Source: Anaerolineales bacterium (lineage in GTDB: Bacteria; Chloroflexota; Anaerolineae; Anaerolineales; UBA4823). Taken from it: a stretch of 64,000 nt of DNA. Shown here piece by piece: positions 1-64,000 of this stretch. Every line of letters starts with the position of its first letter. Within the stretch, counting starts at the first letter, position 1. Under the pieces are notes generated by a model. The model was not told the origin of the DNA. It saw only the letters and a list, made by a program, of their open reading frames with translations, and did not search any database. The translations under genes were made by a program, and so were the position numbers. The stretch spans positions 306,357 through 370,356 of the forward strand of contig JANXBJ010000001.1 in the NCBI GenBank assembly GCA_025057645.1. The letters are read 5' to 3'.

Positions 1-1
1 C

Positions 2-127
2 ATCAATTTGCCCGGCAGTCCTAAGGGAGCGGTGCAGAGTTTGGAGGTGATATTGCCGGTTTTACCTCATGCAGTGCAGCTATTGCGCGAAGATCCGAGA
101 GCTGAAGAGGGACACCTCCCGTCATGA
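2..127 (+). CDS. MogA/MoaB-type molybdenum cofactor protein, C-terminal fragment
   Basis: The window opens inside this gene. The last 41 codons read INLPGSPKGAVQSLEVILP and onward to a TGA stop. The NLPGSPKG motif followed by a helix of the LPxLPHA type is the usual ending of MogA/MoaB proteins, which adenylylate molybdopterin during molybdenum cofactor synthesis. Everything upstream, including the active site, lies outside the window, so MogA cannot be told from MoaB. A TAGAAT box for the next gene starts seven bases after the stop, so lepB probably has its own promoter. Confidence 0.75.
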   Translation: MNLPGSPKGAVQSLEVILPVLPHAVQLLREDPRAEEGHLPS

Positions 128-133
128 TTTTGA

Positions 134-139
134 TAGAAT
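134..139 (+). promoter_or_regulatory. -10 box (TAGAAT) close to the lepB start
   Basis: TAGAAT ends 12 bases before the lepB ATG, and no Shine-Dalgarno sequence lies between them. Transcription from this box would begin about five bases before the start codon, giving a nearly leaderless mRNA. No good -35 hexamer is visible. Confidence 0.4.
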
Positions 140-151
140 CAACCTAGTGCC

Positions 152-751
152 ATGGACGAGTTTCGTTCTGAAGTTATACCCGATTCTCCGCCAGAAGAGG
201 AGCAGAACCGAGCTGGCAAATTAAGACGCGCTCTGGTGGATGTGCTGGAGACGCTTCTCATATCGTTGTTGTTATATTTTGGCATTAATGCAGTGTCGGC
301 GCGTATCCGCGTTGAGTCAATCAGTATGCTGCCCACCCTCGAATCGGGCAACTATGTGATTGTCAATAAATTGGCCTATAGGTTTGGCAAACCCTCCCGG
401 GGGGACATTGTGGTGTTTCGTTATCCGCCCGATCCTAAGCGGGAGCCATACATCAAGCGCGTCATCGGCTTGCCCGGGGACGTTGTACGGGTCAGTGGAG
501 GGGTTGTGTATGTCAATGAGCAGCCGTTGAGTGAACCGTATATTAGTGCTCCGCCGGATTATGAGGGGATTTGGACTGTACCGGAAGATTCGCTTTTTGT
601 GCTCGGGGATAACCGTAATCGCTCCTCAGACTCGCATAGCTGGGGGATGGTTCCGCTCAAGAATGTGATCGGCAAAGCCTGGATTGTGTATTGGCCACCC
701 CAAGATTGGAAAATTTTGGACTACCATATCGCCGTTGCTGCAGAGAATTAG
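152..751 (+). CDS. lepB: Signal peptidase I
   Basis: A 199-residue type I signal peptidase, which cleaves signal peptides from exported proteins at the outer face of the membrane. One N-terminal transmembrane segment spans roughly residues 30-50. The catalytic serine is Ser58 in SMLPTL. The lysine of the Ser/Lys dyad is Lys102 in YIKRVIGLPGD. The C-terminal box GDNRNRSSDSHSWG begins near residue 152. Length and motif order match the short Gram-positive type. The ATG at 152 has no Shine-Dalgarno sequence but follows a TAGAAT box closely. The gene stands alone between the MogA/MoaB fragment and a hairpin-rich gap. Confidence 0.95.
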   Translation: MDEFRSEVIPDSPPEEEQNRAGKLRRALVDVLETLLISLLLYFGINAVSARIRVESISMLPTLESGNYVIVNKLAYRFGKPSRGDIVVFRYPPDPKREPYIKRVIGLPGDVVRVSGGVVYVNEQPLSEPYISAPPDYEGIWTVPEDSLFVLGDNRNRSSDSHSWGMVPLKNVIGKAWIVYWPPQDWKILDYHIAVAAEN

Positions 752-1071
752 GGAGCGAGTGAAAGACAGAGCTTGCTTGCGATGCCTAAGAGAACCGCTG
801 GTTGCGATCCAGTGGTTAGCTTTTTGAGCATTGCAGCGCTAAGACTCCACCTGCTTTTTGTGCTCTCGACTGCCCGGCTATTTCCTTGCTGGTAAACCCG
901 AGAGCGGGTAACCCAAGGGTCAGAACCTGTTGCTGGTTCGGTGCGTGCCAAGGTTGCGAACCCCTTGGCTGCCGTTCCAACCTACACCTTCTGCAAGGAG
1001 GAAGAGAGCACGGTGGGATTAGAGGGGTTTAGTGGCCTTGCGGCCGTTTCGAATTTGATGGGTTTAGCTTT
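752..1071. other. 320-bp gap rich in stem-loops, possible structured RNA
   Basis: This gap lies between convergent lepB and the C39-like gene and holds no convincing ORF. By eye it contains five small stem-loops: 793-817 (9 bp with one G-U pair), 891-913 (ACCCG/CGGGT core), 923-939 (GAACC/GGTTC), 947-969 (7 bp, GCCAAGG/CCTTGGC) and 1034-1045 (GGCC/GGCC). None is followed by a clear T-run, so simple termination does not explain them all. I could not match the region to SRP RNA, RNase P RNA, tmRNA or 6S RNA. Confidence 0.4.
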
Positions 1072-1644
1072 TCAGCTTGAGAGGCTTAATTGAGCACCTA
1101 TGCTGTAAGGATCAACAATAACCGTACAGCGACAGGCTGCTTCCCAAAGCTGCAGAAAACGCTTTTCTGTGAGCCAGTCGATCTCGGCTCGGGGAGATTG
1201 CGTGTTGGCGAATCCAAAACCATGCCCGGGGCGGTAGGCGATCAAGGTCACGATGTGTGCCCATAGCGGTTTCCAGGAAACGAGGATGGGTAAATGTAAA
1301 ATCGGCATTGAAAGCCGGCAAAGCAACTCTTGAACCGGTAGAAATAGCCGCCAGCTCGCCGACACTCCGTATTGACGCAGCACATCCACTACTCCCCAGG
1401 GAAAAGTTGCCCAATTGGGAATACGACGAATCACAGGCAGAAGTCCTCGCCAAGCTGGCCTGTTCATCTCCCGGGAAAGCTCAACCGGGTCGACCTTTTG
1501 GTTGGTAAAGGCGTGAATCAGTGTTGCTGCAGTAAACGGTGCGCAATCGTTGCGATTGCCTTGATAGATAAGATGCTGGATAATTTGAGCCGCAAATGGT
1601 GAGAAAATCTCGGTAGAAGAAAGCCTTCCCTCTTGGACGCTCAT
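1072..1644 (-). CDS. C39-like cysteine peptidase-fold protein (orphan)
   Basis: A 190-residue protein resembling the papain-like C39 fold. QGNRNDCAP gives a candidate nucleophile Cys34 in the usual Q...xDC(A/G)P context. AHIVTLIAY supplies a candidate His130, and FANTQSP a candidate Asn147. Family C39 enzymes cut double-glycine leader peptides when fused to ABC exporters, but here there is no transporter, ATPase or precursor nearby. There is no obvious signal peptide. The ATG at 1644 lacks a strong Shine-Dalgarno sequence. The fold assignment is inferred from motif order only; substrate and role are unknown. Confidence 0.6.
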   Translation of the reverse strand: MSVQEGRLSSTEIFSPFAAQIIQHLIYQGNRNDCAPFTAATLIHAFTNQKVDPVELSREMNRPAWRGLLPVIRRIPNWATFPWGVVDVLRQYGVSASWRLFLPVQELLCRLSMPILHLPILVSWKPLWAHIVTLIAYRPGHGFGFANTQSPRAEIDWLTEKRFLQLWEAACRCTVIVDPYSIGAQLSLSS

Positions 1645-1706
1645 CGGCAGTTCAATTCTAGCTCAAAAGACTTAAGGAGTCGAGTTTATTCGTTTTCTGC
1701 TGATGG

Positions 1707-1812
1707 TAGAATCCTCAAGGGCGGAAACTCTCCCACATTCACCTATGTGGGCCTTTTGCTATGACAAGCCTTTGCAACGCAAAGGCTTCTACTTGCTTTT
1801 CAAAGTAAGTAG
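1707..1812 (+). promoter_or_regulatory. Candidate leader with three consecutive hairpins before the SDR gene
   Basis: A TAGAAT box at 1707-1712 is followed by three stem-loops. The first is 1732-1751 (CCCACAT/ATGTGGG, then CCTTTT, terminator-like). The second is 1768-1786 (GCCTTTGC/GCAAAGGC). The third is 1789-1812 (about 10 bp, CTACTTGCTT pairing with AAGTAAGTAG with one G-U pair). The third ends right before the Shine-Dalgarno AGGAGAAG and the ATG at 1822. The layout would suit control of transcription or translation, but no known riboswitch class was recognised. Confidence 0.4.
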
Positions 1813-1821
1813 AGGAGAAGA

Positions 1822-2637
1822 ATGACTGTTGTGCTGATAACCGGAGCGTCTTCGGGAATCGGGGCAGGGATTGCTAGATTAGCCGCAGAGCGGGGTTATG
1901 ATTTGGCAATTACCGCCCGCCGTCTTGATCGGCTAGAAGCTTTACGCCGAGAGTGTGAAGTCTTCGGCGTGCGAGTGCTAACAATTCAAGCGGATCTGAT
2001 GCAAAAGGAACAGGTGCAGCTTATTGCCCAGACTGTGCTCAACTCTTTTGGGGGTGTTGATGTTTTGATCAATAACGCCGGTTTCGGGCGGGTAGATTGG
2101 TTGGAGAACCTCGATGAGGGGGTGAGTATCGCCGGGCAAATTCAAGTCAATTTGGTTGCTCCTATCCAACTTACCCGTCAAGTTCTGCCCACAATGATTG
2201 CGCGTCGCAAAGGACATATCATTAACATTGCTTCGATCGCCAGTTTCATTGCTCCACCCACCTATAGCGTTTATGCAGCAAGCAAGTTTGGCCTTCACGG
2301 CTTTACTGAGGCGTTGAGACGAGAGGTCGCTGGCTATGGCATCTACGTTTCAGGGGTATACCCCGGCGGGGTGGCAACCGAATTTGCCGCAAAAGCAGGG
2401 ATTGAGCGCAAGAGTCGTGTCACCACGCCGAGCTGGATGCGCTTATCTGCGGAACAAGTGGCTAAGGCTACTCTGGAGCTGTTGGATCATCCTCGACGGG
2501 AGGTTGTTTTACCGGGATATATGAGTTTGCTTATCTGGCTCAATCGCTTCGCTCCGGCTTTAGTCGACTGGATTGTGGATAGAGGGTTTGTGCAGCGCGA
2601 ACGCGGCGACTTAAGAAAAGGCTACCCTCAGACTTAA
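1822..2637 (+). CDS. Short-chain dehydrogenase/reductase
   Basis: A classical SDR of 271 residues using NAD(P)H. The cofactor-binding motif TGASSGIG lies at residues 7-14, NNAG near 84-87, and the catalytic YxxxK is Tyr151-Lys155 (YAASK) with a serine near 138-141. Arg33-Arg34 after the second beta strand hints at NADPH preference (inference). The ATG at 1822 has a good Shine-Dalgarno sequence (AGGAGAAG). The C-terminal part is hydrophobic and may contact the membrane. The substrate cannot be read from sequence. Its stop overlaps the stop of the convergent CDF gene by four bases. Confidence 0.9.
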
Positions 2638-3533
2638 CGGTCGATCTCGATATCTTGGTAGGAAAGGGGGTCGTCCACAGGCTCGAGGTGGGTGAAGACG
2701 GTTGCACCGGCAAGTGAATTGCGGATCTCGGCTTCAACTCTTTCGGCGAGATGATGGCTGCGGTGGGTAGACCAGCGCCCGGGAACTAAGATATGAAAGG
2801 AGATGAAGCGTCGCCCGGCTGCTTGACGAGTACGCAGAGCGTGGAATTGGACTCCTTGGGCACGATATTTTTCAAAAATTGCTAGGACAGCTTGTTGCTC
2901 TTCGGCGCCTAATGCGGTGTCCATTAGACCGTAGACCGAGCGGCGCAGCAGAGAGATGGCGGTGCGGGAAATGTTCAGGGCAACTACAATCGCAATGATC
3001 GGGTCCAGCAGATGCCACCCGCTGAGGGCGACAGCCCCAACTGCCACAATTACCCCAATTGAGGTGTAAACGTCGGTCATCAGGTGATGCGCGTCTGCTT
3101 CGAGGCTGATGGCATTATACCTTTTTCCCACCCTCATCAGCACTTGGGCGACTATCAAGTTAACCAAGGAAGCAATCACCGAGACGAGTAAGCCCAGTGG
3201 AACCCGCTCTAGCGGACGAGGCTCTAAGATACGCCCGATAGCAGAGAGAATGATCCCTATAGAGGCGACAAAAATCAAGATGCCCTCAATTAAGCTGGAA
3301 AAATACTCAGCTTTGGTGTGACCGTAATTGTGCAGCTCATCCGCCGGACGTGCTGCAATCACGAGCATTAGCAAAGTCACAATGGCTGCGACCAAGTTGA
3401 CGAGAGACTCAAGGGCGTCGGAGAGCAAGCCGACCGACCCCGTGACAACAAAGGCGACTGTTTTGAGGGTAATGGTGAATAGTGCAGCTACAATGGATAG
3501 CCAAGCGTACTTTGTCAGTGAAGCCCGATTCAT
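2634..3533 (-). CDS. Cation diffusion facilitator (CDF) metal exporter
   Basis: A CDF-family inner-membrane exporter of divalent metals such as Zn2+ or Fe2+ in exchange for protons. It has about six transmembrane segments followed by a cytoplasmic ferredoxin-like domain. Candidate transport-site residues are the aspartate in [12 protein letters not shown] (TM2) and the HHLMTD motif (TM5), which resembles the HxxxD half-site of FieF-type pumps. The open frame extends to a TTG at 3584, but the ATG at 3533 (MNRASLTKY) just before TM1 is the better start. It has no adjacent metal regulator. Ion specificity is not determined. Confidence 0.9.
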
Positions 3534-3688
3534 AAGCGTGTTCACCCGTTTTTGGTTACTAAGGACAGAGAAACCCAAGAGCAAACCGCGCCATCTAGGA
3601 ATGAGGGCCAGTTAAGTCTAATGCTTTTTTGTGGTCTTGTCGAGTGGAAATGTGGGGGGGTAATCCGAGGATTGGATTCGGAAAGTGC

Positions 3689-4159
3689 TTACCGCTCTTC
3701 TTCTTTGAGATGAAGACGCTCACTTTGCAAGAGGTTGATGCCGTTGCGCACTTGGGTCAGAGAGCGCTCCAGCTCCATCTCTAAGCGCCGGAGAGTCTCC
3801 AGCACATAAGCATCAGCTTCCCGGCGAGTATTTTCCTGTTCCGCCTTGGCTTCGGCAATGATCTGTTCCGCTCGGGCATGAGCTGCCTGAACGATTGCCT
3901 CGCGCTCAAGCATTTGGTCTCGCTTCTCTTTTGCAATCGCCAGGGTGCGATTGGCCTCTTCTTGGGCTTGGGCTAAAATCCGATCTCGCTGGGCGAGGAG
4001 CTGTTGAGCTTGTTTGACTTCTTCCGGAATTAAGGTGCGCATTTGATCAATGATTTCAAAGACTCGTTCCTCATCGACGATAATATTGTGGGTGAAGGGG
4101 ACCTGCCAGCTTTCGTTGAGCACTTCTTCCAATCGATCGATTAGCTGCATAATGTCCAT
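3689..4159 (-). CDS. Coiled-coil protein, DivIVA/F-ATPase b-subunit-like
   Basis: A hydrophilic protein of 156 residues, almost wholly alpha-helical, rich in Ala, Glu, Gln and Arg from about residue 45 to the end. It begins MDIMQLIDRLEEVLNESW. It lies downstream of coaD on the same strand. The frame is open back to a TTG overlapping the coaD stop (4267), but the ATG at 4159 follows AGGAAC at good spacing, so I chose it. Such proteins are often auto-annotated as ATP synthase b-like; with no membrane segment that function is unlikely. A cell-division or scaffold role is possible but unproven. Confidence 0.7.
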   Translation of the reverse strand: MDIMQLIDRLEEVLNESWQVPFTHNIIVDEERVFEIIDQMRTLIPEEVKQAQQLLAQRDRILAQAQEEANRTLAIAKEKRDQMLEREAIVQAAHARAEQIIAEAKAEQENTRREADAYVLETLRRLEMELERSLTQVRNGINLLQSERLHLKEEER

Positions 4160-4263
4160 ATCTGTTCCTGCTTGACGGTCATGGATGTACTCATAGTAAG
4201 AGTACACGCGAATGGCTTTTTCGTCAACAGGGATTGCAAGGAGTATGCCATGGTTGCAATAAC

Positions 4264-4788
4264 TCAATCGCGCAGAGAAGTAGGAGGCACGATTTGTTGG
4301 CTATCGCCCAGTTCGCGAAAGCGGCGTTTTAGTGCTTCGGCTACCAAGGGCGGCACCATTCTACTGACATCCCCCCCAAGCGAGGCTACTTCGCGAACTG
4401 TGGAAGAGGAGAGGAAGGTGTGCTCTTCAGCGGTGATGAAGGCTACTACTTCGATCTCTGGCGCAAGGTGGTGGTTTGCCAAAGCCATGCGGAACTCATA
4501 CTCAAAGTCGGAAAACACGCGCAAGCCCCGCACGATAACTTGGGCGTTAATTCTGCGGCAGAACTCGACGGTAAGGCCGCTATAGCCCATCACGGTGATT
4601 TTGGGGTTTCCCGCAAAAGTTTCTTTGGTCATCCAGATTCGTTCTTGGGGCGAGAACAAGAGTGTCTTTAGGGGGCGGTCGTATACTGCAACCACCAACT
4701 CATCAAAGAGATTTGCCGCTCGCCTTGCGATGTCGATATGGCCATAGTGAATGGGATCGAATGTGCCAGGAAACACTGCCCGAATCAT
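4264..4788 (-). CDS. coaD: Phosphopantetheine adenylyltransferase
   Basis: A 174-residue enzyme that transfers AMP from ATP to 4'-phosphopantetheine to make dephospho-CoA, the penultimate step of coenzyme A synthesis. The nucleotidyltransferase signature GTFDPIHYGH is at residues 8-17. The second ATP-binding motif SSSTVRE lies near 127-133, and RGL (substrate loop) near 88. Length and motifs are normal for bacterial CoaD. It sits 43 bases after recG on the same strand, a frequent bacterial pairing, and upstream of the coiled-coil gene. Confidence 0.97.
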   Translation of the reverse strand: MIRAVFPGTFDPIHYGHIDIARRAANLFDELVVAVYDRPLKTLLFSPQERIWMTKETFAGNPKITVMGYSGLTVEFCRRINAQVIVRGLRVFSDFEYEFRMALANHHLAPEIEVVAFITAEEHTFLSSSTVREVASLGGDVSRMVPPLVAEALKRRFRELGDSQQIVPPTSLRD

Positions 4789-4830
4789 ATAGCCCTGATC
4801 ACTGCTTTGTGTAAATGAGTGTTAAGAAGC

Positions 4831-7317
4831 TTAGCTGATGTCACTCGTCGCCTCCTGCCAAAATCGGTTGACTCTCTCGGCGAGTAGGCGGTGTTCAGGT
4901 TTTTCTAAGAAGGGATCCTCTGCAAAGAGCGCTTGAGAGTAATGACTCACTTGTTCGATCAGGTGCAAGTTCGTAAAGTTAGCGAAACGTAAGCGCACAA
5001 ATCCGGATTGTCGAGTGCCCAAAAAATCCCCGGGGCCGCGCTGTTGTAAGTCATGTTCGGCTAAAACGAACCCATTTTGAGTCTGGGCCATGATCATCAA
5101 CCGCTCGTTTTCGGCCTCATCCGCAGTTTCGGGGATCAGAATACAGTACGCTGGGTCGTGTCCTCTCCCAACACGCCCGCGAAATTGGTGCAGTTGTGCT
5201 AGGCCAAAACGGTTTGCGCCTTCGACAACCATAACAGTCGCATTCGGAACATCTACTCCGACTTCGACAACCGGGGTGGAAATAAGGACTTGGATTTCCC
5301 CCTGTTGGAACTGAAGCATGACCGCTTCTTTTTCCTCTGCTCTCATACGACCGTGAAGCAACCCAAGGCGGTAATTGCGAAAGACTTCCCTTTGCAAGCG
5401 CTCAAACTCTTCCACGGCGGAGAGAGTTTGGGTTTTTTCGCTCTCTTCCACCAGAGGGTAAACGATAAAGGCTTGCTTGCCTTTTTCAACCTGAGTCTCA
5501 ATAAAGCGGTATACTCGCTCTCGCTCGTGCGGCAGAACCACGTAAGTGGTAATCGGTTGCCTGCCCGGGGGTAGCTCGTCTAGCAGAGTCAAGTCCAGAT
5601 CACCATAGAGAGTTAGGGCCAGTGAGCGGGGGATAGGAGTTGCGGTCATAACCAAGACGTGAGGGTTCCCACCCTTGGCGCGCAGTGAGGCGCGCTGCTC
5701 AACTCCAAAGCGATGTTGTTCATCAACGACAATAAACTGCAAGTCGTAGAACTGAACGGTCTCCTCAATTAAGGCATGAGTACCAATGAGAATTTTAATC
5801 TGATTTCTGGCCAACTGCTCAAAGATCTCACGGCGTTCGGACTCGGGAGTCGCTCCGGTCAGCAATCGGATAGCCGAAGGAGGAAGCTTAACCCCGTTTG
5901 AGCCTCCCTCGCAGCCTTCTGGCCAAGACAGCAGCTTGAGAAAAGTGCGGTAGTGCTGTTCTGCCAAAATGCTGGTGGGGGCCATAATTGCAGATTGAGC
6001 ATTGTGGTGGGCGATCAACGCGGCAACGCCCGCAGCGATCACGGTTTTTCCGGAGCCAACATCCCCCTGCAAAAGACGATTCATAGGTCTGCCAGACGCG
6101 AGGTCGGTAAAAATCCGTTGAAAGGCTTGTTCTTGAGCCCGGGTTAGTGCGAAGGGTAAACCAGCTTTGAATTGATCAAACCAACCTTGAGGGAGATCAA
6201 AAGGCCTTCCGGGGCGCTGTTGCCATTGATGTTTATGGCGTAAAATCCCCAGTTGCAAGAAGAAGATTTCGTCAAAAGCCAACCGATAGCGGGCTTGCTC
6301 GAGAGTCTGGCTCGAGTCAGGGAAGTGTGCCTGATAAACCGCTTGTGGGAGTTCCATTAGTTGGGCAGCTTGCCGAATCGCAGCAGGCATGTAATCGACT
6401 AATCTGGGCGCATAGCGATCAACCACTTGTTTCATCATGCGCCGCAGCCAACGTTGAGTAATGTTGCCACTCAGGCGGTATACGGGAACAATACGCCCGC
6501 TGCTAAGCGTTTCTTTGTCCAGAGGTTCGATCTCAGGGTTGATGAGCACCGGCCGTCCTAGGTATTGATCGATGCGACCGGCAACTGCGTAAGCTTGCCC
6601 GATGTGCAGCTTCTGGGCTTGCCAAGGTTGGTTGAAGATCGTGATTCGAAGATTGCCTGTTCCATCAGTGAGAATAACCTCAACAATAGAGCGCTTGGTT
6701 GCCGACTGGCGCTCCATTATAGTTTGGATTACCCCAATCACGGTGACCTCTTCACCGTACATTAGGCTGTGAATCGGCTTGAGCGTAGAGTAATCGTCGT
6801 AGCGTCGGGGGAAATAATAGAGTAGGTCTTCTAGTGTATAAAGGCCTAATTTTGCCAATACGTTTGCGTACTTTTGACCAATGCCGGGCAGAACTCGGAT
6901 CGAGGCTTGGAGCGCTTTGAGGTCGAGTTCTCCTTCATTTGCGGCGGCCGTGGTGGCTATCTCTCTTGGAAGCGTGGTGGATTTAGGTTGTGATTTGGCC
7001 TGAAGGGTGGGTTTCTCCGCACCAGTTTGAACTGGGAGAGAAAACGCAGGGAGCGAGGGAAGATTGCCTAGAGTGCTTTGTAGGTTCTTCCAGACTCGCT
7101 CCAGCGCTTGAGCCCGTTCTTCTATCGAGAGCTTAGGGTAAAGTTGTAAGCAATTCTGGACCGCCAGAATCGTTTCCTCACTCAGCTGATCTCGCTGAGC
7201 CTCTTCGCTCCAACTTTCTAGAATACGATCTAAGCCGCCGATCACTGCGCGGTTAAAGAACTGGTTTTCGGCTTCAATGCAGAAAATGTTATATAGTTTC
7301 TGAATGGATGGCCTCAT
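4831..7317 (-). CDS. recG: ATP-dependent DNA helicase RecG
   Basis: RecG remodels stalled replication forks and Holliday junctions. Counted from the ATG at 7317 it has 828 residues, longer than the 690-780 typical of the family because of an N-terminal extension of about 130 residues. A helix-hairpin-helix (LPGIGQKYA) follows near 143, then the OB-fold wedge domain. The Walker A motif GDVGSGKT is near 418-425, the DEQH box is present, and VMTATPIPRS and QFRGRVGRG mark the helicase core. An in-frame TTG lies at 7338, but neither start has a Shine-Dalgarno sequence. TAAAAT ends seven bases before the ATG, so the message may be leaderless. Confidence 0.95.
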   Translation of the reverse strand: MRPSIQKLYNIFCIEAENQFFNRAVIGGLDRILESWSEEAQRDQLSEETILAVQNCLQLYPKLSIEERAQALERVWKNLQSTLGNLPSLPAFSLPVQTGAEKPTLQAKSQPKSTTLPREIATTAAANEGELDLKALQASIRVLPGIGQKYANVLAKLGLYTLEDLLYYFPRRYDDYSTLKPIHSLMYGEEVTVIGVIQTIMERQSATKRSIVEVILTDGTGNLRITIFNQPWQAQKLHIGQAYAVAGRIDQYLGRPVLINPEIEPLDKETLSSGRIVPVYRLSGNITQRWLRRMMKQVVDRYAPRLVDYMPAAIRQAAQLMELPQAVYQAHFPDSSQTLEQARYRLAFDEIFFLQLGILRHKHQWQQRPGRPFDLPQGWFDQFKAGLPFALTRAQEQAFQRIFTDLASGRPMNRLLQGDVGSGKTVIAAGVAALIAHHNAQSAIMAPTSILAEQHYRTFLKLLSWPEGCEGGSNGVKLPPSAIRLLTGATPESERREIFEQLARNQIKILIGTHALIEETVQFYDLQFIVVDEQHRFGVEQRASLRAKGGNPHVLVMTATPIPRSLALTLYGDLDLTLLDELPPGRQPITTYVVLPHERERVYRFIETQVEKGKQAFIVYPLVEESEKTQTLSAVEEFERLQREVFRNYRLGLLHGRMRAEEKEAVMLQFQQGEIQVLISTPVVEVGVDVPNATVMVVEGANRFGLAQLHQFRGRVGRGHDPAYCILIPETADEAENERLMIMAQTQNGFVLAEHDLQQRGPGDFLGTRQSGFVRLRFANFTNLHLIEQVSHYSQALFAEDPFLEKPEHRLLAERVNRFWQEATSDIS

Positions 7318-7354
7318 CGCGGTAATTTTACCAGCCAAAGAGGGGTTGATTAGG

Positions 7355-8203
7355 TTATTCCTTCAAGATCGCCGCAAACCCCAGGCCGTTTGGGCCGACG
7401 TGAGAGCCAATCACGGTAGTGACGTTTACGGTGAAAACTTGGGCAGGGAGAATGTCCCTAACTTGCTCGATTAACTGGCGGGCACGGTCCTCAGCATTGG
7501 TATGCAGGACAGCTAATTTTTCGAAGGGACTGAGGTGGCGTAGAGTTTCGGCAAGCCGGCTAACGCCTTTTTGATAAGTGCGGGTCTGGCCTAGACTCAT
7601 TACTTGGCCATTTAGGACTTCCAAGAAAGGCTTAATCCGTAGGAGCTCTCCCAACCTTGCCTTCGCCCAAGAAACGCGGCCGCTGCGGTGAATATACTCT
7701 AGGGTATCTAACATAGCCATAAGCTTGATGCGCTTGCGTAGCTCGACAAGCTTATTCACAATTGCTTCGAGGCTTGCTCCTTCTCGAGCTGCCTCTGCAG
7801 CAGCAATCACCTGAAAGCCCAGTCCCATACTAACGCTGAGGCTGTCAATTACTTTTACCCGCTCGGCAAATGCGCTGGCAGCTGCGCAAGCAGCATTATA
7901 AATGCCGCTAAGTCGTGCGGAGGCATGAATTGAAAGGATAAATTCTTTCCCTTGGGAGAGCAATCGCTCGTAGAGTTCTTGGTAAGTGCCCGAAGAGGCT
8001 GTTGCGGTTGTCGGGAAGCTTCTCATCGTGGGCAAGGAGTTGTAGAACTGTTCCCGAGAAATGTCTTTGCGGTCTTCGAAGCTCTTGCCTTCAATGATTA
8101 CGTAGTTGTTAACCATGTAGATATCATGCTTGGTCAGTAGCTCATCGGGTATATCGGCAGTGCTATCAGTTACAATCGCTATAGGTGGATTCGATTTGCT
8201 CAT
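7355..8203 (-). CDS. DegV family fatty-acid-binding protein (FakB-like)
   Basis: A 282-residue DegV-family protein. These proteins bind a fatty acid and present it to the kinase FakA, producing acyl-phosphate for phospholipid synthesis. The N-terminal signature IVTDSTADIPDELL and the lipid head-group loops (TATASSGTY, SIHASARLSGIYNAA) are present. The C-terminal domain ends in the usual GSHVGPNGLGFA. It sits in the same-strand cluster with FakA (8605-10290), supporting a FakB role. A shorter DegV-like ORF lies just upstream. The fatty acid preferred cannot be inferred. Confidence 0.92.
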   Translation of the reverse strand: MSKSNPPIAIVTDSTADIPDELLTKHDIYMVNNYVIIEGKSFEDRKDISREQFYNSLPTMRSFPTTATASSGTYQELYERLLSQGKEFILSIHASARLSGIYNAACAAASAFAERVKVIDSLSVSMGLGFQVIAAAEAAREGASLEAIVNKLVELRKRIKLMAMLDTLEYIHRSGRVSWAKARLGELLRIKPFLEVLNGQVMSLGQTRTYQKGVSRLAETLRHLSPFEKLAVLHTNAEDRARQLIEQVRDILPAQVFTVNVTTVIGSHVGPNGLGFAAILKE

Positions 8204-8272
8204 CTTTCATCACTTTCTACTAAATCATACAGGTTCCGCGATTGCCAAGAGCGGGGTCCAAACCAGGATTCA

Positions 8273-8578
8273 TTAAAACTGAGCTTCAATAAGATGCTGG
8301 GGAAGTAGGGATCGTAAGCGATCCTGTGGAGCTTTCCCTTCAGCGTTTTCGACCAAAAGTCCGAAATGCAGCCCAATATATGCGATATTTCCGAATTCAC
8401 GAGTATATTCAATTAGGAGGTTTGCTAACTGCTTAGCATTGCGGACTTTCTGATACAGGATCGGGCGATCACTCTCTAATGCAAAGCTTGGTGGGAGGAT
8501 CTTCACTACCTTCCGTCGTCTCTCTAAGCTGCGAGGAAACTGCGCAATAGAGTCAGTTAGGATACAAACTTTTTGCAT
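8273..8578 (-). CDS. Short DegV-like N-terminal ORF, stand-alone or remnant
   Basis: A 101-residue ORF between fakA and the full-length DegV gene. Its beginning, KVCILTDSIAQFP, follows the DegV N-terminal pattern (VTDSTADLP), and the rest weakly tracks the first DegV lobe up to a segment resembling the SS-x-LS lipid loop (YIGLHFGLLVENA), which has lost the serines. It then stops after about a third of the family's usual 280 residues. It could be a decayed duplicate of the neighbouring FakB-like gene or a small accessory subunit. I see no frame holding the missing two thirds in the 69 bases before the next gene. Confidence 0.55.
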   Translation of the reverse strand: MQKVCILTDSIAQFPRSLERRRKVVKILPPSFALESDRPILYQKVRNAKQLANLLIEYTREFGNIAYIGLHFGLLVENAEGKAPQDRLRSLLPQHLIEAQF

Positions 8579-8604
8579 ATATCGATACGGCGAGACCAGG
8601 TTTG

Positions 8605-10290
8605 CTATTCGATCGAGATAATGAAGTAGTAATGGGGTTGACCGCCATCTTGAACTTCAATCTCTTGCTCTGGATAGGCAAAGCGAATTTCGTCAGCGAT
8701 CTGATTGGCTTCCTGTTTGGTGAGGTCCTTTCCGTAGAACAGCGTAATCAGCTCGAAATGGTCCGCGTGGGCAACTTGCAATAGTTTGAGTGTCACCTGC
8801 GTAAGTGAGGGAGAAGAAGCGACCAGCCGACCGTTGTGGAGGGCAATAAATTCTCCTTCTTTTACGGCAACCCCATCGACTTCTACACTGCGGGTCGCTC
8901 GAGTAATTTCCCCTGTCTCAACTTGATGGATCGCCTCTTCCATCTCGTCCACGACTTGGTCGAAGTCTGCGTGAGGGGATAGACGCATCATCGCAGCTAA
9001 TCCTTGGGGTACCGAGCGAGTTGGGATGACTGCTACTTTCTTAACGGTCAATTCTTTTGCAGCTTCGGCGGTTCGGATAATGTTCTTGTTGTTTGGAAGG
9101 ATGACAATTTTGTCTGTGGGTAGATTTTCAAAGGCTGAAAGAATCTCCTGGGTGGACGGGTTCATCGTTTGTCCGCCGTGAACAATAGCAGCAACGCCAA
9201 GGCTAGCGAAAACCCGAGCAATACCCGGCCCAGGAGCGACAGCAACTGCGGCAATCTGGCCGGGTTCAACAGGGGCAAGAGTCAGTTGGGCGATATTGCT
9301 TCTTTCAGAGGTGTGCTCCATTTGGGCGGCTAGGTTTTCCATAGCCACTTTGGTAAAAGTCCCCACTCGCTTAATATACTCGATCGGTTCGTATTGGCGT
9401 CCCTCGGCAACGTGAATGTGAAGGCGGTAAATTCCGTCCCCTTCGCCTAGTTGAATCGAAGTTCCCATTTTTTCTAGATCATGATAGAAGGCCTCGATGT
9501 CCAGCTTGCCATGTGGGCGGAAATCGATAACCACCTCCACATCTTGCCCGGGTTCGATGTGCTCTATAGTGCGCTGTAAGTTCATGGAAGCGATCGGTAA
9601 AACCGTCGTTGTGGGTGAGTCGAGCGGTAACCCTTTTGCGTAGCGAAGCATTCCTTCAAGGATAAAGAAGAGCCCTTTGCCACCTGAGTCGACCACACCC
9701 GCTTCTCGAAGGATGGGTAACAGCTCGGGAGTGCGTTGCACCGAGTTATCTGCCGCAGCGACAATTCGTTCGAGGATCTCGAGCAAGTCGTGAGTTTCGT
9801 TGAGAGCGTTTTGTGCTGCAGAAGCGACGTCCTTAATCACGGTCAGGATAGTGCCCTCGACCGGCCGCACAACGCCTTTGTAAGCGGTATCCCGGGCCGA
9901 AGCCAATGCCTTGATAAGCGTGGGTGCGTCCAGGGTTTCGAGGTTATCTACGGCTCGAGCGAAGCCCCGCCAGATTTGGGAAAGGATTACCCCTGAATTC
10001 CCGCGCGCTCCCATGAGAGAACCATGGGCGATCGCATGACAAACTTTTCCGAAGTTGTTTTCGTTCCCATTAGCAACCTCATCAAATGCAGCTTGCATCG
10101 TCAGGACCATGTTTGTGCCGGTGTCTCCATCTGGCACCGGAAAGACATTGAGGGAATTGACGATTTGTTGATTGGTGCGCAGCCAGGTCAACCCTGCTTC
10201 TACTAAGTTGCGTAACACTTCTCCGTTAACTGCGCTAGCGGGTTGAAAGTGCTGTTGCGAAGGTGTGCCTTTTGGTTGATGTGAGCTCAT
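8605..10290 (-). CDS. fakA: Fatty acid kinase, DAK2/DhaL domain protein
   Basis: A 561-residue protein of the YloV/FakA family, the ATP-dependent kinase that phosphorylates fatty acids held by FakB (DegV) proteins. The N-terminal DhaL-type nucleotide domain carries NVFPVPDGDTGTNM at residues 48-61 with Mg-binding aspartates and GARGNSGVILSQIWRG near 94-109. The C-terminal half holds the FakB-interacting region. It is followed by two DegV-like ORFs and preceded by an Asp23-type gene, the same order seen around yloU-yloV in Firmicutes. Length is normal. Confidence 0.93.
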   Translation of the reverse strand: MSSHQPKGTPSQQHFQPASAVNGEVLRNLVEAGLTWLRTNQQIVNSLNVFPVPDGDTGTNMVLTMQAAFDEVANGNENNFGKVCHAIAHGSLMGARGNSGVILSQIWRGFARAVDNLETLDAPTLIKALASARDTAYKGVVRPVEGTILTVIKDVASAAQNALNETHDLLEILERIVAAADNSVQRTPELLPILREAGVVDSGGKGLFFILEGMLRYAKGLPLDSPTTTVLPIASMNLQRTIEHIEPGQDVEVVIDFRPHGKLDIEAFYHDLEKMGTSIQLGEGDGIYRLHIHVAEGRQYEPIEYIKRVGTFTKVAMENLAAQMEHTSERSNIAQLTLAPVEPGQIAAVAVAPGPGIARVFASLGVAAIVHGGQTMNPSTQEILSAFENLPTDKIVILPNNKNIIRTAEAAKELTVKKVAVIPTRSVPQGLAAMMRLSPHADFDQVVDEMEEAIHQVETGEITRATRSVEVDGVAVKEGEFIALHNGRLVASSPSLTQVTLKLLQVAHADHFELITLFYGKDLTKQEANQIADEIRFAYPEQEIEVQDGGQPHYYFIISIE

Positions 10291-10329
10291 ACCTGCTCCT
10301 CTAATTCTCGTCGTATCCGTCCTGCGCTC

Positions 10330-10686
10330 TTAATCTTCATCGCTGATACGTAGGCCGCGGACATGGACGTTGACACAAGCAACCGGCAGCCCTAGAGCTT
10401 TTTCCACCTGGTAGCGCACGGCATCTCTGACACTTGAAGCAACGGCGGAAATTCGGGTCCCATACTCTACGATGATATAAATGTCAATGTGGATTTCGAC
10501 TCCGTCGTAGCTTACTTCCACCCCGTGGAGCGGGTCCTTGGCCAACTTGTGGCTGACGCCGTTGAAAAAATTCTTGTGTGCGAGACCCACTACACCATAA
10601 GACTGCAATGCAGCCTGGTAAGCAATGGTGGCGATCACACGGGGGGACACATAGATTGTACCTAAGGGGAGGACTTCTTTTGTCAT
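10330..10686 (-). CDS. Asp23/Gls24 family protein (YloU-like)
   Basis: A 118-residue alkaline-shock (Asp23) family protein. It contains the typical GTIYVSPRVIATIAYQAAL start and a VEIHIDIYIIVEYGTRI strand region followed by a helix ending VNVHVRGLRI. Family members are cytoplasmic or membrane-associated stress proteins. The single-copy type next to fakA and opposite rpmB is the YloU branch, whose exact role is unsettled. The ATG at 10686 is the natural start. The gene is read away from rpmB across a 104-base divergent intergenic region. Confidence 0.85.
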   Translation of the reverse strand: MTKEVLPLGTIYVSPRVIATIAYQAALQSYGVVGLAHKNFFNGVSHKLAKDPLHGVEVSYDGVEIHIDIYIIVEYGTRISAVASSVRDAVRYQVEKALGLPVACVNVHVRGLRISDED

Positions 10687-10717
10687 AGGCTACCTCTGGC
10701 TATATTAACCGTCAAAC

Positions 10718-10746
10718 TTGTCAAAGGATGCGAATTATGGTAAACT
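10718..10746 (+). promoter_or_regulatory. Sigma70-type promoter for rpmB
   Basis: TTGTCA at 10718-10723, a 17-base spacer, then TAAACT at 10741-10746. A start about seven bases on gives a leader of roughly 38 bases before the rpmB ATG, which has a Shine-Dalgarno GAGGAAG. Confidence 0.6.
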
Positions 10747-10790
10747 CGAGCCATCCCGTGAGAGATTCGTTTGAGAGAGGAAGTGATCAT

Positions 10791-10973
10791 ATGGCTATAT
10801 GTGAGCACTGTGGCAAGAAGACGGTCTTTGGGAAAAATCGTCCCTGGTCGAAGAAAGCGACGAATCGCACCTTTCGCCCGAATCTTCAGGTAGTGAGTCT
10901 CTATGTAGAAGGGAAAAAGGTACGGAAAGTTTTGTGTGCCAAATGCATTCGGACCTTGGCCAAGAGTGATTAA
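10791..10973 (+). CDS. rpmB: 50S ribosomal protein L28, zinc-binding (C+) form
   Basis: A 60-residue ribosomal protein L28. The start MAICEHCGKKTVFGKN and the central KKATNRTFRPNLQ block are diagnostic. CEHC near the N-terminus and CAKC near the C-terminus make a four-cysteine zinc site, so this is the C+ type. The frame is open for 21 further codons upstream, but the family begins here and GAGGAAG precedes this ATG. It is divergent from the Asp23/fakA cluster and ends in a strong intrinsic terminator. Confidence 0.96.
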   Translation: MAICEHCGKKTVFGKNRPWSKKATNRTFRPNLQVVSLYVEGKKVRKVLCAKCIRTLAKSD

Positions 10974-11018
10974 ATCTTTCATTGCGTGTGTCTTTCTCGT
11001 CGTAAGGCTAGCTCAGGG

Positions 11019-11047
11019 ATCACGGCGACCGCCGTGATTTTTATTTT
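11019..11047 (+). terminator. Intrinsic terminator after rpmB
   Basis: An 8-bp stem ATCACGGC / GCCGTGAT with a four-base loop (GACC) is followed directly by TTTTATTTT. It lies 45 bases after the rpmB stop. Confidence 0.88.
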
Positions 11048-11118
11048 CCAACCGGGCGAAGCGGCGAGATCTCGAGCTAGGCCTTTGCTAGGCCATCGGT
11101 CTCGGGAGTTGAGTTCAA

Positions 11119-12216
11119 CTATTGGTATAAGAAAAAGACCCAAATCCATAGGGGAACTAATCCTCCGACAGCCAAAACGGCAATAAGCCCTAAGAAAATC
11201 GTGAGCCAATCGATTTCATCTGAAGGAGTCTCTGGTAGAACAGGGCTCTGAAGGGATAAGGGCATTTGGTGTGATCCATCGAGTTCCGAAGCCAAAAGGG
11301 GCATCGAGGAAGGGGGAGGAGGACGCTGAGTGAGAGCAACAGAAGGCTCTTTGCGCATGGACTCGGTTGAAGATGGAGTGGTTTTTTCGTAAAGTTCATT
11401 CTGCACATGAATAAGGATGCGCCCGAGCTGGTCTGCGGTGCGATAGCGTGCAGAAGGTTCTTTGGAAAGCACTTTGAGGATCACCAACTCAAGTGAGGGA
11501 GGAATAGAGGGGTTGTAGCGGCTAGGAGGTGGCGGAGGGTCTTCACGGTGCATTCGGGCCAGTTCTTCGGCGCTCGAAGACTGAAAGGGGAGTTGACCGG
11601 TAAGCATCTCATAGGCAACTACGCCTAGGGAATAGACGTCAGAGGCGGGGGAAGGGGCAAGCCCCGCAGCCTGCTCAGGCGAGAAGTATTGGGGTGACCC
11701 CCAAATAACCTCGCTTTTTTCTTCGGGGTGGATCGAGGCCAAAGCGCGGGCGATGCCAAAGTCAGTGACCTTGAGGCGTCTATCGGGAGTGAGAAGAAAG
11801 TTTTGGGGCTTAATGTCGCAGTGGACAATTCCGGCGCGGTGCGCATAGCCAACCCCAGCGCAGGCTTGAATCATTAAGCTCAAAGTCTCGCGAACGGAAA
11901 AGTGCCCCTTGCCTTTCAAGTAACTCTTTAGGTCTGTTCCGGGGACATATTCCATCACAATATATAATTGTCCTTTGTCGTAGCCAAAATCATGAACGGT
12001 TACGATATTGGGGTGAGAAAGATTAGCTGCTGCTCGGGCCTCTTGGTGAAACCGTTCCCGGAAAGCTGAGTCTGAGGAGTAGGTCTCGCGCAGAAGTTTG
12101 ATAGCTACGTAGCGTTCCAGCCGTTGGTCGTAGGCACGGTAGACTATTGCCATTCCCCCTATGCCTAGACGTTCAAGAAGTTGATAGCGCTCACTTAGAA
12201 TAGTTTCTCTGGACAT
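11119..12216 (-). CDS. Membrane-anchored Ser/Thr protein kinase, non-RD
   Basis: A 365-residue Hanks-type kinase. The glycine loop GIGGMAIVY is at 18-26, the catalytic lysine is Lys40 (AIK), the catalytic aspartate Asp134 lies in HCDIKPQN, and the DFG triad is at 152-154. The arginine that normally precedes the catalytic aspartate is cysteine (HCD), so activation-loop control may differ from RD kinases. A Pro/Ser-rich linker of about 60 residues leads to one C-terminal transmembrane segment (about 338-363) with almost no external domain. It is divergent from the SH3-type gene and about 3.3 kb from a PP2C phosphatase. Confidence 0.93.
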   Translation of the reverse strand: MSRETILSERYQLLERLGIGGMAIVYRAYDQRLERYVAIKLLRETYSSDSAFRERFHQEARAAANLSHPNIVTVHDFGYDKGQLYIVMEYVPGTDLKSYLKGKGHFSVRETLSLMIQACAGVGYAHRAGIVHCDIKPQNFLLTPDRRLKVTDFGIARALASIHPEEKSEVIWGSPQYFSPEQAAGLAPSPASDVYSLGVVAYEMLTGQLPFQSSSAEELARMHREDPPPPPSRYNPSIPPSLELVILKVLSKEPSARYRTADQLGRILIHVQNELYEKTTPSSTESMRKEPSVALTQRPPPPSSMPLLASELDGSHQMPLSLQSPVLPETPSDEIDWLTIFLGLIAVLAVGGLVPLWIWVFFLYQ

Positions 12217-12284
12217 CTCTGATAAAATTCCCTATTCCCAATTTTAACATGATGCTATCTTCATAAGATGGTGGAAGAGCAGAA

Positions 12285-12764
12285 ATGGTGAATCCTAAGT
12301 CTTACATTGGTCTACTTGGGGCTCTTGTCCTCGCTGGGTGTTTGGGGGTGAGTCTGGTGCTCGTTGCACGGAGGGCACAGCTTTCTCAGGCGAGCCTCTT
12401 CCCGACTGCAATTGTTGAGATAACTCTTGCTCCGACGTTGACCCCCTTGCCTCCCCTAATAACCTCTCCGACTCCGCAGTATAGGGAGGAGACTGTAGGA
12501 GGATCTCCTCCAACTGAGCAGATTCGTTTAGGGGATACGGTTCGGATTTACGGCACTCAAGGAAAAGGACTACGTCTGAGAGCAGCGCCGGGTTTGGAAA
12601 GTGAAATCCGCTTTCTCGCTTTTGAAGGTGAGGTATATAGGGTGGAAGACGGCCCGCGTGAGGCTTCTGGATATATCTGGTGGTACTTGGTAGCGCCCTA
12701 TGATGAAGAGATCAAGGGGTGGGCGGTGGAAAATTACCTCCGTGTGATCGAAGACGGGAATTGA
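12285..12764 (+). CDS. Secreted or anchored SH3-type protein
   Basis: A 159-residue protein with an N-terminal membrane segment (about residues 7-27), a Thr/Pro-rich linker (about 40-65) and a C-terminal bacterial SH3-like domain from about 80 (GLRLRAAPGLESEIRFL to the WWYLVAPYDEEIKGW segment). LVLAGC at 15-20 resembles a lipobox but hydrophobic residues continue past it, so a simple anchor is equally likely. SH3b domains often bind cell-wall or extracellular ligands. Divergent placement 68 bases from the kinase start suggests shared control, but this is inference. Confidence 0.7.
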   Translation: MVNPKSYIGLLGALVLAGCLGVSLVLVARRAQLSQASLFPTAIVEITLAPTLTPLPPLITSPTPQYREETVGGSPPTEQIRLGDTVRIYGTQGKGLRLRAAPGLESEIRFLAFEGEVYRVEDGPREASGYIWWYLVAPYDEEIKGWAVENYLRVIEDGN

Positions 12765-12789
12765 CCGGCCCGTCCGAGTTTTCTGATCA

Positions 12790-12870
12790 AAGACACGGGT
12801 AGGAAAGCCCAGGCCAGAAGCGAGATGGTGCACAAAGTGATCGTGCTCACTTTGAGCCTACCCGTGTCTT
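12790..12870. repeat. Nested inverted repeat between convergent genes
   Basis: A perfect 14-bp inverted repeat (AAGACACGGGTAGG at 12790-12803, its complement at 12857-12870) encloses a second 8-bp stem (CAAAGTGA at 12833-12840, TCACTTTG at 12847-12854). It lies between the SH3-type gene and the NarL-type regulator, both of which end here. It probably acts as a terminator for one or both, though the nearest T-run (TTTTGTTT) is ten bases past the outer stem. Confidence 0.75.
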
Positions 12871-12896
12871 GAACTGCTGGTTTTGTTTCGAGCCCG

Positions 12897-13550
12897 TTAT
12901 AAATAGTCGCGTAAATTGTGCTCCACAGCGTAGGCAGCCGCCTCTGCGCGGTTGCTTACCCCTAACTTAGATAGAATGCTGGAAACGTAATTTCTCACCG
13001 TTCCTTCGCCCAAGAAAAGGGCTTTAGCAATCTCTCGATTGGTTTTTCCTTCAGAGACCAGAAGGAGGACGTGACGTTCTTGTTGAGTAAGCGCGGAGAA
13101 TGCAGAGGCTTCTTCTTCCTTAGCCGCCTTGCGCACTTCTTGGAAGATGCGTTGAGTCACGGCGGGATCTAACAGAGCCTCGCCTCGCCCTACTGCTTCA
13201 ATAGCGCGAACGAGGTCTTCGCCGCCGATTTGCTTGAGCACATATCCAGACGCTCCGGCCCGAATAGCCGAGAAGAGCATTTCATCCTCTGCATATGAAG
13301 TCAGCATAATCACCTTAGTGTTTGGATATTTTTCGCAAATTTCTTCGCAGGCTTCGATTCCGGAGCCTCCCGGCAAGCGGATATCCATAACAACCACGTC
13401 GGGTGCATAAGCGGCTACTCGCTCAATGGCCTCGCGCGCAGTACTGGCTTCAGCCACCACTTCAAAGTTGGGATGCCGCTCGAGCAAAGCTTTTAGACCC
13501 AAGCGGACCACTTCGTGATCGTCTACCAGTAAAATTCTTTGTCTAGCCAT
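12897..13550 (-). CDS. NarL/LuxR-family response regulator
   Basis: A 217-residue two-component regulator. The receiver domain (about 1-125) has the acidic pocket in VDDHE, the phosphoacceptor aspartate in VVMDIRLPG (about residue 56) and the lysine in YVLKQ. The C-terminal LuxR-type HTH (about 150-212) has [22 protein letters not shown]. This layout matches DevR/LiaR proteins. No histidine kinase is adjacent, so it is an orphan; cross-talk with the nearby Ser/Thr kinases is conceivable but not shown. The next regulator gene lies 23 bases upstream on the same strand. Confidence 0.93.
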
Positions 13551-13573
13551 TTCACCTTCCTCCTTTGTGATTG

Positions 13574-14359
13574 TTATGCGCTTTTACTTGCCTGTTTGTC
13601 TGCCTCCTGAGGATTGGTTGGATTGGCTTTTGCGGCCTCTTCTTTTTGACGTCGAAAGTCGACAAATCGGTATCCTACGCCTCTTTCGGTGAGGATGTAT
13701 TGGGGGTTAGCAGGGTCTTTTTCAATCTTTTTGCGCAGGTAGTTTATATACAACCGAACGTAGTGGGGTTCGTCACGATATTCGTAGCCCCAAACCTTGG
13801 TTAGCAGTTGGTCATGAGTGACTACCCATCCAGCGTTTTGTACCAAATGGTAAAGTAAGCGGTATTCTGTTGGACGGAGTTGAACCAATTGCCCATCTAC
13901 CCAAACTTCACGCCGGCCGAAGTCAAGTTTCAAGCGGTCGTCGACTTCAATCACCCCATGGGCGCCCGGGGTGGCCATTTCCACGCGTCTTAGAACTGCC
14001 CGCACGCGGCTGACTAACTCGCGGGGGCTGAAGGGTTTGGTGATATAGTCATCTGCGCCTAGCTCGAGTCCGCGCACGCGATCGTCTTCTTCACCCTTTG
14101 CTGTGAGCATAATCACAGGCACCGAACTGGTTTCGCGAATAATACGTAGAACTTCAAAGCCATCGAGATCGGGCAACATTACGTCTAGGAGTACCAAGTC
14201 CGGTAGAAGCGTGCGCACTTTGTCAATCGCCTGCATCCCTCGGTAAGCCTCACTCACTTTAAAGCCATCGTGTTCTAGGTTCAGGCGGACAAAGCGCACC
14301 ATGCGTTCCTCATCGTCTACGACTAGGATATGTCGATTGGTCAGACGGACTTCTTCCAT
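13574..14359 (-). CDS. OmpR/PhoB-family response regulator
   Basis: A 261-residue regulator with a receiver domain (VVDDEE, phosphoacceptor in [13 protein letters not shown], lysine in YITKPF) and a winged-helix DNA-binding domain ([20 protein letters not shown], then [10 protein letters not shown]). The ending after the winged helix is a charged, Ala/Lys-rich tail of about 25 residues. It most resembles KdpE/RegX3-type proteins, but no kdp or pst genes or sensor kinase are present. It is probably co-transcribed with the NarL-type regulator downstream. Confidence 0.93.
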
Positions 14360-14377
14360 GGGTTTTGTGATCCTTTT

Positions 14378-14623
14378 CTATTCTCTGACGAATCCGATGA
14401 TCTCTTCCTCTTCTTCATGCGGAGTGAGGACTTCGATAAAACTGATGCGATGAATTGGGAAGATAGCTATCATAGATTCACGGTCAATGTAGGGCACCTC
14501 TTTGCCATCTCTTTGTCGAGGTTCGTGAAGCACAATTAAGTTATCGGTGGGTTGGGGAAGTCTTTCGACTTCGCCAACGACCGGCTCAGCATTGGTGATG
14601 TGGACAATTAGTGTGTAACTCAT
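14378..14623 (-). CDS. Small conserved-looking protein, function unknown
   Basis: An 81-residue soluble protein starting MSYTLIVHITNAEPVVGEVE, predicted mostly beta with a final acidic stretch (HEEEEEIIGFV). I do not recognise the family. An upstream TTG at 14647 overlaps the PP2C stop, but the ATG at 14623 follows AAAGGGA and is preferred. It lies between the PP2C gene and the OmpR-type regulator on the same strand, 21 bases after the former and 18 bases before the latter, so it probably belongs to the same transcript. Its size and position suggest an accessory of the signalling genes (inference). Confidence 0.65.
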   Translation of the reverse strand: MSYTLIVHITNAEPVVGEVERLPQPTDNLIVLHEPRQRDGKEVPYIDRESMIAIFPIHRISFIEVLTPHEEEEEIIGFVRE

Positions 14624-14643
14624 GGTTTTCCCTTTGCAGGTCC

Positions 14644-15516
14644 TCAACCAAATTTTACCAGAATTACCGAAATATTATCAGGACCACCGCCCTCGTTAGC
14701 TAGTTGGACCAGTTGGTGGCATGCCTCTTGTAAGCGTGGATAGGCATAAATGGTTTGTGCAATTTTTTCTTCGGGAACTACACTCCATAAACCATCTGAG
14801 CAGAGAAGCAAGTATCCCGCCGAGGGAAGAGGTAAAGAGAAAATATCGGCTTCGTTGGGGTCTGTTTGGCCCAGAGCACGGTAAAGAACGTTGCGTTGGG
14901 GATGATTTTGGGCCTCTCTCTCAGAGATTTGGCCTAATTCTACCAGGCGCTTGACCAGCGAATGATCGCGAGTGTGGAGTCTCATTTCCCCATCCGGAGT
15001 AATCGAGTAGGCGCGACTATCTCCAACGTGAGCGATGGTCAAGGTATTGCCGAAGACAAGGCAGCAAGTCAGAGTTGTCCCCCCACCATTTGCCTTTTGA
15101 AGGACCTCTTGATGGGCAGCGATCAGAGCTTCTCTGAAAATCGCCGTCAGCGAGTTCGGGGGTTGAAGACCCGATGGTTCAAGGTGGGGGAGGAACACAT
15201 GCTCGAGCAGAGTCGCAGCGACGCGATTTACTGCGACTTTGGATGCCACTTCACCATGGAGGTGCCCTCCCATTCCATCGGCAACAGCATAGATTCCCAT
15301 ACTGCGTGCGCTCTCTTGAAATGCGTAGGAGATTTCTAGGGTGAGGACTGCATCCTCGTTATATTCGCGTTCCAGGCCATTAGATTGTGCAAAGGCTGAC
15401 TCTAACCCCGGTGAGAGCAAGTTTTTCACTAGCCTAGCCACCGGTTGGGTTTTCTGGGAATCAGAAGAGGTTTTTCTTCTTGATGGTTGTGGGAAGAATC
15501 TTCTCACAATTCTCAC
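14644..15516 (-). CDS. PP2C-family Ser/Thr protein phosphatase
   Basis: A 290-residue PPM/PP2C phosphatase. The metal-binding motifs are in order: a conserved RxxNED-type start (LEREYNEDA), VADGMGGH, TIAHVGDSRAY, LLCSDGLWSVV and GGPDNISVILV. There is no transmembrane segment; the first 40 residues are basic and Ser-rich. It would reverse phosphorylation by the neighbouring kinases. Its start is nine bases from the end of the propeller-kinase gene, so the two are very likely co-transcribed, a classic kinase/phosphatase pair. Confidence 0.95.
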   Translation of the reverse strand: MRIVRRFFPQPSRRKTSSDSQKTQPVARLVKNLLSPGLESAFAQSNGLEREYNEDAVLTLEISYAFQESARSMGIYAVADGMGGHLHGEVASKVAVNRVAATLLEHVFLPHLEPSGLQPPNSLTAIFREALIAAHQEVLQKANGGGTTLTCCLVFGNTLTIAHVGDSRAYSITPDGEMRLHTRDHSLVKRLVELGQISEREAQNHPQRNVLYRALGQTDPNEADIFSLPLPSAGYLLLCSDGLWSVVPEEKIAQTIYAYPRLQEACHQLVQLANEGGGPDNISVILVKFG

Positions 15517-15525
15517 GCTCCGCAG

Positions 15526-17418
15526 TTAGGGTAGCAAGGGCAAGGCATACATCTTCCTGTCTGTTGACCCAATGAAGACGCAACGGTTAGCAATGAGGGG
15601 GGTGCCAGTGATGGCTCCGCCGGTTCGGAACTTCCAGATGAGGGAGCCGCTTTGCAAGTCGACACAATAGAGATGGCCGTCCACCGAACCAAAGTAGACT
15701 CTGCCCTCAAACACAACCGCTGAACCGGTTACTTGATGTTCCGTTGGAAAGCGCCATCGCTCTTTTACGCTAGGGATATCGATGCAGTACATATGCCCGT
15801 CAACGCACCCGACAAGTAGATATTCTCCACTTACACAAGGGGTCGAGATAGTGGGTTTGCCTAGGCGGAAACGCCAGAGTTGCCACCCCGTTTTGGCATC
15901 GAGGGCGTATACTGCTCCGTCTAGAGAGCCGAAGTAGATTGTATGATCTGCTATCGTAGCCGAACCGGTGATTCCTCGCTTGGCTCTGAAGCGCCAGCGG
16001 AGGCTACCACGAAATTCTATACACAGAAAATCCCCATATTCGTTTCCGAAGAAGAGTTTATCTTCGTATAGACAAGGGGTTGTGCGTATTGGCGCACCGC
16101 TATCGAATTTCCAGACGCCATTTCCCGAGGCGAGGTTGACGGCGTGGAGGTGTGCGTCATCGGATCCGATAAACAGGTGTCCCCCAGAAAAAACCGGTGA
16201 AGAATAGATTGCACCCCCTGTATAGTAAGACCATAGGATCTTTCCAGAGAGTTGATTGAGAGCGTAAAGGCGACAATCAGCGCACCCGAAGATGACATTC
16301 CCGTCTTCGATCAGAGGACGACTGACAATCGGACCGTCAGTTTGATAGTTCCAAATCAACTCTCCCTTCGTGGCGTGGACCACGTATAAACGATGATCGT
16401 ACGAACCGAAGAAAAGCCATCCATCTCTATAAGCTGCGCTGCCACGGATTTCGTCCTGGCAACTAAAGACCCAAATTGGTTTCACCTCTTGCGAGGTTGG
16501 CAGCGTCGAGAGGCGAGGTGGGGAGAGAGGAGGAGCGATTTTTTCCAAAACGGCTTCTAGAGCCGTTTTCATTTCTTTTGCAGATTGAAAACGGTCTTTC
16601 GGATCATATTGGAGTGCTTTGAAGATGATCGCTTCCAACTCGGGTGGGACTTCTGGATTGATCTGGCAAATCGGCCTTTCGCCGAAGGAGAAGGGCGCTT
16701 CGAGACGAGGATCTCTTTTGGTAAGAAAGTGGTGAAGGGTGGCCCCTAGGGCGTAGATATCGGCTAAATGGGAGGCCTGACCGCGATATTGTTCTGGGGG
16801 AGAGTAGCCTTCAGTGCCTACCATCGTGCCTTTTTGCTCGCCTCGGAACGGCTTGGCGATCCCAAAGTCGATCAGCATCACTCTCCCGTACTGGTTGATC
16901 ATCACGTTGGATGGCTTCATGTCGCGAAAGATGATCGGCTCCGGTTTATGATTGTGTAGGTAGCTCAGGACATCGCAAATTTCGATCGCCCACTGGATCA
17001 CTTGGGGGATCGGTATATGCTGCTGAATAAGGTCTTCCAAAGTCTTTCCGTGGATCAGTTCTAATACAAGATAGGAGCGATCGTGAGCGGTGAAGTAATC
17101 AAAAATGCGCGGTATGGCAGGGTGATCGAGGGTTGCAAGGAGGTTAGCTTCGCGTTCAAAGTTCCGGATGATGGATGCCCTAATGAGAGGGTCGCGGGTC
17201 TGGATGATCATTTCTTTAACGGCGACCTGCTTGACTACATTAGGAAAGTGAAGGTCACGAGCTTTGTAGACTGCTCCCATGCCTCCTACGCCAAGAATAC
17301 CTTCAATGTAGTAACGATTGGCAAGCGTCGTGCCGATTTTGAGTTGATCCGTTGCGATCGGAATAGATTTTGAGGGTTTGGATAGTTCTTCGGACGAGCT
17401 GAAACGTTTTTCGTTCAT
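15526..17418 (-). CDS. Ser/Thr protein kinase with C-terminal PQQ-like beta-propeller
   Basis: A 630-residue protein. The kinase domain spans about 35-290: glycine loop GVGGMG at 43-48, Lys68, catalytic Asp166 in FRDMKPSN (HRD has become FRD) and DFG at 184-186. From about 310 to the end are seven to eight PQQ/quinoprotein-type blades with repeats of the form G-W-F-GS-D--LY-V---G-L-W. No transmembrane segment separates the two parts, so the propeller should be cytosolic, unlike the usual external sensor. It is probably a protein-interaction platform rather than a PQQ enzyme. It is followed on the same strand by the PP2C gene. Confidence 0.92.
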   Translation of the reverse strand: MNEKRFSSSEELSKPSKSIPIATDQLKIGTTLANRYYIEGILGVGGMGAVYKARDLHFPNVVKQVAVKEMIIQTRDPLIRASIIRNFEREANLLATLDHPAIPRIFDYFTAHDRSYLVLELIHGKTLEDLIQQHIPIPQVIQWAIEICDVLSYLHNHKPEPIIFRDMKPSNVMINQYGRVMLIDFGIAKPFRGEQKGTMVGTEGYSPPEQYRGQASHLADIYALGATLHHFLTKRDPRLEAPFSFGERPICQINPEVPPELEAIIFKALQYDPKDRFQSAKEMKTALEAVLEKIAPPLSPPRLSTLPTSQEVKPIWVFSCQDEIRGSAAYRDGWLFFGSYDHRLYVVHATKGELIWNYQTDGPIVSRPLIEDGNVIFGCADCRLYALNQLSGKILWSYYTGGAIYSSPVFSGGHLFIGSDDAHLHAVNLASGNGVWKFDSGAPIRTTPCLYEDKLFFGNEYGDFLCIEFRGSLRWRFRAKRGITGSATIADHTIYFGSLDGAVYALDAKTGWQLWRFRLGKPTISTPCVSGEYLLVGCVDGHMYCIDIPSVKERWRFPTEHQVTGSAVVFEGRVYFGSVDGHLYCVDLQSGSLIWKFRTGGAITGTPLIANRCVFIGSTDRKMYALPLLP

Positions 17419-17475
17419 TTCCGACCGGTGTGCTGGTCAGGCTGGACGGAGGATTTTTCTTTGCTTGCTTTCAAG

Positions 17476-17481
17476 TATAAT
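17476..17481 (+). promoter_or_regulatory. -10 box (TATAAT) just before purB
   Basis: A consensus TATAAT ends 13 bases before the purB ATG. No Shine-Dalgarno sequence and no clear -35 element are visible. The transcript leader would be only about six bases. Confidence 0.45.
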
Positions 17482-17494
17482 TCGATTTTGGCAA

Positions 17495-18940
17495 ATGAAG
17501 ACCCAAGAACAAAGCTATCAATCTCCATTTTCGTGGAGGTATGGCTCTGCGGAGATGCGGGCGATTTGGAGCGAATGGCAGAAGCACCTCCTCTGGCGTA
17601 AACTCTGGCTGATTCTAGCGGAAACGGAAGCGGAGTTCGGCTTGGTTGGTCAAGCTCAGGTTCAAGACTTGAGGAAGAACCTTGAACAGATCGACCTGCA
17701 ACGCATTGCGCAAATTGAGGCGGAAGTTCACCATGATCTAATGGCAGCTCTCAAGGCTTATGCGGAGCAATGTCCGTTGGGAGGAGCCATTCTTCACTTG
17801 GGTGCGACCTCTATGGATATCAAAGATAACGCTGAAGCGCTGAGGGTCTATGAGTCGCTCTTCTTGGTGCGCCGGCGGTTGGAGGAGTTACTTGAAGCTT
17901 TTTGTCTGCAGATTGAAAAGTATGCCGAGGTGCCGGTGATGGCTTTCACCCACTTGCAGCCGGCAGAACCAACCACTCTGGGATATCGTTTGGCACAATA
18001 TGCGCAGGACTTGTGGTTAGACTGGAAGGAACTAGCAAAGAGGATAACCGAGTTTCGCATCAAGGGCTTTCGCGGTGCTGTCGGAACAAGCGCAGCATAC
18101 ATTGAGCTGATAGGAGAAGAGGAGGTCGAACGGTTTCAGCAACGCCTTGCCGAGCGAGTGGGTCTGCCGGTCTATGAAGTGGTCACCCAAGTCTATCCTC
18201 GCAAGCAAGATTTTCGCATAGCCAGCACCCTTGCAGGGCTTGGCGCCTCCTTGCATCGCTTTGCTTTGGATCTGCGATTTATGCAGTCTGCAGTTATTGG
18301 AGAGTGGATGGAACCGTTTGGAGAGAAGCAAGTCGGCTCTTCGGCAATGCCCTTCAAGCGTAACCCCATTCAAGCTGAGAAGATTAATGCCCTAGCTAGG
18401 CAACTTGCTCAATTACCGCGTTTAGCTTGGGATCACTCCGCCCATTCTATTCTAGAGAATACCCTAGATGACTCGGCCAGTCGGAGAACCTTGCTGCCAG
18501 AGATGTTCCTTATCACAGACGAGCTTCTTCGAACCGCTCTGCGCTTAGTTAAGAATCTGGTCTTTCAAGAAGAGAATATCCAGCGTAACTTTGAACGCTT
18601 TGCGCCCTTTGCGGCCACGGAAAGAATCCTAACGGCGGCTACTCAGGCCGGTGCGAGCCGTCAAGAGGTTCATGAGGTGTTGCGCAGGTTATCTATGCGG
18701 GCTTGGGAAAGCATCCGACAGAAGGGCAGCAACCCGTTAATCGGATTGATTCTTGAAGAGCCGATTTTGCTGCGATACTTATCTAGGGAACAGCTGCGGG
18801 AGCTGATGTCGGTGAGTCGCTATCTCGGTGATGCCTCCCTGAGGAGTAAACGACTCGTCACCGCAATCCGAACCGATCTGGAGAAGGGTAAGGTGGACAT
18901 CGACAAGCGAACTGCCTTTGATGTCCACCTAGTGATATGA
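17495..18940 (+). CDS. purB: Adenylosuccinate lyase
   Basis: A 481-residue member of the fumarase/aspartase superfamily, assigned as adenylosuccinate lyase, which removes fumarate from SAICAR and adenylosuccinate in purine synthesis. The superfamily signature [10 protein letters not shown] is near residue 280, with TSMDIKDN near 106-113 and [10 protein letters not shown] near 150. PHE replaces the more common HIS in the MPxKRNP segment. The frame is open for 39 codons upstream, but this ATG sits just after a TATAAT box and starts the conserved part. It abuts the convergent aldo/keto reductase with no gap. Confidence 0.9.
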
Positions 18941-19936
18941 TCACACCCGCCAATCCTTTTCGGGACTAGGTTTGTTCTCGAGGATTGTCTCGATCCGTTC
19001 CATTACTTCAGCCGTCAACTTTGGGACGACCTCTAGGGCTGCCATGTTTTCCCGTACCTGTTCGGGTTTCGAAGCCCCGGTGATGACCGTGCTCACATTG
19101 GGGTTCTTCAAGCACCAAGCGAGGGCAAGTTGGGCCAGTGTGCAGCCGAGTTCTTGAGCGATAACGGCAAGTCGTTTAACCGCTGCAACCTTTCTTTCGA
19201 AGGCTTCGCCCTGAAAGCGTTGACGCAACCACTCGTAGCCCGGCAGGGAGAGACGGCTACCCTCTGGGATCCCCTCATTATACTTTCCGGTCAATAAGCC
19301 GCTGGCTAAAGGACTCCAGGTTGTCGTTCCCAGACCGATTGTGCGGTATAGATGGACGTACTCGGACTCTACCCGTTGACGGGCAAACATGTTGTATTCA
19401 GGTTGCTCAACCACCGGGGGGATCAAATGCTCACGACGAGCAATTGCGTAAGCTTCCATAATTTGGGCTGCACTCCATTCGCTTGTCCCCCAATATAGCG
19501 CTTTTCCTTGCTGGATTAGCAAGTTCATGGCCCAGACGGTTTCTTCGATTGGGGTATGTAAGTCTGGACGGTGACAAAAAACGAGGTCTACGTATTCCAT
19601 CTGCAGCCGCTTCAGCGAGGCATTCATGCCTTCCACGATATGCTTCATGGACAGCCCTCGGTCGTTTGGCCCTTCCCCTCCCCAAAAAATTTTGGTTGAA
19701 ATCACTAGATCGGATCTCTTCCAGCCGGCTTTCTTGATGATATTTCCCATCATGATTTCGGCTTTGCCTTTGGCGTAGACCTCTGCGTTATCGAAGAAGT
19801 TAACCCCTGCTTCGTATGCTTCTCTCATGCAAGCGTAGGCAACGTCTTCGTCCACTTGGTCTCCAAAGGTGACCCATGCCCCATAGGAAAGGGCGGATAA
19901 CTTCAGACCAGTTTTGCCCATAAAGCGGTATTCCAT
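18941..19936 (-). CDS. Aldo/keto reductase, Kv-beta type
   Basis: A 331-residue NADPH-dependent aldo/keto reductase of the potassium-channel beta-subunit-like branch. The start [16 protein letters not shown], the FDNAEVY active-site Asp/Tyr, the STK lysine segment and the FCHRPD histidine supply the catalytic tetrad. [12 protein letters not shown] and [11 protein letters not shown] bind the cofactor. A GTG at 19945 overlaps the upstream stop, but AGGAG sits eight bases before the ATG at 19936, so I chose that. It is the last gene of the CinA-deaminase-phosphatase operon; the substrate is unknown. Confidence 0.93.
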
Positions 19937-19941
19937 AATAT

Positions 19942-20757
19942 TCACTCCTGCTTAGCTGAAATTGGCTTTGGTTTAATTTTATCAAGCCCCTCCCCTAGGA
20001 ATTCTGGAGAAGCGGCTGCTAATGTGGGGTAGGTTTGAGAAGCATAGTCCACATCCTCTTCTAGAGGGAAGGGAAATATCCCATTTAGAGTGGTGATGGC
20101 ACCCTTGGCCTGAGGGACGAGCAGCCAAGCACCTGCAATATCCCAGAGTTTCGCTTGGGCATCAAAAGCAAGGCGGGCTGCGCCGCGGGCCACACTGGCC
20201 ATCGAGTAGCCAGCACTTCCCAAGATACGCACTTTATAGCGTAGCCCGATCTCGTACTTACGGTGAGCATGGGAGCAACAGGCAAATACTGTAAGTTCCG
20301 AATTGTGGCTCGGGTTTTCGACGCCGATGCCGTGGCCGTTTAGCTTCGGTGGCTTGCCTAATTCCACCTGGTACAGTTCGTCTAGGGCCGGAAAATACTG
20401 GACTGCAAATACGGGATGGCCTTTCTCGACGCGGCAAATGAGGATGCCCCAATAATGGAGTCCCAAAGCGAAATTGGTTGTCCCATCGAGCGGATCAATA
20501 ATCCACCCCCGCAGGTAGCCAGGCCGAAATACGGTGGAGAGCTCTTCGCTCAGGATGAAATCGTTGGGGAAATTTCTTTGGATTTTGGAGTGGATAAATT
20601 CATCAGCCTTTAGGTCTGCATGGGTGACCACGGTATGGTCTTGTTTGCGCTGGATGGCAAAGTGTCCCTCCCGGAAATATTGGAGCAATAGCTTGCCCAC
20701 CCCTTTTACCAGGTCGATAGTGAATTCAACTTCCAAAGCGGTTTCAACCGACTCCAT
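19942..20757 (-). CDS. Inositol monophosphatase family protein
   Basis: A 271-residue Mg-dependent, Li-sensitive-type phosphatase. Metal ligands appear in LSEE (about residue 70), [12 protein letters not shown] (about 85-96) and the C-terminal [11 protein letters not shown]. Family members act on inositol phosphates, PAP or fructose 1,6-bisphosphate; which applies here cannot be decided by eye. It sits 15 bases after the deaminase-CYTH gene and just before the aldo/keto reductase, so it is part of that operon. Confidence 0.9.
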
Positions 20758-20772
20758 TGTCCCCGTGCACCT

Positions 20773-22767
20773 CTATTCTTGGAAGGGGTAAATCATCTCG
20801 ATGTAATCTTTAGTGACATTGTTTTCCGGTGAACCCCCTAGGAGTCGAATAAGGTTCGCAGCCATTTCCGCTTTATACTCAGCATCGCGCTTGCTCCAAG
20901 TACGGCTTTTGACTTCTAGGAAATACCCTAAATTAGGGGTTTCAAGGTGATCTAGGTTGATGTATAAGGCAGTGCCTTGGTAGAGCACTCGCCAGCGCAG
21001 TCGGTCCTTTACGATGGAGACCTCTTGAATAGGCTTAAAGTATTCCCGATAAAAGCGCAAGCTATGGGTGGCAGGGGCGATATAGCGGCTGCGAGAGAGA
21101 AGGACGTTGCCGTCAAATCTGGCCTCACGGGGATACCCTAGTAAGGTTAGGCGGTAGCGCACGTTTGTAATGTTCCCCTTCTCATCGAGCATTTCGTCTT
21201 CTCGGTAACGCAGATAGCCCTGTTGGGGGTCGGAGAAAAAGAAGTAAGTGTCGTATTCGTGATAGTGCCGAAAGTAAAGAATCTCCAAATCCTTATTGGC
21301 GATTGCTTCAATGACCGGTTGAGGATCTTGGATATGCACCTTAATCTGAATTTCGAAACTCTCGCCCTCCGTGGCTCCACCAATGGCAATTAACTTAGAG
21401 AGAACTGACTGTTCGCGTTGGATCAGGAAGAGGTTAATTTTGCGGGCATATTCTTGGGCGTGGATGCGCAATTCATCTTCGTCAAGGCCGATCAGCTGGC
21501 GGTTGCGCATTAGCCATCGACCGTTGACCATGACGTCAGTCACATCGTTCTTGTTCGCTGCGTAGACCAGTTGAGCATAGACCTCTCGGCCATCGCGCCG
21601 ATAGTGTGGCACGTTGTGCAGGGGCGAGATGTCCACTAGGATGAGGTCGGCGCGCTTTCCGACCTCTAGCGAACCGGTTAGGTGGTCGATGTGAAGTGCT
21701 TTAGCTCCTAGGCGGGTAGCCATGCTCAACGCTTGGTGGGCCGGTAGAGCAGTTGGATCGTTGGTCACCCCCTTGGCCAATAGCGCAGCTAAACGCATCT
21801 CCTCAAACATATCGAGGTCATTGTTGGAGGCCGGACCGTCAGTTCCAATACCTACGTTGAGTCCGAGGGCGAGCATTTTTTGCACCGGAGCAAATCCGGA
21901 AGCTAGTTTTAGGTTGGAAGAGGGGTTATGGGCGACGCCTGCGTTATGATGTAGGAGTGTGTGCATCTCGCCTTCGTCAATGTGGACGCAGTGGGCAGCA
22001 GTGACCTTGGCTTCGAACAAATTTTGCTTTTTTACGTAAGGGATGACCGGCATCCCATGCTCGGCGCGTAACTCTTCTACCTCGCTTGCTGTCTCTGCTA
22101 GGTGTGTGTGTAAGGGAACGTCAAATTCTTGTGCTAGTTCGGCCGTGGCGCGCAGAATTTCGGCCGTGCAAGTATACGGGGCATGGGGGGCTACAGAGGG
22201 GACAATTAGAGGGTGGCCCACCCAGCGGCGGATGTAGTCACGGGCAATTGCGAGTGACTCTTCATAGTAGGGTGCATCGGGCGCAGGAAATTTCAGCACC
22301 GTTTGGGCACAAACCGCTCTTACCCCCACCTCAGCTGCGGTTCTCGCAATATGTTCTTCAAAGTAGTACATATCTGCAAAGCAGGTGACCCCGCAGCGAA
22401 TCATCTCTGCGATTGCGAGCTTGGTGCCCAAAACGACAAAATCCGGTGAGACAAATTCTCGCTCGACAGGCATCATATAGCCTAGCAGCCACACGTCTAG
22501 CCGCAGATCGTCTGCCAGCCCACGCAGAAGGGTCATTGGGGCATGTGTATGGGCGTTGATCAAGCCCGGCATCAGGACTTTATTCCCACAATCGATCACC
22601 ACTGGGGCTTCGTAATGGGCGAGGATTTCTCCTTCCTCACCCACGGCGAGAATATGTTCCCCCTTGATTGCTAGAGCACCGGGTTCGTACTGGGAAAGCT
22701 TGTCGTCCATAGTGAGGACAATTGCATTCCTCAACAACAGGTCAACGGTTTGTTTTAGGTGATCCAC
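20773..22767 (-). CDS. Amidohydrolase (MtaD-like deaminase) fused to a CYTH domain
   Basis: A 664-residue fusion. Residues 1 to about 430 form an amidohydrolase of the 5'-methylthioadenosine/S-adenosylhomocysteine deaminase type: zinc ligands HTH at 73-75, HLAE near 222, AHC near 259 and Asp310 in GTDGPASNN. Residues from about 468 to 655 look like a CYTH (triphosphate tunnel) domain: an ExExK-like EIQIK at 472-476 (with Gln in the middle), a YRLTL strand, LRWRVLYQ and a late YFLEVKSR. The family's usual length is about 430-450, so the second part is a real addition. It could hydrolyse or sense a triphosphate nucleotide (inference). Confidence 0.88.
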   Translation of the reverse strand: MDHLKQTVDLLLRNAIVLTMDDKLSQYEPGALAIKGEHILAVGEEGEILAHYEAPVVIDCGNKVLMPGLINAHTHAPMTLLRGLADDLRLDVWLLGYMMPVEREFVSPDFVVLGTKLAIAEMIRCGVTCFADMYYFEEHIARTAAEVGVRAVCAQTVLKFPAPDAPYYEESLAIARDYIRRWVGHPLIVPSVAPHAPYTCTAEILRATAELAQEFDVPLHTHLAETASEVEELRAEHGMPVIPYVKKQNLFEAKVTAAHCVHIDEGEMHTLLHHNAGVAHNPSSNLKLASGFAPVQKMLALGLNVGIGTDGPASNNDLDMFEEMRLAALLAKGVTNDPTALPAHQALSMATRLGAKALHIDHLTGSLEVGKRADLILVDISPLHNVPHYRRDGREVYAQLVYAANKNDVTDVMVNGRWLMRNRQLIGLDEDELRIHAQEYARKINLFLIQREQSVLSKLIAIGGATEGESFEIQIKVHIQDPQPVIEAIANKDLEILYFRHYHEYDTYFFFSDPQQGYLRYREDEMLDEKGNITNVRYRLTLLGYPREARFDGNVLLSRSRYIAPATHSLRFYREYFKPIQEVSIVKDRLRWRVLYQGTALYINLDHLETPNLGYFLEVKSRTWSKRDAEYKAEMAANLIRLLGGSPENNVTKDYIEMIYPFQE

Positions 22768-22779
22768 TGCGTATCCTTC

Positions 22780-23922
22780 CTATAAGTTGCGGAGAATATC
22801 AAGGCAATGGTGAATTGCCCAGCGAGGCGCATTTTGAGGTGGCCCTCCGTAGGGCTTGGTAAAAGTCTGCTGAGTCTCAGGGGTAATTAGGTGAATGTAA
22901 ACCTCCTGAGCAGATGTTTTAGGGAGTATTAGCACCCCCAGCCCGCATTCTGCCCCGCTGAATTGACGAAAAGCTTCGGTCAAGGCGAAGAATGCTTCTG
23001 GGGGGTAAGGGTGAGGCAAAAATTGGGCTGCGACAAAGGGCGCTCCATATGGAGATAAACGCTGCAGAAGCATCCCATTAGTACCGCTTTCACACAGAGA
23101 GAGACGCCAGTTTTTGTCTTTGAGGGGTTGCAGGGCAATGGTTTCGATGGTCTCCTCATCGGCACCGTAGATCCAATTCCCTAACCGGTTACGAATTTCC
23201 TGCTCCATCTGTTGGATAAGGCGTTCGGCTTCGGCCTCGCTTGTGGCTTTTGCCGCAATGCGAATATCCACTTGACCTGCATGAGCCGCTAACCCCACAG
23301 TGGGGTTTAAGGAGGTTTCTAAGTCGGCGATTTTGCTGTCGATTAAGGACTCTCCCACGCCGATCGTATGTAAGATGCGGGTTTTGATCGTCTCATGGAG
23401 CTGTAGGCGTTCTCTGAGGTAGGGCGTGACTTTGGTTTCCATGAGATGTTCCATTTCTCGGGGAACTCCGGGTAGGCAGATCATGATTCTGTCATCCCGG
23501 TCAACGATAAAGGCGGGGGCAGTGCCTACGGGATTTTCTAAAGGAATAGCTCCGCTGGGGAGAAATGCTTGGCGACGGTTATTCTCAGTGGGTGTTCTTC
23601 CATAGCGGCGGAAGCGTTCCTGAATCTGCTCCCACAGAGCAGGATGATATTCCAGCTCTACATCGAAGGCTAGGGCCACGGCCTCGCGCGTGGGATCGTC
23701 CACCGTTGGACCTAGTCCGCCCGTGGATAGGATCACTTGACAGCGAGTGAATGCCTCGCGAATGTAAGCGGCGATCCGTTGAGCATTATCGCCGACTGTG
23801 GTTTTGCGATATACATCTAACCCAATTGTGCGCAGTTGTCTAGCCAAATAGGGAGCGTTTGTATCAACGATCTCACCAAGTAAAATTTCCGTGCCGATGG
23901 TCAAGATTTCTGCGGAGGTCAT
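22780..23922 (-). CDS. CinA-like protein with degenerate C-terminal domain
   Basis: A 380-residue CinA-family protein. The N-terminal MoCF-like domain is intact: EILTIGTEILLGEIVDTN, STGGLGPTVDDPTREA, LPGVPREM. This part is an ADP-ribose/NMN-type pyrophosphatase in studied homologues. The C-terminal part aligns with the NMN deamidase domain, but its AESCTGG motif reads CESGTNG, and the TGIAGP motif is missing, so deamidase activity is doubtful. The frame extends 34 codons upstream, but the ATG at 23922 starts the conserved domain. It is first in the operon ending with the aldo/keto reductase. Confidence 0.88.
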   Translation of the reverse strand: MTSAEILTIGTEILLGEIVDTNAPYLARQLRTIGLDVYRKTTVGDNAQRIAAYIREAFTRCQVILSTGGLGPTVDDPTREAVALAFDVELEYHPALWEQIQERFRRYGRTPTENNRRQAFLPSGAIPLENPVGTAPAFIVDRDDRIMICLPGVPREMEHLMETKVTPYLRERLQLHETIKTRILHTIGVGESLIDSKIADLETSLNPTVGLAAHAGQVDIRIAAKATSEAEAERLIQQMEQEIRNRLGNWIYGADEETIETIALQPLKDKNWRLSLCESGTNGMLLQRLSPYGAPFVAAQFLPHPYPPEAFFALTEAFRQFSGAECGLGVLILPKTSAQEVYIHLITPETQQTFTKPYGGPPQNAPRWAIHHCLDILRNL

Positions 23923-24013
23923 ATTAACTAGCCCTTTTTCATTGTAACAGCCCTTTAAGGGCTTGGCGAATGATTCTACATCATTTGTCGGGAATTTCTC
24001 TACGTGAGTGTGG

Positions 24014-24019
24014 TAGAAT
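24014..24019 (+). promoter_or_regulatory. -10 box (TAGAAT) directly upstream of the 24028 gene
   Basis: TAGAAT ends eight bases before the ATG at 24028, so transcription would begin on or next to the start codon. No Shine-Dalgarno sequence is present. This is the clearest leaderless candidate of the window. Confidence 0.5.
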
Positions 24020-24027
24020 TTCACAAT

Positions 24028-25026
24028 ATGAATTACCAGAGCAGGCGACCAAGACTCGGTCCACCGAACCTGATCGAGGTTTTGCGAAAAGGTTTTGACT
24101 CAATTGCGAATCATCTCGGTGTAGTTCTGTTTCCGATTGCGCTGGATGTCTTTTTGTGGCTAGGACCACGCCTGAAAGTTACGCTGTTGGTCGAAGAAAT
24201 GTTGCAGGTTTGGCGTGAGTTTTATGCGGGCGAGACGTTGCCCAACGGAGAAGCTTTGCAAGTGGGACAACAATTGTGGAGTGCGATCGGGGAGAGATTG
24301 AACCTTTTTATTTTTCTTCGTTCTTACCCGATTGGCGTCTTTAGCTTAATGGCGGGGGTTCAACCGGTTCGTTCTCCTTTGAGCCAGCCTTTGGTGATTC
24401 AGGCTGGCTCTCTTAGCATGGTGGTTTTGAGTTGGATCGTTTGCTCTTTGATCGGTATCCTTGCAGCGAGCATTTATTTCACTTTAGTTGCACAGGCTGC
24501 AGTGCTTCGGCGGATTGATATCGTCGATGCAATCCGGTCCTGGGCACGCAACACGCTCCATGTGCTCCTGCTAACCGTATTTTGGCTTTCGGTGATCGTC
24601 ATGGTTGGTATGCCCTGCAGTTGTTTGATCTCTTTCCTAACTTTTGGCAATCTGGCGGCTGCGCAGTTGGCCGTTCTTGGGATGGTTGCCCTTTTGATCT
24701 GGCTGTCGTTTCCTTTGGTGTTCTCACCTCATGGAATCTTTGTGTATCACGAGGATGTGTGGGTGTCTATCAAGCAAAGCATTCGCTTAACTCGGTTTGC
24801 CTTTCCGAACACCCTTCTCCTGATTGTTGTGGTCTTTGCGATCGGCGAAGCGCTGGATTGGATTTGGCGCATCCCGCAGGAAACCTCGTGGCTAATGGGG
24901 ATCGGTATTGCCGGACATGGATTTGTCACGAGTGCGCTCTTGGCCAGTACCTTTATCTACTATCGCGAGGCTAGATTGTGGATCGATGAAACTCAGCGGG
25001 GCGTGGAAACGGTATCTGCATCCTAA
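24028..25026 (+). CDS. Polytopic membrane protein, function unknown
   Basis: A 332-residue integral membrane protein with about six hydrophobic segments (roughly 30-45, 125-150, 178-198, 205-230, 255-275 and 285-305) and a soluble N-terminal strip rich in Arg and Pro. I do not recognise catalytic motifs. Its general look, with an amphipathic N-terminus and paired helices, resembles membrane domains annotated near glycerophosphodiesterase or DUF975-type proteins, but that is not firm. It is divergent from cinA and 24 bases before gyrB, so it may share the gyrB transcript. Confidence 0.75.
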   Translation: MNYQSRRPRLGPPNLIEVLRKGFDSIANHLGVVLFPIALDVFLWLGPRLKVTLLVEEMLQVWREFYAGETLPNGEALQVGQQLWSAIGERLNLFIFLRSYPIGVFSLMAGVQPVRSPLSQPLVIQAGSLSMVVLSWIVCSLIGILAASIYFTLVAQAAVLRRIDIVDAIRSWARNTLHVLLLTVFWLSVIVMVGMPCSCLISFLTFGNLAAAQLAVLGMVALLIWLSFPLVFSPHGIFVYHEDVWVSIKQSIRLTRFAFPNTLLLIVVVFAIGEALDWIWRIPQETSWLMGIGIAGHGFVTSALLASTFIYYREARLWIDETQRGVETVSAS

Positions 25027-26970
<1,944 letters not shown>

Positions 26971-27060
26971 TGGGCTTTTCACTTCTGGAATTTCTCTTTT
27001 GCATCTTAACTTCTGAGACAGGGTAAAATAGAATCAGCTTACCGGCAAAAGTCTATTGCG

Positions 27061-29154
27061 ATGGTCCTTGAGCGCGGTACGCTAGTCAATAGTCGCTATC
27101 GAGTTATTGAGGTCCTAGGGCAAGGGGGAATGGGAGCGGTCTACCGCGCAATCGATGAAAACTTAGGAGTGGAGGTGGCGCTTAAGGAAAATCTGTTTAC
27201 GACCGAAGAATACGCGCGCCAATTTCATCGAGAGGCCGTCATCCTTGCTAACCTACGTCATCCGAATCTGCCGCGCGTGACGGATCACTTTATTATAGAA
27301 GGACAGGGTCAGTATTTGGTCATGGACTATATTGAGGGGGAGGATTTGCGCGAGCGGATGGAGCGTTTGGGGGTGATCTCGGAGGAAGAGGCGGTTCAAA
27401 TCGGAGTTGCTCTCTGCGATGCGCTTAGCTACCTCAGTTCTCGCACTGAGCCGGTCGTGCACCGGGATATCAAGCCGGGAAATGTGAAAATAACGCCAGA
27501 CGGACACATTTATCTGGTGGATTTCGGTCTGGCGAAAGTGCTCGAAGGGTATCAGGAAACCACCACAGGGGCAAGGGCGATGACTCCGGGGTATTCACCC
27601 CCGGAGCAGTACGGCACTGCGCGCACCGACCATCGTTCAGATATCTATTCGCTTGGGGCAACGCTGTATGCTGCTGTTACAGGGCATTTGCCCGAGGATG
27701 CCTTAGCCCGGTTGATCGGTCAGGCGCAATTAACGAAGGTGCGGGTGCGAAACCCCAAGATTTCGGAAGCCTTTGCGGCGGTCATTGAGAAAGCGTTAGA
27801 AGTAAAGCCGGAAGACCGTTTTGCTAATGCTCAGCAGTTCAGGGAAGCGTTACTAGAATCTCAACGGATTCGTCAACAAGCCCTGAGTCCGGGGAGATCA
27901 CAGTCTTCGCCCACACTACCGGAACGAACCCGGCCTGCGGGTTGGGATAGTGTTTTCGAGATTCCCGCAGTCTTGATGCGAAGGCACTGGCTGAACATGC
28001 CATTGTGGGTTTGGTTGGCGAGTGCTTTGGCCATAAGCGCCTTGGGAGTCTGGTTTTCCTCTAGGCAGGGCCTTTCGCCGACTCCAGTGTTTGCGCCTGT
28101 GCCCACAGCAACGGGCGGAAAACTTCTCTCCCTTTCATCCCCTACTGCTCTCCTTGAAGTCTCTCATGCCCCTCCCGTTCCTACGGCGACAAAGATGCCA
28201 ACCCCCTCGCCAACTCCGCTGCGTTCCCCCCCAACGGATTCAGGCGCAGCGAGCGTCAGTCCACTCACGCCAACAGTGACCCCTACAGCCTTTGGAGGGG
28301 GAGTCGGACAGATTGCTTTCGCCTCGAATCGTTCGGGCAGCAATCAGATTTGGTTAATGAGTCTGGATGGAAGTGGACTAACACAACTCACGAACATTCC
28401 TGAAGGAGCTTGTCAACCCCGCTTTGCTCCTGACGGACTTAAGCTAATTTTTATCTCCCCCTGCCCAGAGGAGAGTGAAAGTTATCCAGGTGCGGGTATG
28501 TTTCTAATTAACGTGGACGGAACTGGCCTCACGCCCTTACCTAACGTTCCGGGAGGGGACTATGACCCGGCTTGGTCGCCGGATGGAAATTGGCTTGCCT
28601 TTACTTCTATGCGGATCACCAATCGTCCTCGTATTTACTTGATGGACCTTCGCACTCTGGAAGTGAAAAGGCTTTCTGAGGAGTTTAGTCGCGATTACCA
28701 ACCCGCATGGTCGGCTGACGGGAAGCGAATCGTCTTCGTTTCTCGCCGCCAAGGCCCAACCGACTTGTGGGTTATGAACGCAGACGGCTCGGAACAGGAA
28801 CGGCTGACGCTTAGCGGAGTAAAGATCTCTGCTTCGCCGAGCTGGTCTCCTGATGGAAAATTGATTGCATTTACTCAATCGCCAAGGCCCGGCGGTGTGC
28901 CACGATTGGCAATGTTTTCGAGCGTAGAGGGAAAGACCGTAGAGTATGGTTTTGATCTCGGTCCGATGCCGGTGCGAGACCCTGTTTTTTCTCCGGATGG
29001 CTTATGGCTTCTGTTTACGAGCTGGCCGGATGGTAGGAATCACGACATTTATATGATCGCAGTTAATGGAGCTGCAAGGACTCAGCTCACGGATTTTCCT
29101 TCTAAGGAGTTTGACCCTGCGTGGCGACCACAAGTGGCCTCTCCTATCCGATAG
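27061..29154 (+). CDS. Ser/Thr protein kinase with external TolB-like beta-propeller
   Basis: A 697-residue membrane kinase. Kinase domain 10-270: GQGGMGAVY, Lys42, catalytic Asp136 in HRDIKPGN, DFG 154-156. One transmembrane segment lies at about 314-333, followed by a long Thr/Pro/Ser-rich linker (about 340-415). From about 420 to the end are TolB/WD40-like blades with the recurring motif (D/S)PAWSPDGxxLxF. This is an RD kinase with an external ligand-binding propeller, the opposite arrangement to the PQQ-type kinase at 15526-17418. TAAAAT and TAGAAT boxes overlap at 27024-27034 upstream. Confidence 0.93.
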   Translation: MVLERGTLVNSRYRVIEVLGQGGMGAVYRAIDENLGVEVALKENLFTTEEYARQFHREAVILANLRHPNLPRVTDHFIIEGQGQYLVMDYIEGEDLRERMERLGVISEEEAVQIGVALCDALSYLSSRTEPVVHRDIKPGNVKITPDGHIYLVDFGLAKVLEGYQETTTGARAMTPGYSPPEQYGTARTDHRSDIYSLGATLYAAVTGHLPEDALARLIGQAQLTKVRVRNPKISEAFAAVIEKALEVKPEDRFANAQQFREALLESQRIRQQALSPGRSQSSPTLPERTRPAGWDSVFEIPAVLMRRHWLNMPLWVWLASALAISALGVWFSSRQGLSPTPVFAPVPTATGGKLLSLSSPTALLEVSHAPPVPTATKMPTPSPTPLRSPPTDSGAASVSPLTPTVTPTAFGGGVGQIAFASNRSGSNQIWLMSLDGSGLTQLTNIPEGACQPRFAPDGLKLIFISPCPEESESYPGAGMFLINVDGTGLTPLPNVPGGDYDPAWSPDGNWLAFTSMRITNRPRIYLMDLRTLEVKRLSEEFSRDYQPAWSADGKRIVFVSRRQGPTDLWVMNADGSEQERLTLSGVKISASPSWSPDGKLIAFTQSPRPGGVPRLAMFSSVEGKTVEYGFDLGPMPVRDPVFSPDGLWLLFTSWPDGRNHDIYMIAVNGAARTQLTDFPSKEFDPAWRPQVASPIR

Positions 29155-29228
29155 TGCAAAATCCTTTCGATAGGGAGAAGTTTGACTAAAGCAGGCTCTT
29201 TGAGTTGGGAAGGCGGACCGATGGGGAG

Positions 29229-31997
29229 ATGGTAGCAACTTCTGGATGGATTCTCTCGATAATCGGTCAAGGGATAGTGTTCGTTCTGTTGATTCGCTTT
29301 TTGCGGCACTCTCAGCGCAGGGGAGCCTGGTGGGCATTGACAGCTTTGCCGCTGCTGATGATCGTTTTCTGTGCCTATCAAGTTTTCCAATCGGGTAACT
29401 CGCAGCCGGTTGCTGCTTTTTTCATCGCTGCGGCCTCGATGCTTTGTGCGGTTTTGCTCTGGCTTTTGCTTCCCTCGGTCCAAGAAGCCTTAACTCAATA
29501 CGAGCGAACACGTCTTGAGCACGAAGAACTCCGCCTCGTCTTTGAACATTTGCCGAATCCCATCGTTATCAAAGACCTAGACTTGCGCTATCGGATGGCG
29601 AACCCGGCCTTTGCCCAGAGCATCGGCAAGGCGGTTGAGGGGCTAATTGGCCACTCTGATGCGGCTTTCTTTCCACCTAGAATCGCTCAGGTCCTGGAGG
29701 AGGGTGGAAAGTCGGCAGTTGCTACTAAGAGCCCGGCGGTTCGGAAATTAGAGTTGACAACCGTCAAGGGACAGCGGTGGTTTGAAGTGACATTGATCCC
29801 TCTTCTGGACCGGGTGGCCAATGCTCGGGGGATATTGGTTCATGCGCAGGATCTGACCGAAACAGTCAGGACATGCGCACTCTTGGAAGATCAGCTTCGT
29901 TCGGCTCGTCTCTTGCTTCTAGCACTTCAGCGGATGCTTGCATGCCGAGGGGAAGAGGAATTGTGGGATATTTCCACCGAAATCATCGAGGAGATAGGCG
30001 GAACCCCTTATGTGGTTTTGCTTATGGCGTTGGATGAGCCGGAATCCTTTTTGGTGAAGAGTGCTCGGAAGGCGGACTGTTTTAAGATTGGCGAACGAGC
30101 GCGGTTGTCCGGCTTCTTTGGAGGGGATGACTCTAGAGACAAGCTCCAAGTCGGCGAGGCGGATGCAGGTTGGAAAGGCATCTTTAGGAATGGAACAGGT
30201 CAGGGATTAGACCTAGTAGTGAGCGTTGCGATCTTCAAAGAAGACCACATTGAGGGAGTGATTGCTCTGTTCTACGAGCGCTCGGAGGGAGAAAAGATCG
30301 AGCGAGGAAAAGAAATCCTCGCAGACTTGGCTAAGTTCATTGGCATAAAATTGAGTGAGCTGAGTAATAGAGCCCAAATACAATCTCAGCTATCTCAGGT
30401 TCGCGAAGAGCTGGAGCGACACGCTTTGCATCAGCGTCTCGAGCGTTTTCTAGTTGCACTAGCGACTCGGTTGGTGAATGCATCACCCCATCAAATACAA
30501 GGTTTATTGGAAAGGGCGATAGGGAGTTTTGCTGAATATCTCAACGCCCAAAGGAGCTACGTATATCTATTCAAAGAAGGGGGAGGGCTAGTAGCCCAAT
30601 ACCGCTGGGCGGAGGCGGGAAAATTGCTACCCCCAAGTGAAATCCCTGAACCATACGATGAAGCTATGTCTTGGTTGGTTGAAAGGCTCAACCGTCAAGA
30701 GGTGGTTGTCCTCTCGCGCTCCGGCGAGATGAGCGGGCCTTTTCGAGTCTATCTGGAGGCGCAGGACATCGACTCTTGGGTAGCTGTCCCCATGGTCTCG
30801 CAGCGGACTGTGGTTGGCTACTTCGGCCTGGAGGGAAAGGCTGAGACCCATAGATTGATTTATGATCAAATGAGTTTGCTTAAGTCTATGGCAGAGATAG
30901 TGGTTGTAGCCTTGGAAAGGAAACGGAATGCGGAAGAACTGGAAAAGCAGCTAAGAGTCCTAAGCGAAAAGATGACTCACCTCGAATGGCGCAATCAACG
31001 GAACAAACTCTTAGCCGAAATGGGGGATTTGCTGCAATCGTGCAGGACGGCAGATGAAGCTTTCCCGATCGTTTCCCGTTATGCTCAAGCTCTTCTGCCT
31101 CAAAGTGCAGGTTCGCTTTACCTGCTGCGCTCAGTCCGAGACATGGCCGAGAAGGTGGCGTCTTGGGGGAGCGAGGCCAGCGGAGCAAATGAGCTGGCTT
31201 TGAATGAGTGTTGGGGCATCCGGCGGGGGAAGATTCATGTGGTTCACAATGCAAGTGGACCCTTGTGTGATCATTTGGGGTCATCTATCCCTGAACGGTA
31301 TGTTTGTGTTCCGCTAATCGCCCAAGGGGAGACCATTGGGCTATTACATCTTCGCTACGGCGAGAGCGGAGAGCAGAGTGGGCTTGAGGAAATGAGGCAA
31401 ACCGCTATGGCTCTTGCGGATCACGTAGCACCGGCGCTTTCGAACCTGAATCTCAGAGACAAACTACGGAGTCAGGCTATCCGAGACCCCCTAACCGGCC
31501 TTTACAATCGCAGATACATGGAAGAGACTTTGGAGCGTGAGATTCGGCGCGCAGCTCGCCATCAGTACTCTGTGGGATTGATTATGTGTGATATCGACCA
31601 GATGAAACCGATCAACGATCGTTTTGGCCACGATGCAGGCGACGTGGTTCTCCGCCATATTGGGAGCTTGATGAAGAAGATCTTTCGCGGTGAGGATGTT
31701 GCTTGTCGCTATGGCGGTGATGAGTTTATGATCATTTTGCCGGAAGCGTCTCTTTCGGATGTATGGCAGCGAGCCGAGAATTTACGTGAGATGGTTAAGA
31801 GAGCCCGTTTTGAATACGAGGGCAAATTGATCGGCCCGGTGACCCTCTCGATCGGAGTGGCAGCCTATCCTGACCTTGGTTTTACCGTGGAAAGATTAGT
31901 TCAGGCAAGCGATGCGGCCGCCTATTTAGCAAAGCGCGAAGGCGGAGATAGAGTAATGATCGCACGTCAGGCGGAAGACAACAATCAACAAGGCTAA
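29229..31997 (+). CDS. Diguanylate cyclase with membrane, PAS and GAF domains
   Basis: About 922 residues. The N-terminus has about three membrane segments (roughly 5-25, 34-52 and 58-82). A PAS domain follows (about 100-215, with NPIVIKDLDLRYRMANPAF), then three GAF-like regions (about 225-385, 410-570 and 610-745), and a C-terminal GGDEF domain (about 755-915). The active site RYGGDEF is intact near residue 826. RGED, five residues before it, fits an RxxD inhibitory site, so c-di-GMP feedback is likely. There is no EAL domain. The start is uncertain: a TTG at 29205 is in frame, and neither start has ideal Shine-Dalgarno spacing. Confidence 0.9.
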   Translation: MVATSGWILSIIGQGIVFVLLIRFLRHSQRRGAWWALTALPLLMIVFCAYQVFQSGNSQPVAAFFIAAASMLCAVLLWLLLPSVQEALTQYERTRLEHEELRLVFEHLPNPIVIKDLDLRYRMANPAFAQSIGKAVEGLIGHSDAAFFPPRIAQVLEEGGKSAVATKSPAVRKLELTTVKGQRWFEVTLIPLLDRVANARGILVHAQDLTETVRTCALLEDQLRSARLLLLALQRMLACRGEEELWDISTEIIEEIGGTPYVVLLMALDEPESFLVKSARKADCFKIGERARLSGFFGGDDSRDKLQVGEADAGWKGIFRNGTGQGLDLVVSVAIFKEDHIEGVIALFYERSEGEKIERGKEILADLAKFIGIKLSELSNRAQIQSQLSQVREELERHALHQRLERFLVALATRLVNASPHQIQGLLERAIGSFAEYLNAQRSYVYLFKEGGGLVAQYRWAEAGKLLPPSEIPEPYDEAMSWLVERLNRQEVVVLSRSGEMSGPFRVYLEAQDIDSWVAVPMVSQRTVVGYFGLEGKAETHRLIYDQMSLLKSMAEIVVVALERKRNAEELEKQLRVLSEKMTHLEWRNQRNKLLAEMGDLLQSCRTADEAFPIVSRYAQALLPQSAGSLYLLRSVRDMAEKVASWGSEASGANELALNECWGIRRGKIHVVHNASGPLCDHLGSSIPERYVCVPLIAQGETIGLLHLRYGESGEQSGLEEMRQTAMALADHVAPALSNLNLRDKLRSQAIRDPLTGLYNRRYMEETLEREIRRAARHQYSVGLIMCDIDQMKPINDRFGHDAGDVVLRHIGSLMKKIFRGEDVACRYGGDEFMIILPEASLSDVWQRAENLREMVKRARFEYEGKLIGPVTLSIGVAAYPDLGFTVERLVQASDAAAYLAKREGGDRVMIARQAEDNNQQG

Positions 31998-32118
31998 ATC
32001 ACGAGCAGGTTCTCAGGTGGCAGTGTCCGGCGTGAATTTGTGCCACACAGCCGACCCTAAGGCAACTGGAGAGGAGAGGTTGCTGTGAAAATCTCAAAAG
32101 GACGATGTTGATGGGTGA

Positions 32119-32820
32119 CTAGATTGAAAAGTCCTCTCCATGCCAAATCCCTTGGACTGGTGCGTGAAGCGTTGGTCGCTCATGGATATGTCCATCGATC
32201 CTTTCTTCTAACCGTTTGACGTGTTCCACAAGTTGAGCTAAAGTTTCCCCAATTGCGTCTGGCAGGCGACCATGTTCGAGGTCTGGTTTGCCGTTTAGAC
32301 GGGGTTGGCTGCGCACGAGAATTTGCCCCGGAACCCCTACCACAACCGAGTTGGGTGGAACATCCTTAACGACCACGGCATTTGCTCCGATGCGGCTGTT
32401 GTTGCCGATCGTAATAGCTCCTAGCACTTTGGCTCCTGCCCCAACCACGACATTGTTCCCTAAAGTGGGGTGACGTTTTCCTTTGTTCAAGCTCGTTCCG
32501 CCTAGAGTGACACCATGATAAAGTGTAACGTCGTCGCCGATTTCAGCAGTTTCACCAATGACAACCCCCATTCCGTGGTCGATGAAGAATCGTCTCCCGA
32601 TCTTAGCCCCGGGGTGGATCTCGATACCAGTGAGAGCGCGTACCCAGTGAGAGAAGAGACGGGCTAGGAACTTGAGGTTGTGATTCCACAGCCAGTGGGC
32701 GATTCTATGCCCCCAAATGGCATGCAGGCCGGGGTAACAGAAAATCACCTCTAGCAAACTCCGTGCAGCCGGGTCGCGTTCGAAAGCAGCTTGGATATCT
32801 TCGCGCAGTGTGTTGAGCAT
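32119..32820 (-). CDS. cysE: Serine O-acetyltransferase
   Basis: A 233-residue hexapeptide-repeat acetyltransferase that makes O-acetylserine from serine and acetyl-CoA for cysteine synthesis. The region [19 protein letters not shown] and YHGVTLGGT carries the catalytic histidine and the left-handed beta-helix coils; [14 protein letters not shown] and [17 protein letters not shown] continue it. The frame is open to 32922, but AGGAG stands before the ATG at 32820 and the family begins with this kind of helix. No cysK lies nearby. The gene is preceded by a long structured leader with an intrinsic terminator, described separately. Confidence 0.95.
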
Positions 32821-32888
32821 AGGATCTCCTTTGTCAGTTTTACGAGCAGTGATAAAGTTGGCACGTTCATTTTGCGCACAGACCTTAG

Positions 32889-32915
32889 AAAAACCTTCCC
32901 AAAATGAATGGAAGG
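32889..32915 (-). terminator. Intrinsic terminator inside the cysE leader
   Basis: Read on the minus strand, CCTTCC (complement of 32910-32915) pairs with GGAAGG (complement of 32894-32899) across a ten-base loop and is followed by TTTTT (complement of 32889-32893). It lies about 70 bases before the cysE ATG and within the leader of the promoter at 33097-33125. That makes attenuation possible. Confidence 0.6.
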
Positions 32916-32971
32916 AAAACAAAGATATACACCTAGGGAATGGCCTTATCCCTTCTGGATTGTGGGAAAGA

Positions 32972-33043
32972 GGCGGGGAGTCTACCGCCGCCTTGAGAAT
33001 TTGGAGTGCAAGAGGGGGAAGACGGCGGTAATTATCCCCGCCG
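32972..33043. repeat. GC-rich inverted pair of hairpins with alternative pairings
   Basis: Segment 32972-32990 and segment 33023-33042 are near-perfect inverted copies of the pattern CGGCGGTA-N4/5-CCCCGCC. Each segment is also a hairpin alone (GGCGG 32972-32976 with CCGCC 32985-32989; CGGCGG 33023-33028 with CCGCCG 33038-33043). TACCGCCG at 32983-32990 can instead pair with CGGCGGTA at 33023-33030. The structures exclude each other. The arrangement fits a switching leader, or a REP-like inverted pair. Confidence 0.6.
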
Positions 33044-33096
33044 ATTACAGGAGCAAGTGAGGTGAGACCAAATCCTAGTCATAAAATACTAATCCC

Positions 33097-33125
33097 ATTT
33101 TATGGAATTGGATAGTTAATGTCAA
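33097..33125 (-). promoter_or_regulatory. Sigma70-type promoter for cysE
   Basis: On the minus strand TTGACA (33125-33120), a 17-base spacer and TAAAAT (33102-33097) form a near-consensus promoter. The start would be near 33090, leaving a leader of about 270 bases before cysE. The -10 lies within an inverted repeat CATAAAAT-N9-ATTTTATG at 33080-33104, a possible operator. Confidence 0.65.
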
Positions 33126-33161
33126 GAAAACCCTTGTCTGAAATTTGTCATGTTTCCAGTG

Positions 33162-33167
33162 TATAAT
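33162..33167 (+). promoter_or_regulatory. -10 box (TATAAT) for rarD
   Basis: A consensus TATAAT, 48 bases before the chosen rarD ATG (33216). It lies downstream of another in-frame ATG at 33150, which supports the later start. A -35 element at proper spacing is not evident. Confidence 0.4.
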
Positions 33168-33215
33168 TTGACATTATTTTTCTCACCCTCCGAGCGGCTA
33201 CAGTTGGGTGAATTA

Positions 33216-34112
33216 ATGGTCGCAGGTTTGAGTCGCAAAGGCTTGGTTTTTGGTTTTGGGGCTTACCTGATTTGGGGTTTCTTTCCGCTTTATTTCAAGG
33301 CTCTGTCTTCCGTTCCTGCGCCTCAAATCTTGGCTCACCGTTTTGTGTGGTCCTTTCTCCTGTTGAGTTTGATCTTAAGGTGGAGAAAGGAGTGGAAAGA
33401 GTTGGTGAAGTTGCTAAGAGATGCCAAGGTTCTTGCCCTTTACGCTGTCGCCGGAGGCTTGCTTGCGCTGAATTGGGGAATCTTTGTCTGGGCGGTCGGA
33501 GCGGGATACGTTGTCGAGTCCAGCTTGGGTTATTTCATAAACCCTCTGGTGAATGTTGTGTTGGGGGTGTTCCTTTTGCGGGAAAAGCTGCGGTGGTCGC
33601 AATGGCTGCCAATCGGAATTGCTACAGTAGGGGTGCTTTATTTATCCTTTCAATATCGTTCCTTTCCGTGGATCGCTCTCATGTTAGCCCTTACCTTTGG
33701 TTTCTATGGATTAGTCAAGAAGATCGCTCCCCTCTCGTCCCTCCATGGGCTAACCTTAGAGACAATGGTGCTTTTCTTGCCGGCGTTCCTTTATTTGTCT
33801 CTGCAAGAGAGGATGGGGTACGGGCGTTTTGGGCACGAGAGCGTGGAGGTTAATGTTCTGTTGATGCTTACCGGGGTGGTTACCGTAATCCCTTTGCTGA
33901 TGTTCGGTATTGCAGCACGGTTAATTCCCCTGTGGACAATGGGCCTGCTTCAGTATATTGCGCCTACATGCCAATTCCTTCTGGGCGTTTTAGTGTTCCA
34001 TGAACCATTCTCGGGTGAGCAGTTGATCGGCTTCTCTTTGATCTGGCTGGCGTTGCTTATCTTTTCAACCGAAAGGTGGTGGTTTAGACGCGTTGCACAA
34101 CTTGCCCATTGA
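33216..34112 (+). CDS. rarD: RarD/EamA-family transporter
   Basis: A 298-residue membrane protein with about ten transmembrane segments of the drug/metabolite transporter superfamily. The start GLSRKGLVFGFGAYLIWGFFPLYFKAL and EILAHR-like SVPAPQILAHRFVWS segments are characteristic of RarD. Two EamA halves are visible. The substrate of RarD proteins is not established; the name comes from chloramphenicol sensitivity phenotypes. The start at 33216 is preferred to 33150 because a TATAAT box lies between them. Divergent from cysE across a 395-base region holding the cysE leader. Confidence 0.9.
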   Translation: MVAGLSRKGLVFGFGAYLIWGFFPLYFKALSSVPAPQILAHRFVWSFLLLSLILRWRKEWKELVKLLRDAKVLALYAVAGGLLALNWGIFVWAVGAGYVVESSLGYFINPLVNVVLGVFLLREKLRWSQWLPIGIATVGVLYLSFQYRSFPWIALMLALTFGFYGLVKKIAPLSSLHGLTLETMVLFLPAFLYLSLQERMGYGRFGHESVEVNVLLMLTGVVTVIPLLMFGIAARLIPLWTMGLLQYIAPTCQFLLGVLVFHEPFSGEQLIGFSLIWLALLIFSTERWWFRRVAQLAH

Positions 34113-34264
34113 TGAGGGGAATACACCCCTTCAAACTTGAGTGGTTTTTGTGGCAGGAGAGCGAAGAGGTGATAGAATCAATACTCTAGAGCAAAGACCC
34201 GTTGGCGGGTTTGGGGCAATCCTTGATGATCGTTCGGAACTTTGAGATAGTGGAGCAATGAGCT

Positions 34265-35902
34265 ATGAGACAACACCCTATTGACGAGAGCCTGTTGACC
34301 CAAAAGTGGGATTTGGTCGTGGTTGGAGGGGGCATCAATGGCAGTGCGATCGCCAGAGATGCCGCCCTACGGGGTTTGAAGGTTTTAGTGCTAGAGAAAG
34401 AGGATATTTCTAGTGGAACATCGGCTTGGTCGACGCGCTTGATCCATGGTGGATTGCGCTACTTGGAATATTTTGAATTCTATCTTGTCCGTGAATCGCT
34501 TGCGGAGCGGGAGAGACTCCTCCGGAATGCTCCTCACTTAGTCAAGCCCTTGGGCATGGCCTTCCCGTTTTATCGGCAGAATCGTCGGCCTCCCTGGATG
34601 ATCCGGTTGGGGATGATCCTCTATGACGTACTCTCGTTCGACAAGAGTCTCGATCATCACCACATCCTTTCCCCGCAGCAAGTCTTTGAACGAGTCGGTG
34701 CACTCAATCCCGAAGGGCTGAGCGGTGCGGCGCTATACTACGACTGCCAAGTGGACTACGCCGAACGCCTTTCTGTTGAGAATATCCTCTCTGCCTGTGA
34801 AAATGGTGCCTTATTCCTCAATTATGCCAAGGTGACGCGCTTTCTGCTAGACGACCGGCAGGTGCGTGGAGTTGAATTCCAGGATTTGTTGAGCGGAAAA
34901 ACCTACTCTGTCTCCACGGACCTTGTGGTTAATGTCGGCGGGCCTTGGGTAGATGAAGTGCTCAAGGGGGTTGGGAGGCCAACTAAGCGCCTTATCGGAG
35001 GAACTAAGGGAAGTCACCTTGTAGTACCCACTTTTCCGGGCGCGCCCAAGATTGCCGTCTATTTTGAAGCGCGTACAGACGGGAGGCCGATGTTTGTTAT
35101 CCCCTGGACAGGCCGAATCCTTATTGGAACAACCGACTTGCCCTATCACGGCGATCTGGATTATGTAGAGATTGACGACGAAGAGATGCACTATTTGATG
35201 CGCGAAGCTAATCAGGTTTTTCCCTCGGCTCAAATTACTCCCGAGAAGATTCTATATACATACGCCGGCATCCGTCCTCTGCCGTTTGTGGGAGAGAAGA
35301 AGACCGCTGCGATCACTCGCCGTCATATCATTCACGATCATGCACCGGAGATTGAGGGGTTGATCTCGATTATCGGCGGAAAGCTGACCACGTTTCGCAA
35401 TTTGGCAGAACAATGCATAGATTTGGTGGCTAAAAAGCTGAATCGGAAATTGAGCCCTTGTCCTACTAAGAATCTACCTCTGCCCGGAGCGGGAGACGGA
35501 TCTTTTCACGAGTTTCAAAATCAGTTTATCGCCAAGAGCGGTCTTGAGAAGGAAGTTGCTCGGCACTTGACGGATATCTATGGTGTGCGAGCGGAAAAAA
35601 TTCTAGGGCTGGTTCAAAAGGGGCCAAAGCTGAAGAATCGCCTTTGCCCTGACGATCCAACCATTGCTGCGGAGATTATTTTTGCCTTTGAGGAAGAGCA
35701 AGCGGAAACAATTCGAGATGTTTTATTACGGCGCTGTATGGGGGGATATAACGATCAAGCAGGTCTAGACCTTCTGCAGCCGGCCATTCGAGTGGCGGCG
35801 GAGTATTTCGGCTGGGACCGCGACCGTCAAGAACAGGAGAGAGAAGCCTATCTAGAATACGTCAAACGCTACCGCCCGAAAGCGCTCGCAGCCGCTCGCT
35901 GA
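34265..35902 (+). CDS. glpD: Aerobic glycerol-3-phosphate dehydrogenase
   Basis: A 545-residue FAD enzyme that oxidises glycerol-3-phosphate to dihydroxyacetone phosphate and passes electrons to the quinone pool. The FAD-binding motif VVVGGGINGSAIARDAALRG starts near residue 18; STRLIHGGLRYLEYFEF, TYAGIRPLP and IIGGKLTTFR are family signatures. A C-terminal DAO_C-type domain follows. Full-length for GlpD. There is no glpK or glpF alongside. A TAGAAT box at 34173-34178 and a short hairpin at 34197-34210 (ACCCG/CGGGT) precede it. Confidence 0.95.
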   Translation: MRQHPIDESLLTQKWDLVVVGGGINGSAIARDAALRGLKVLVLEKEDISSGTSAWSTRLIHGGLRYLEYFEFYLVRESLAERERLLRNAPHLVKPLGMAFPFYRQNRRPPWMIRLGMILYDVLSFDKSLDHHHILSPQQVFERVGALNPEGLSGAALYYDCQVDYAERLSVENILSACENGALFLNYAKVTRFLLDDRQVRGVEFQDLLSGKTYSVSTDLVVNVGGPWVDEVLKGVGRPTKRLIGGTKGSHLVVPTFPGAPKIAVYFEARTDGRPMFVIPWTGRILIGTTDLPYHGDLDYVEIDDEEMHYLMREANQVFPSAQITPEKILYTYAGIRPLPFVGEKKTAAITRRHIIHDHAPEIEGLISIIGGKLTTFRNLAEQCIDLVAKKLNRKLSPCPTKNLPLPGAGDGSFHEFQNQFIAKSGLEKEVARHLTDIYGVRAEKILGLVQKGPKLKNRLCPDDPTIAAEIIFAFEEEQAETIRDVLLRRCMGGYNDQAGLDLLQPAIRVAAEYFGWDRDRQEQEREAYLEYVKRYRPKALAAAR

Positions 35903-35921
35903 GCACTAGTGAAGTTCATCC

Positions 35922-35950
35922 TTGACCGACAATAGAATATCAAATACAAT
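35922..35950 (+). promoter_or_regulatory. Sigma70-type promoter of the ABC export operon
   Basis: TTGACC at 35922-35927, a 17-base spacer and TACAAT at 35945-35950. The -10 box overlaps the left end of the 32-bp palindrome, so binding there would block RNA polymerase. The leader to the first ATG (36083) would be about 125 bases. Confidence 0.65.
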
Positions 35951-35977
35951 CCATACCGACCGGTCGGTATGGATTGT
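35946..35977. promoter_or_regulatory. 32-bp perfect palindromic operator, TetR type
   Basis: A perfect palindrome of 16-bp arms centred at 35961/35962, with core ATACCGACCGGTCGGTAT. The ACCGACCGGTCGGT core is known from operators of TetR-family repressors such as AcrR-type efflux regulators. Its overlap with the -10 box and the position ahead of an exporter operon fit repression with relief by the pump's substrate. No TetR-family gene is present in the window. Confidence 0.75.
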
Positions 35978-36082
35978 TAGGTTTGAGGGCAGCTTGATTA
36001 AGCATCGCTCCAAGGCTAAATTAACCATCTTCTTACGAGCGCTCTCGAATTATCGGGTAAGATTGGGGAGTGCTCGGCAAGC

Positions 36083-36889
36083 ATGAATCAAAAGGAAGCG
36101 AGGTCGGAGTCGTCAATGTCTTTTCATCGCCGAAGAAGCCAGCCGCCTCAGGGGGAAGAAGTTCTCAATGAACTCTCCCAGGTATCCTTACCTTCGGCGC
36201 GCAGCGCGCAAACCACACCTCCGCTGCTGCAAGCACGCAACCTCTGGAAAGTGTATGATACACCCAGTGGCGGTGTGATTGCTCTAAAAGGTGTCAACCT
36301 TTCCATCGCTGAAGCGGAATTTGTTATCGTTTTCGGAAAATCGGGTGCAGGTAAGTCCACTCTGGTTAATTTGCTGACCGCAATTGATGAACCTACGCAA
36401 GGTCAGTTGTTCTTTCGGGGTATCTCGGTTTTTGACCTCACCGAAGAAGAGCGAACCCGCTGGCGAGGGAAAAATCTAGGGGTGGTCTTCCAATTCTTCC
36501 AATTGTTTCCAACCCTGAGCCTTTGGGAAAATGTCAAGATCAGCATGGACTTGTTAGGGGAAATTCCACCTCGAGAGCGCAAGGAGAGGGCTTTGGATTT
36601 GTTGCGTCAAGTGGGCCTAGAAGAGCATGCTCGAAAGGTTCCGGCGAAGATCTCAGGAGGACAACAACAGCGTGTGGCCATCGCCCGAGCCTTGGCGAAT
36701 GATCCCCCTCTTTTGATCGCAGACGAGCCGACCGGGAATCTCGACTCGCGCACAAAAGAGGAGATCATGGCTCTGTTTGCCTCTCTGGTGGCAAGAGGGA
36801 AAACGGTCTTTATGGTGACTCATGATCTGGGGGCAACTAAGTGGGCAACCCGAGTGGTTGAGATTTACGATGGAGAGATCATTGGATGA
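36083..36889 (+). CDS. ABC transporter ATP-binding protein (MacB/LolD type), first ATPase
   Basis: A 268-residue nucleotide-binding subunit. Walker A is [10 protein letters not shown]-loop [13 protein letters not shown], signature ISGGQQQR, Walker [15 protein letters not shown]-loop MVTHD: all intact. About 45 extra, charged residues precede the usual start ([12 protein letters not shown]). It overlaps the next permease gene by four bases (ATGA), so translation is coupled. A second ATPase follows the permease. Likely function is export of a hydrophobic molecule or lipoprotein-like substrate; the substrate is unknown. Confidence 0.93.
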
Positions 36890-39300
36890 ACATCGACGCA
36901 AGGTGGATTAAGGTTTGGCGTGACCTGTGGAGCAATAAAACCCGTTCGCTCCTCGTAGTCCTCTCGATTGCTGTAGGGGTTGGGGCTGTGGGAATGATTT
37001 ACAATGCCTCGCAATTGATTCAACGTGATCTTTACGGCCAGTTTAGGCAAGGTAATCCGGCCCATGTTTATCTTTACCTATCCCCCTTTCCGAAAGAGGT
37101 GGCGAACGTTGTCAGAGGGATGCGTGAGATAAGAGACGCTCAGGTACGGCGAGTCGTTCGGGCAGAAATTGGAAAGTCTGGAGGAGGGTTCGTAAATCTG
37201 AATCTCCACGTGCTGCCTAGCACCTCTGAGGTGGAAGTAGGTCGGTTTTTTGTGGAGCAGGGCGCATTTCCGCCAAAAGTTCGGGAGATTCTCCTCGAGC
37301 GACAGTCGGCCCGCTTGCTGGGTTATCGGATTGGGGACTCGGTGCCGATTAAGCTTGCAGATGGACGCGAGTATTCTCTAAGGTTCTCGGGGATTGTCCA
37401 CGATCTCAATGAGATTCCTTTTGCAATCTTGGGGGATGCAACTGCCTATGTAAGTGTGGATACCTTGCGCTGGATGGGAGAGTTGCCGGCTTATAATCGT
37501 TTGGAGTTAGTTCTCGAGCTGCAAGGGGAGAGAGTATCGAAAGAGACTGCTCTTGAAGCAGCCGAGGAAGTCAAAAAACGCGTTTTGGAGCCTTCGGGAT
37601 TTCGATTGTATAGCGTCCGAGTTCCAGGAGTCGGCTCGGAGCCCGGTGATCACTGGGCTCACAACCAGATCCGCGGTTTTATTCTGATTCTTCAAATCAT
37701 GAGCGTCATGGCAACACTGCTTAGCGGCGGCTTAATTGTCAACACTATTTCTTCGATTCTGGTCCAACAGACGAAGCAGATCGGGATTCTGCGCGCCATC
37801 GGCGCTTCAAGAAAGCAGATTGTAAGTATGTACCTCTTATGCGTGTTGATTTTTGCTGCAGCTGGCCTAGCCCTAGCAATTCCCCTCGGTTGGGCAGGAA
37901 GTTGGTGGCTGGCAAGCTTTGCCGCTCGATTCTTGAACTTCGATTTGACGCAGGTGAGTCTCAGCTTCGAAGTAATCCTTATCCAAGCCGGGATAGCAAT
38001 CCTCATGCCGCTTGGTGTAGCGATCTTCCCAATTCTCCGGGGGGCGCGGATTTCTGTTTACGAGGCCATTTATCAACATGGCCTGAGCCGAGGCAGAGTG
38101 AGTCGTTTGGAGCAATTGCTTAGCCGGATTCGCTTGGCTGACCCCCCATTGCTTCTTTCGATCCGGAATACCTTTCGGCGGAAGGCACGCCTGGTCTTCA
38201 CCTTGAGCACCTTAACCCTTGCTGGGGCGATGTTTATTGCCTCCTTCAGTACGCATTCTTCTCTGGTCGCTCAGATTCACGATGCAGAACGATATGTAGC
38301 CTTTGATGCTCGTCTACCTTTGCCACAAGGGACAAGCAAAATTGCTGCCGAGAGAGAGGCGCTTAGAGTTGAGGGAGTGAGCTACGCAGAGGGTTGGGCA
38401 ATCAGTGAAGGAGTGATCGTCCGTTCCGACAGCAGTGAGAGTCAGGGCATCGAAATCGTTGGGTTACCTGCTAATAGCAAGACAATTCGTCCGAAATTGG
38501 TCTCGGGCAGGTGGTTATCCGGCGATCCGAATTCTCGGCAGGTCGTGGTCAACGAAGATTTGCTGGTCGAAGAACCGGAAATCCGAGTTGGCGAGCCTCT
38601 GCGGGTCAAAGTTGGAAACCGAACGCACACTTTTGTCGTGGTCGGTGTGGTTTCGAAACATATTTTTGGTCCGCGCATTTATATGGACTATACTTCACTA
38701 TCTCGTTTGACTGGCCGCCAGAATGAGGTCGATGAAATTCGTGTTCTTGCCGAGGAAGGGAAATTAAGCAGTGTAACAGTCCAAGATAGCCTGGCCGAGA
38801 AACTTGAGGAGCGCTTTCGCAATGCCGGAATCAGCCGTGCCAATGCAATAACCCGCTCCCACTTCTTGGGCGAATTTGCCGGGGTGTTTAATATTATTTT
38901 ATTGATTTTGCTGATTATGGCTGGTTTACTCGCAATCGTTGGCGGTCTGGGGCTGAGCGGGGCTCTGGGGATCAACATTATGGAAAGAATGCGCGAGATT
39001 GGCGTTCTTAGAGCAGTAGGAGCTGCTAATCGAGCCTTGGTAAAGATTATCTTGGCCGAGAGCCTTGTAGTCAGCTTGGTAAGTTGGGTAATGGGAGCAA
39101 TTACCTCGGCGGTCTCCAGTCCTGTTTTAGCTGCTGTAGTGGTGTATGCGGTTTTAGAGACCCAAATGAACTTCCGTTACTCAGTCGTAGGTCTGTTCCT
39201 TTGGTTTGGGGTAATTCTGATGATCGGCGCCTTATCGAGCTTGCTGCCTGCGCGGAGAGCAGCTTCACTCCAAGTCCGTGAGGTTCTCGAGTACGAGTAA
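36886..39300 (+). CDS. FtsX-family ABC permease with two FtsX units
   Basis: An 804-residue permease with eight predicted membrane segments: one near the N-terminus (about 20-40), three in the first FtsX block (about 265-400), one near 430-450, and three in the last block (about 665-800). Large extracytoplasmic domains lie at about 45-260 and 460-660, of the MacB periplasmic-core kind. The repeated RExGILRAIGA-type coupling motif appears twice (IGILRAIGASRKQ and REIGVLRAVGAANRA), so one polypeptide carries two ATPase docking sites. It is flanked by two different ATPase genes. Confidence 0.93.
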   Translation: MNIDARWIKVWRDLWSNKTRSLLVVLSIAVGVGAVGMIYNASQLIQRDLYGQFRQGNPAHVYLYLSPFPKEVANVVRGMREIRDAQVRRVVRAEIGKSGGGFVNLNLHVLPSTSEVEVGRFFVEQGAFPPKVREILLERQSARLLGYRIGDSVPIKLADGREYSLRFSGIVHDLNEIPFAILGDATAYVSVDTLRWMGELPAYNRLELVLELQGERVSKETALEAAEEVKKRVLEPSGFRLYSVRVPGVGSEPGDHWAHNQIRGFILILQIMSVMATLLSGGLIVNTISSILVQQTKQIGILRAIGASRKQIVSMYLLCVLIFAAAGLALAIPLGWAGSWWLASFAARFLNFDLTQVSLSFEVILIQAGIAILMPLGVAIFPILRGARISVYEAIYQHGLSRGRVSRLEQLLSRIRLADPPLLLSIRNTFRRKARLVFTLSTLTLAGAMFIASFSTHSSLVAQIHDAERYVAFDARLPLPQGTSKIAAEREALRVEGVSYAEGWAISEGVIVRSDSSESQGIEIVGLPANSKTIRPKLVSGRWLSGDPNSRQVVVNEDLLVEEPEIRVGEPLRVKVGNRTHTFVVVGVVSKHIFGPRIYMDYTSLSRLTGRQNEVDEIRVLAEEGKLSSVTVQDSLAEKLEERFRNAGISRANAITRSHFLGEFAGVFNIILLILLIMAGLLAIVGGLGLSGALGINIMERMREIGVLRAVGAANRALVKIILAESLVVSLVSWVMGAITSAVSSPVLAAVVVYAVLETQMNFRYSVVGLFLWFGVILMIGALSSLLPARRAASLQVREVLEYE

Positions 39301-39318
39301 GTTGTGATAGGAGGAAGG

Positions 39319-40041
39319 ATGCTAGGCGGCTTAGCGCAATCAAACGCCTGTGCTTGTGCTTCAGAGTCTTCCTTGATCTCTCTCAATGGGGTGAGCAAAA
39401 TTTATCATACAGATGCCGGCCGTTTCGTGGCCTTGGATAACGTCAACCTTCAAATTCAACGCGGCGAGTTTGTGGCGATTGTCGGGAAGTCCGGAAGTGG
39501 AAAAACAACGCTTATCAACCTCATAACGGGGATCGATCGGCCTACCAAAGGAGAAGTGTGCGTTGATCAGGTTGCAGTTCATCGGTTGAAGGAAAGCGAG
39601 AAGGCCCTGTGGAGAGGAGTGACAATCGGGGTAGTGTTCCAATTTTTTCAGCTTTTGCCGACCCTGACTGTGATCGAGAATGTCATGCTGCCGATGTGTC
39701 TGTGCAATCTCTATTCCGGGAGCGAACGGCTCGAGCGCGCCTATCAGTTGCTTCGGCTTGTGCAGATGGAACATCAGGCGCATAAGTTGCCCTCGTTTCT
39801 TTCGGGCGGTGAACAACAGCGGGTGGCGATTGCGCGCGCTCTAGCTAATGATCCCCCAATTGTTGCGACGGATGAGCCCACCGGCAATCTTGACAGCCGT
39901 ACTGCGGCCAGCATCATGGAATTATTTGAGGACCTCGTTCGAAATGGTAAAACGCTCTTGATGGTCACCCACGATCCTGATCTGGCTGCTCGTGCTCAAA
40001 GGACGATCGCCTTGGCTGACGGACGGATTATCCAAGCTTAG
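39319..40041 (+). CDS. ABC transporter ATP-binding protein, second ATPase
   Basis: A 240-residue MacB/LolD-type ATPase. Walker [11 protein letters not shown]-loop [13 protein letters not shown], signature LSGGEQQR, Walker [14 protein letters not shown] and H-loop MVTHD are intact. A GTG at 39304 is also in frame, but AGGAGGA lies just before the ATG at 39319. It is about 19 bases after the permease stop. The protein is similar to, but clearly not a copy of, the first ATPase, so the two could pair as a heterodimer on the double permease. Confidence 0.93.
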
Positions 40042-40068
40042 GTAGCACTCTACTCCCGGACTCCTATC

Positions 40069-40175
40069 CTCGGCGGGCATCGCCGAGAGACACCTGCACG
40101 GATGAACGGGCATTAGAACCCCACGCTATGGGCAGAGCTGAGTACCGCAACAATGAGCCTCCCCGAATTGGAGGC
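40069..40175. terminator. Two hairpins between convergent genes
   Basis: CTCGGCG/CGCCGAG (40069-40075 and 40081-40087, five-base loop) and GCCTCC/GGAGGC (40157-40162 and 40170-40175). They sit between the end of the ABC operon and the end of maeB. Neither has a strong T-run, so a terminator role is tentative. Confidence 0.4.
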
Positions 40176-40198
40176 ACCTACGTTGGGTGGAAAGCCAC

Positions 40199-42463
40199 TC
40201 ACTGAGTCTGGCGACTCATAGCATCCATCACTGCAACTGCGGCAATGTTGACGATGTTGCGAACATCCTCGCCGGTCTGAAGGACATGGATGGGAGCACC
40301 GATACCCAATAGAATCGGCCCAATGGCTTGGGCATTGCCAAGGCGGGCGAGCAATTTGTAGGCAATATTTGCCGACTCCAGCGAAGGAAAAACCAGTACG
40401 TTGGCATCTGAAACTCGGCTAAAGGGGTAGCGTTCTTGAATAATCTCCGGAGTGACTGCGGTGTCTGCCTGCATTTCTCCGTCGATCTGCAAATCGGGAC
40501 GCCTCTGACGCACAAGTTCCACTGCGGTTTTGACCTTAAGGGATAGGGGATGAACGGTGCTGCCGAAGTTGGAGAAGGAAAGCATTGCCACGCGCGGCTG
40601 TAGACCGAGCTGTTGGGCAAAGTCGGCAGCCAAACAGGCAATCTCGGCCAGATCTTCTGCAGTGGGTTCGATATTTACTGTAGCATCCGTGAAAAGATAG
40701 GTGCGGTCATTGACGATCATGATGTAGACCCCTGCGGCGCGTCGCACACCCGGCTTGGTGTGATGAATTTGGAGGGCAGGCCGAATGACATCTGGGTAGT
40801 CATAGGTCAATCCCGAAACAAAGGCATCTGCATCTCCCATTTTGACCATCATCGGTCCGAAAACGTTGGGGTCTAAAATTCTCTGGCGCGCATCTTTGAG
40901 GGTGATTCCTTTGCGTTGGCGTAGCTCATAAAAGGCCTGGGCATACTCTTCGTAACGTTCGTAGTGAATCGGGTCGATGATTTTAGGGGCACAGCTCAGT
41001 CCCAAGTCAGATATTTTCTGGCAGATTACTTCAGGTCTACCAATTAGGATAGGTTCCCCAATTCGCTCTTCGATAATTTGGTAAGCGGCGCGAATAATCT
41101 TTGACTCTTCGCCCTCGGCAAAGCAAATCCGCATTCGTCTGGGAGAAGATTTAGCTTTATTTAGAATGTAGTATCGAACTTGTTCACCCATCCCGAGGCG
41201 AAAAGCGAGTTGTTGGCGATATTCTTCGATATCGATGACCTTGCGGGCAACGCCGCTCTCGATTGCTGCTCTTGCCACTGCCGGGGACTCCCAGAGCATC
41301 ACGCGGGGATCGAGCGGCTTGGGAATAATATAGTCGGGCCCAAACTTTAAGCTTTCGAGGTTATAGGCGCGCAGGACACTATCCGGTACGTCCTCCTTGG
41401 CCAAAGCGGCCAAGGCGCGACTGGCAGCTACTTTCATCTCATCATTAATGGTCTTAGCCCGGACGTCCAGTGCACCGCGGAAGATAAAAGGGAACCCAAG
41501 GACATTGTTAATTTGGTTGGGGTAGTCCGAGCGTCCTGTAGCGACGATGGCGTCGGGACGAGTTTCTTTCGCCAGCTCGTAGCGGATTTCGGGGTCGGGG
41601 TTGGACATGGCGAAGATAAGGGGGCGATCAGCCATGGTCTTGACCATTTCTGGGGTCAGAATGTCCTTGACGGATAGGCCGTAGAAGACATCGGCTCCTC
41701 TCATTGCGTCCGCAAGCGTGCGCGCATCGGTTTCGGCGGCGAAGCGTTCTTTATATGGATTCATCCCCTCTTTGCGGCCCTTGTAGATCACCCCCCGTGT
41801 GTCAACCATTAAGATCTTCTCACGCCTTGCCCCGAGTTTGACCATCAAGTCGGCGCAGGAGATGGCAGATGCGCCCGCCCCTGAAATGACAATCTTCACC
41901 TCGTCAATCTTCTTTCCCACTAGCTCCAGACCGTTGAGCAGTGCAGCGCCGGAGATAATCGCCGTTCCATGCTGGTCGTCGTGAAAGACTGGGATGTCCA
42001 AGAGCGAGCGAAGGGTTTCTTCGATATAGAAGCATTCCGGGGCCTTGATGTCCTCTAGATTGATTCCCCCGAAGGTTGGAGCGATTGCGCAGGCTACCTG
42101 AATTACCACATCCGGGTCTCGGCTGTCGACTTCGATGTCGATGGCATCCACATCGGCAAAACGTTTGAAGAGCACTGCTTTGCCCTCCATCACCGGTTTG
42201 GCCGCTAGTGCGCCACGATCACCTAGTCCTAGAATCGCCGTTCCGTTGGTTAGGACGGCAACCAGATTCCCTTTGGCGGTGTATTCGTAACTGGAGTCAG
42301 GGTCTCGCTCGATTTCTAGGACCGGTATCGCAACCCCTGGGGTATAAGCTAGGGAGAGGTCGCGTTGTGTTAACATAGGCTTGGTGGGCGTAATCGAAAT
42401 CTTCCCCGCTCTCCCGTTGAGGCGGTGATACTCTAAGGCTTCTTCGCGTGTGATCGTGGCCAT
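40199..42463 (-). CDS. maeB: NADP-type malic enzyme fused to phosphotransacetylase-like domain
   Basis: A 754-residue MaeB-type enzyme converting malate to pyruvate with NAD(P)+ reduction. Residues 1 to about 430 form the malic enzyme: SLAYTPGVA, GNLVAVLTNGTAILGLGD, FHDDQHGTA and IVISGAGASAISCADL. Residues about 430-754 resemble phosphate acetyltransferase but in this family are regulatory, often sensing acetyl-CoA, and lack proven catalysis. The length is normal for the fused form. ATG at 42463. It is monocistronic on the minus strand, convergent with the ABC operon. Confidence 0.95.
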   Translation of the reverse strand: MATITREEALEYHRLNGRAGKISITPTKPMLTQRDLSLAYTPGVAIPVLEIERDPDSSYEYTAKGNLVAVLTNGTAILGLGDRGALAAKPVMEGKAVLFKRFADVDAIDIEVDSRDPDVVIQVACAIAPTFGGINLEDIKAPECFYIEETLRSLLDIPVFHDDQHGTAIISGAALLNGLELVGKKIDEVKIVISGAGASAISCADLMVKLGARREKILMVDTRGVIYKGRKEGMNPYKERFAAETDARTLADAMRGADVFYGLSVKDILTPEMVKTMADRPLIFAMSNPDPEIRYELAKETRPDAIVATGRSDYPNQINNVLGFPFIFRGALDVRAKTINDEMKVAASRALAALAKEDVPDSVLRAYNLESLKFGPDYIIPKPLDPRVMLWESPAVARAAIESGVARKVIDIEEYRQQLAFRLGMGEQVRYYILNKAKSSPRRMRICFAEGEESKIIRAAYQIIEERIGEPILIGRPEVICQKISDLGLSCAPKIIDPIHYERYEEYAQAFYELRQRKGITLKDARQRILDPNVFGPMMVKMGDADAFVSGLTYDYPDVIRPALQIHHTKPGVRRAAGVYIMIVNDRTYLFTDATVNIEPTAEDLAEIACLAADFAQQLGLQPRVAMLSFSNFGSTVHPLSLKVKTAVELVRQRRPDLQIDGEMQADTAVTPEIIQERYPFSRVSDANVLVFPSLESANIAYKLLARLGNAQAIGPILLGIGAPIHVLQTGEDVRNIVNIAAVAVMDAMSRQTQ

Positions 42464-42513
42464 CGGTTTTCACTCCTGACCGGGTCTAAGATAGGGGTGA
42501 TCTCAATTATACA

Positions 42514-42543
42514 TTGTGGGGGCGCATCTTTTCCTGCTATAAT
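42514..42543 (+). promoter_or_regulatory. Promoter of the selA operon
   Basis: TTGTGG (42514-42519), an 18-base spacer and a consensus TATAAT (42538-42543), 23 bases before the ATG at 42567. The start region also carries GAGG. The downstream genes through tsaD are tightly spaced, so this promoter probably serves all four. Confidence 0.6.
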
Positions 42544-42566
42544 TTTTTGCGAGTCGAGTCGAGGAA

Positions 42567-43001
42567 ATGAAACCCCAAAGCGACCTTGCTTCCTCTATGC
42601 AACCTACTTTTCGGCTCAGAAATTATTTGCCGATCTCCCTGGTTTTGATGACAGTGGGATGGGGTGGGTTGGCCTACTTAGTTTTCTTTACCCTGCCAAC
42701 ATTGGGGATGCGCTGGTTGTTTTACTTCTTCGCAGTGCTGGCTTTTACGGGCACAGCTCTCCCTATCATCGCTTTTCTGCATCTTCGCTTTCCCGGAAAA
42801 AATCCCACACCGATAGGTAGCATTGTTCGTCAGGCGTTGTGGGTAGGAATTTACTTCCCAGTTTTAGCTTGGTTGCAAATTGCGCGCGTCCTGACTTTGG
42901 GGTTGGCTATTTTTATTGCTCTATGTCTTTTTATCATTGAGGTCTCTTTGACTTTGCGGGAGCGGAGTTTGTGGTCAACGTCACAAAAAGAGAGCGAATG
43001 A
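42567..43001 (+). CDS. Small membrane protein, function unknown
   Basis: A 144-residue protein with about four transmembrane helices (roughly 20-42, 47-70, 86-105 and 108-128) and short charged termini. I do not recognise a family. It has a good promoter and lies four bases before selA, so it is the first gene of the selA-peptidase-tsaD unit. The topology resembles small conserved inner-membrane proteins of unknown role. The ATG at 42567 has GAGGAA just upstream. Confidence 0.65.
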   Translation: MKPQSDLASSMQPTFRLRNYLPISLVLMTVGWGGLAYLVFFTLPTLGMRWLFYFFAVLAFTGTALPIIAFLHLRFPGKNPTPIGSIVRQALWVGIYFPVLAWLQIARVLTLGLAIFIALCLFIIEVSLTLRERSLWSTSQKESE

Positions 43002-43005
43002 GACG

Positions 43006-44376
43006 GTGGATGCAAGGCGACTAATCCCTTCGGTCGAAAGAGTCCTTCAGCTCGAAGCAGTAAAGAGTTTCTCGCAAGTCTATGGACGGCGGTTGACGGT
43101 TGAGGCTGCTCGGCAGGCTCTGGAGCAAGTCCGCCAAATTATTGTGCAGACGGGAAGAATCCTTGAGGAGGAAGAAATTCTCCAGAGAATTGAGCGGCAT
43201 TTACATACAGTCACTACTGCCTCTCTGCTTCCGGTGATCAATGCCACAGGCGTTGTTCTACATACCAATCTGGGGCGGGCACCTCTCAGCGAAGAGGCTA
43301 TGGCAGCTGCTTCTCAAGTTGCTTGTCGCTACTCGAACCTTGAGTTCGACTTGGAGCAGGGAAAAAGAGGGAGTCGCCTGATCCATGCCGAGAAGTTGCT
43401 TTGCCAGTTGATACGTGCTGAGGCGGCTTTAGTGGTGAATAATAATGCTGCGGCTGTCCTCCTGTCGCTAGCGGCTTTGGCGAATCGACGGAAGGTGGTG
43501 ATTGCCCGTTCGCAATTGGTTGAGATCGGGGGCGGCTTTCGGATTCCCGATGTGATGCGGCAGTCGGGGGCGAGATTGCTCGAGATCGGGACCACCAATC
43601 GGGTGAACTTAGAAGATTACCGCTCAACCCTAGAGCAAAAGCCGGCTTTGTTTTTGGTTGCCCATCGCTCCAATTTCAAAATTCTCGGTTTCACCGCAGA
43701 GCCGCAAGTGGCAGAGATTGCGCACGTTGCCCATGAGAGCGGCATTCCTCTGATGGTTGATCTCGGTTCAGGAGCACTTCTGGATACAGCCGAATTTGGT
43801 TTAGCCCATGAGCCAACCGTTCAAGAGATGATCGAATCAGGGGCAGACCTAGTCTGTTTTTCTGGGGATAAATTGATGGGTGGGCCTCAGGCCGGCATCG
43901 TTGTGGGCAAGAGAGCACTGATCGAAAAGCTCCGCCGTCACCCGCTCGCTCGAGCGGTGCGCGCAGATAAGCTCGCCCTTGCCGCTTTGTCTGCAACTCT
44001 TCTCCACTACTTGAAGGAGGAGGCGACGCAGAAGATTCCTATCTGGAAGATGATTTCGCTGCCTGTAGACGAAATTTATCGTCGGGCTTGGGCGTGGACA
44101 GAAAAATTGTCCCAACTCGGTATAAAAGCCTCTGTGATTGAAGGAACGAGCACGATTGGAGGGGGAAGTTTGCCCGGCGAAACGTTGCCTACGCACTTGC
44201 TGGCTATCCGGACCAAGCAGCCGCAACTGTTTCTTAGAAAACTGCGCGAGAACTCGCCGCCGATCATTGCTCGAATTGAGCAGAACCTTGTGGCCTTCGA
44301 TCCAAGGACGGTTTTAGCAGACGAAGAAGCTCCCTTGTTAGCCGCGATCGAGTCCTTGAGGGAATTCATTCTATGA
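43006..44376 (+). CDS. selA: L-seryl-tRNA(Sec) selenium transferase
   Basis: A 456-residue PLP enzyme that converts Ser-tRNA(Sec) to Sec-tRNA(Sec) with selenophosphate. The Schiff-base lysine is Lys289 in CFSGDKLMGGPQAG. The N-terminal VINATGVVLHTNLGRAPL, YSNLEFDLEQGKRGSR and NNNAAAVLL are SelA signatures. The start is GTG at 43006. It overlaps the following M24 peptidase by four bases. No selB, selC or selD was seen in the window, so its partners must lie elsewhere; a repurposed SelA-like enzyme is a less likely alternative. Confidence 0.93.
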   Translation: MDARRLIPSVERVLQLEAVKSFSQVYGRRLTVEAARQALEQVRQIIVQTGRILEEEEILQRIERHLHTVTTASLLPVINATGVVLHTNLGRAPLSEEAMAAASQVACRYSNLEFDLEQGKRGSRLIHAEKLLCQLIRAEAALVVNNNAAAVLLSLAALANRRKVVIARSQLVEIGGGFRIPDVMRQSGARLLEIGTTNRVNLEDYRSTLEQKPALFLVAHRSNFKILGFTAEPQVAEIAHVAHESGIPLMVDLGSGALLDTAEFGLAHEPTVQEMIESGADLVCFSGDKLMGGPQAGIVVGKRALIEKLRRHPLARAVRADKLALAALSATLLHYLKEEATQKIPIWKMISLPVDEIYRRAWAWTEKLSQLGIKASVIEGTSTIGGGSLPGETLPTHLLAIRTKQPQLFLRKLRENSPPIIARIEQNLVAFDPRTVLADEEAPLLAAIESLREFIL

Positions 44377-45632
44377 AAGCAGATTTGGATCTCCTGATGC
44401 GCGAAAGCCAGATCGCTGCGCTCTTGGTGCTCGGTGCGACTCGTCATAACCCGGCCATGGTTTACTTCACCGGCAGGGTCTCTGTCTCCAGTGCGGAGCT
44501 GATCAAAGTGGTTGGTCAAGAGCCACGCTTATATTACCGGTCTGCGATGGAGCGCGAGGAAGCCGCTCGGACAGGTTTGCAAACCCGGTCGGCTGAGGCC
44601 TATCGGCCGAAACAATTGCTTGAACAAGCCAACGGGGATGTTGTTCTGGCGCAAGCTATGCGCTATCGGCAGATGCTCGAGGAGCTAGGCGTGAATAAAG
44701 GGCGGATAGCTATTTATGGGATGGTTGAGGCAGGAACGGCTTATGCGCTCTTTTCGGCGCTGGGCCGCCTGATGCCTGAAATTGAACTCGTCTCCGAAGC
44801 CGACCAGGGTGTGCTTGGCCGAGCAAGGATGACCAAGGATGCCCAAGAGATTGAACAAATTTCCCAAATGGGGAGAGTTACTGTCGAGGTGGTAGGACTG
44901 ACGGCGGAATTCTTGTCCAGCCACGGAGAGAAAGGTGGGGTGTTAGTCAAGAAAAATGGAGACCCTTTGCGAATTGGGGATGTGAAGCGACAGATTCGTC
45001 TTTGGTTGGCGGAACGGGGTGCTGAAAGTCCACAGGGCATTGTCTTGGCTCTGGGTCGAGAGGCAGCGATCCCGCATAGCTCGGGAGACGATCAGGGCGT
45101 TTTGGAGCTAGGGAAAACGATCGTCTTTGATATCTTTCCTTGCCAAGAGGGAGGAGGGTATTATTATGATTTTACACGCACCTGGTGTCTCGGGTATGCT
45201 CCTGAGCCGGTTCAGGAGCTTTATGAGGACGTAGAAGCCGTTTATCGCCAGATTGTAGAGCTGTTGCAGGCTGACGAGCAGTGTTCCAAATACCAAGAGC
45301 TTGCCTGCGATCTCTTCGAGGGGCGAGGGCATGCGACGTTGCGTTCCGACCCGGCAACGATAGAAGGATACGTGCATAGCCTGGGCCACGGGGTAGGATT
45401 GCAAGTTCACGAACGTCCTTGGTTCGGAGCGAGCGCTACGCCGGCGGATCGGTTAGTTGCCGGTAGTGTTTTTACCATCGAGCCGGGCCTGTATTATCCA
45501 AGCAAAGAGATAGGTATTCGCCTAGAGGACACTTTTGTTGTAGAACCTGATGGAAGAATTAGACCTCTGGCGACTTTTCCCATGGATCTGGTTTTGCCCA
45601 TTAGCAGGCCTAGCCGGCGAAAGAAGAACTGA
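44373..45632 (+). CDS. M24-family metallopeptidase (Xaa-Pro aminopeptidase-like)
   Basis: A 419-residue pita-bread-fold peptidase. The metal ligands can be followed: Asp in VFDIFP, Asp in YYYDFTRTW, His in HSLGHGVGLQVHE, Glu in TIEPGLYYP and Glu in IRLEDTF. An N-terminal creatinase-type domain covers about 1-170. It probably removes N-terminal residues ahead of proline or cuts Xaa-Pro dipeptides. The ATG overlaps the selA stop (ATGA), suggesting coupled translation, but a functional link to selenium is not evident. Confidence 0.9.
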   Translation: MKADLDLLMRESQIAALLVLGATRHNPAMVYFTGRVSVSSAELIKVVGQEPRLYYRSAMEREEAARTGLQTRSAEAYRPKQLLEQANGDVVLAQAMRYRQMLEELGVNKGRIAIYGMVEAGTAYALFSALGRLMPEIELVSEADQGVLGRARMTKDAQEIEQISQMGRVTVEVVGLTAEFLSSHGEKGGVLVKKNGDPLRIGDVKRQIRLWLAERGAESPQGIVLALGREAAIPHSSGDDQGVLELGKTIVFDIFPCQEGGGYYYDFTRTWCLGYAPEPVQELYEDVEAVYRQIVELLQADEQCSKYQELACDLFEGRGHATLRSDPATIEGYVHSLGHGVGLQVHERPWFGASATPADRLVAGSVFTIEPGLYYPSKEIGIRLEDTFVVEPDGRIRPLATFPMDLVLPISRPSRRKKN

Positions 45633-45634
45633 GG

Positions 45635-46693
45635 ATGGAGAAGAGACGCTCAACCGGCGAAACAACTTACCGAATTCTAGGGATTGAATCCTCTTGTGAT
45701 GAAACCGCGGCGGCTGTGGTGGAGAATGGGAGGCGCATTCTCTCCAATGTGGTCGCTTCGCAAGCAGCTCTCCACGCTCAGTATGGAGGTGTTTTTCCTG
45801 AGGCAGCATCGCGCCAACATTTGTTGACCTTTGTGCCCGTGATCGAGCAGGCTCTCCGGGATGCCCATGTAGAGCTGGCCGAGGTCGACGCCATTGCCGT
45901 GACTCGGGGGCCAGGTCTGCCCGGCTCGCTTGTAGTAGGGATAAATGTGGCAAAAGGCTTGGCGATGGTTAGTGGGAAACCTCTGATAGGGGTTCATCAC
46001 TTGGAGGCTCATCTTCACTCGGTTCTCCTCAGTGATGCACAGGTGCAGGGAAGTGAGATTTTGTATCCCGCAATTGGACTCATCGTCTCAGGTGGGCACA
46101 CAGAGCTGGTTCTGATTTCAGAACCCCTCCGTTACCAGTCCTTGGGTGCTACGCTTGATGACGCTGCCGGTGAAGCCTTTGACAAGGTAGCTCGCCTCCT
46201 TAAGCTTCCCTATCCTGGTGGACCTTCTATACAAATGGTCTCTGCAAAGGGCAATCCCGAGGCTTTTTCCTTTCCGCGCGCTTGGCTAGAAGGAACGTGG
46301 AATTTCTCTTTTAGCGGGCTGAAGACCGCGGTTTTACGCGAAGTAAAGAGACTGGAGCGCTATGGCTCAGGCATGCCGGTCGAGGACCTCGCAGCCAGTT
46401 TCCAACAAGCCGTTGTGGACGTTTTGGTGGGCAAAACACTTGCGGCCGCTGAGCAATTTCGGGCTAAGTGTATCTTAATTGTAGGTGGGGTTGCAGCCAA
46501 CCGGGCTTTGCGGGAGGCGATTTCTCTTCGAGCTCCGACACCGGTGCTGATTCCTCCGCTTTATCTCTGCACGGATAATGCGGCTATGATTGCTGCTGCA
46601 GGGTATTTTCGTTATCGGGCGGGGCAGAGCGATGGTCTAGACATGGACGTGTTGCCCAATTGGCCTTTGGCGAAGTCACTCCAGCAGTTTTGA
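45635..46693 (+). CDS. tsaD: tRNA threonylcarbamoyladenosine transferase subunit TsaD
   Basis: A 352-residue Kae1/TsaD protein that, with TsaB and TsaE, transfers threonylcarbamoyl to A37 of ANN-decoding tRNAs. The metal-binding motif HHLEAH is at 121-126, with ILGIESSCDETAAAVV at the start, VSGGHTEL, and the late VGGVAANRALR. ATP-binding ASKHA features are intact. It lies two bases after the M24 peptidase, last in this operon. TsaB and TsaE are not in the window. Confidence 0.96.
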   Translation: MEKRRSTGETTYRILGIESSCDETAAAVVENGRRILSNVVASQAALHAQYGGVFPEAASRQHLLTFVPVIEQALRDAHVELAEVDAIAVTRGPGLPGSLVVGINVAKGLAMVSGKPLIGVHHLEAHLHSVLLSDAQVQGSEILYPAIGLIVSGGHTELVLISEPLRYQSLGATLDDAAGEAFDKVARLLKLPYPGGPSIQMVSAKGNPEAFSFPRAWLEGTWNFSFSGLKTAVLREVKRLERYGSGMPVEDLAASFQQAVVDVLVGKTLAAAEQFRAKCILIVGGVAANRALREAISLRAPTPVLIPPLYLCTDNAAMIAAAGYFRYRAGQSDGLDMDVLPNWPLAKSLQQF

Positions 46694-46720
46694 CGTTGCA
46701 TTGTATGATAGGGCCTAGGA

Positions 46721-46748
46721 TAAAAATAGGCCGAAAAATTCGGCCTAT
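46721..46748 (-). terminator. Intrinsic terminator after the ferredoxin gene, possibly bidirectional
   Basis: A perfect 10-bp stem (ATAGGCCGAA / TTCGGCCTAT) with a three-base loop. On the minus strand it is followed by TTTTTA, a standard intrinsic terminator 31 bases after the ferredoxin stop. On the plus strand the T-run is lacking, but it may still slow transcription from tsaD. Confidence 0.88.
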
Positions 46749-46778
46749 GAGCTTCTGATGTGCAGGTGGATTCGAGGA

Positions 46779-46985
<207 letters not shown>

Positions 46986-47031
46986 TTAATTTTTAGGAAA
47001 CCATGCCTAGGGTAATCAAATTCAAAGGCGC

Positions 47032-47043
47032 TGTCAATTGACA
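47032..47043. promoter_or_regulatory. 12-bp palindrome TGTCAATTGACA between divergent genes
   Basis: A perfect palindrome formed by two overlapping, divergent TTGACA hexamers, between the ferredoxin gene and glgP. It could provide a -35 element on both strands or be an operator. On the minus strand a TACCCT lies at a 17-base spacing; on the plus strand no well-spaced -10 is visible. Confidence 0.35.
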
Positions 47044-47210
47044 AAGATCATAGAATATTGCCGGAATTATCACTGAATGGAGTTGTGGATTCGGAACTTT
47101 AGGTTGGTGAACCTGTTCAATCTTGGAGAAATATTTTCGAGCGATTTGCCCCGGATAGACGAGACAAATGATGGTATGATTATAGACTTAGGATTGAGAT
47201 GAGGCATCCT

Positions 47211-49382
47211 ATGAACGAAGTTTTTCAGGCTCACTACCACAATCGTTTTCCTCTGCCGCGCCGCATCGAGCGCTTGGGAGAACTGGCCTATAATCTGTGG
47301 TGGACGTGGAATCCCGAGGCGGTTCGCCTTTATATGCGCATTGACCCTCTGCTGTGGGAGAGGACATATCACAACCCGATCAAGTTTTTGCGTCAAGTGG
47401 AACGAGCTAAGATCAACGCCGCAACGTTGAATCGTTACTATTTGGAAAATTACGATCGGGTGCTAAGCGAATTCGACAGTTACATGCAGCGCAAAGACAC
47501 TTGGTTTGCGCAGACCTATCCCCAATGGGTGTATCGTCCTATTGCTTACTTTTCGATGGAATTCGGCTTGCACGAGACCCTGCCTATCTATGCGGGTGGC
47601 TTAGGCGTGCTTTCAGGGGACCACCTTAAGGAGGCAAGTGATCTGGGGTTGCCCATGGTAGCGGTTGGCTTTTTCTATACCGAGGGCTACTTTACCCAAA
47701 GGATCACAGAGGACGGTTGGCAGGAAGCTGAATACACCCATCAGGTGTTTGATGATTTGCCGGTTCTCCCCGTGTTGGACGAGGAAGAAAAACCCATCAC
47801 CGTGTCAGTCGAGCTACCGGGTCGAGAGGTGCAAGTGCGGCTATGGGAGGTGCATGTTGGACGAATCCCCCTATATTTGCTTGACGCCAACGTGGAAGCA
47901 AATTCCGTCACCGACCGGACGTTGACAGCTCGACTATATAGTGGGGATTTGGAGATGCGCATCGCCCAAGAGCTGCTCTTGGGAATCGGGGGTGTTCGGG
48001 CCTTAAGGGTGCTGGGCTATAACCCGTCAGTTTGGCACATGAATGAGGGGCATTCTGCCTTTTTGGTCTTGGAGCGGCTGCGAGAATACATCGAGGCCGG
48101 GAAATCATTTGAAGAAGCGAAAGAAATCGTCAAAGCTTCGAATGTCTTCACGACCCATACGCCGGTTCCTGCGGGGAACGATGAATTCCCGCTGTGGCTG
48201 ATTGAGAAATATCTTGCTCCCATCTGGACGCAGCTAGGGATTACCAGAGAAGAGTTTATCGAGTTAGGGCGACATACAACCCCTTGGGGGGAGATGTTCA
48301 GTATGCCGGTGCTGGGTCTAAAGCTTTCGGAAGGACGGAATGCAGTCTCCGAGCTGCACGGACAAGTCGCCCGCAAGATGTGGCATTTCCTCTGGCCGGA
48401 CTTAGAAGTCGATGAAGTGCCGATCACTCATATCACCAACGGTGTCCATCTGAGCACTTGGCTGGCGCGCAGGATGCGCTACTTGTTTGATGAGTATTTA
48501 GGGGAGGATTGGATTGAGCGCCACGATGATTTTGAGCTTTGGGAAAAGGTAATGGAAATCCCCGATGAAAAATTGTGGGAAGTTCACCGCCACTTAAAGC
48601 GAAAGCTGGCCTACTATATCCGCGAGCGGGCGCGATGGATGTGGGCGCGGGGCAACGTGCATCCTGTCCAGGTGATCGCTTCTGGGGTGCTGCTAGACCC
48701 CTACGCCCTCACCATCGGCTTTGCGCGTCGCTTTGCTCCGTATAAGCGGGCTAATCTGCTCCTCCATGACCCAGATCGGCTTTTACGTATCGTCACTCGG
48801 GCAGATATGCCGGTGCAGATTATTTTTGCAGGAAAATCCCATCCTGACCATGAGGGGGGAAAGTTGATTATCCAAGAAATCTACCGCTTTCTCAAACGCT
48901 CCGAGGTCGCCGGTCGGATGGTTTTCTTGGAAGAGTACGATGTGAATCTGGCTCGCTATCTTGTGCAGGGGGTGGATGTTTGGTTGAATACCCCGCGGCG
49001 GCCCAACGAGGCCTCGGGTACTTCGGGAATGAAAGCGGCGCTCAACGGCGTCCTGAACTGTTCAGTTTACGATGGCTGGTGGCGTGAGGGATATAACGGC
49101 CAGAACGGCTGGGCGATCGGGCAGGATGTCGACTATGACGATCCTCAAAGGCAAGACGAGGAAGATGCGCGTAGCTTATATGATCTTCTCGAGCAAGAGA
49201 TCGTCCCGTTATACTATCGGCGGCGGTCATCCGATGAATTACCCGGCGACTGGCTATACATGATGAAAGATGCCATGCGGACGATTGTGCCCCAATTTGT
49301 CATGCGTCGGATGGTCAAAGAATATCTAGACCGGTTATACATCCCGATCTTATCCCCGAAGAAGAAGGTTATCGAAACCTAG
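47211..49382 (+). CDS. glgP: Alpha-glucan phosphorylase
   Basis: A 723-residue GT35 phosphorylase that releases glucose-1-phosphate from glycogen or maltodextrin. It is the short type lacking the long N-terminal regulatory region (compare about 800-840 for enteric MalP). AYNLWWTWNPEA, FSMEFGLHETLPIYAGGLGVLSGDHLK and RPNEASGTSGMKAALNG, which holds the PLP lysine (GMK), are present. An upstream ATG at 47199 is in frame; GAGG six bases before 47211 makes that the likelier start. Candidate -10 TATGAT at 47175-47180. Confidence 0.95.
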   Translation: MNEVFQAHYHNRFPLPRRIERLGELAYNLWWTWNPEAVRLYMRIDPLLWERTYHNPIKFLRQVERAKINAATLNRYYLENYDRVLSEFDSYMQRKDTWFAQTYPQWVYRPIAYFSMEFGLHETLPIYAGGLGVLSGDHLKEASDLGLPMVAVGFFYTEGYFTQRITEDGWQEAEYTHQVFDDLPVLPVLDEEEKPITVSVELPGREVQVRLWEVHVGRIPLYLLDANVEANSVTDRTLTARLYSGDLEMRIAQELLLGIGGVRALRVLGYNPSVWHMNEGHSAFLVLERLREYIEAGKSFEEAKEIVKASNVFTTHTPVPAGNDEFPLWLIEKYLAPIWTQLGITREEFIELGRHTTPWGEMFSMPVLGLKLSEGRNAVSELHGQVARKMWHFLWPDLEVDEVPITHITNGVHLSTWLARRMRYLFDEYLGEDWIERHDDFELWEKVMEIPDEKLWEVHRHLKRKLAYYIRERARWMWARGNVHPVQVIASGVLLDPYALTIGFARRFAPYKRANLLLHDPDRLLRIVTRADMPVQIIFAGKSHPDHEGGKLIIQEIYRFLKRSEVAGRMVFLEEYDVNLARYLVQGVDVWLNTPRRPNEASGTSGMKAALNGVLNCSVYDGWWREGYNGQNGWAIGQDVDYDDPQRQDEEDARSLYDLLEQEIVPLYYRRRSSDELPGDWLYMMKDAMRTIVPQFVMRRMVKEYLDRLYIPILSPKKKVIET

Positions 49383-49398
49383 CCTAGAGGATAAAAAG

Positions 49399-49926
49399 AT
49401 GCAAATCTTGTTCGATGTCAACGCCTGGCTGGCTGCTGGCTTGATTTTCTTAATGCGCGTATCGGATATGACCCTCGATACCTTGCGGGTACTGGTGGTC
49501 ATGCGGGGTAAAAAACCGCTCGCTTGGGTGCTTGGGTTTTTCCAGTCCTCGATCTTCGTCCTCGCCATCACCAGTGTGCTGAGCAATTTAGACAACCCTC
49601 TCAATATGGTCGGCTACGCTGCGGGCTTTGCTACCGGCAATGTGATGGGGATGTGGATCGAAGAACGTTTAGCCATCGGTCATTTACACTTGAGAATTAT
49701 CAGTTCGCGAAGGGGGGCTGCTATTGCTGAGGCTCTACGTGCGCAGGGATACGCAGTAACCGAGATCCCGGCGCGGGGAAAGGATGGCACCGTCTCTCTA
49801 CTCACTATCAGTGTGCTGCGAAGAAACGCGGGCGAGATTCAGGAGTTGATTCGCTCGATCGATGAGGATGCCTTTATCACTGCTGAAGACGTTCGCCCTG
49901 TGCATCGGGGGTTTTGGCGCTCTTGA
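49399..49926 (+). CDS. DUF2179/DUF5698 membrane protein (UPF0316 family)
   Basis: A 175-residue protein with about three N-terminal transmembrane helices (roughly 10-30, 42-60 and 65-85) and a soluble C-terminal DUF2179-type domain (about 100-168). RVSDMTLDTLRVLVVMRGKK and GYAAGFATGNVMGMWIEERLA are conserved for this family, whose function is unknown. It starts 16 bases after glgP and may be co-transcribed. Related larger proteins with DUF2179 are YitT-like membrane proteins. Confidence 0.9.
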   Translation: MQILFDVNAWLAAGLIFLMRVSDMTLDTLRVLVVMRGKKPLAWVLGFFQSSIFVLAITSVLSNLDNPLNMVGYAAGFATGNVMGMWIEERLAIGHLHLRIISSRRGAAIAEALRAQGYAVTEIPARGKDGTVSLLTISVLRRNAGEIQELIRSIDEDAFITAEDVRPVHRGFWRS

Positions 49927-49965
49927 GAGTGAGGAAAATCCTTCCGAATCTATGACAAACGTAGG

Positions 49966-50003
49966 TTGATGCGCCGAGCACTGAACCCTTACAATTAGTG
50001 TAA
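49966..50003 (+). promoter_or_regulatory. Promoter and dyad upstream of the Rrf2 gene
   Basis: TTGATG (49966-49971), an 18-base spacer and TACAAT (49990-49995). The -10 box overlaps a 5-5-5 dyad TTACA-ATTAG-TGTAA at 49989-50003. Rrf2 proteins commonly bind such A/T-rich dyads at their own promoters, so autoregulation is plausible. CCCTTAC (49987-49993) also recurs inverted as GTAAGGG at 50019-50025. Confidence 0.5.
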
Positions 50004-50037
50004 ACGTTGACCATAAAAGTAAGGGTTTTTGTCGGTA

Positions 50038-50481
50038 ATGCGGGTTAGTCGGCGTATTGATTATGCGATTCGGGTTTTGATTGCCCTTGCCCAACAGCCC
50101 CCGGGCGCGCGCCTTGCTGTTCGCACAATTCAAAGGAAGATGTGGATCCCTGAAGCTTTCTTGTTTCGGATCATTGCAGAGTTATCAAGGGCAAAGATCG
50201 TGGATACATTTGCCGGTCCGCGTGGGGGAGTGCAACTGGTTCGTGACCCAAGGGAAATTAACCTGCGGATGATTTGGGAAGCAATGGAAAAGCCTTTGGT
50301 GATTGCAGAGTGTTTGGATAGCCCGGAAGAATGCCCGTTGAATGAAGGCTGTCCGGTGAATGCTCGATGGAGACGCCTCCAAGGGTTGATCTTGCGAGAG
50401 CTGGAGGCGACAACGATTGCAGAGTTAGCCCGTGAGGCACAGGGTGTGGAGATAACCGGCGCAAAGTCGGTGAAGACTTAA
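50038..50481 (+). CDS. Rrf2-family transcriptional regulator with three-cysteine sensor
   Basis: A 147-residue winged-helix regulator. MRVSRRIDYAIRVLIALAQ and the RGGVQLVRDPREI wing are family features. Cys92, Cys99 and Cys105 (C-X6-C-X5-C) match the spacing class of IscR and NsrR, which hold an Fe-S cluster sensing Fe-S status, redox or nitric oxide. It lies 61 bases ahead of cydA on the same strand and probably controls the bd oxidase (inference). A TTG at 50029 is in frame, but the ATG at 50038 is preferred. Confidence 0.9.
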   Translation: MRVSRRIDYAIRVLIALAQQPPGARLAVRTIQRKMWIPEAFLFRIIAELSRAKIVDTFAGPRGGVQLVRDPREINLRMIWEAMEKPLVIAECLDSPEECPLNEGCPVNARWRRLQGLILRELEATTIAELAREAQGVEITGAKSVKT

Positions 50482-50542
50482 TGGCCTGAGTTTATCGCCG
50501 GTGGAGTTTGCGATCTTCAGCACACACTGATAGGAGGCAAAG

Positions 50543-51940
50543 ATGGACCCAATCCCTTTTGCGCGAGCGCAATTTGCCATCACAACGGTTTATCACTTCT
50601 TCTTCGTGCCCCTTACCTTGGGGCTATCGGTCATGGTTGCGCTGATGGAAACCATATACGTGCGCACCGGCCGTCTGATTTATAAGGAGATGGCGAAATT
50701 CTGGGGAAAGTTGCTGGTCATCAACTTTGCGATGGGGGTCGTTACTGGTATCGTACAGGAGTTCCAGTTTGGGATGAATTGGTCAGAATATTCTCGATTT
50801 GTGGGGGATATTTTTGGGGCTCCCCTAGCCATCGAGGCTTTGCTGGCCTTTTTCCTCGAGTCAACCTTTCTCGGGATTTGGATTTTCGGCTGGGATAGGC
50901 TTTCGAAAGGTCTTCACGCCTTAGCGATGTGGATGGTGGCCATAGGTAGCAACGTCTCTGCTCTGTGGATCTTGGTCGCAAACTCCTTCATGCAGCAGCC
51001 CGTTGGCTACACCATCCGCAATGGTCGAGCGGAGATGACCGACTTCTTCGCTCTGGTGCTGAATCCCAATGTCCAAGTGCAATTTCCTCATACGGTCTTG
51101 GCAGGTTTTACTACTGCGGCTTTCTTTGTGATGGGAGTTAGTGCCTATCACTTGTTGCGCAAGCAACACGTGGAGTTTTTCCGCCGCTCGTTTCAGATGG
51201 GGGCAATCATCGGGGCTTTTGCGATCGTTTTGGTGGGTCTATCCGGACACAGCCAGGCGCAAGAGATGGTGCGCTCTCAACCGATGAAAATGGCTGCTGC
51301 CGAGGCCTTGTGGTACACTGAAAATCCGGCCTCCTTTTCTATCCTGACCATCGGAGACCTTGCCCAGAGGCGGGATGTGTTTTCTATCCGAATTCCACGT
51401 TTGTTAAGCTTGCTGGCCTATAACCAGCTTTCGGGAGAGGTCAAGGGGATTCACGACTTGCAGGCAGAGTATGTCCAGAAGTATGGCGAAGGAAATTACA
51501 TCCCTCCCGTGGCTGTGACCTATTGGACCTTTCGCATTATGGTCGGATCGGGTATCTTATTGGGCCTGCTTGGGTTATATGCTGTCTTTGTAGTTATGGG
51601 AGACGTTTACGATACCCGTCGCTTTGTGTGGAGACTCTTTCCTTACGCTATTGCTCTCCCTTATATCGCCAATACTAGTGGCTGGCTGATGACGGAACTC
51701 GGCAGGGTGCCCTGGGTAGTTTATGGGGTGATGAAGATTGACGAGGCCATTTCGCCGACCGTAAGTGGGGGCATGGTTCTGTTTACCTTCCTTGCTTTCA
51801 CCCTGCTCTATGCAGCCTTGATGGGTGCTACAATCTACCTGCTGAGAAAGTATGCGTTAGCCGGTCCGCCAATAGCGCAGGATGGTGAGCAAGGGGCGGA
51901 ATCCAGTTTAGCTGTGGTCCCTCAGCCAGCTCAAGATTAA
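50543..51940 (+). CDS. cydA: Cytochrome bd ubiquinol oxidase subunit I
   Basis: A 465-residue bd-type oxidase subunit holding the hemes and quinol site; it reduces oxygen at high affinity. Candidate heme ligands are His18 (YHFFF) and His183 (QFPHTVLAG). Glutamates of the proton path appear in EALLAFFLEST. The quinol region is GHSQAQ followed by QPMKMAAAEALW. The Q-loop is of the short type, since the long insertion seen in E. coli is absent. Shine-Dalgarno AGGAGG precedes the ATG. It is followed by cydB after 17 bases. Confidence 0.96.
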   Translation: MDPIPFARAQFAITTVYHFFFVPLTLGLSVMVALMETIYVRTGRLIYKEMAKFWGKLLVINFAMGVVTGIVQEFQFGMNWSEYSRFVGDIFGAPLAIEALLAFFLESTFLGIWIFGWDRLSKGLHALAMWMVAIGSNVSALWILVANSFMQQPVGYTIRNGRAEMTDFFALVLNPNVQVQFPHTVLAGFTTAAFFVMGVSAYHLLRKQHVEFFRRSFQMGAIIGAFAIVLVGLSGHSQAQEMVRSQPMKMAAAEALWYTENPASFSILTIGDLAQRRDVFSIRIPRLLSLLAYNQLSGEVKGIHDLQAEYVQKYGEGNYIPPVAVTYWTFRIMVGSGILLGLLGLYAVFVVMGDVYDTRRFVWRLFPYAIALPYIANTSGWLMTELGRVPWVVYGVMKIDEAISPTVSGGMVLFTFLAFTLLYAALMGATIYLLRKYALAGPPIAQDGEQGAESSLAVVPQPAQD

Positions 51941-51957
51941 GCTAAGGAGGACAAACG

Positions 51958-52992
51958 ATGGATCTCAACACCCTTTGGTTTATCTTGATCGCAGTCCTAT
52001 ATATTGGTTTCTTTGTCCTGGAGGGTTTTGACTTTGGGGTGGGAATGTTGTTGCCTTTTCTTTCTAGGCATGCTGATGCTGAAAAGCAGGATCGTCTGCG
52101 ACGGACAATAATCAATACGATCGGGCCGCATTGGGATGCTAATGAGGTATGGTTGCTGACCGCTGGTGGAGCTACGTTTGCTGCTTTTCCGCATTGGTAT
52201 GCAACTTTGTTTAGCGGTTTCTACCTCGCACTGTTTTTGCTTTTGGCGGCCTTGATTGTTCGCGGTGTTGCATTTGAATTTCGCAGCAAGGATGAGAATC
52301 CCAAATGGCGTAAACTTTGGGATGGGTGTATCTTTGTTGGTAGCGCAATCCCAGCTCTGTTACTGGGGGTGGCCTTTGCCAACCTGGTGCGAGGAGTGCC
52401 CATTGATAGCAAGATGCATTATGTTGGTACATTTTTTGACCTGCTCAATCCTTATTCTATTGTTGCCGGATTGGCTACCCTTCTCACCTTTGCTTTGTAT
52501 GGAGCGATCTTCCTCGCTTTGAAAACCAAGGGGGAGGTTATGGAAAGGGCAAAAGAAGCCGCACGCCGGCTTTGGATGCCCACATTTGGTGTAACTTTAT
52601 TGCTCCTAATAATGACCTATTTTTACACGGATATTTTGGCGAGGTTAGGAGTTAACCCGGGTTTTATCCCCATTGGAGGTGCTGTGGCCTTCCTTCTCAG
52701 CTATTACTTCATCCGGCGCGGTCACATGGGTTGGGCATTCATCTTGGTGGCAATTGCTATTGCATTCGCTCTGCTTTCCGAGTTTATGATTTTGTTCCCT
52801 CGGGTGATGGTTTCCAGTCTGAATCCGGAGTGGAGCCTCACGATTTACAACGCCTCTTCCAGTCCCTATACGCTGCGAGTAATGACGATCGTTGCGGTGA
52901 TTTTTGTGCCCATTGTCTTGGCGTATCAGGGATGGAGCTACTGGGTTTTTCGGAAGCGTATTAGCGGGGCACCGGAAGAGCTGACCTATTGA
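51958..52992 (+). CDS. cydB: Cytochrome bd ubiquinol oxidase subunit II
   Basis: A 344-residue, eight- to nine-helix membrane subunit pairing with CydA. The start LNTLWFILIAVLYIGFFVLEGFDFGVGML and IGPHWDANEVWLLTAGGATFAAFPHWYAT are CydB signatures. A strong AAGGAGG precedes the ATG. It overlaps the downstream CydDC start by four bases. Length is a little shorter than in E. coli (379). Confidence 0.96.
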   Translation: MDLNTLWFILIAVLYIGFFVLEGFDFGVGMLLPFLSRHADAEKQDRLRRTIINTIGPHWDANEVWLLTAGGATFAAFPHWYATLFSGFYLALFLLLAALIVRGVAFEFRSKDENPKWRKLWDGCIFVGSAIPALLLGVAFANLVRGVPIDSKMHYVGTFFDLLNPYSIVAGLATLLTFALYGAIFLALKTKGEVMERAKEAARRLWMPTFGVTLLLLIMTYFYTDILARLGVNPGFIPIGGAVAFLLSYYFIRRGHMGWAFILVAIAIAFALLSEFMILFPRVMVSSLNPEWSLTIYNASSSPYTLRVMTIVAVIFVPIVLAYQGWSYWVFRKRISGAPEELTY

Positions 52993-55900
52993 CGTTAACA
53001 ATGTTACTGGACAGTCGCCTCCTGCGACAAGGGCGATACGGAAGTTTATTGTTAGGAGTGAGCTGTATCGCCGCCTTCGCGGGAGGCGTTTTGGCCCTGC
53101 TGCAAGCTCAACTTTTCAGCCGCATTATCGATGAGGTGTTCCTTAGGCACCAATCTCACGCTGCCATTGGGGGACTTTTCCTAGGGCTGGCGGTGGTCCT
53201 CTCGGCACGGGCGCTCTTATTAGGAGCGCAGGATGTTGCTGCCTCTCGGGCGGCCTTCAAGATCAAACAGGCTCTGCGAGAACACCTGATTGAGCATTTC
53301 ACCCAAATTCAACCGTTTGGCCTAGAAGCTCGGTCTAGTGGGGAGATCAACCAAGTGGTCATTGAGGGCGTCGATGCACTTGAGCCTTACTTTGCCCAGT
53401 ATCTTCCCCAAGCCTTTGTCGCAGTCTCCGTTCCGCCGCTGCTGTGTGTAGCAGCGTTTCTGATCGATCCACTAAGTGGGTTTGTGTTTCTGGTCACTGC
53501 GCCGCTGATTCCCCTTTTTATGCGCTTGATTGCCGATATATCCGAGCGGCAGACCAAGCGTCAATGGGGAAGGCTCGGTTTGTTGAGTGCCTTTTTGTTT
53601 GATGCACTGCAAGGGCTGACCACCATCAAGAGGAGCGGCAAAAGCGAGGAAATAGCGAGGCAACTCGCCTATAAAGGGGATGAGTATCGTCGAGCCACTC
53701 TGGAGACCCTCCGGACAACATTTCTATCTGCACTGGTGATGGAGTTGTTGACCACCCTCTCAACGGCGGTCGTTGCGGTTCAAGTCGGACTACGGTTGCT
53801 CTATGGCTGGATTTCGTTCGAGGAGGCTTTGTTTGTTCTGGTTATAGCGCCAGAGTTCTATTTGCCGCTTCGCTTGCTAGGGCAGCGCTTTCACGCGGGT
53901 ATGAGTGGGCTTACCGCTTGGAGGCGAATCGAAGAATTGTTTACGGTGGTTGCCGGGCACAAGCGTTCTCCTTCGACAAAAAGGAGTGTCCGAAATATCG
54001 GAGAGCGATCGGCCACCCACGAGGCTGAATGTGAAGTTGCGCTGCGCGGCGTTTCATATGCTTACCCGGGACGGGGCGAAATCCTAAGTGATCTTTGGGC
54101 AGAATTACGGAGGGGTCAGATCACAGTTTTGATCGGAGAAAGCGGTTCGGGGAAGACGACCTTACTAAATTTACTGCTTCGTCTTGCTCAGCCCTCGCAA
54201 GGGGAGATTTGGGCTGACGGGAGGTCGGTTGAGGACATTCCTCTCTCCGAGTGGTGGCAGAGAATTGCTTACGCATCTCAAACGCCTTTCCTGTTTCAGG
54301 GGACGATTGGCGAGAATATCGCTCTTGCCAAGCCCAAAGCAAGTTTTGCTGAAGTTCAGCGCGCAGCAAAAATGGCCTACGCAGACGAGTTCATCGCCCG
54401 TCTTCCGGGTGGTTACGATGCCCAATTGGGGGAGGGAGGGTATGGTCTGAGCGCAGGCGAAAAACAACGTCTGGTCTTAGCGAGAGCATACTTGAAGGAT
54501 GCTCCGATCTTGATTTTAGATGAAATTACGGCCAATGTCGATCCACGGAGCTTGGAGAAAATTTTGTTCAGTCTTAGACAATATTCTGGGGGGAAAACTG
54601 TGCTGATCGTGAGCCACCAACCCCAAGTGTGGGAGATTGGGGATCGTTTTTGGCTGCTTGAAAATGGCAGGATCGAAACGCTCGAGCGAGAAGAATTTGA
54701 GAGTCGGTTGTCCCGCGCCCGGAGGATGTCGCCGGGAGAGAGCAGATCTTGGGTTTCGCAATCAAGCTACGCAATTCAGTTTCGAGTTCAAGGAGGAGCA
54801 ACTTTCTCTTCTCAAGCTCGAATTTTCGATCTATCGGATGCTTCAGGCGCTCCTGCGCTCAAACCAATTGATCTCTGGAAGCCTTGGCTCTCGCAGGTAT
54901 GGGCGCTGCGCAGTTGGGTGCTCCTCGCCGTGCTTCTGGGCTGGGTGTCTATCTTCAGTAACATCGGCTTGCTTGCTGCTTCGGCTTATCTGATTTCTTT
55001 TGCCGCTCTTCAGCCTTCGATTGCCTTGTTGCAAACGACCATCGTGGGGGTGCGCTTTTTCGGGATCAGCCGCAGCGTGTTTCGCTACCTCGAAAGGCTC
55101 TCCTCTCATCGCGTAACCCTCGACTTGTTATCGAAACTTCGAGTTTGGGTTTACCGCAGCCTAGAGCCGAAGGTTCCGGGGATTTTTGGGCGGTATGGAA
55201 GTGGGGAGTTGCTCAGCCGCTTAATTGGGGATATAGCTTCTTTGGAGCCATTCTACGTTAGAGCGGTCGCCCCCCTCTTAGTGGCATTGCTTGTGGCAAC
55301 AGGGGTGGTTATCTGGTTGTTTCTCAATCACCCGACTTTGGCTTTGACCGCTCTTGGTTTGTCTCTTCTTGTCGGTTTTGTTTTCTTGCCGGCTTTTTAT
55401 CGCATGACGGAGCTCGTAGGTGCGCCGAACAACGCTCTGAGAGGGGAGTTTAGTGAGCGGCTTGCGGTGTTTATGCAAAGCTTAAGTGAGCTGAAGGTTA
55501 ATCAGCGTTTGAGTGAGTTTCAAAGGCGCCTGAGTCTCAGCGCATATAGGTATGGAAACGGCGTTTTTAAGTTGAGTGCCCTGCTAGGCTTGCAGGGCGC
55601 ATGGATGAGTCTGGTGTCCTATTGGGCGATGTGGTTTACCCTGTGGGTTGCGACCCCGCTTGTCGGTGCTAATTTGATTAGTGGCTTAGCTCTGGCCGGG
55701 CTGGGGTTAGGGGTGTGGGCAAGTTTCGAGGGATTTCTGCTTTTACCCCAGGCGATTCAGCATTTTGCCACGGGGAGGCAGGCTCTGTTCAGACTGGCCG
55801 AGATTGCATCCCAGACGAAAGGGGTGACTTCGAGCCCTTCCGGCTCTCTGCGCCGAATTTCTCGGTTTGAGATCAAGGTAGTTGGAGTTCACTTTTCGTA

Positions 55901-56630
55901 TCATGCCCTTGGGGATAAGCCTGAGACAATGGTTAGTGAGGATGAGGCAAGGTTTGACATCAAGGAACTCAGCTTTTCAATTCGAGAGGGAGAACGGGTC
56001 GGGATTGTGGGTCCGAGCGGGTCAGGAAAGTCGACAGTGATTGGTCTACTGTTGGGAATGTTTGAGCCACAAAGAGGCGAGATTATCTTGGATGGCAGAG
56101 ATTTGCGAAATTACGATCTGGCGTGGTGGCGAGCTTTAGTGGCTTCTTGTGGCCAAGGCGATTACCTCTTCAATGCCTCGCTGCGGAGCAATTTGGTTTT
56201 TCTCAATGAAGAGGCCTCAGAGGAGGAAATTTGGCGCGCTCTTGAGGCGGTGAAGCTGGCGGACTTCGTCCGTTCGTTGCCCGAGGGCTTAGAGACACTG
56301 GTAGGGGAACATGGAACACAGTTGAGCGGAGGAGAACGACAACGGGTGTTGCTTGCGCGCACCCTGTTACGGGTTGCGCCCCTTTACGTTTTTGACGAGC
56401 CGACGGCGAATTTGGACCTGCCGACTGCCGTTGAGGTCATTCAAAATATCCTTTCTTGGACCTCTCACAGGGCGTTGGTGATCGTGAGCCATCAAGCAAT
56501 AGGCTTTGAGAGGATGGACAAGATTTTAGTCTTTGAAAAGGGCAGAATTAGTCAGCAGGGCAGCCATGCAGAGTTAATAGAAAGCAGCGGATACTATTCT
56601 CAATTGTGGCGGCGGAGCAATTTGGCGTGA
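52989..56630 (+). CDS. cydDC: CydDC single-chain cysteine/glutathione exporter
   Basis: A 1213-residue fusion of CydD and CydC, the ABC exporter of reduced thiols needed for assembly of cytochrome bd. The first half (about 1-590) has Walker A GESGSGKTT near 384, signature GLSAGEKQR and SHQ H-loop. The second half (about 620-1213) has GPSGSGKST near 1007, LSGGERQR and SHQ. Each half begins with a six-helix membrane domain. GGAAGAG eight bases before the TTG at 52989 and a four-base overlap with cydB support that start; an ATG lies at 53001. The usual arrangement is two genes. The first signature reads LSAGE instead of LSGG. Confidence 0.93.
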   Translation: MTLTMLLDSRLLRQGRYGSLLLGVSCIAAFAGGVLALLQAQLFSRIIDEVFLRHQSHAAIGGLFLGLAVVLSARALLLGAQDVAASRAAFKIKQALREHLIEHFTQIQPFGLEARSSGEINQVVIEGVDALEPYFAQYLPQAFVAVSVPPLLCVAAFLIDPLSGFVFLVTAPLIPLFMRLIADISERQTKRQWGRLGLLSAFLFDALQGLTTIKRSGKSEEIARQLAYKGDEYRRATLETLRTTFLSALVMELLTTLSTAVVAVQVGLRLLYGWISFEEALFVLVIAPEFYLPLRLLGQRFHAGMSGLTAWRRIEELFTVVAGHKRSPSTKRSVRNIGERSATHEAECEVALRGVSYAYPGRGEILSDLWAELRRGQITVLIGESGSGKTTLLNLLLRLAQPSQGEIWADGRSVEDIPLSEWWQRIAYASQTPFLFQGTIGENIALAKPKASFAEVQRAAKMAYADEFIARLPGGYDAQLGEGGYGLSAGEKQRLVLARAYLKDAPILILDEITANVDPRSLEKILFSLRQYSGGKTVLIVSHQPQVWEIGDRFWLLENGRIETLEREEFESRLSRARRMSPGESRSWVSQSSYAIQFRVQGGATFSSQARIFDLSDASGAPALKPIDLWKPWLSQVWALRSWVLLAVLLGWVSIFSNIGLLAASAYLISFAALQPSIALLQTTIVGVRFFGISRSVFRYLERLSSHRVTLDLLSKLRVWVYRSLEPKVPGIFGRYGSGELLSRLIGDIASLEPFYVRAVAPLLVALLVATGVVIWLFLNHPTLALTALGLSLLVGFVFLPAFYRMTELVGAPNNALRGEFSERLAVFMQSLSELKVNQRLSEFQRRLSLSAYRYGNGVFKLSALLGLQGAWMSLVSYWAMWFTLWVATPLVGANLISGLALAGLGLGVWASFEGFLLLPQAIQHFATGRQALFRLAEIASQTKGVTSSPSGSLRRISRFEIKVVGVHFSYHALGDKPETMVSEDEARFDIKELSFSIREGERVGIVGPSGSGKSTVIGLLLGMFEPQRGEIILDGRDLRNYDLAWWRALVASCGQGDYLFNASLRSNLVFLNEEASEEEIWRALEAVKLADFVRSLPEGLETLVGEHGTQLSGGERQRVLLARTLLRVAPLYVFDEPTANLDLPTAVEVIQNILSWTSHRALVIVSHQAIGFERMDKILVFEKGRISQQGSHAELIESSGYYSQLWRRSNLA

Positions 56631-56683
56631 GAGAGCCATAGGTCGTTGGACTGTGTGCAAATAGCTCTTGCGGGCAAGCATCG

Positions 56684-57511
56684 TTAATCACCAATAGGTT
56701 GCAAGACGGGAAGGGGTGACTTGGCACCGGCTGAAGGAAGAATCTCCGGGACTTTGGTTGGAGAGGGTGGCAGCGTCGGTGAAGTTTGTTTTTGACCCAG
56801 AGCGGCTAAGGCTTCAATCTCTTGACGCGACTCGATGACCCGGGCTACCTTCCCATCCACCATCTGAATAACCCGATCGGCAAACTGCACCATGCGAAGA
56901 TCATGGGTGACCATAATCGCAGCACGACCTTGCTCGTGAATCAGCTCAGAGAGAATTTCGACCACTTGAAAGGCGCGTTCTGAGTCTAGGCTAGCCGTTG
57001 GCTCGTCAGCGAGCACGAGGGCAGGGTCGTGGACTAAGGCTCGGGCAATGGCCACCCGTTGTTGTTGTCCACCGGACAGTTGGGAAGGCAAGTTGTGTAA
57101 GCGATCTTCTAAACCAAGACGGATAAGCAGCTCTTTAGCGCGTTCCGCCGTTTTGCGGTTGTAACAGTTATTCATCCTCAACATTAACTCAACATTCTCA
57201 AGGGCTGTTAGAAATGGCACCAAGTTATTGGCCTGAAAGGTGAAACCCACTTTTTCGCGCCGAAAGCGGGTTCGCTCTGCATCGCTCATCTTTACGATGT
57301 CCTTGCCGTCAATCACAATTCTGCCTTGGGTGGGGCGGAGCAGACCCGCAATTAGGGCCAGCATTGTGGTTTTTCCCGAGCCTGAAGGCCCAACCATGGC
57401 GACAAACTCTCCCTTGCGCAAGGCGATCGAGACGTTTTCCACCGCAGTTACAGCCTGATTTCCTGTTTGATAGATTTTGTAGACTGAATGGGTGTGCAAA
57501 ATGGTTTCCAT
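56684..57511 (-). CDS. ABC transporter ATP-binding protein (MacB/DevA type)
   Basis: A 275-residue ATPase: Walker [10 protein letters not shown], signature LSGGQQQR, Walker [15 protein letters not shown]-loop MVTHD. The last 40 residues form a proline-rich tail (about 235-275) not needed for the fold. It follows the permease gene 57550-58698 by 38 bases on the same strand. Substrate unknown; it belongs to the DevBCA/MacAB-like exporters, though no membrane-fusion partner is seen in the window. Confidence 0.93.
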
Positions 57512-57549
57512 AAATGGTACTCCTTTTTAGTTCTGGCCTTTCTGAAAGG

Positions 57550-58698
57550 CTACATCCTTAGTGCGGCGAGGGGCTCTATTTTTAGGGCAAGGCGGACGGA
57601 GACCATGCCCCCGATGGGGCCGATTAGCAGCAACGTAGCCACTGCAACAAGCGCTGCGGTGCCGTTGAACAGGATCGGAATCCCTTCCGGCAGGGCAAAA
57701 GCGAGAAGCAAGGTGCCGATGGAGCCGATAATCACGCCCAGGAGGGTAACCAGTACAATTTGTAAAATAACGGCCAAAGCAATGCTTTGGTTAGAAGCCC
57801 CAATCGCCTTCAGCACCCCAATTTGGGGCACTTTTTGCAGAGTTTGAATTTGAAAGAATCCACCGATAACTAAGATACCTATGAGAAGGGTGAAACCGCG
57901 TTGAGTGTTTAGCGTTCCCTGCTGGGCTTGATAACCTGGAGAAGCTTCATAAGCCGTCTTGCGGTCGACCACCTCAACATTTGACACCCGTTTCTGGATG
58001 CGTTCGGCCATGATCTCTTCCGATTCGCCGCTCTCAATGCGCACGGCGACAACGTTGGCAATCTCTTCGGTTAGCTGACCATTGGAGTTGGGCTGGGGCT
58101 TGATCGTATTCCAGGTATAAAAGGGGACAAAGATGGAAGGAGCATAAAAGAATTTTCGCCCGTCAGTGATCCCGACAACTTCAAGGGTGTAAAATTTTTC
58201 GTCACTTCCCACAATCGTCTTGACCTTAATGCGATCGCCCACTTTGAATCCGGTCTGCGTTGCAACCTCTTGGTCAAGGATGGTGTGATATCCGCGCGGA
58301 GAGCGCAACGGCAGCCCTTCAAAAACAGGCGGCATGCCGGGCTTGCCGGGCTCTACCCCGATCAGAGAGACATCTAAGAGGGGAGTTTCATCATCCGAAA
58401 CGATGGTTGCAGTTGCGAAGCCAATCGGGCCGATTTCGGCGACGCCTTCTACGCGTTGAATGTCGTCGAACTTGCTGCGTGGAATACGGCTTGCAGCTGT
58501 CGAGAGGTCAACGTTCTTCTGAAAGACGATCAGCTCTGCATTGAGTTTCTCTAAATATTCTTTGTTCGCCTCTGCAAGCCCTTCGGCCAGCGCAGCGATA
58601 AACAAGACCAGGATAGTAATCAGAGCAATTACTAAGCTGAAGAGAAAGAATCTTTTCCAGTTGCGAATGATTTCTTTGGTTGCTAAGTAGAATGCCAT
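57550..58698 (-). CDS. ABC permease, FtsX/DevC type
   Basis: A 382-residue permease with four membrane segments: one at about 18-40 and three at about 265-375, with a MacB-like extracytoplasmic domain between. IGVLKAIGASNQS is the coupling motif. It pairs with the ATPase downstream. Its promoter (58832-58859) is near consensus and has a dyad overlapping it, so the pair is probably repressed or induced by an unlinked regulator. Confidence 0.92.
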   Translation of the reverse strand: MAFYLATKEIIRNWKRFFLFSLVIALITILVLFIAALAEGLAEANKEYLEKLNAELIVFQKNVDLSTAASRIPRSKFDDIQRVEGVAEIGPIGFATATIVSDDETPLLDVSLIGVEPGKPGMPPVFEGLPLRSPRGYHTILDQEVATQTGFKVGDRIKVKTIVGSDEKFYTLEVVGITDGRKFFYAPSIFVPFYTWNTIKPQPNSNGQLTEEIANVVAVRIESGESEEIMAERIQKRVSNVEVVDRKTAYEASPGYQAQQGTLNTQRGFTLLIGILVIGGFFQIQTLQKVPQIGVLKAIGASNQSIALAVILQIVLVTLLGVIIGSIGTLLLAFALPEGIPILFNGTAALVAVATLLLIGPIGGMVSVRLALKIEPLAALRM

Positions 58699-58831
58699 TT
58701 CCCTTTACCGTTCTTCTCCGTGATCGCACTCTTGAGGGCAGTCTTACAATATCTCGGGTTATCGACCAATATGACCACTGCTGTTGCGTAGTTCGAGATT
58801 CACCGCAACCTCGGAAGTGCATGTATTGGAG

Positions 58832-58859
58832 AGTATAACAGGTATACATAAATTGTCAA
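58832..58859 (-). promoter_or_regulatory. Promoter of the DevC-type exporter with overlapping dyad
   Basis: On the minus strand TTGACA (58859-58854), a 16-base spacer and TATACT (58837-58832). A dyad GTATA-N5-TATAC (58833-58847) covers the -10 box and part of the spacer, a position typical of a repressor site. A second palindrome CAATATATTG sits at 58868-58877. The leader to the ATG at 58698 would be about 125 bases. Confidence 0.6.
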
Positions 58860-58877
58860 GGTATTTTCAATATATTG

Positions 58878-59137
58878 TTTAGTTAAGATTTGAAAACAGA
58901 AGTCTGCGTTTCTTCTTGGTCGAAACAGCCGACCCTGTAGACTCTCTTTGAGAGTTTTGCGGAGCGATTGCTACACAAGGTGGGCAAGCAGTTGGAGGAT
59001 TTTTAACAGGGGCGATTCAGCCTAGGCTGTCGAGAGTCTGCAAGGGTTGAGAGGAAGGGTTTATAATTAGCTGAGATTTCACTATATATTGCAAGTTGTG
59101 AAGAGCTCAGCACTGCCACTTCATCAAGGTAGGGTTT
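58878..59137. other. Divergent intergenic region before the M20 gene
   Basis: This is the rest of the 439-base gap between the divergent ABC permease and M20 genes. It holds a terminator-like hairpin ACTCTC-TTT-GAGAGT followed by TTTT (58941-58959), a TATAAT at 59062-59067 that could serve the M20 gene about 70 bases downstream, and a further AT-rich TATATATT at 59083-59090. I see no ORF or known RNA. Confidence 0.4.
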
Positions 59138-60412
59138 ATGTCGTTTGATCACAAGATACCTTGGCTGCAAACCTATCTCGAAGGACGTCTGCCCCACTAC
59201 TTAGATATATTAGGCCAAATGGTAACTATCAATAGCTTCACTACCAATGTGAATGGTGTGAATGAATTGGGAAAGTTGACGGCTGAAATCTTTGCTCCCT
59301 ATGGGTTTCGAGCCGAGTTTGTGTCCTCCGCAAGGGGGTATGGGAATCACTTATTTCTTCACCGGCAAGCTCAGCCTTTGAAGCCGGGCTTTCGTAAGAC
59401 TACGCTTGCTCTAATTTCTCACTTGGACACCGTCTATTCGCCAGAGGAACAAGAGCGCAATCAGTTCTATTGGCGAATCGAGGGAGAGCGAGCATACGGG
59501 CCAGGTTGTGTGGATATTAAGGGGGGCACGGTAATGATCTTGATGATACTGGATGCCTTGCAGAAAGGGTTTACAGAAGATTTTGAGCAAACAGAGTGGA
59601 TTGTTGCTCTCAATGCGAGTGAAGAGGTCCTCTCAGAGGATTTCGGTCGATTGTGTTTGCAGCGCTTTCCCGAAAGCACGCAGGCTTGTCTGGTTTTTGA
59701 GGCTGGCAATATCCAAGATAGGACTTTCAAGCTGGTCGTAGCCCGGAAGGGGCGTGCCTACTTCCATGTCAACGTCGAGGGACGGTCAGCTCACTCCGGG
59801 AATCATCATCAAGGTGGTGCAAATGCGATTGTGCAATTGGCCTACACAATCCAGCGACTGGCCTCGCTGACGGATTACGAGCGCCAGTTGACCGTTAATG
59901 TGGGTGTGGTGCGCGGCGGTACGGTTGTCAACCGAGTGCCTCACTTTGCCCAAGCTGAAGCCGAATTGCGGGCGTTTTCGCCTTCGGTATTCGATGAAGC
60001 AGTCCTGCGAGTGCTTGCTTTGGAAAAGGAGAGACAAGTTGTCAGTCAAGATGGCTTTGAGTGCCGAGTCAACATCCACCTGATAGAGCGGACCGACCCC
60101 TGGCCCGAGAATGAAGCAACGCAACGCCTATTCCGGCTTTGGCGAGATGTCGGCGCTCGGTTGAACATGATCGTCTCTGATGAAAAGCGCGGGGGACTGA
60201 GTGATGGAAACCATTTCTGGAGCCATTTCCCTACTCTAGATGGATTGGGTCCTTCAGGAAACAATGCTCATTGCTCGGAGAGGGATCTGACCTCTGGAAA
60301 GGATCAGGAGTATGTGATGATCCCCTCTTTTGTGCCAAAGGCCTTGCTCAATACTCTTGCCATCTCGAAGTTGATCCGAGAAGCGAAGAAGTATGAAGCA
60401 AGTAGTCCATAA
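59138..60412 (+). CDS. M20-family metallopeptidase (CPG2/ArgE-like)
   Basis: A 424-residue di-zinc hydrolase. Metal ligands can be followed: His95 in SHLDT, bridging Asp126 in GPGCVDIKGG, catalytic Glu162 and Glu163 in NASEEV, a further Glu in VFEAGN and a C-terminal His in GNNAHCSE. The dimerisation domain is marked by EGRSAHSGNHHQGGANAI. Substrate might be an N-acyl amino acid, dipeptide or glutamate conjugate. It overlaps the next gene by 20 bases, so it belongs to that operon, though its role in polysaccharide metabolism is unclear. Confidence 0.9.
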   Translation: MSFDHKIPWLQTYLEGRLPHYLDILGQMVTINSFTTNVNGVNELGKLTAEIFAPYGFRAEFVSSARGYGNHLFLHRQAQPLKPGFRKTTLALISHLDTVYSPEEQERNQFYWRIEGERAYGPGCVDIKGGTVMILMILDALQKGFTEDFEQTEWIVALNASEEVLSEDFGRLCLQRFPESTQACLVFEAGNIQDRTFKLVVARKGRAYFHVNVEGRSAHSGNHHQGGANAIVQLAYTIQRLASLTDYERQLTVNVGVVRGGTVVNRVPHFAQAEAELRAFSPSVFDEAVLRVLALEKERQVVSQDGFECRVNIHLIERTDPWPENEATQRLFRLWRDVGARLNMIVSDEKRGGLSDGNHFWSHFPTLDGLGPSGNNAHCSERDLTSGKDQEYVMIPSFVPKALLNTLAISKLIREAKKYEASSP

Positions 60413-62600
60413 CCTTCGCAGCGGCAGGATCGAACTGATCGAAGTTCCAACGCCGAGGCTTCGGGCGGGGTTCTTGCTGATCAAAACCCGGTGTTCTTTG
60501 GTTTCGGCGGGTACGGAGAGGATGGTGATAGAGTTTGGGGAGAAAAGCCTGGTCGACAAAGCGCGCTCGCGGCCGGACCTCGTGCGCCAAGCGCTTGAGA
60601 AGGCACGCCAAGAAGGATGGCTTACGACTTTGGAAATGGCTCTCAATCGTTTAGACCAACCTATGCCGCTTGGCTATTCCTCGGCGGGTGAAGTTGTTGA
60701 GGTCGGGGAGGGTGTTGAGGATTTTCAAGTAGGACAACGAGTCGCCTGTGGGGGCGGAGGATATGCCGTTCACGCCGAATATGCTCTCATCCCGAAAAAT
60801 CTGGTTGTGCGCGTGCCTGAAACGGTGGACGATGAATCGGCTGCGTTTACCACGTTGGGGGCCATCGGAATGCACGCCTTTCGGCTGACGGGGGCGCAGG
60901 TTGGTTCCTATGTCGCTGTTATCGGCATGGGTTTAGTCGGCTTTATGGCGGCTCTGGTTGCCAGAGCGGCCGGATGTGAGGTGGCCGCATTGGAGTTGGA
61001 CTGTTGGCGCTCCGGGCTAGCGGAGAGGATGGGGTTTGTGGCCGTCCACCCTGACAGAGCTCTCGAACTGACGCCCAGCTTCACGCGTGGAAGAGGATTC
61101 GATGCCGTTATCATCGCTGCAGATACGCCTTCCTCGCAGCCTGTTGAGCTGGCTGCCGCCATCGCCCGTTCGCGGGCAACCATCGTTGCGGCCGGCGCTG
61201 TAGGGCAGACCCTGCCGCGCAAGCCTTACTACGAAAAGGAGCTTTTCTTTGTTAACTCTCGCTCTTACGGCCCGGGGCGCTACGATCCCGCCTACGAAGA
61301 GAGTGGGACGGATTATCCCATTGACTATGTGCGTTGGACAGAGGGACGTAACTTAGAAGCTTTTATTCGTTTGCTCGAGATTGGTCGCATTGACGTCAAG
61401 CCGCTTATCACCCATCGTTTTCCCATCGAGCAGGCCGAAAAGGCCTATTCTCTGATTGCGAACAAGCAGGGAGAGCCTTTCCTAGGGGTTTTGTTCACCT
61501 ATGCCAAGGACACTGCCCCTTGCGTTTCTGTTCAACTTCCCCAGCTTCCGGCTCAGTCGAGAGCAAAAAGAATCTCTTCGCCTGTGCGGCTTGGGGTGAT
61601 CGGTGCGGGTAATTTTGCCTCGCTGGTATTATTGCCTCTTCTGAAGCGCACCAGAGGGGCTGAACTGCGAGGCCTCGCTTCTGCTGGGGGCATGAAGGCA
61701 CAAGTTCTGGGGAGGAAATACGGTTTCCTTTACGCAACCAGTGACTTCGAGGAAATTATGGCAGATGGAGAAATCGATGCGGTGTTTATCCTAACTCGTC
61801 ATCACCTCCATGCGCAGCAAACCATCCGAGCGCTTGGCGCTGGAAAACATGTCTTTTGTGAGAAGCCGCTTGCCCTCAACGAGGACGAGTTAGCCCTAGT
61901 CCGAGGTGCGTTGGACTCTCAAGGGGAGACAGAAAGCGAGGTTGGTCAACCGCAAAGACCTTTGCTGATGGTGGGTTTCAATCGTCGGTTTGCGCCGTTC
62001 GTTCAGGAACTTAAGACATTCCTTGAACCGAGGCATCAGCCTGCTCTGATCTCCTATCGTGTAAACGCAGGGTATCTTCCTCGTTCTCACTGGGTGCATG
62101 ATCCTCAGCAGGGGGGAGGTCGCTTGATCGGCGAGGTGTGTCATTTTCTGGACACGGTGGTCTTCTTATTGGGGGAACTGCCACTCACGGTTGAGGCTAG
62201 AGCACTGCCAGATGAAAACTGGTATCGGGAGGATAACCTTCTCCTGCGCTTTGGGTTTCCCGACGGTTCGATTGGAGTGATTACCTACCTTGCTAACGGA
62301 GACCGAGCCTTCCCCAAAGAGCGGCTGGAGCTCTTCTGTGGAGGAAAAGTAGCTGTGCTCGAGGATTTCCGGCGCTTAGAGTTAGTATGTCAGGGACGAC
62401 GTCGGGTGAAGTGGAGTTGGTTGAGACAGGATAAGGGTCACGTTGCTGAGGTCCGTGCATTTCTGAGAGCGATCTCGGAGACCGGGATCCCGCCTATCCC
62501 TTACCCGCATATTTTTGGGGTTACAAGGGCGATTTTAGCTGCTCGCCGGGCTTTGCATTCAGGGAAAGAAGAGCCCATTGGTTATAGCGATCTAGGATGA
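60393..62600 (+). CDS. Bi-domain oxidoreductase: MDR dehydrogenase plus Gfo/Idh/MocA
   Basis: A 735-residue two-domain enzyme. Residues 1 to about 370 are a medium-chain dehydrogenase (LGYSSAGEVVEVGEGV, Rossmann VAVIGMGLVGFMAALVARAAG), without the structural-zinc cysteine lobe. Residues about 395-735 are a Gfo/Idh/MocA oxidoreductase (RLGVIGAGNFASLVL, and GKHVFCEKPLAL with the catalytic-type lysine). Such fusions are typically found beside heparinase-like genes in exopolysaccharide and O-antigen clusters, and likely modify a sugar nucleotide or a carbohydrate substituent. The downstream gene overlaps it by four bases (ATGA). Confidence 0.93.
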   Translation: MKQVVHNLRSGRIELIEVPTPRLRAGFLLIKTRCSLVSAGTERMVIEFGEKSLVDKARSRPDLVRQALEKARQEGWLTTLEMALNRLDQPMPLGYSSAGEVVEVGEGVEDFQVGQRVACGGGGYAVHAEYALIPKNLVVRVPETVDDESAAFTTLGAIGMHAFRLTGAQVGSYVAVIGMGLVGFMAALVARAAGCEVAALELDCWRSGLAERMGFVAVHPDRALELTPSFTRGRGFDAVIIAADTPSSQPVELAAAIARSRATIVAAGAVGQTLPRKPYYEKELFFVNSRSYGPGRYDPAYEESGTDYPIDYVRWTEGRNLEAFIRLLEIGRIDVKPLITHRFPIEQAEKAYSLIANKQGEPFLGVLFTYAKDTAPCVSVQLPQLPAQSRAKRISSPVRLGVIGAGNFASLVLLPLLKRTRGAELRGLASAGGMKAQVLGRKYGFLYATSDFEEIMADGEIDAVFILTRHHLHAQQTIRALGAGKHVFCEKPLALNEDELALVRGALDSQGETESEVGQPQRPLLMVGFNRRFAPFVQELKTFLEPRHQPALISYRVNAGYLPRSHWVHDPQQGGGRLIGEVCHFLDTVVFLLGELPLTVEARALPDENWYREDNLLLRFGFPDGSIGVITYLANGDRAFPKERLELFCGGKVAVLEDFRRLELVCQGRRRVKWSWLRQDKGHVAEVRAFLRAISETGIPPIPYPHIFGVTRAILAARRALHSGKEEPIGYSDLG

Positions 62601-64000
62601 GTTCACTTGTAGAAACAGCTTGGCTCGTCTTTCAAGCGACAAAGGAGCTGGGAATTGCCCGGATTGGCTACTATGCACTCTATACCCTTGGCATCCGCAG
62701 CGGGGTTGTCGAACGCCTCAGTAGGCGGGCGCTCAAGAAAGCCTTACGAGGGGCAGGTGGATTGGAATTTCGGCCGCTGTTTGAACCGCCTGTCTCGAGT
62801 CGGCTGCTCTCTGTGCTGGGAGACCAAGCTCAGTGTGTTCTCGAAGAGGCTGGGGAAATCTGTCATGGTAGGATTCGCGTCTTTGGTCATCAGGTAGTTA
62901 GGTTAGAGTATGACTTGGGAAAGTCACAGGATTGGTTTACCAGGGTGGAGCAGGAGCTGCGCCGGGATCAAGGTGGTGAGACCGATCTCAAGTTGGTCTG
63001 GGAGCCAGCTCGGTTCGGGTGGGTCTATACCTTGGCAAGAGCCTATTGTATTCAACCCGAGGAGAGGTTTGCTGAAACATTTTGGGAGGCAATCGAGGCA
63101 TTTCTCGCACATCATCCCCCCTACTATGGCATTCACTGGCTTTCTGCTCAGGAGGTAGCTCTGCGTCTGATTGCCTGGGTGTTTGGCTATCATGTTTTTG
63201 CGAAAGCCTCTGCCAGTACTCCACAGCGCAAAAAACGGTTGTTTGAAGCTCTGGCCGTCCACGCAGCCCGGATTCCATGCACCCTTTATTACGCTTTAGC
63301 CCAAAACAATAATCACTTGTTGAGCGAAGCCGTAGGGTTGATGACCGCAGCCTCGGTGCTGGTGGGGCATCCGGAGTGTCGCTCCTGGTGGAAACGGGGA
63401 TCTCAATGGTTTCTATGGGGCATTCGCAACCAGATTGCTGAGGATGGAACGTATATTCAGCATAGCACGAACTATCACCGACTTGTGCTCCAACTGGCGC
63501 TCTGGGCGAGGATGCTTTTCGCGAAACAAGGGTTGTCTTTGCCTTCAGACGTTTCCCAACGCTTACTCAAAGCTACGGAGTGGTTGGTCGAATGCTGTGA
63601 GGTGAGCAACGGCTGCGTGCCCAATTTGGGACCCAATGACGGAGCTTATATCCAACCTCTATCTCAAGCCCCTTTTCAAGACTACCGTCCCGTACTTCAG
63701 GCTGCTCATCGGGCGTTTGTCGGTGGTGCGGTCTTCGGTAAAGGTATCTGGGATGAGATGAGCTTGTGGTATGGAGTTTGGGAGGGAGAGAAGGCCAATC
63801 AACAAAGCCCTAGAGAGGAGGAGACTTCCGGGAAGGAAAGGCTCTCCATCCGGCCGCATTCGTGGGTCATGCTGCGTTCGAGTGAGAAGAGAACTTGGGC
63901 CACGGTGCGTTGTCCGCGTTTCTCCTCAAGGCCTACCCATGCAGATTTGTTGCATCTTGATTTGTGGTGGGAGGGGATTAATCTCGCTTGTGATGCCGGT
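62597..64000 (+). CDS. Heparinase II/III-family protein, N-terminal part
   Basis: The ATG at 62597 overlaps the preceding stop and opens a frame of 468 codons that runs past the window end. The (alpha/alpha) toroid region contains QNNNHLLSEAVGL near residue 240 and QHSTNYHRLVLQ near 300, both characteristic of heparinase II/III N-domains, with a beta-sheet domain beginning near 430 (RPHSWVMLRSSEKRTWATVR). The family are polysaccharide lyases acting on uronic-acid glycans; in exopolysaccharide loci some have a biosynthetic role. Coupled to the bi-domain oxidoreductase. C-terminus not seen. Confidence 0.92.
   Translation, partial: MSSLVETAWLVFQATKELGIARIGYYALYTLGIRSGVVERLSRRALKKALRGAGGLEFRPLFEPPVSSRLLSVLGDQAQCVLEEAGEICHGRIRVFGHQVVRLEYDLGKSQDWFTRVEQELRRDQGGETDLKLVWEPARFGWVYTLARAYCIQPEERFAETFWEAIEAFLAHHPPYYGIHWLSAQEVALRLIAWVFGYHVFAKASASTPQRKKRLFEALAVHAARIPCTLYYALAQNNNHLLSEAVGLMTAASVLVGHPECRSWWKRGSQWFLWGIRNQIAEDGTYIQHSTNYHRLVLQLALWARMLFAKQGLSLPSDVSQRLLKATEWLVECCEVSNGCVPNLGPNDGAYIQPLSQAPFQDYRPVLQAAHRAFVGGAVFGKGIWDEMSLWYGVWEGEKANQQSPREEETSGKERLSIRPHSWVMLRSSEKRTWATVRCPRFSSRPTHADLLHLDLWWEGINLACDAG

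Follow-up and report, generated by a model that had tools for sequence, protein, structure and literature searches.

The published sites that we found to share the core of the operator described here belong to two TetR-type regulators of catabolism. In the paaA promoter of Burkholderia cenocepacia, an inverted repeat corresponding to the 14-bp core ACCGACCGGTCGGT is necessary for negative control, which depends on a TetR-type repressor (PMC2770484), and in Thermus thermophilus HB8 the TetR protein TTHB023 (PfmR) has sites reading TACCGACCGNTNGGTN and an operon with acyl-CoA dehydrogenase genes (PMC7022988). As the first-pass annotation of the DNA had linked this core to efflux regulators, its functional attribution is not borne out by these precedents. 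Also relevant are the γ-butyrolactone receptors CprB and ScbR of Streptomyces (PMC4150764) and the Type VII ABC system YbbAP-TesA (PMC12646458).

The window, i.e. the whole 64 kb stretch of Anaerolineales DNA that we analysed, compares with these systems as follows. The 14-bp core of the PaaR operator is identical to that of the window and likewise lies in a promoter, but PaaR controls phenylacetic acid degradation genes and its site is located between the -35 and -10 elements. TTHB023 belongs with the CTACCGA subtype of operators, and its target genes differ from those of the window. CprB is among the solved relatives of TetR-II, one of two TetR proteins encoded in the genome, although the site in its crystal, ACATACGGGACGCCCCGTTTAT, is semi-palindromic and differs from the window's operator (PMC4150764). 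The transporter of the window resembles YbbAP-TesA (PMC12646458) in having LolD-like ATPases and a single fused permease (approximately 800 aa here) that contains an internal repeat, but two different ATPase genes flank this permease and the operon has no thioesterase gene. A literature search for TetR regulons that include ABC transporters in Anaerolineae found nothing.

The palindrome and the transporter operon

The perfect 32-bp palindrome reported in the first-pass annotation was found at exactly the position listed in Table 1, and it does overlap the TACAAT of a TTGACC-17-TACAAT promoter, in which both hexamers and the 17 bp spacer are present and 10 of the 12 consensus bases are matched. 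No other perfect palindrome of at least 16 bp is present in the 64 kb window, where approximately 1.4e-5 perfect palindromes of 32 bp would be expected by chance, and the -10 box that it overlaps belongs to the promoter of an ABC-transporter operon. The window's genome has a single exact copy of the 14-bp core.

Table 1. Features of the transporter locus and the two TetR genes of the genome
Feature	Position	Strand	Remarks
Perfect palindrome ACAATCCATACCGACCGGTCGGTATGGATTGT, 32 bp	35946-35977	.	No other perfect palindrome of ≥16 bp in the window
Conserved operator core ATACCGACCGGTCGGTAT, TetR-II subtype	35953-35970	.	Kept in the genus (6 genomes) and at TetR-II promoters of other genera
-35-like hexamer TTGACC	35922-35927	+	Not conserved in congeners
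-10 hexamer TACAAT	35945-35950	+	Overlaps palindrome; TATAAT in congeners
Second conserved leader block AAATTAACCATCTTCTTACGAGCGC..ATTATCGGGTAAGATT	36018-36065	+	Alignment of six congeners
ABC ATPase, operon gene 1	36083-36889	+	PF00005, 122.7 bits; LolD-like
804-aa permease, FtsX and MacB_PCD domains	36886-39300	+	PF02687 and PF12704, two stretches each
ABC ATPase, second	39304-40041	+	PF00005, 124 bits
TetR-I	contig C33		198 aa; TetR_C_24 domain
TetR-II	contig C60, L006:4715-5326	-	203 aa; TetR family

An FtsX-type permease with MacB_PCD domains is encoded together with ABC ATPases in one operon, which places the system among the Type VII ABC transporters (MacB/LolCDE/FtsEX/YbbAP), and relatives of MacB are found among the solved structures. 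The two FtsX halves are fused in the permease, whose gene is flanked by two different ATPase genes (36083-40041), and the Walker A and signature motifs of both ATPases look intact. A glycerol-3-phosphate dehydrogenase gene is located upstream of the operon. In three congeners a gene for a 284-aa protein lies 3' of the second ATPase gene (L162:11329-12183, L163:10736-11590 and L164:9762-10616), and the one of these that was scanned gave a weak match to PilZ; the window has no room for this gene between the second ATPase gene and the malic enzyme-phosphotransacetylase gene. Elsewhere the window encodes a 930-aa protein with PAS, GAF and GGDEF domains (29205-31997) and SelA, the selenocysteine synthase (43006-44376), and selenoproteins may thus be present. 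The leader block between promoter and operon contains the inverted arms TTCTTAC and GTAAGAT and may represent a further promoter or a site for a regulator.

The transporter operon carries the site on a TATAAT-like box in each of the six genomes of the genus, with the -35 region not conserved. Genus-wide conservation is limited to the inner 18 bp, ATACCGACYRGTCGGTAT, with one mismatch in G002. The outer arms of the transporter site are mostly symmetric in the genus and variable in sequence, and across eight genus sites the symmetry within sites exceeded that between sites (43/56, P = 0.0009). Such maintenance of symmetry and not of sequence would suit a hairpin or terminator rather than a protein-binding site, as would the ability of the palindrome to form a 14-pair hairpin and a pattern scan in which it appeared terminator-like on the minus strand. 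However, no T run lies 3' of the palindrome on the plus strand, the core is conserved in sequence, beyond symmetry alone, and equals the operator at TetR-II promoters, and the core is retained in G005 and G001, where the arms have almost lost their symmetry. On the missing plus-strand T run and the conserved core sequence we rejected the hairpin or terminator, which we consider extremely improbable. The palindrome is very probably a TetR-family operator on the promoter of the ABC-transporter operon, and comparison with the TetR-II promoter sites of relatives supports the operator type to which the first-pass annotation had assigned it.

Arm symmetry without sequence conservation was seen at 35946-35977 and in the operators of loci L148, L149, L164 and L167. 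We considered a structural role of the outer arms and set it aside: at half-positions 13-16 of 88 TetR-II sites from other genera, symmetry within sites was barely above that between sites (0.45 compared with 0.41), and only in the eight genus sites was the difference clear. The symmetric arms in the genus may stem from correction of near-palindromes by template switching, from mirrored -10 boxes or from a second dimer.

The two TetR genes and their operator subtypes

The genome bin searched for TetR_N genes is 95.75% complete and comprises 63 contigs; because of this degree of completeness, a further TetR gene could possibly be missing from it. Two such genes were found, encoding TetR-I and TetR-II, and neither is near the palindrome, in agreement with the earlier statement that the ABC operon has no TetR gene nearby. 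Downstream of the TetR-I gene, its operon (L005:1658-5702) encodes an MBL-fold hydrolase and two acyl-CoA dehydrogenases, and TACCGAACGGTCGGTA stands directly upstream of the TetR-I start; a self-operator of this operon is kept in many genera. The nearest solved structure to TetR-I is the TetR-family structure 3vpr, which we take to be the Thermus protein PfmR (TTHB023); if so, TTHB023 is closest to TetR-I and not to TetR-II.

The TetR-II gene is divergent from two genes, the congener counterparts of which encode an MscS-type channel and a patatin-like protein. Its predicted structure is a confident TetR fold (mean pLDDT 89.8) and its recognition helix matches that of its relatives. A fold search of the PDB with TetR-II gave generic TetR matches that did not tell the ligand class, and its best NCBIfam match, the ScbR family, scored 81.8 bits, below the cut-off of 150, so that TetR-II is not counted as a member of this family.

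In relatives, the orthologues of TetR-I have CTACCGAMCGKTCGGTAG at their own promoters and those of TetR-II have ACCGACYRGTCGGT (ACCGAC-YR-GTCGGT), flanked by A, not C, at position -9. Among the 79 TetR-II loci of a named genome collection with complete upstream DNA, 76 have their own site no more than 160 bp upstream, against a rough chance rate of 0.7%. The records of these loci are mostly titled Anaerolineae or Chloroflexi, with some Spirochaetes, and the closest come from uncultured Anaerolineales/Anaerolineae. The ACCGAC..GTCGGT core alone is also present at more distant TetR genes, and the flank therefore matters. We built two profiles, from the own sites of TetR-I and of TetR-II respectively, with the latter trained on other genera. 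These profiles separate the two kinds of site, and base -9 is A in 96% of TetR-II sites and C in 98% of TetR-I sites.

A role for TetR-I as the cognate repressor, with the transporter in an acyl-CoA-type regulon together with the MBL-fold hydrolase and the two acyl-CoA dehydrogenases, was favoured at first, as the sole one-mismatch copy of the 14-bp core in the genome is at the promoter of the TetR-I gene. Furthermore, the TetR-I profile still gives the window's site 22.5 bits, and TTHB023, the type of protein that TetR-I resembles, tolerates several single changes with a modest loss of affinity (PMC7022988). However, the own sites of TetR-I carry C at -9 and either A or C at -2, whereas each of the six transporter sites in the genus carries A at -9 and C at -2, which is the TetR-II subtype, and base -1 varies among them as it does among TetR-II sites. 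The TetR-I profile gives the congener sites no more than 11 to 18.5 bits, and a TetR-I orthologue is present in many genomes that lack an 18-bp site of the transporter kind. TetR-I as sole regulator, which we now think unlikely, was set aside on base -9 and the pattern of variation.

The margin of the TetR-II profile over the TetR-I profile was 12.6 to 16.4 bits for the congener sites and 7.2 bits for that of the window's genome, which is below 10.1, the lowest margin among TetR-II own sites left out in turn, and TetR-I may therefore also bind there. The transporter would integrate two signals if both proteins bound the site, as the core common to both families and the good scores of the window's site under both profiles would allow; yet the low TetR-I scores of the congener sites would make such shared control special to the window's species, and we consider it less probable still than control by TetR-I.

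TetR-II of contig C60 is the likely candidate for the repressor that the first-pass annotation had placed elsewhere in the genome. The suggestion of that annotation that a TetR gene would carry the site at its own promoter holds, though not in the way foreseen: the near-copy at the TetR-I promoter belongs to the other operator subtype, and the better-matching TetR-II has no recognisable own operator in the window's genome (G000), an imperfect one in congeners and an intact one in relatives.

Conservation and history of the operator

In most relatives, TetR-II would act as a local repressor of its own gene and of a neighbouring gene for an HpnA/SdmB-like NAD epimerase. The two genes adjoin in 14 other genera (with epimerases 50-58% identical), and the epimerase gene is adjacent to that of TetR-II in 48 of 80 loci in the named genome collection. 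In the window's genus, G004 and G005 have the epimerase gene alone, with a long perfect operator of the TetR-II kind, and no close relative of the epimerase was found in the window's genome, in G002 and G003 or in the incomplete G001. Exact 18-bp sites number ten in 38 genomes of the family, i.e. five at the transporter, two at the epimerase and three at TetR-II promoters.

Among transporter loci of other genera, the nearest nine (47-63% identical) showed no site, with contig ends too close for certainty in G026, G012 and perhaps G029, and the same nine genomes gave no TetR-II orthologue. G001 has the transporter site and TetR-II was not found in this genome, which is 67% complete. The co-occurrence of the transporter site and TetR-II may reflect a single event. 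On these comparisons, the simplest reading would be that the TetR-II-epimerase pair broke up, the transporter operon of the genus ancestor gained the operator and the enzyme later disappeared from some species.

Proposed control by TetR-II and its significance

Given the operator subtype, we think it likely that the palindrome is the operator of TetR-II, which would repress the ATPase-permease-ATPase operon in trans and be released by a ligand. A TetR-II dimer on the operator core would cover the -10 box together with the probable start of transcription, and we infer that repression by the bound protein would end when a small-molecule ligand releases it from the promoter. With the pair dispersed in the window's genus and the transporter operon bearing the operator, and with the epimerase gone from the window's genome, the transporter would be the only clear TetR-II target left there.

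The epimerase family and the type of transporter may hint at a hydrophobic compound as the ligand, which we take as no more than a lead. A fuller history, which we advance only as speculation and think rather doubtful as a whole, would have TetR-II, once local beside the epimerase gene, freed by the break-up of the pair and rewired in one genus to the Type VII ABC transporter, with the enzyme then lost in some species and with repressor ligand, enzyme product and transporter substrate all drawn from one class of compounds, perhaps isoprenoids or other lipid-like molecules.

We regard the palindrome on the transporter promoter as gene regulation of an ordinary kind; what makes its history interesting is the apparent loss of the gene that was originally the partner of the repressor. 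A trans-acting TetR repressor is here assigned, from sequence alone, to a transporter operon of an uncultured Anaerolineae-related lineage, and the steps of the proposed rewiring can be read in relatives: other genera keep the pair, two species have the enzyme by itself with its operator, and the others have only the transporter site. By tying the epimerase family to a Type VII ABC transporter, the shared operator provides a lead to the substrate of this transporter.
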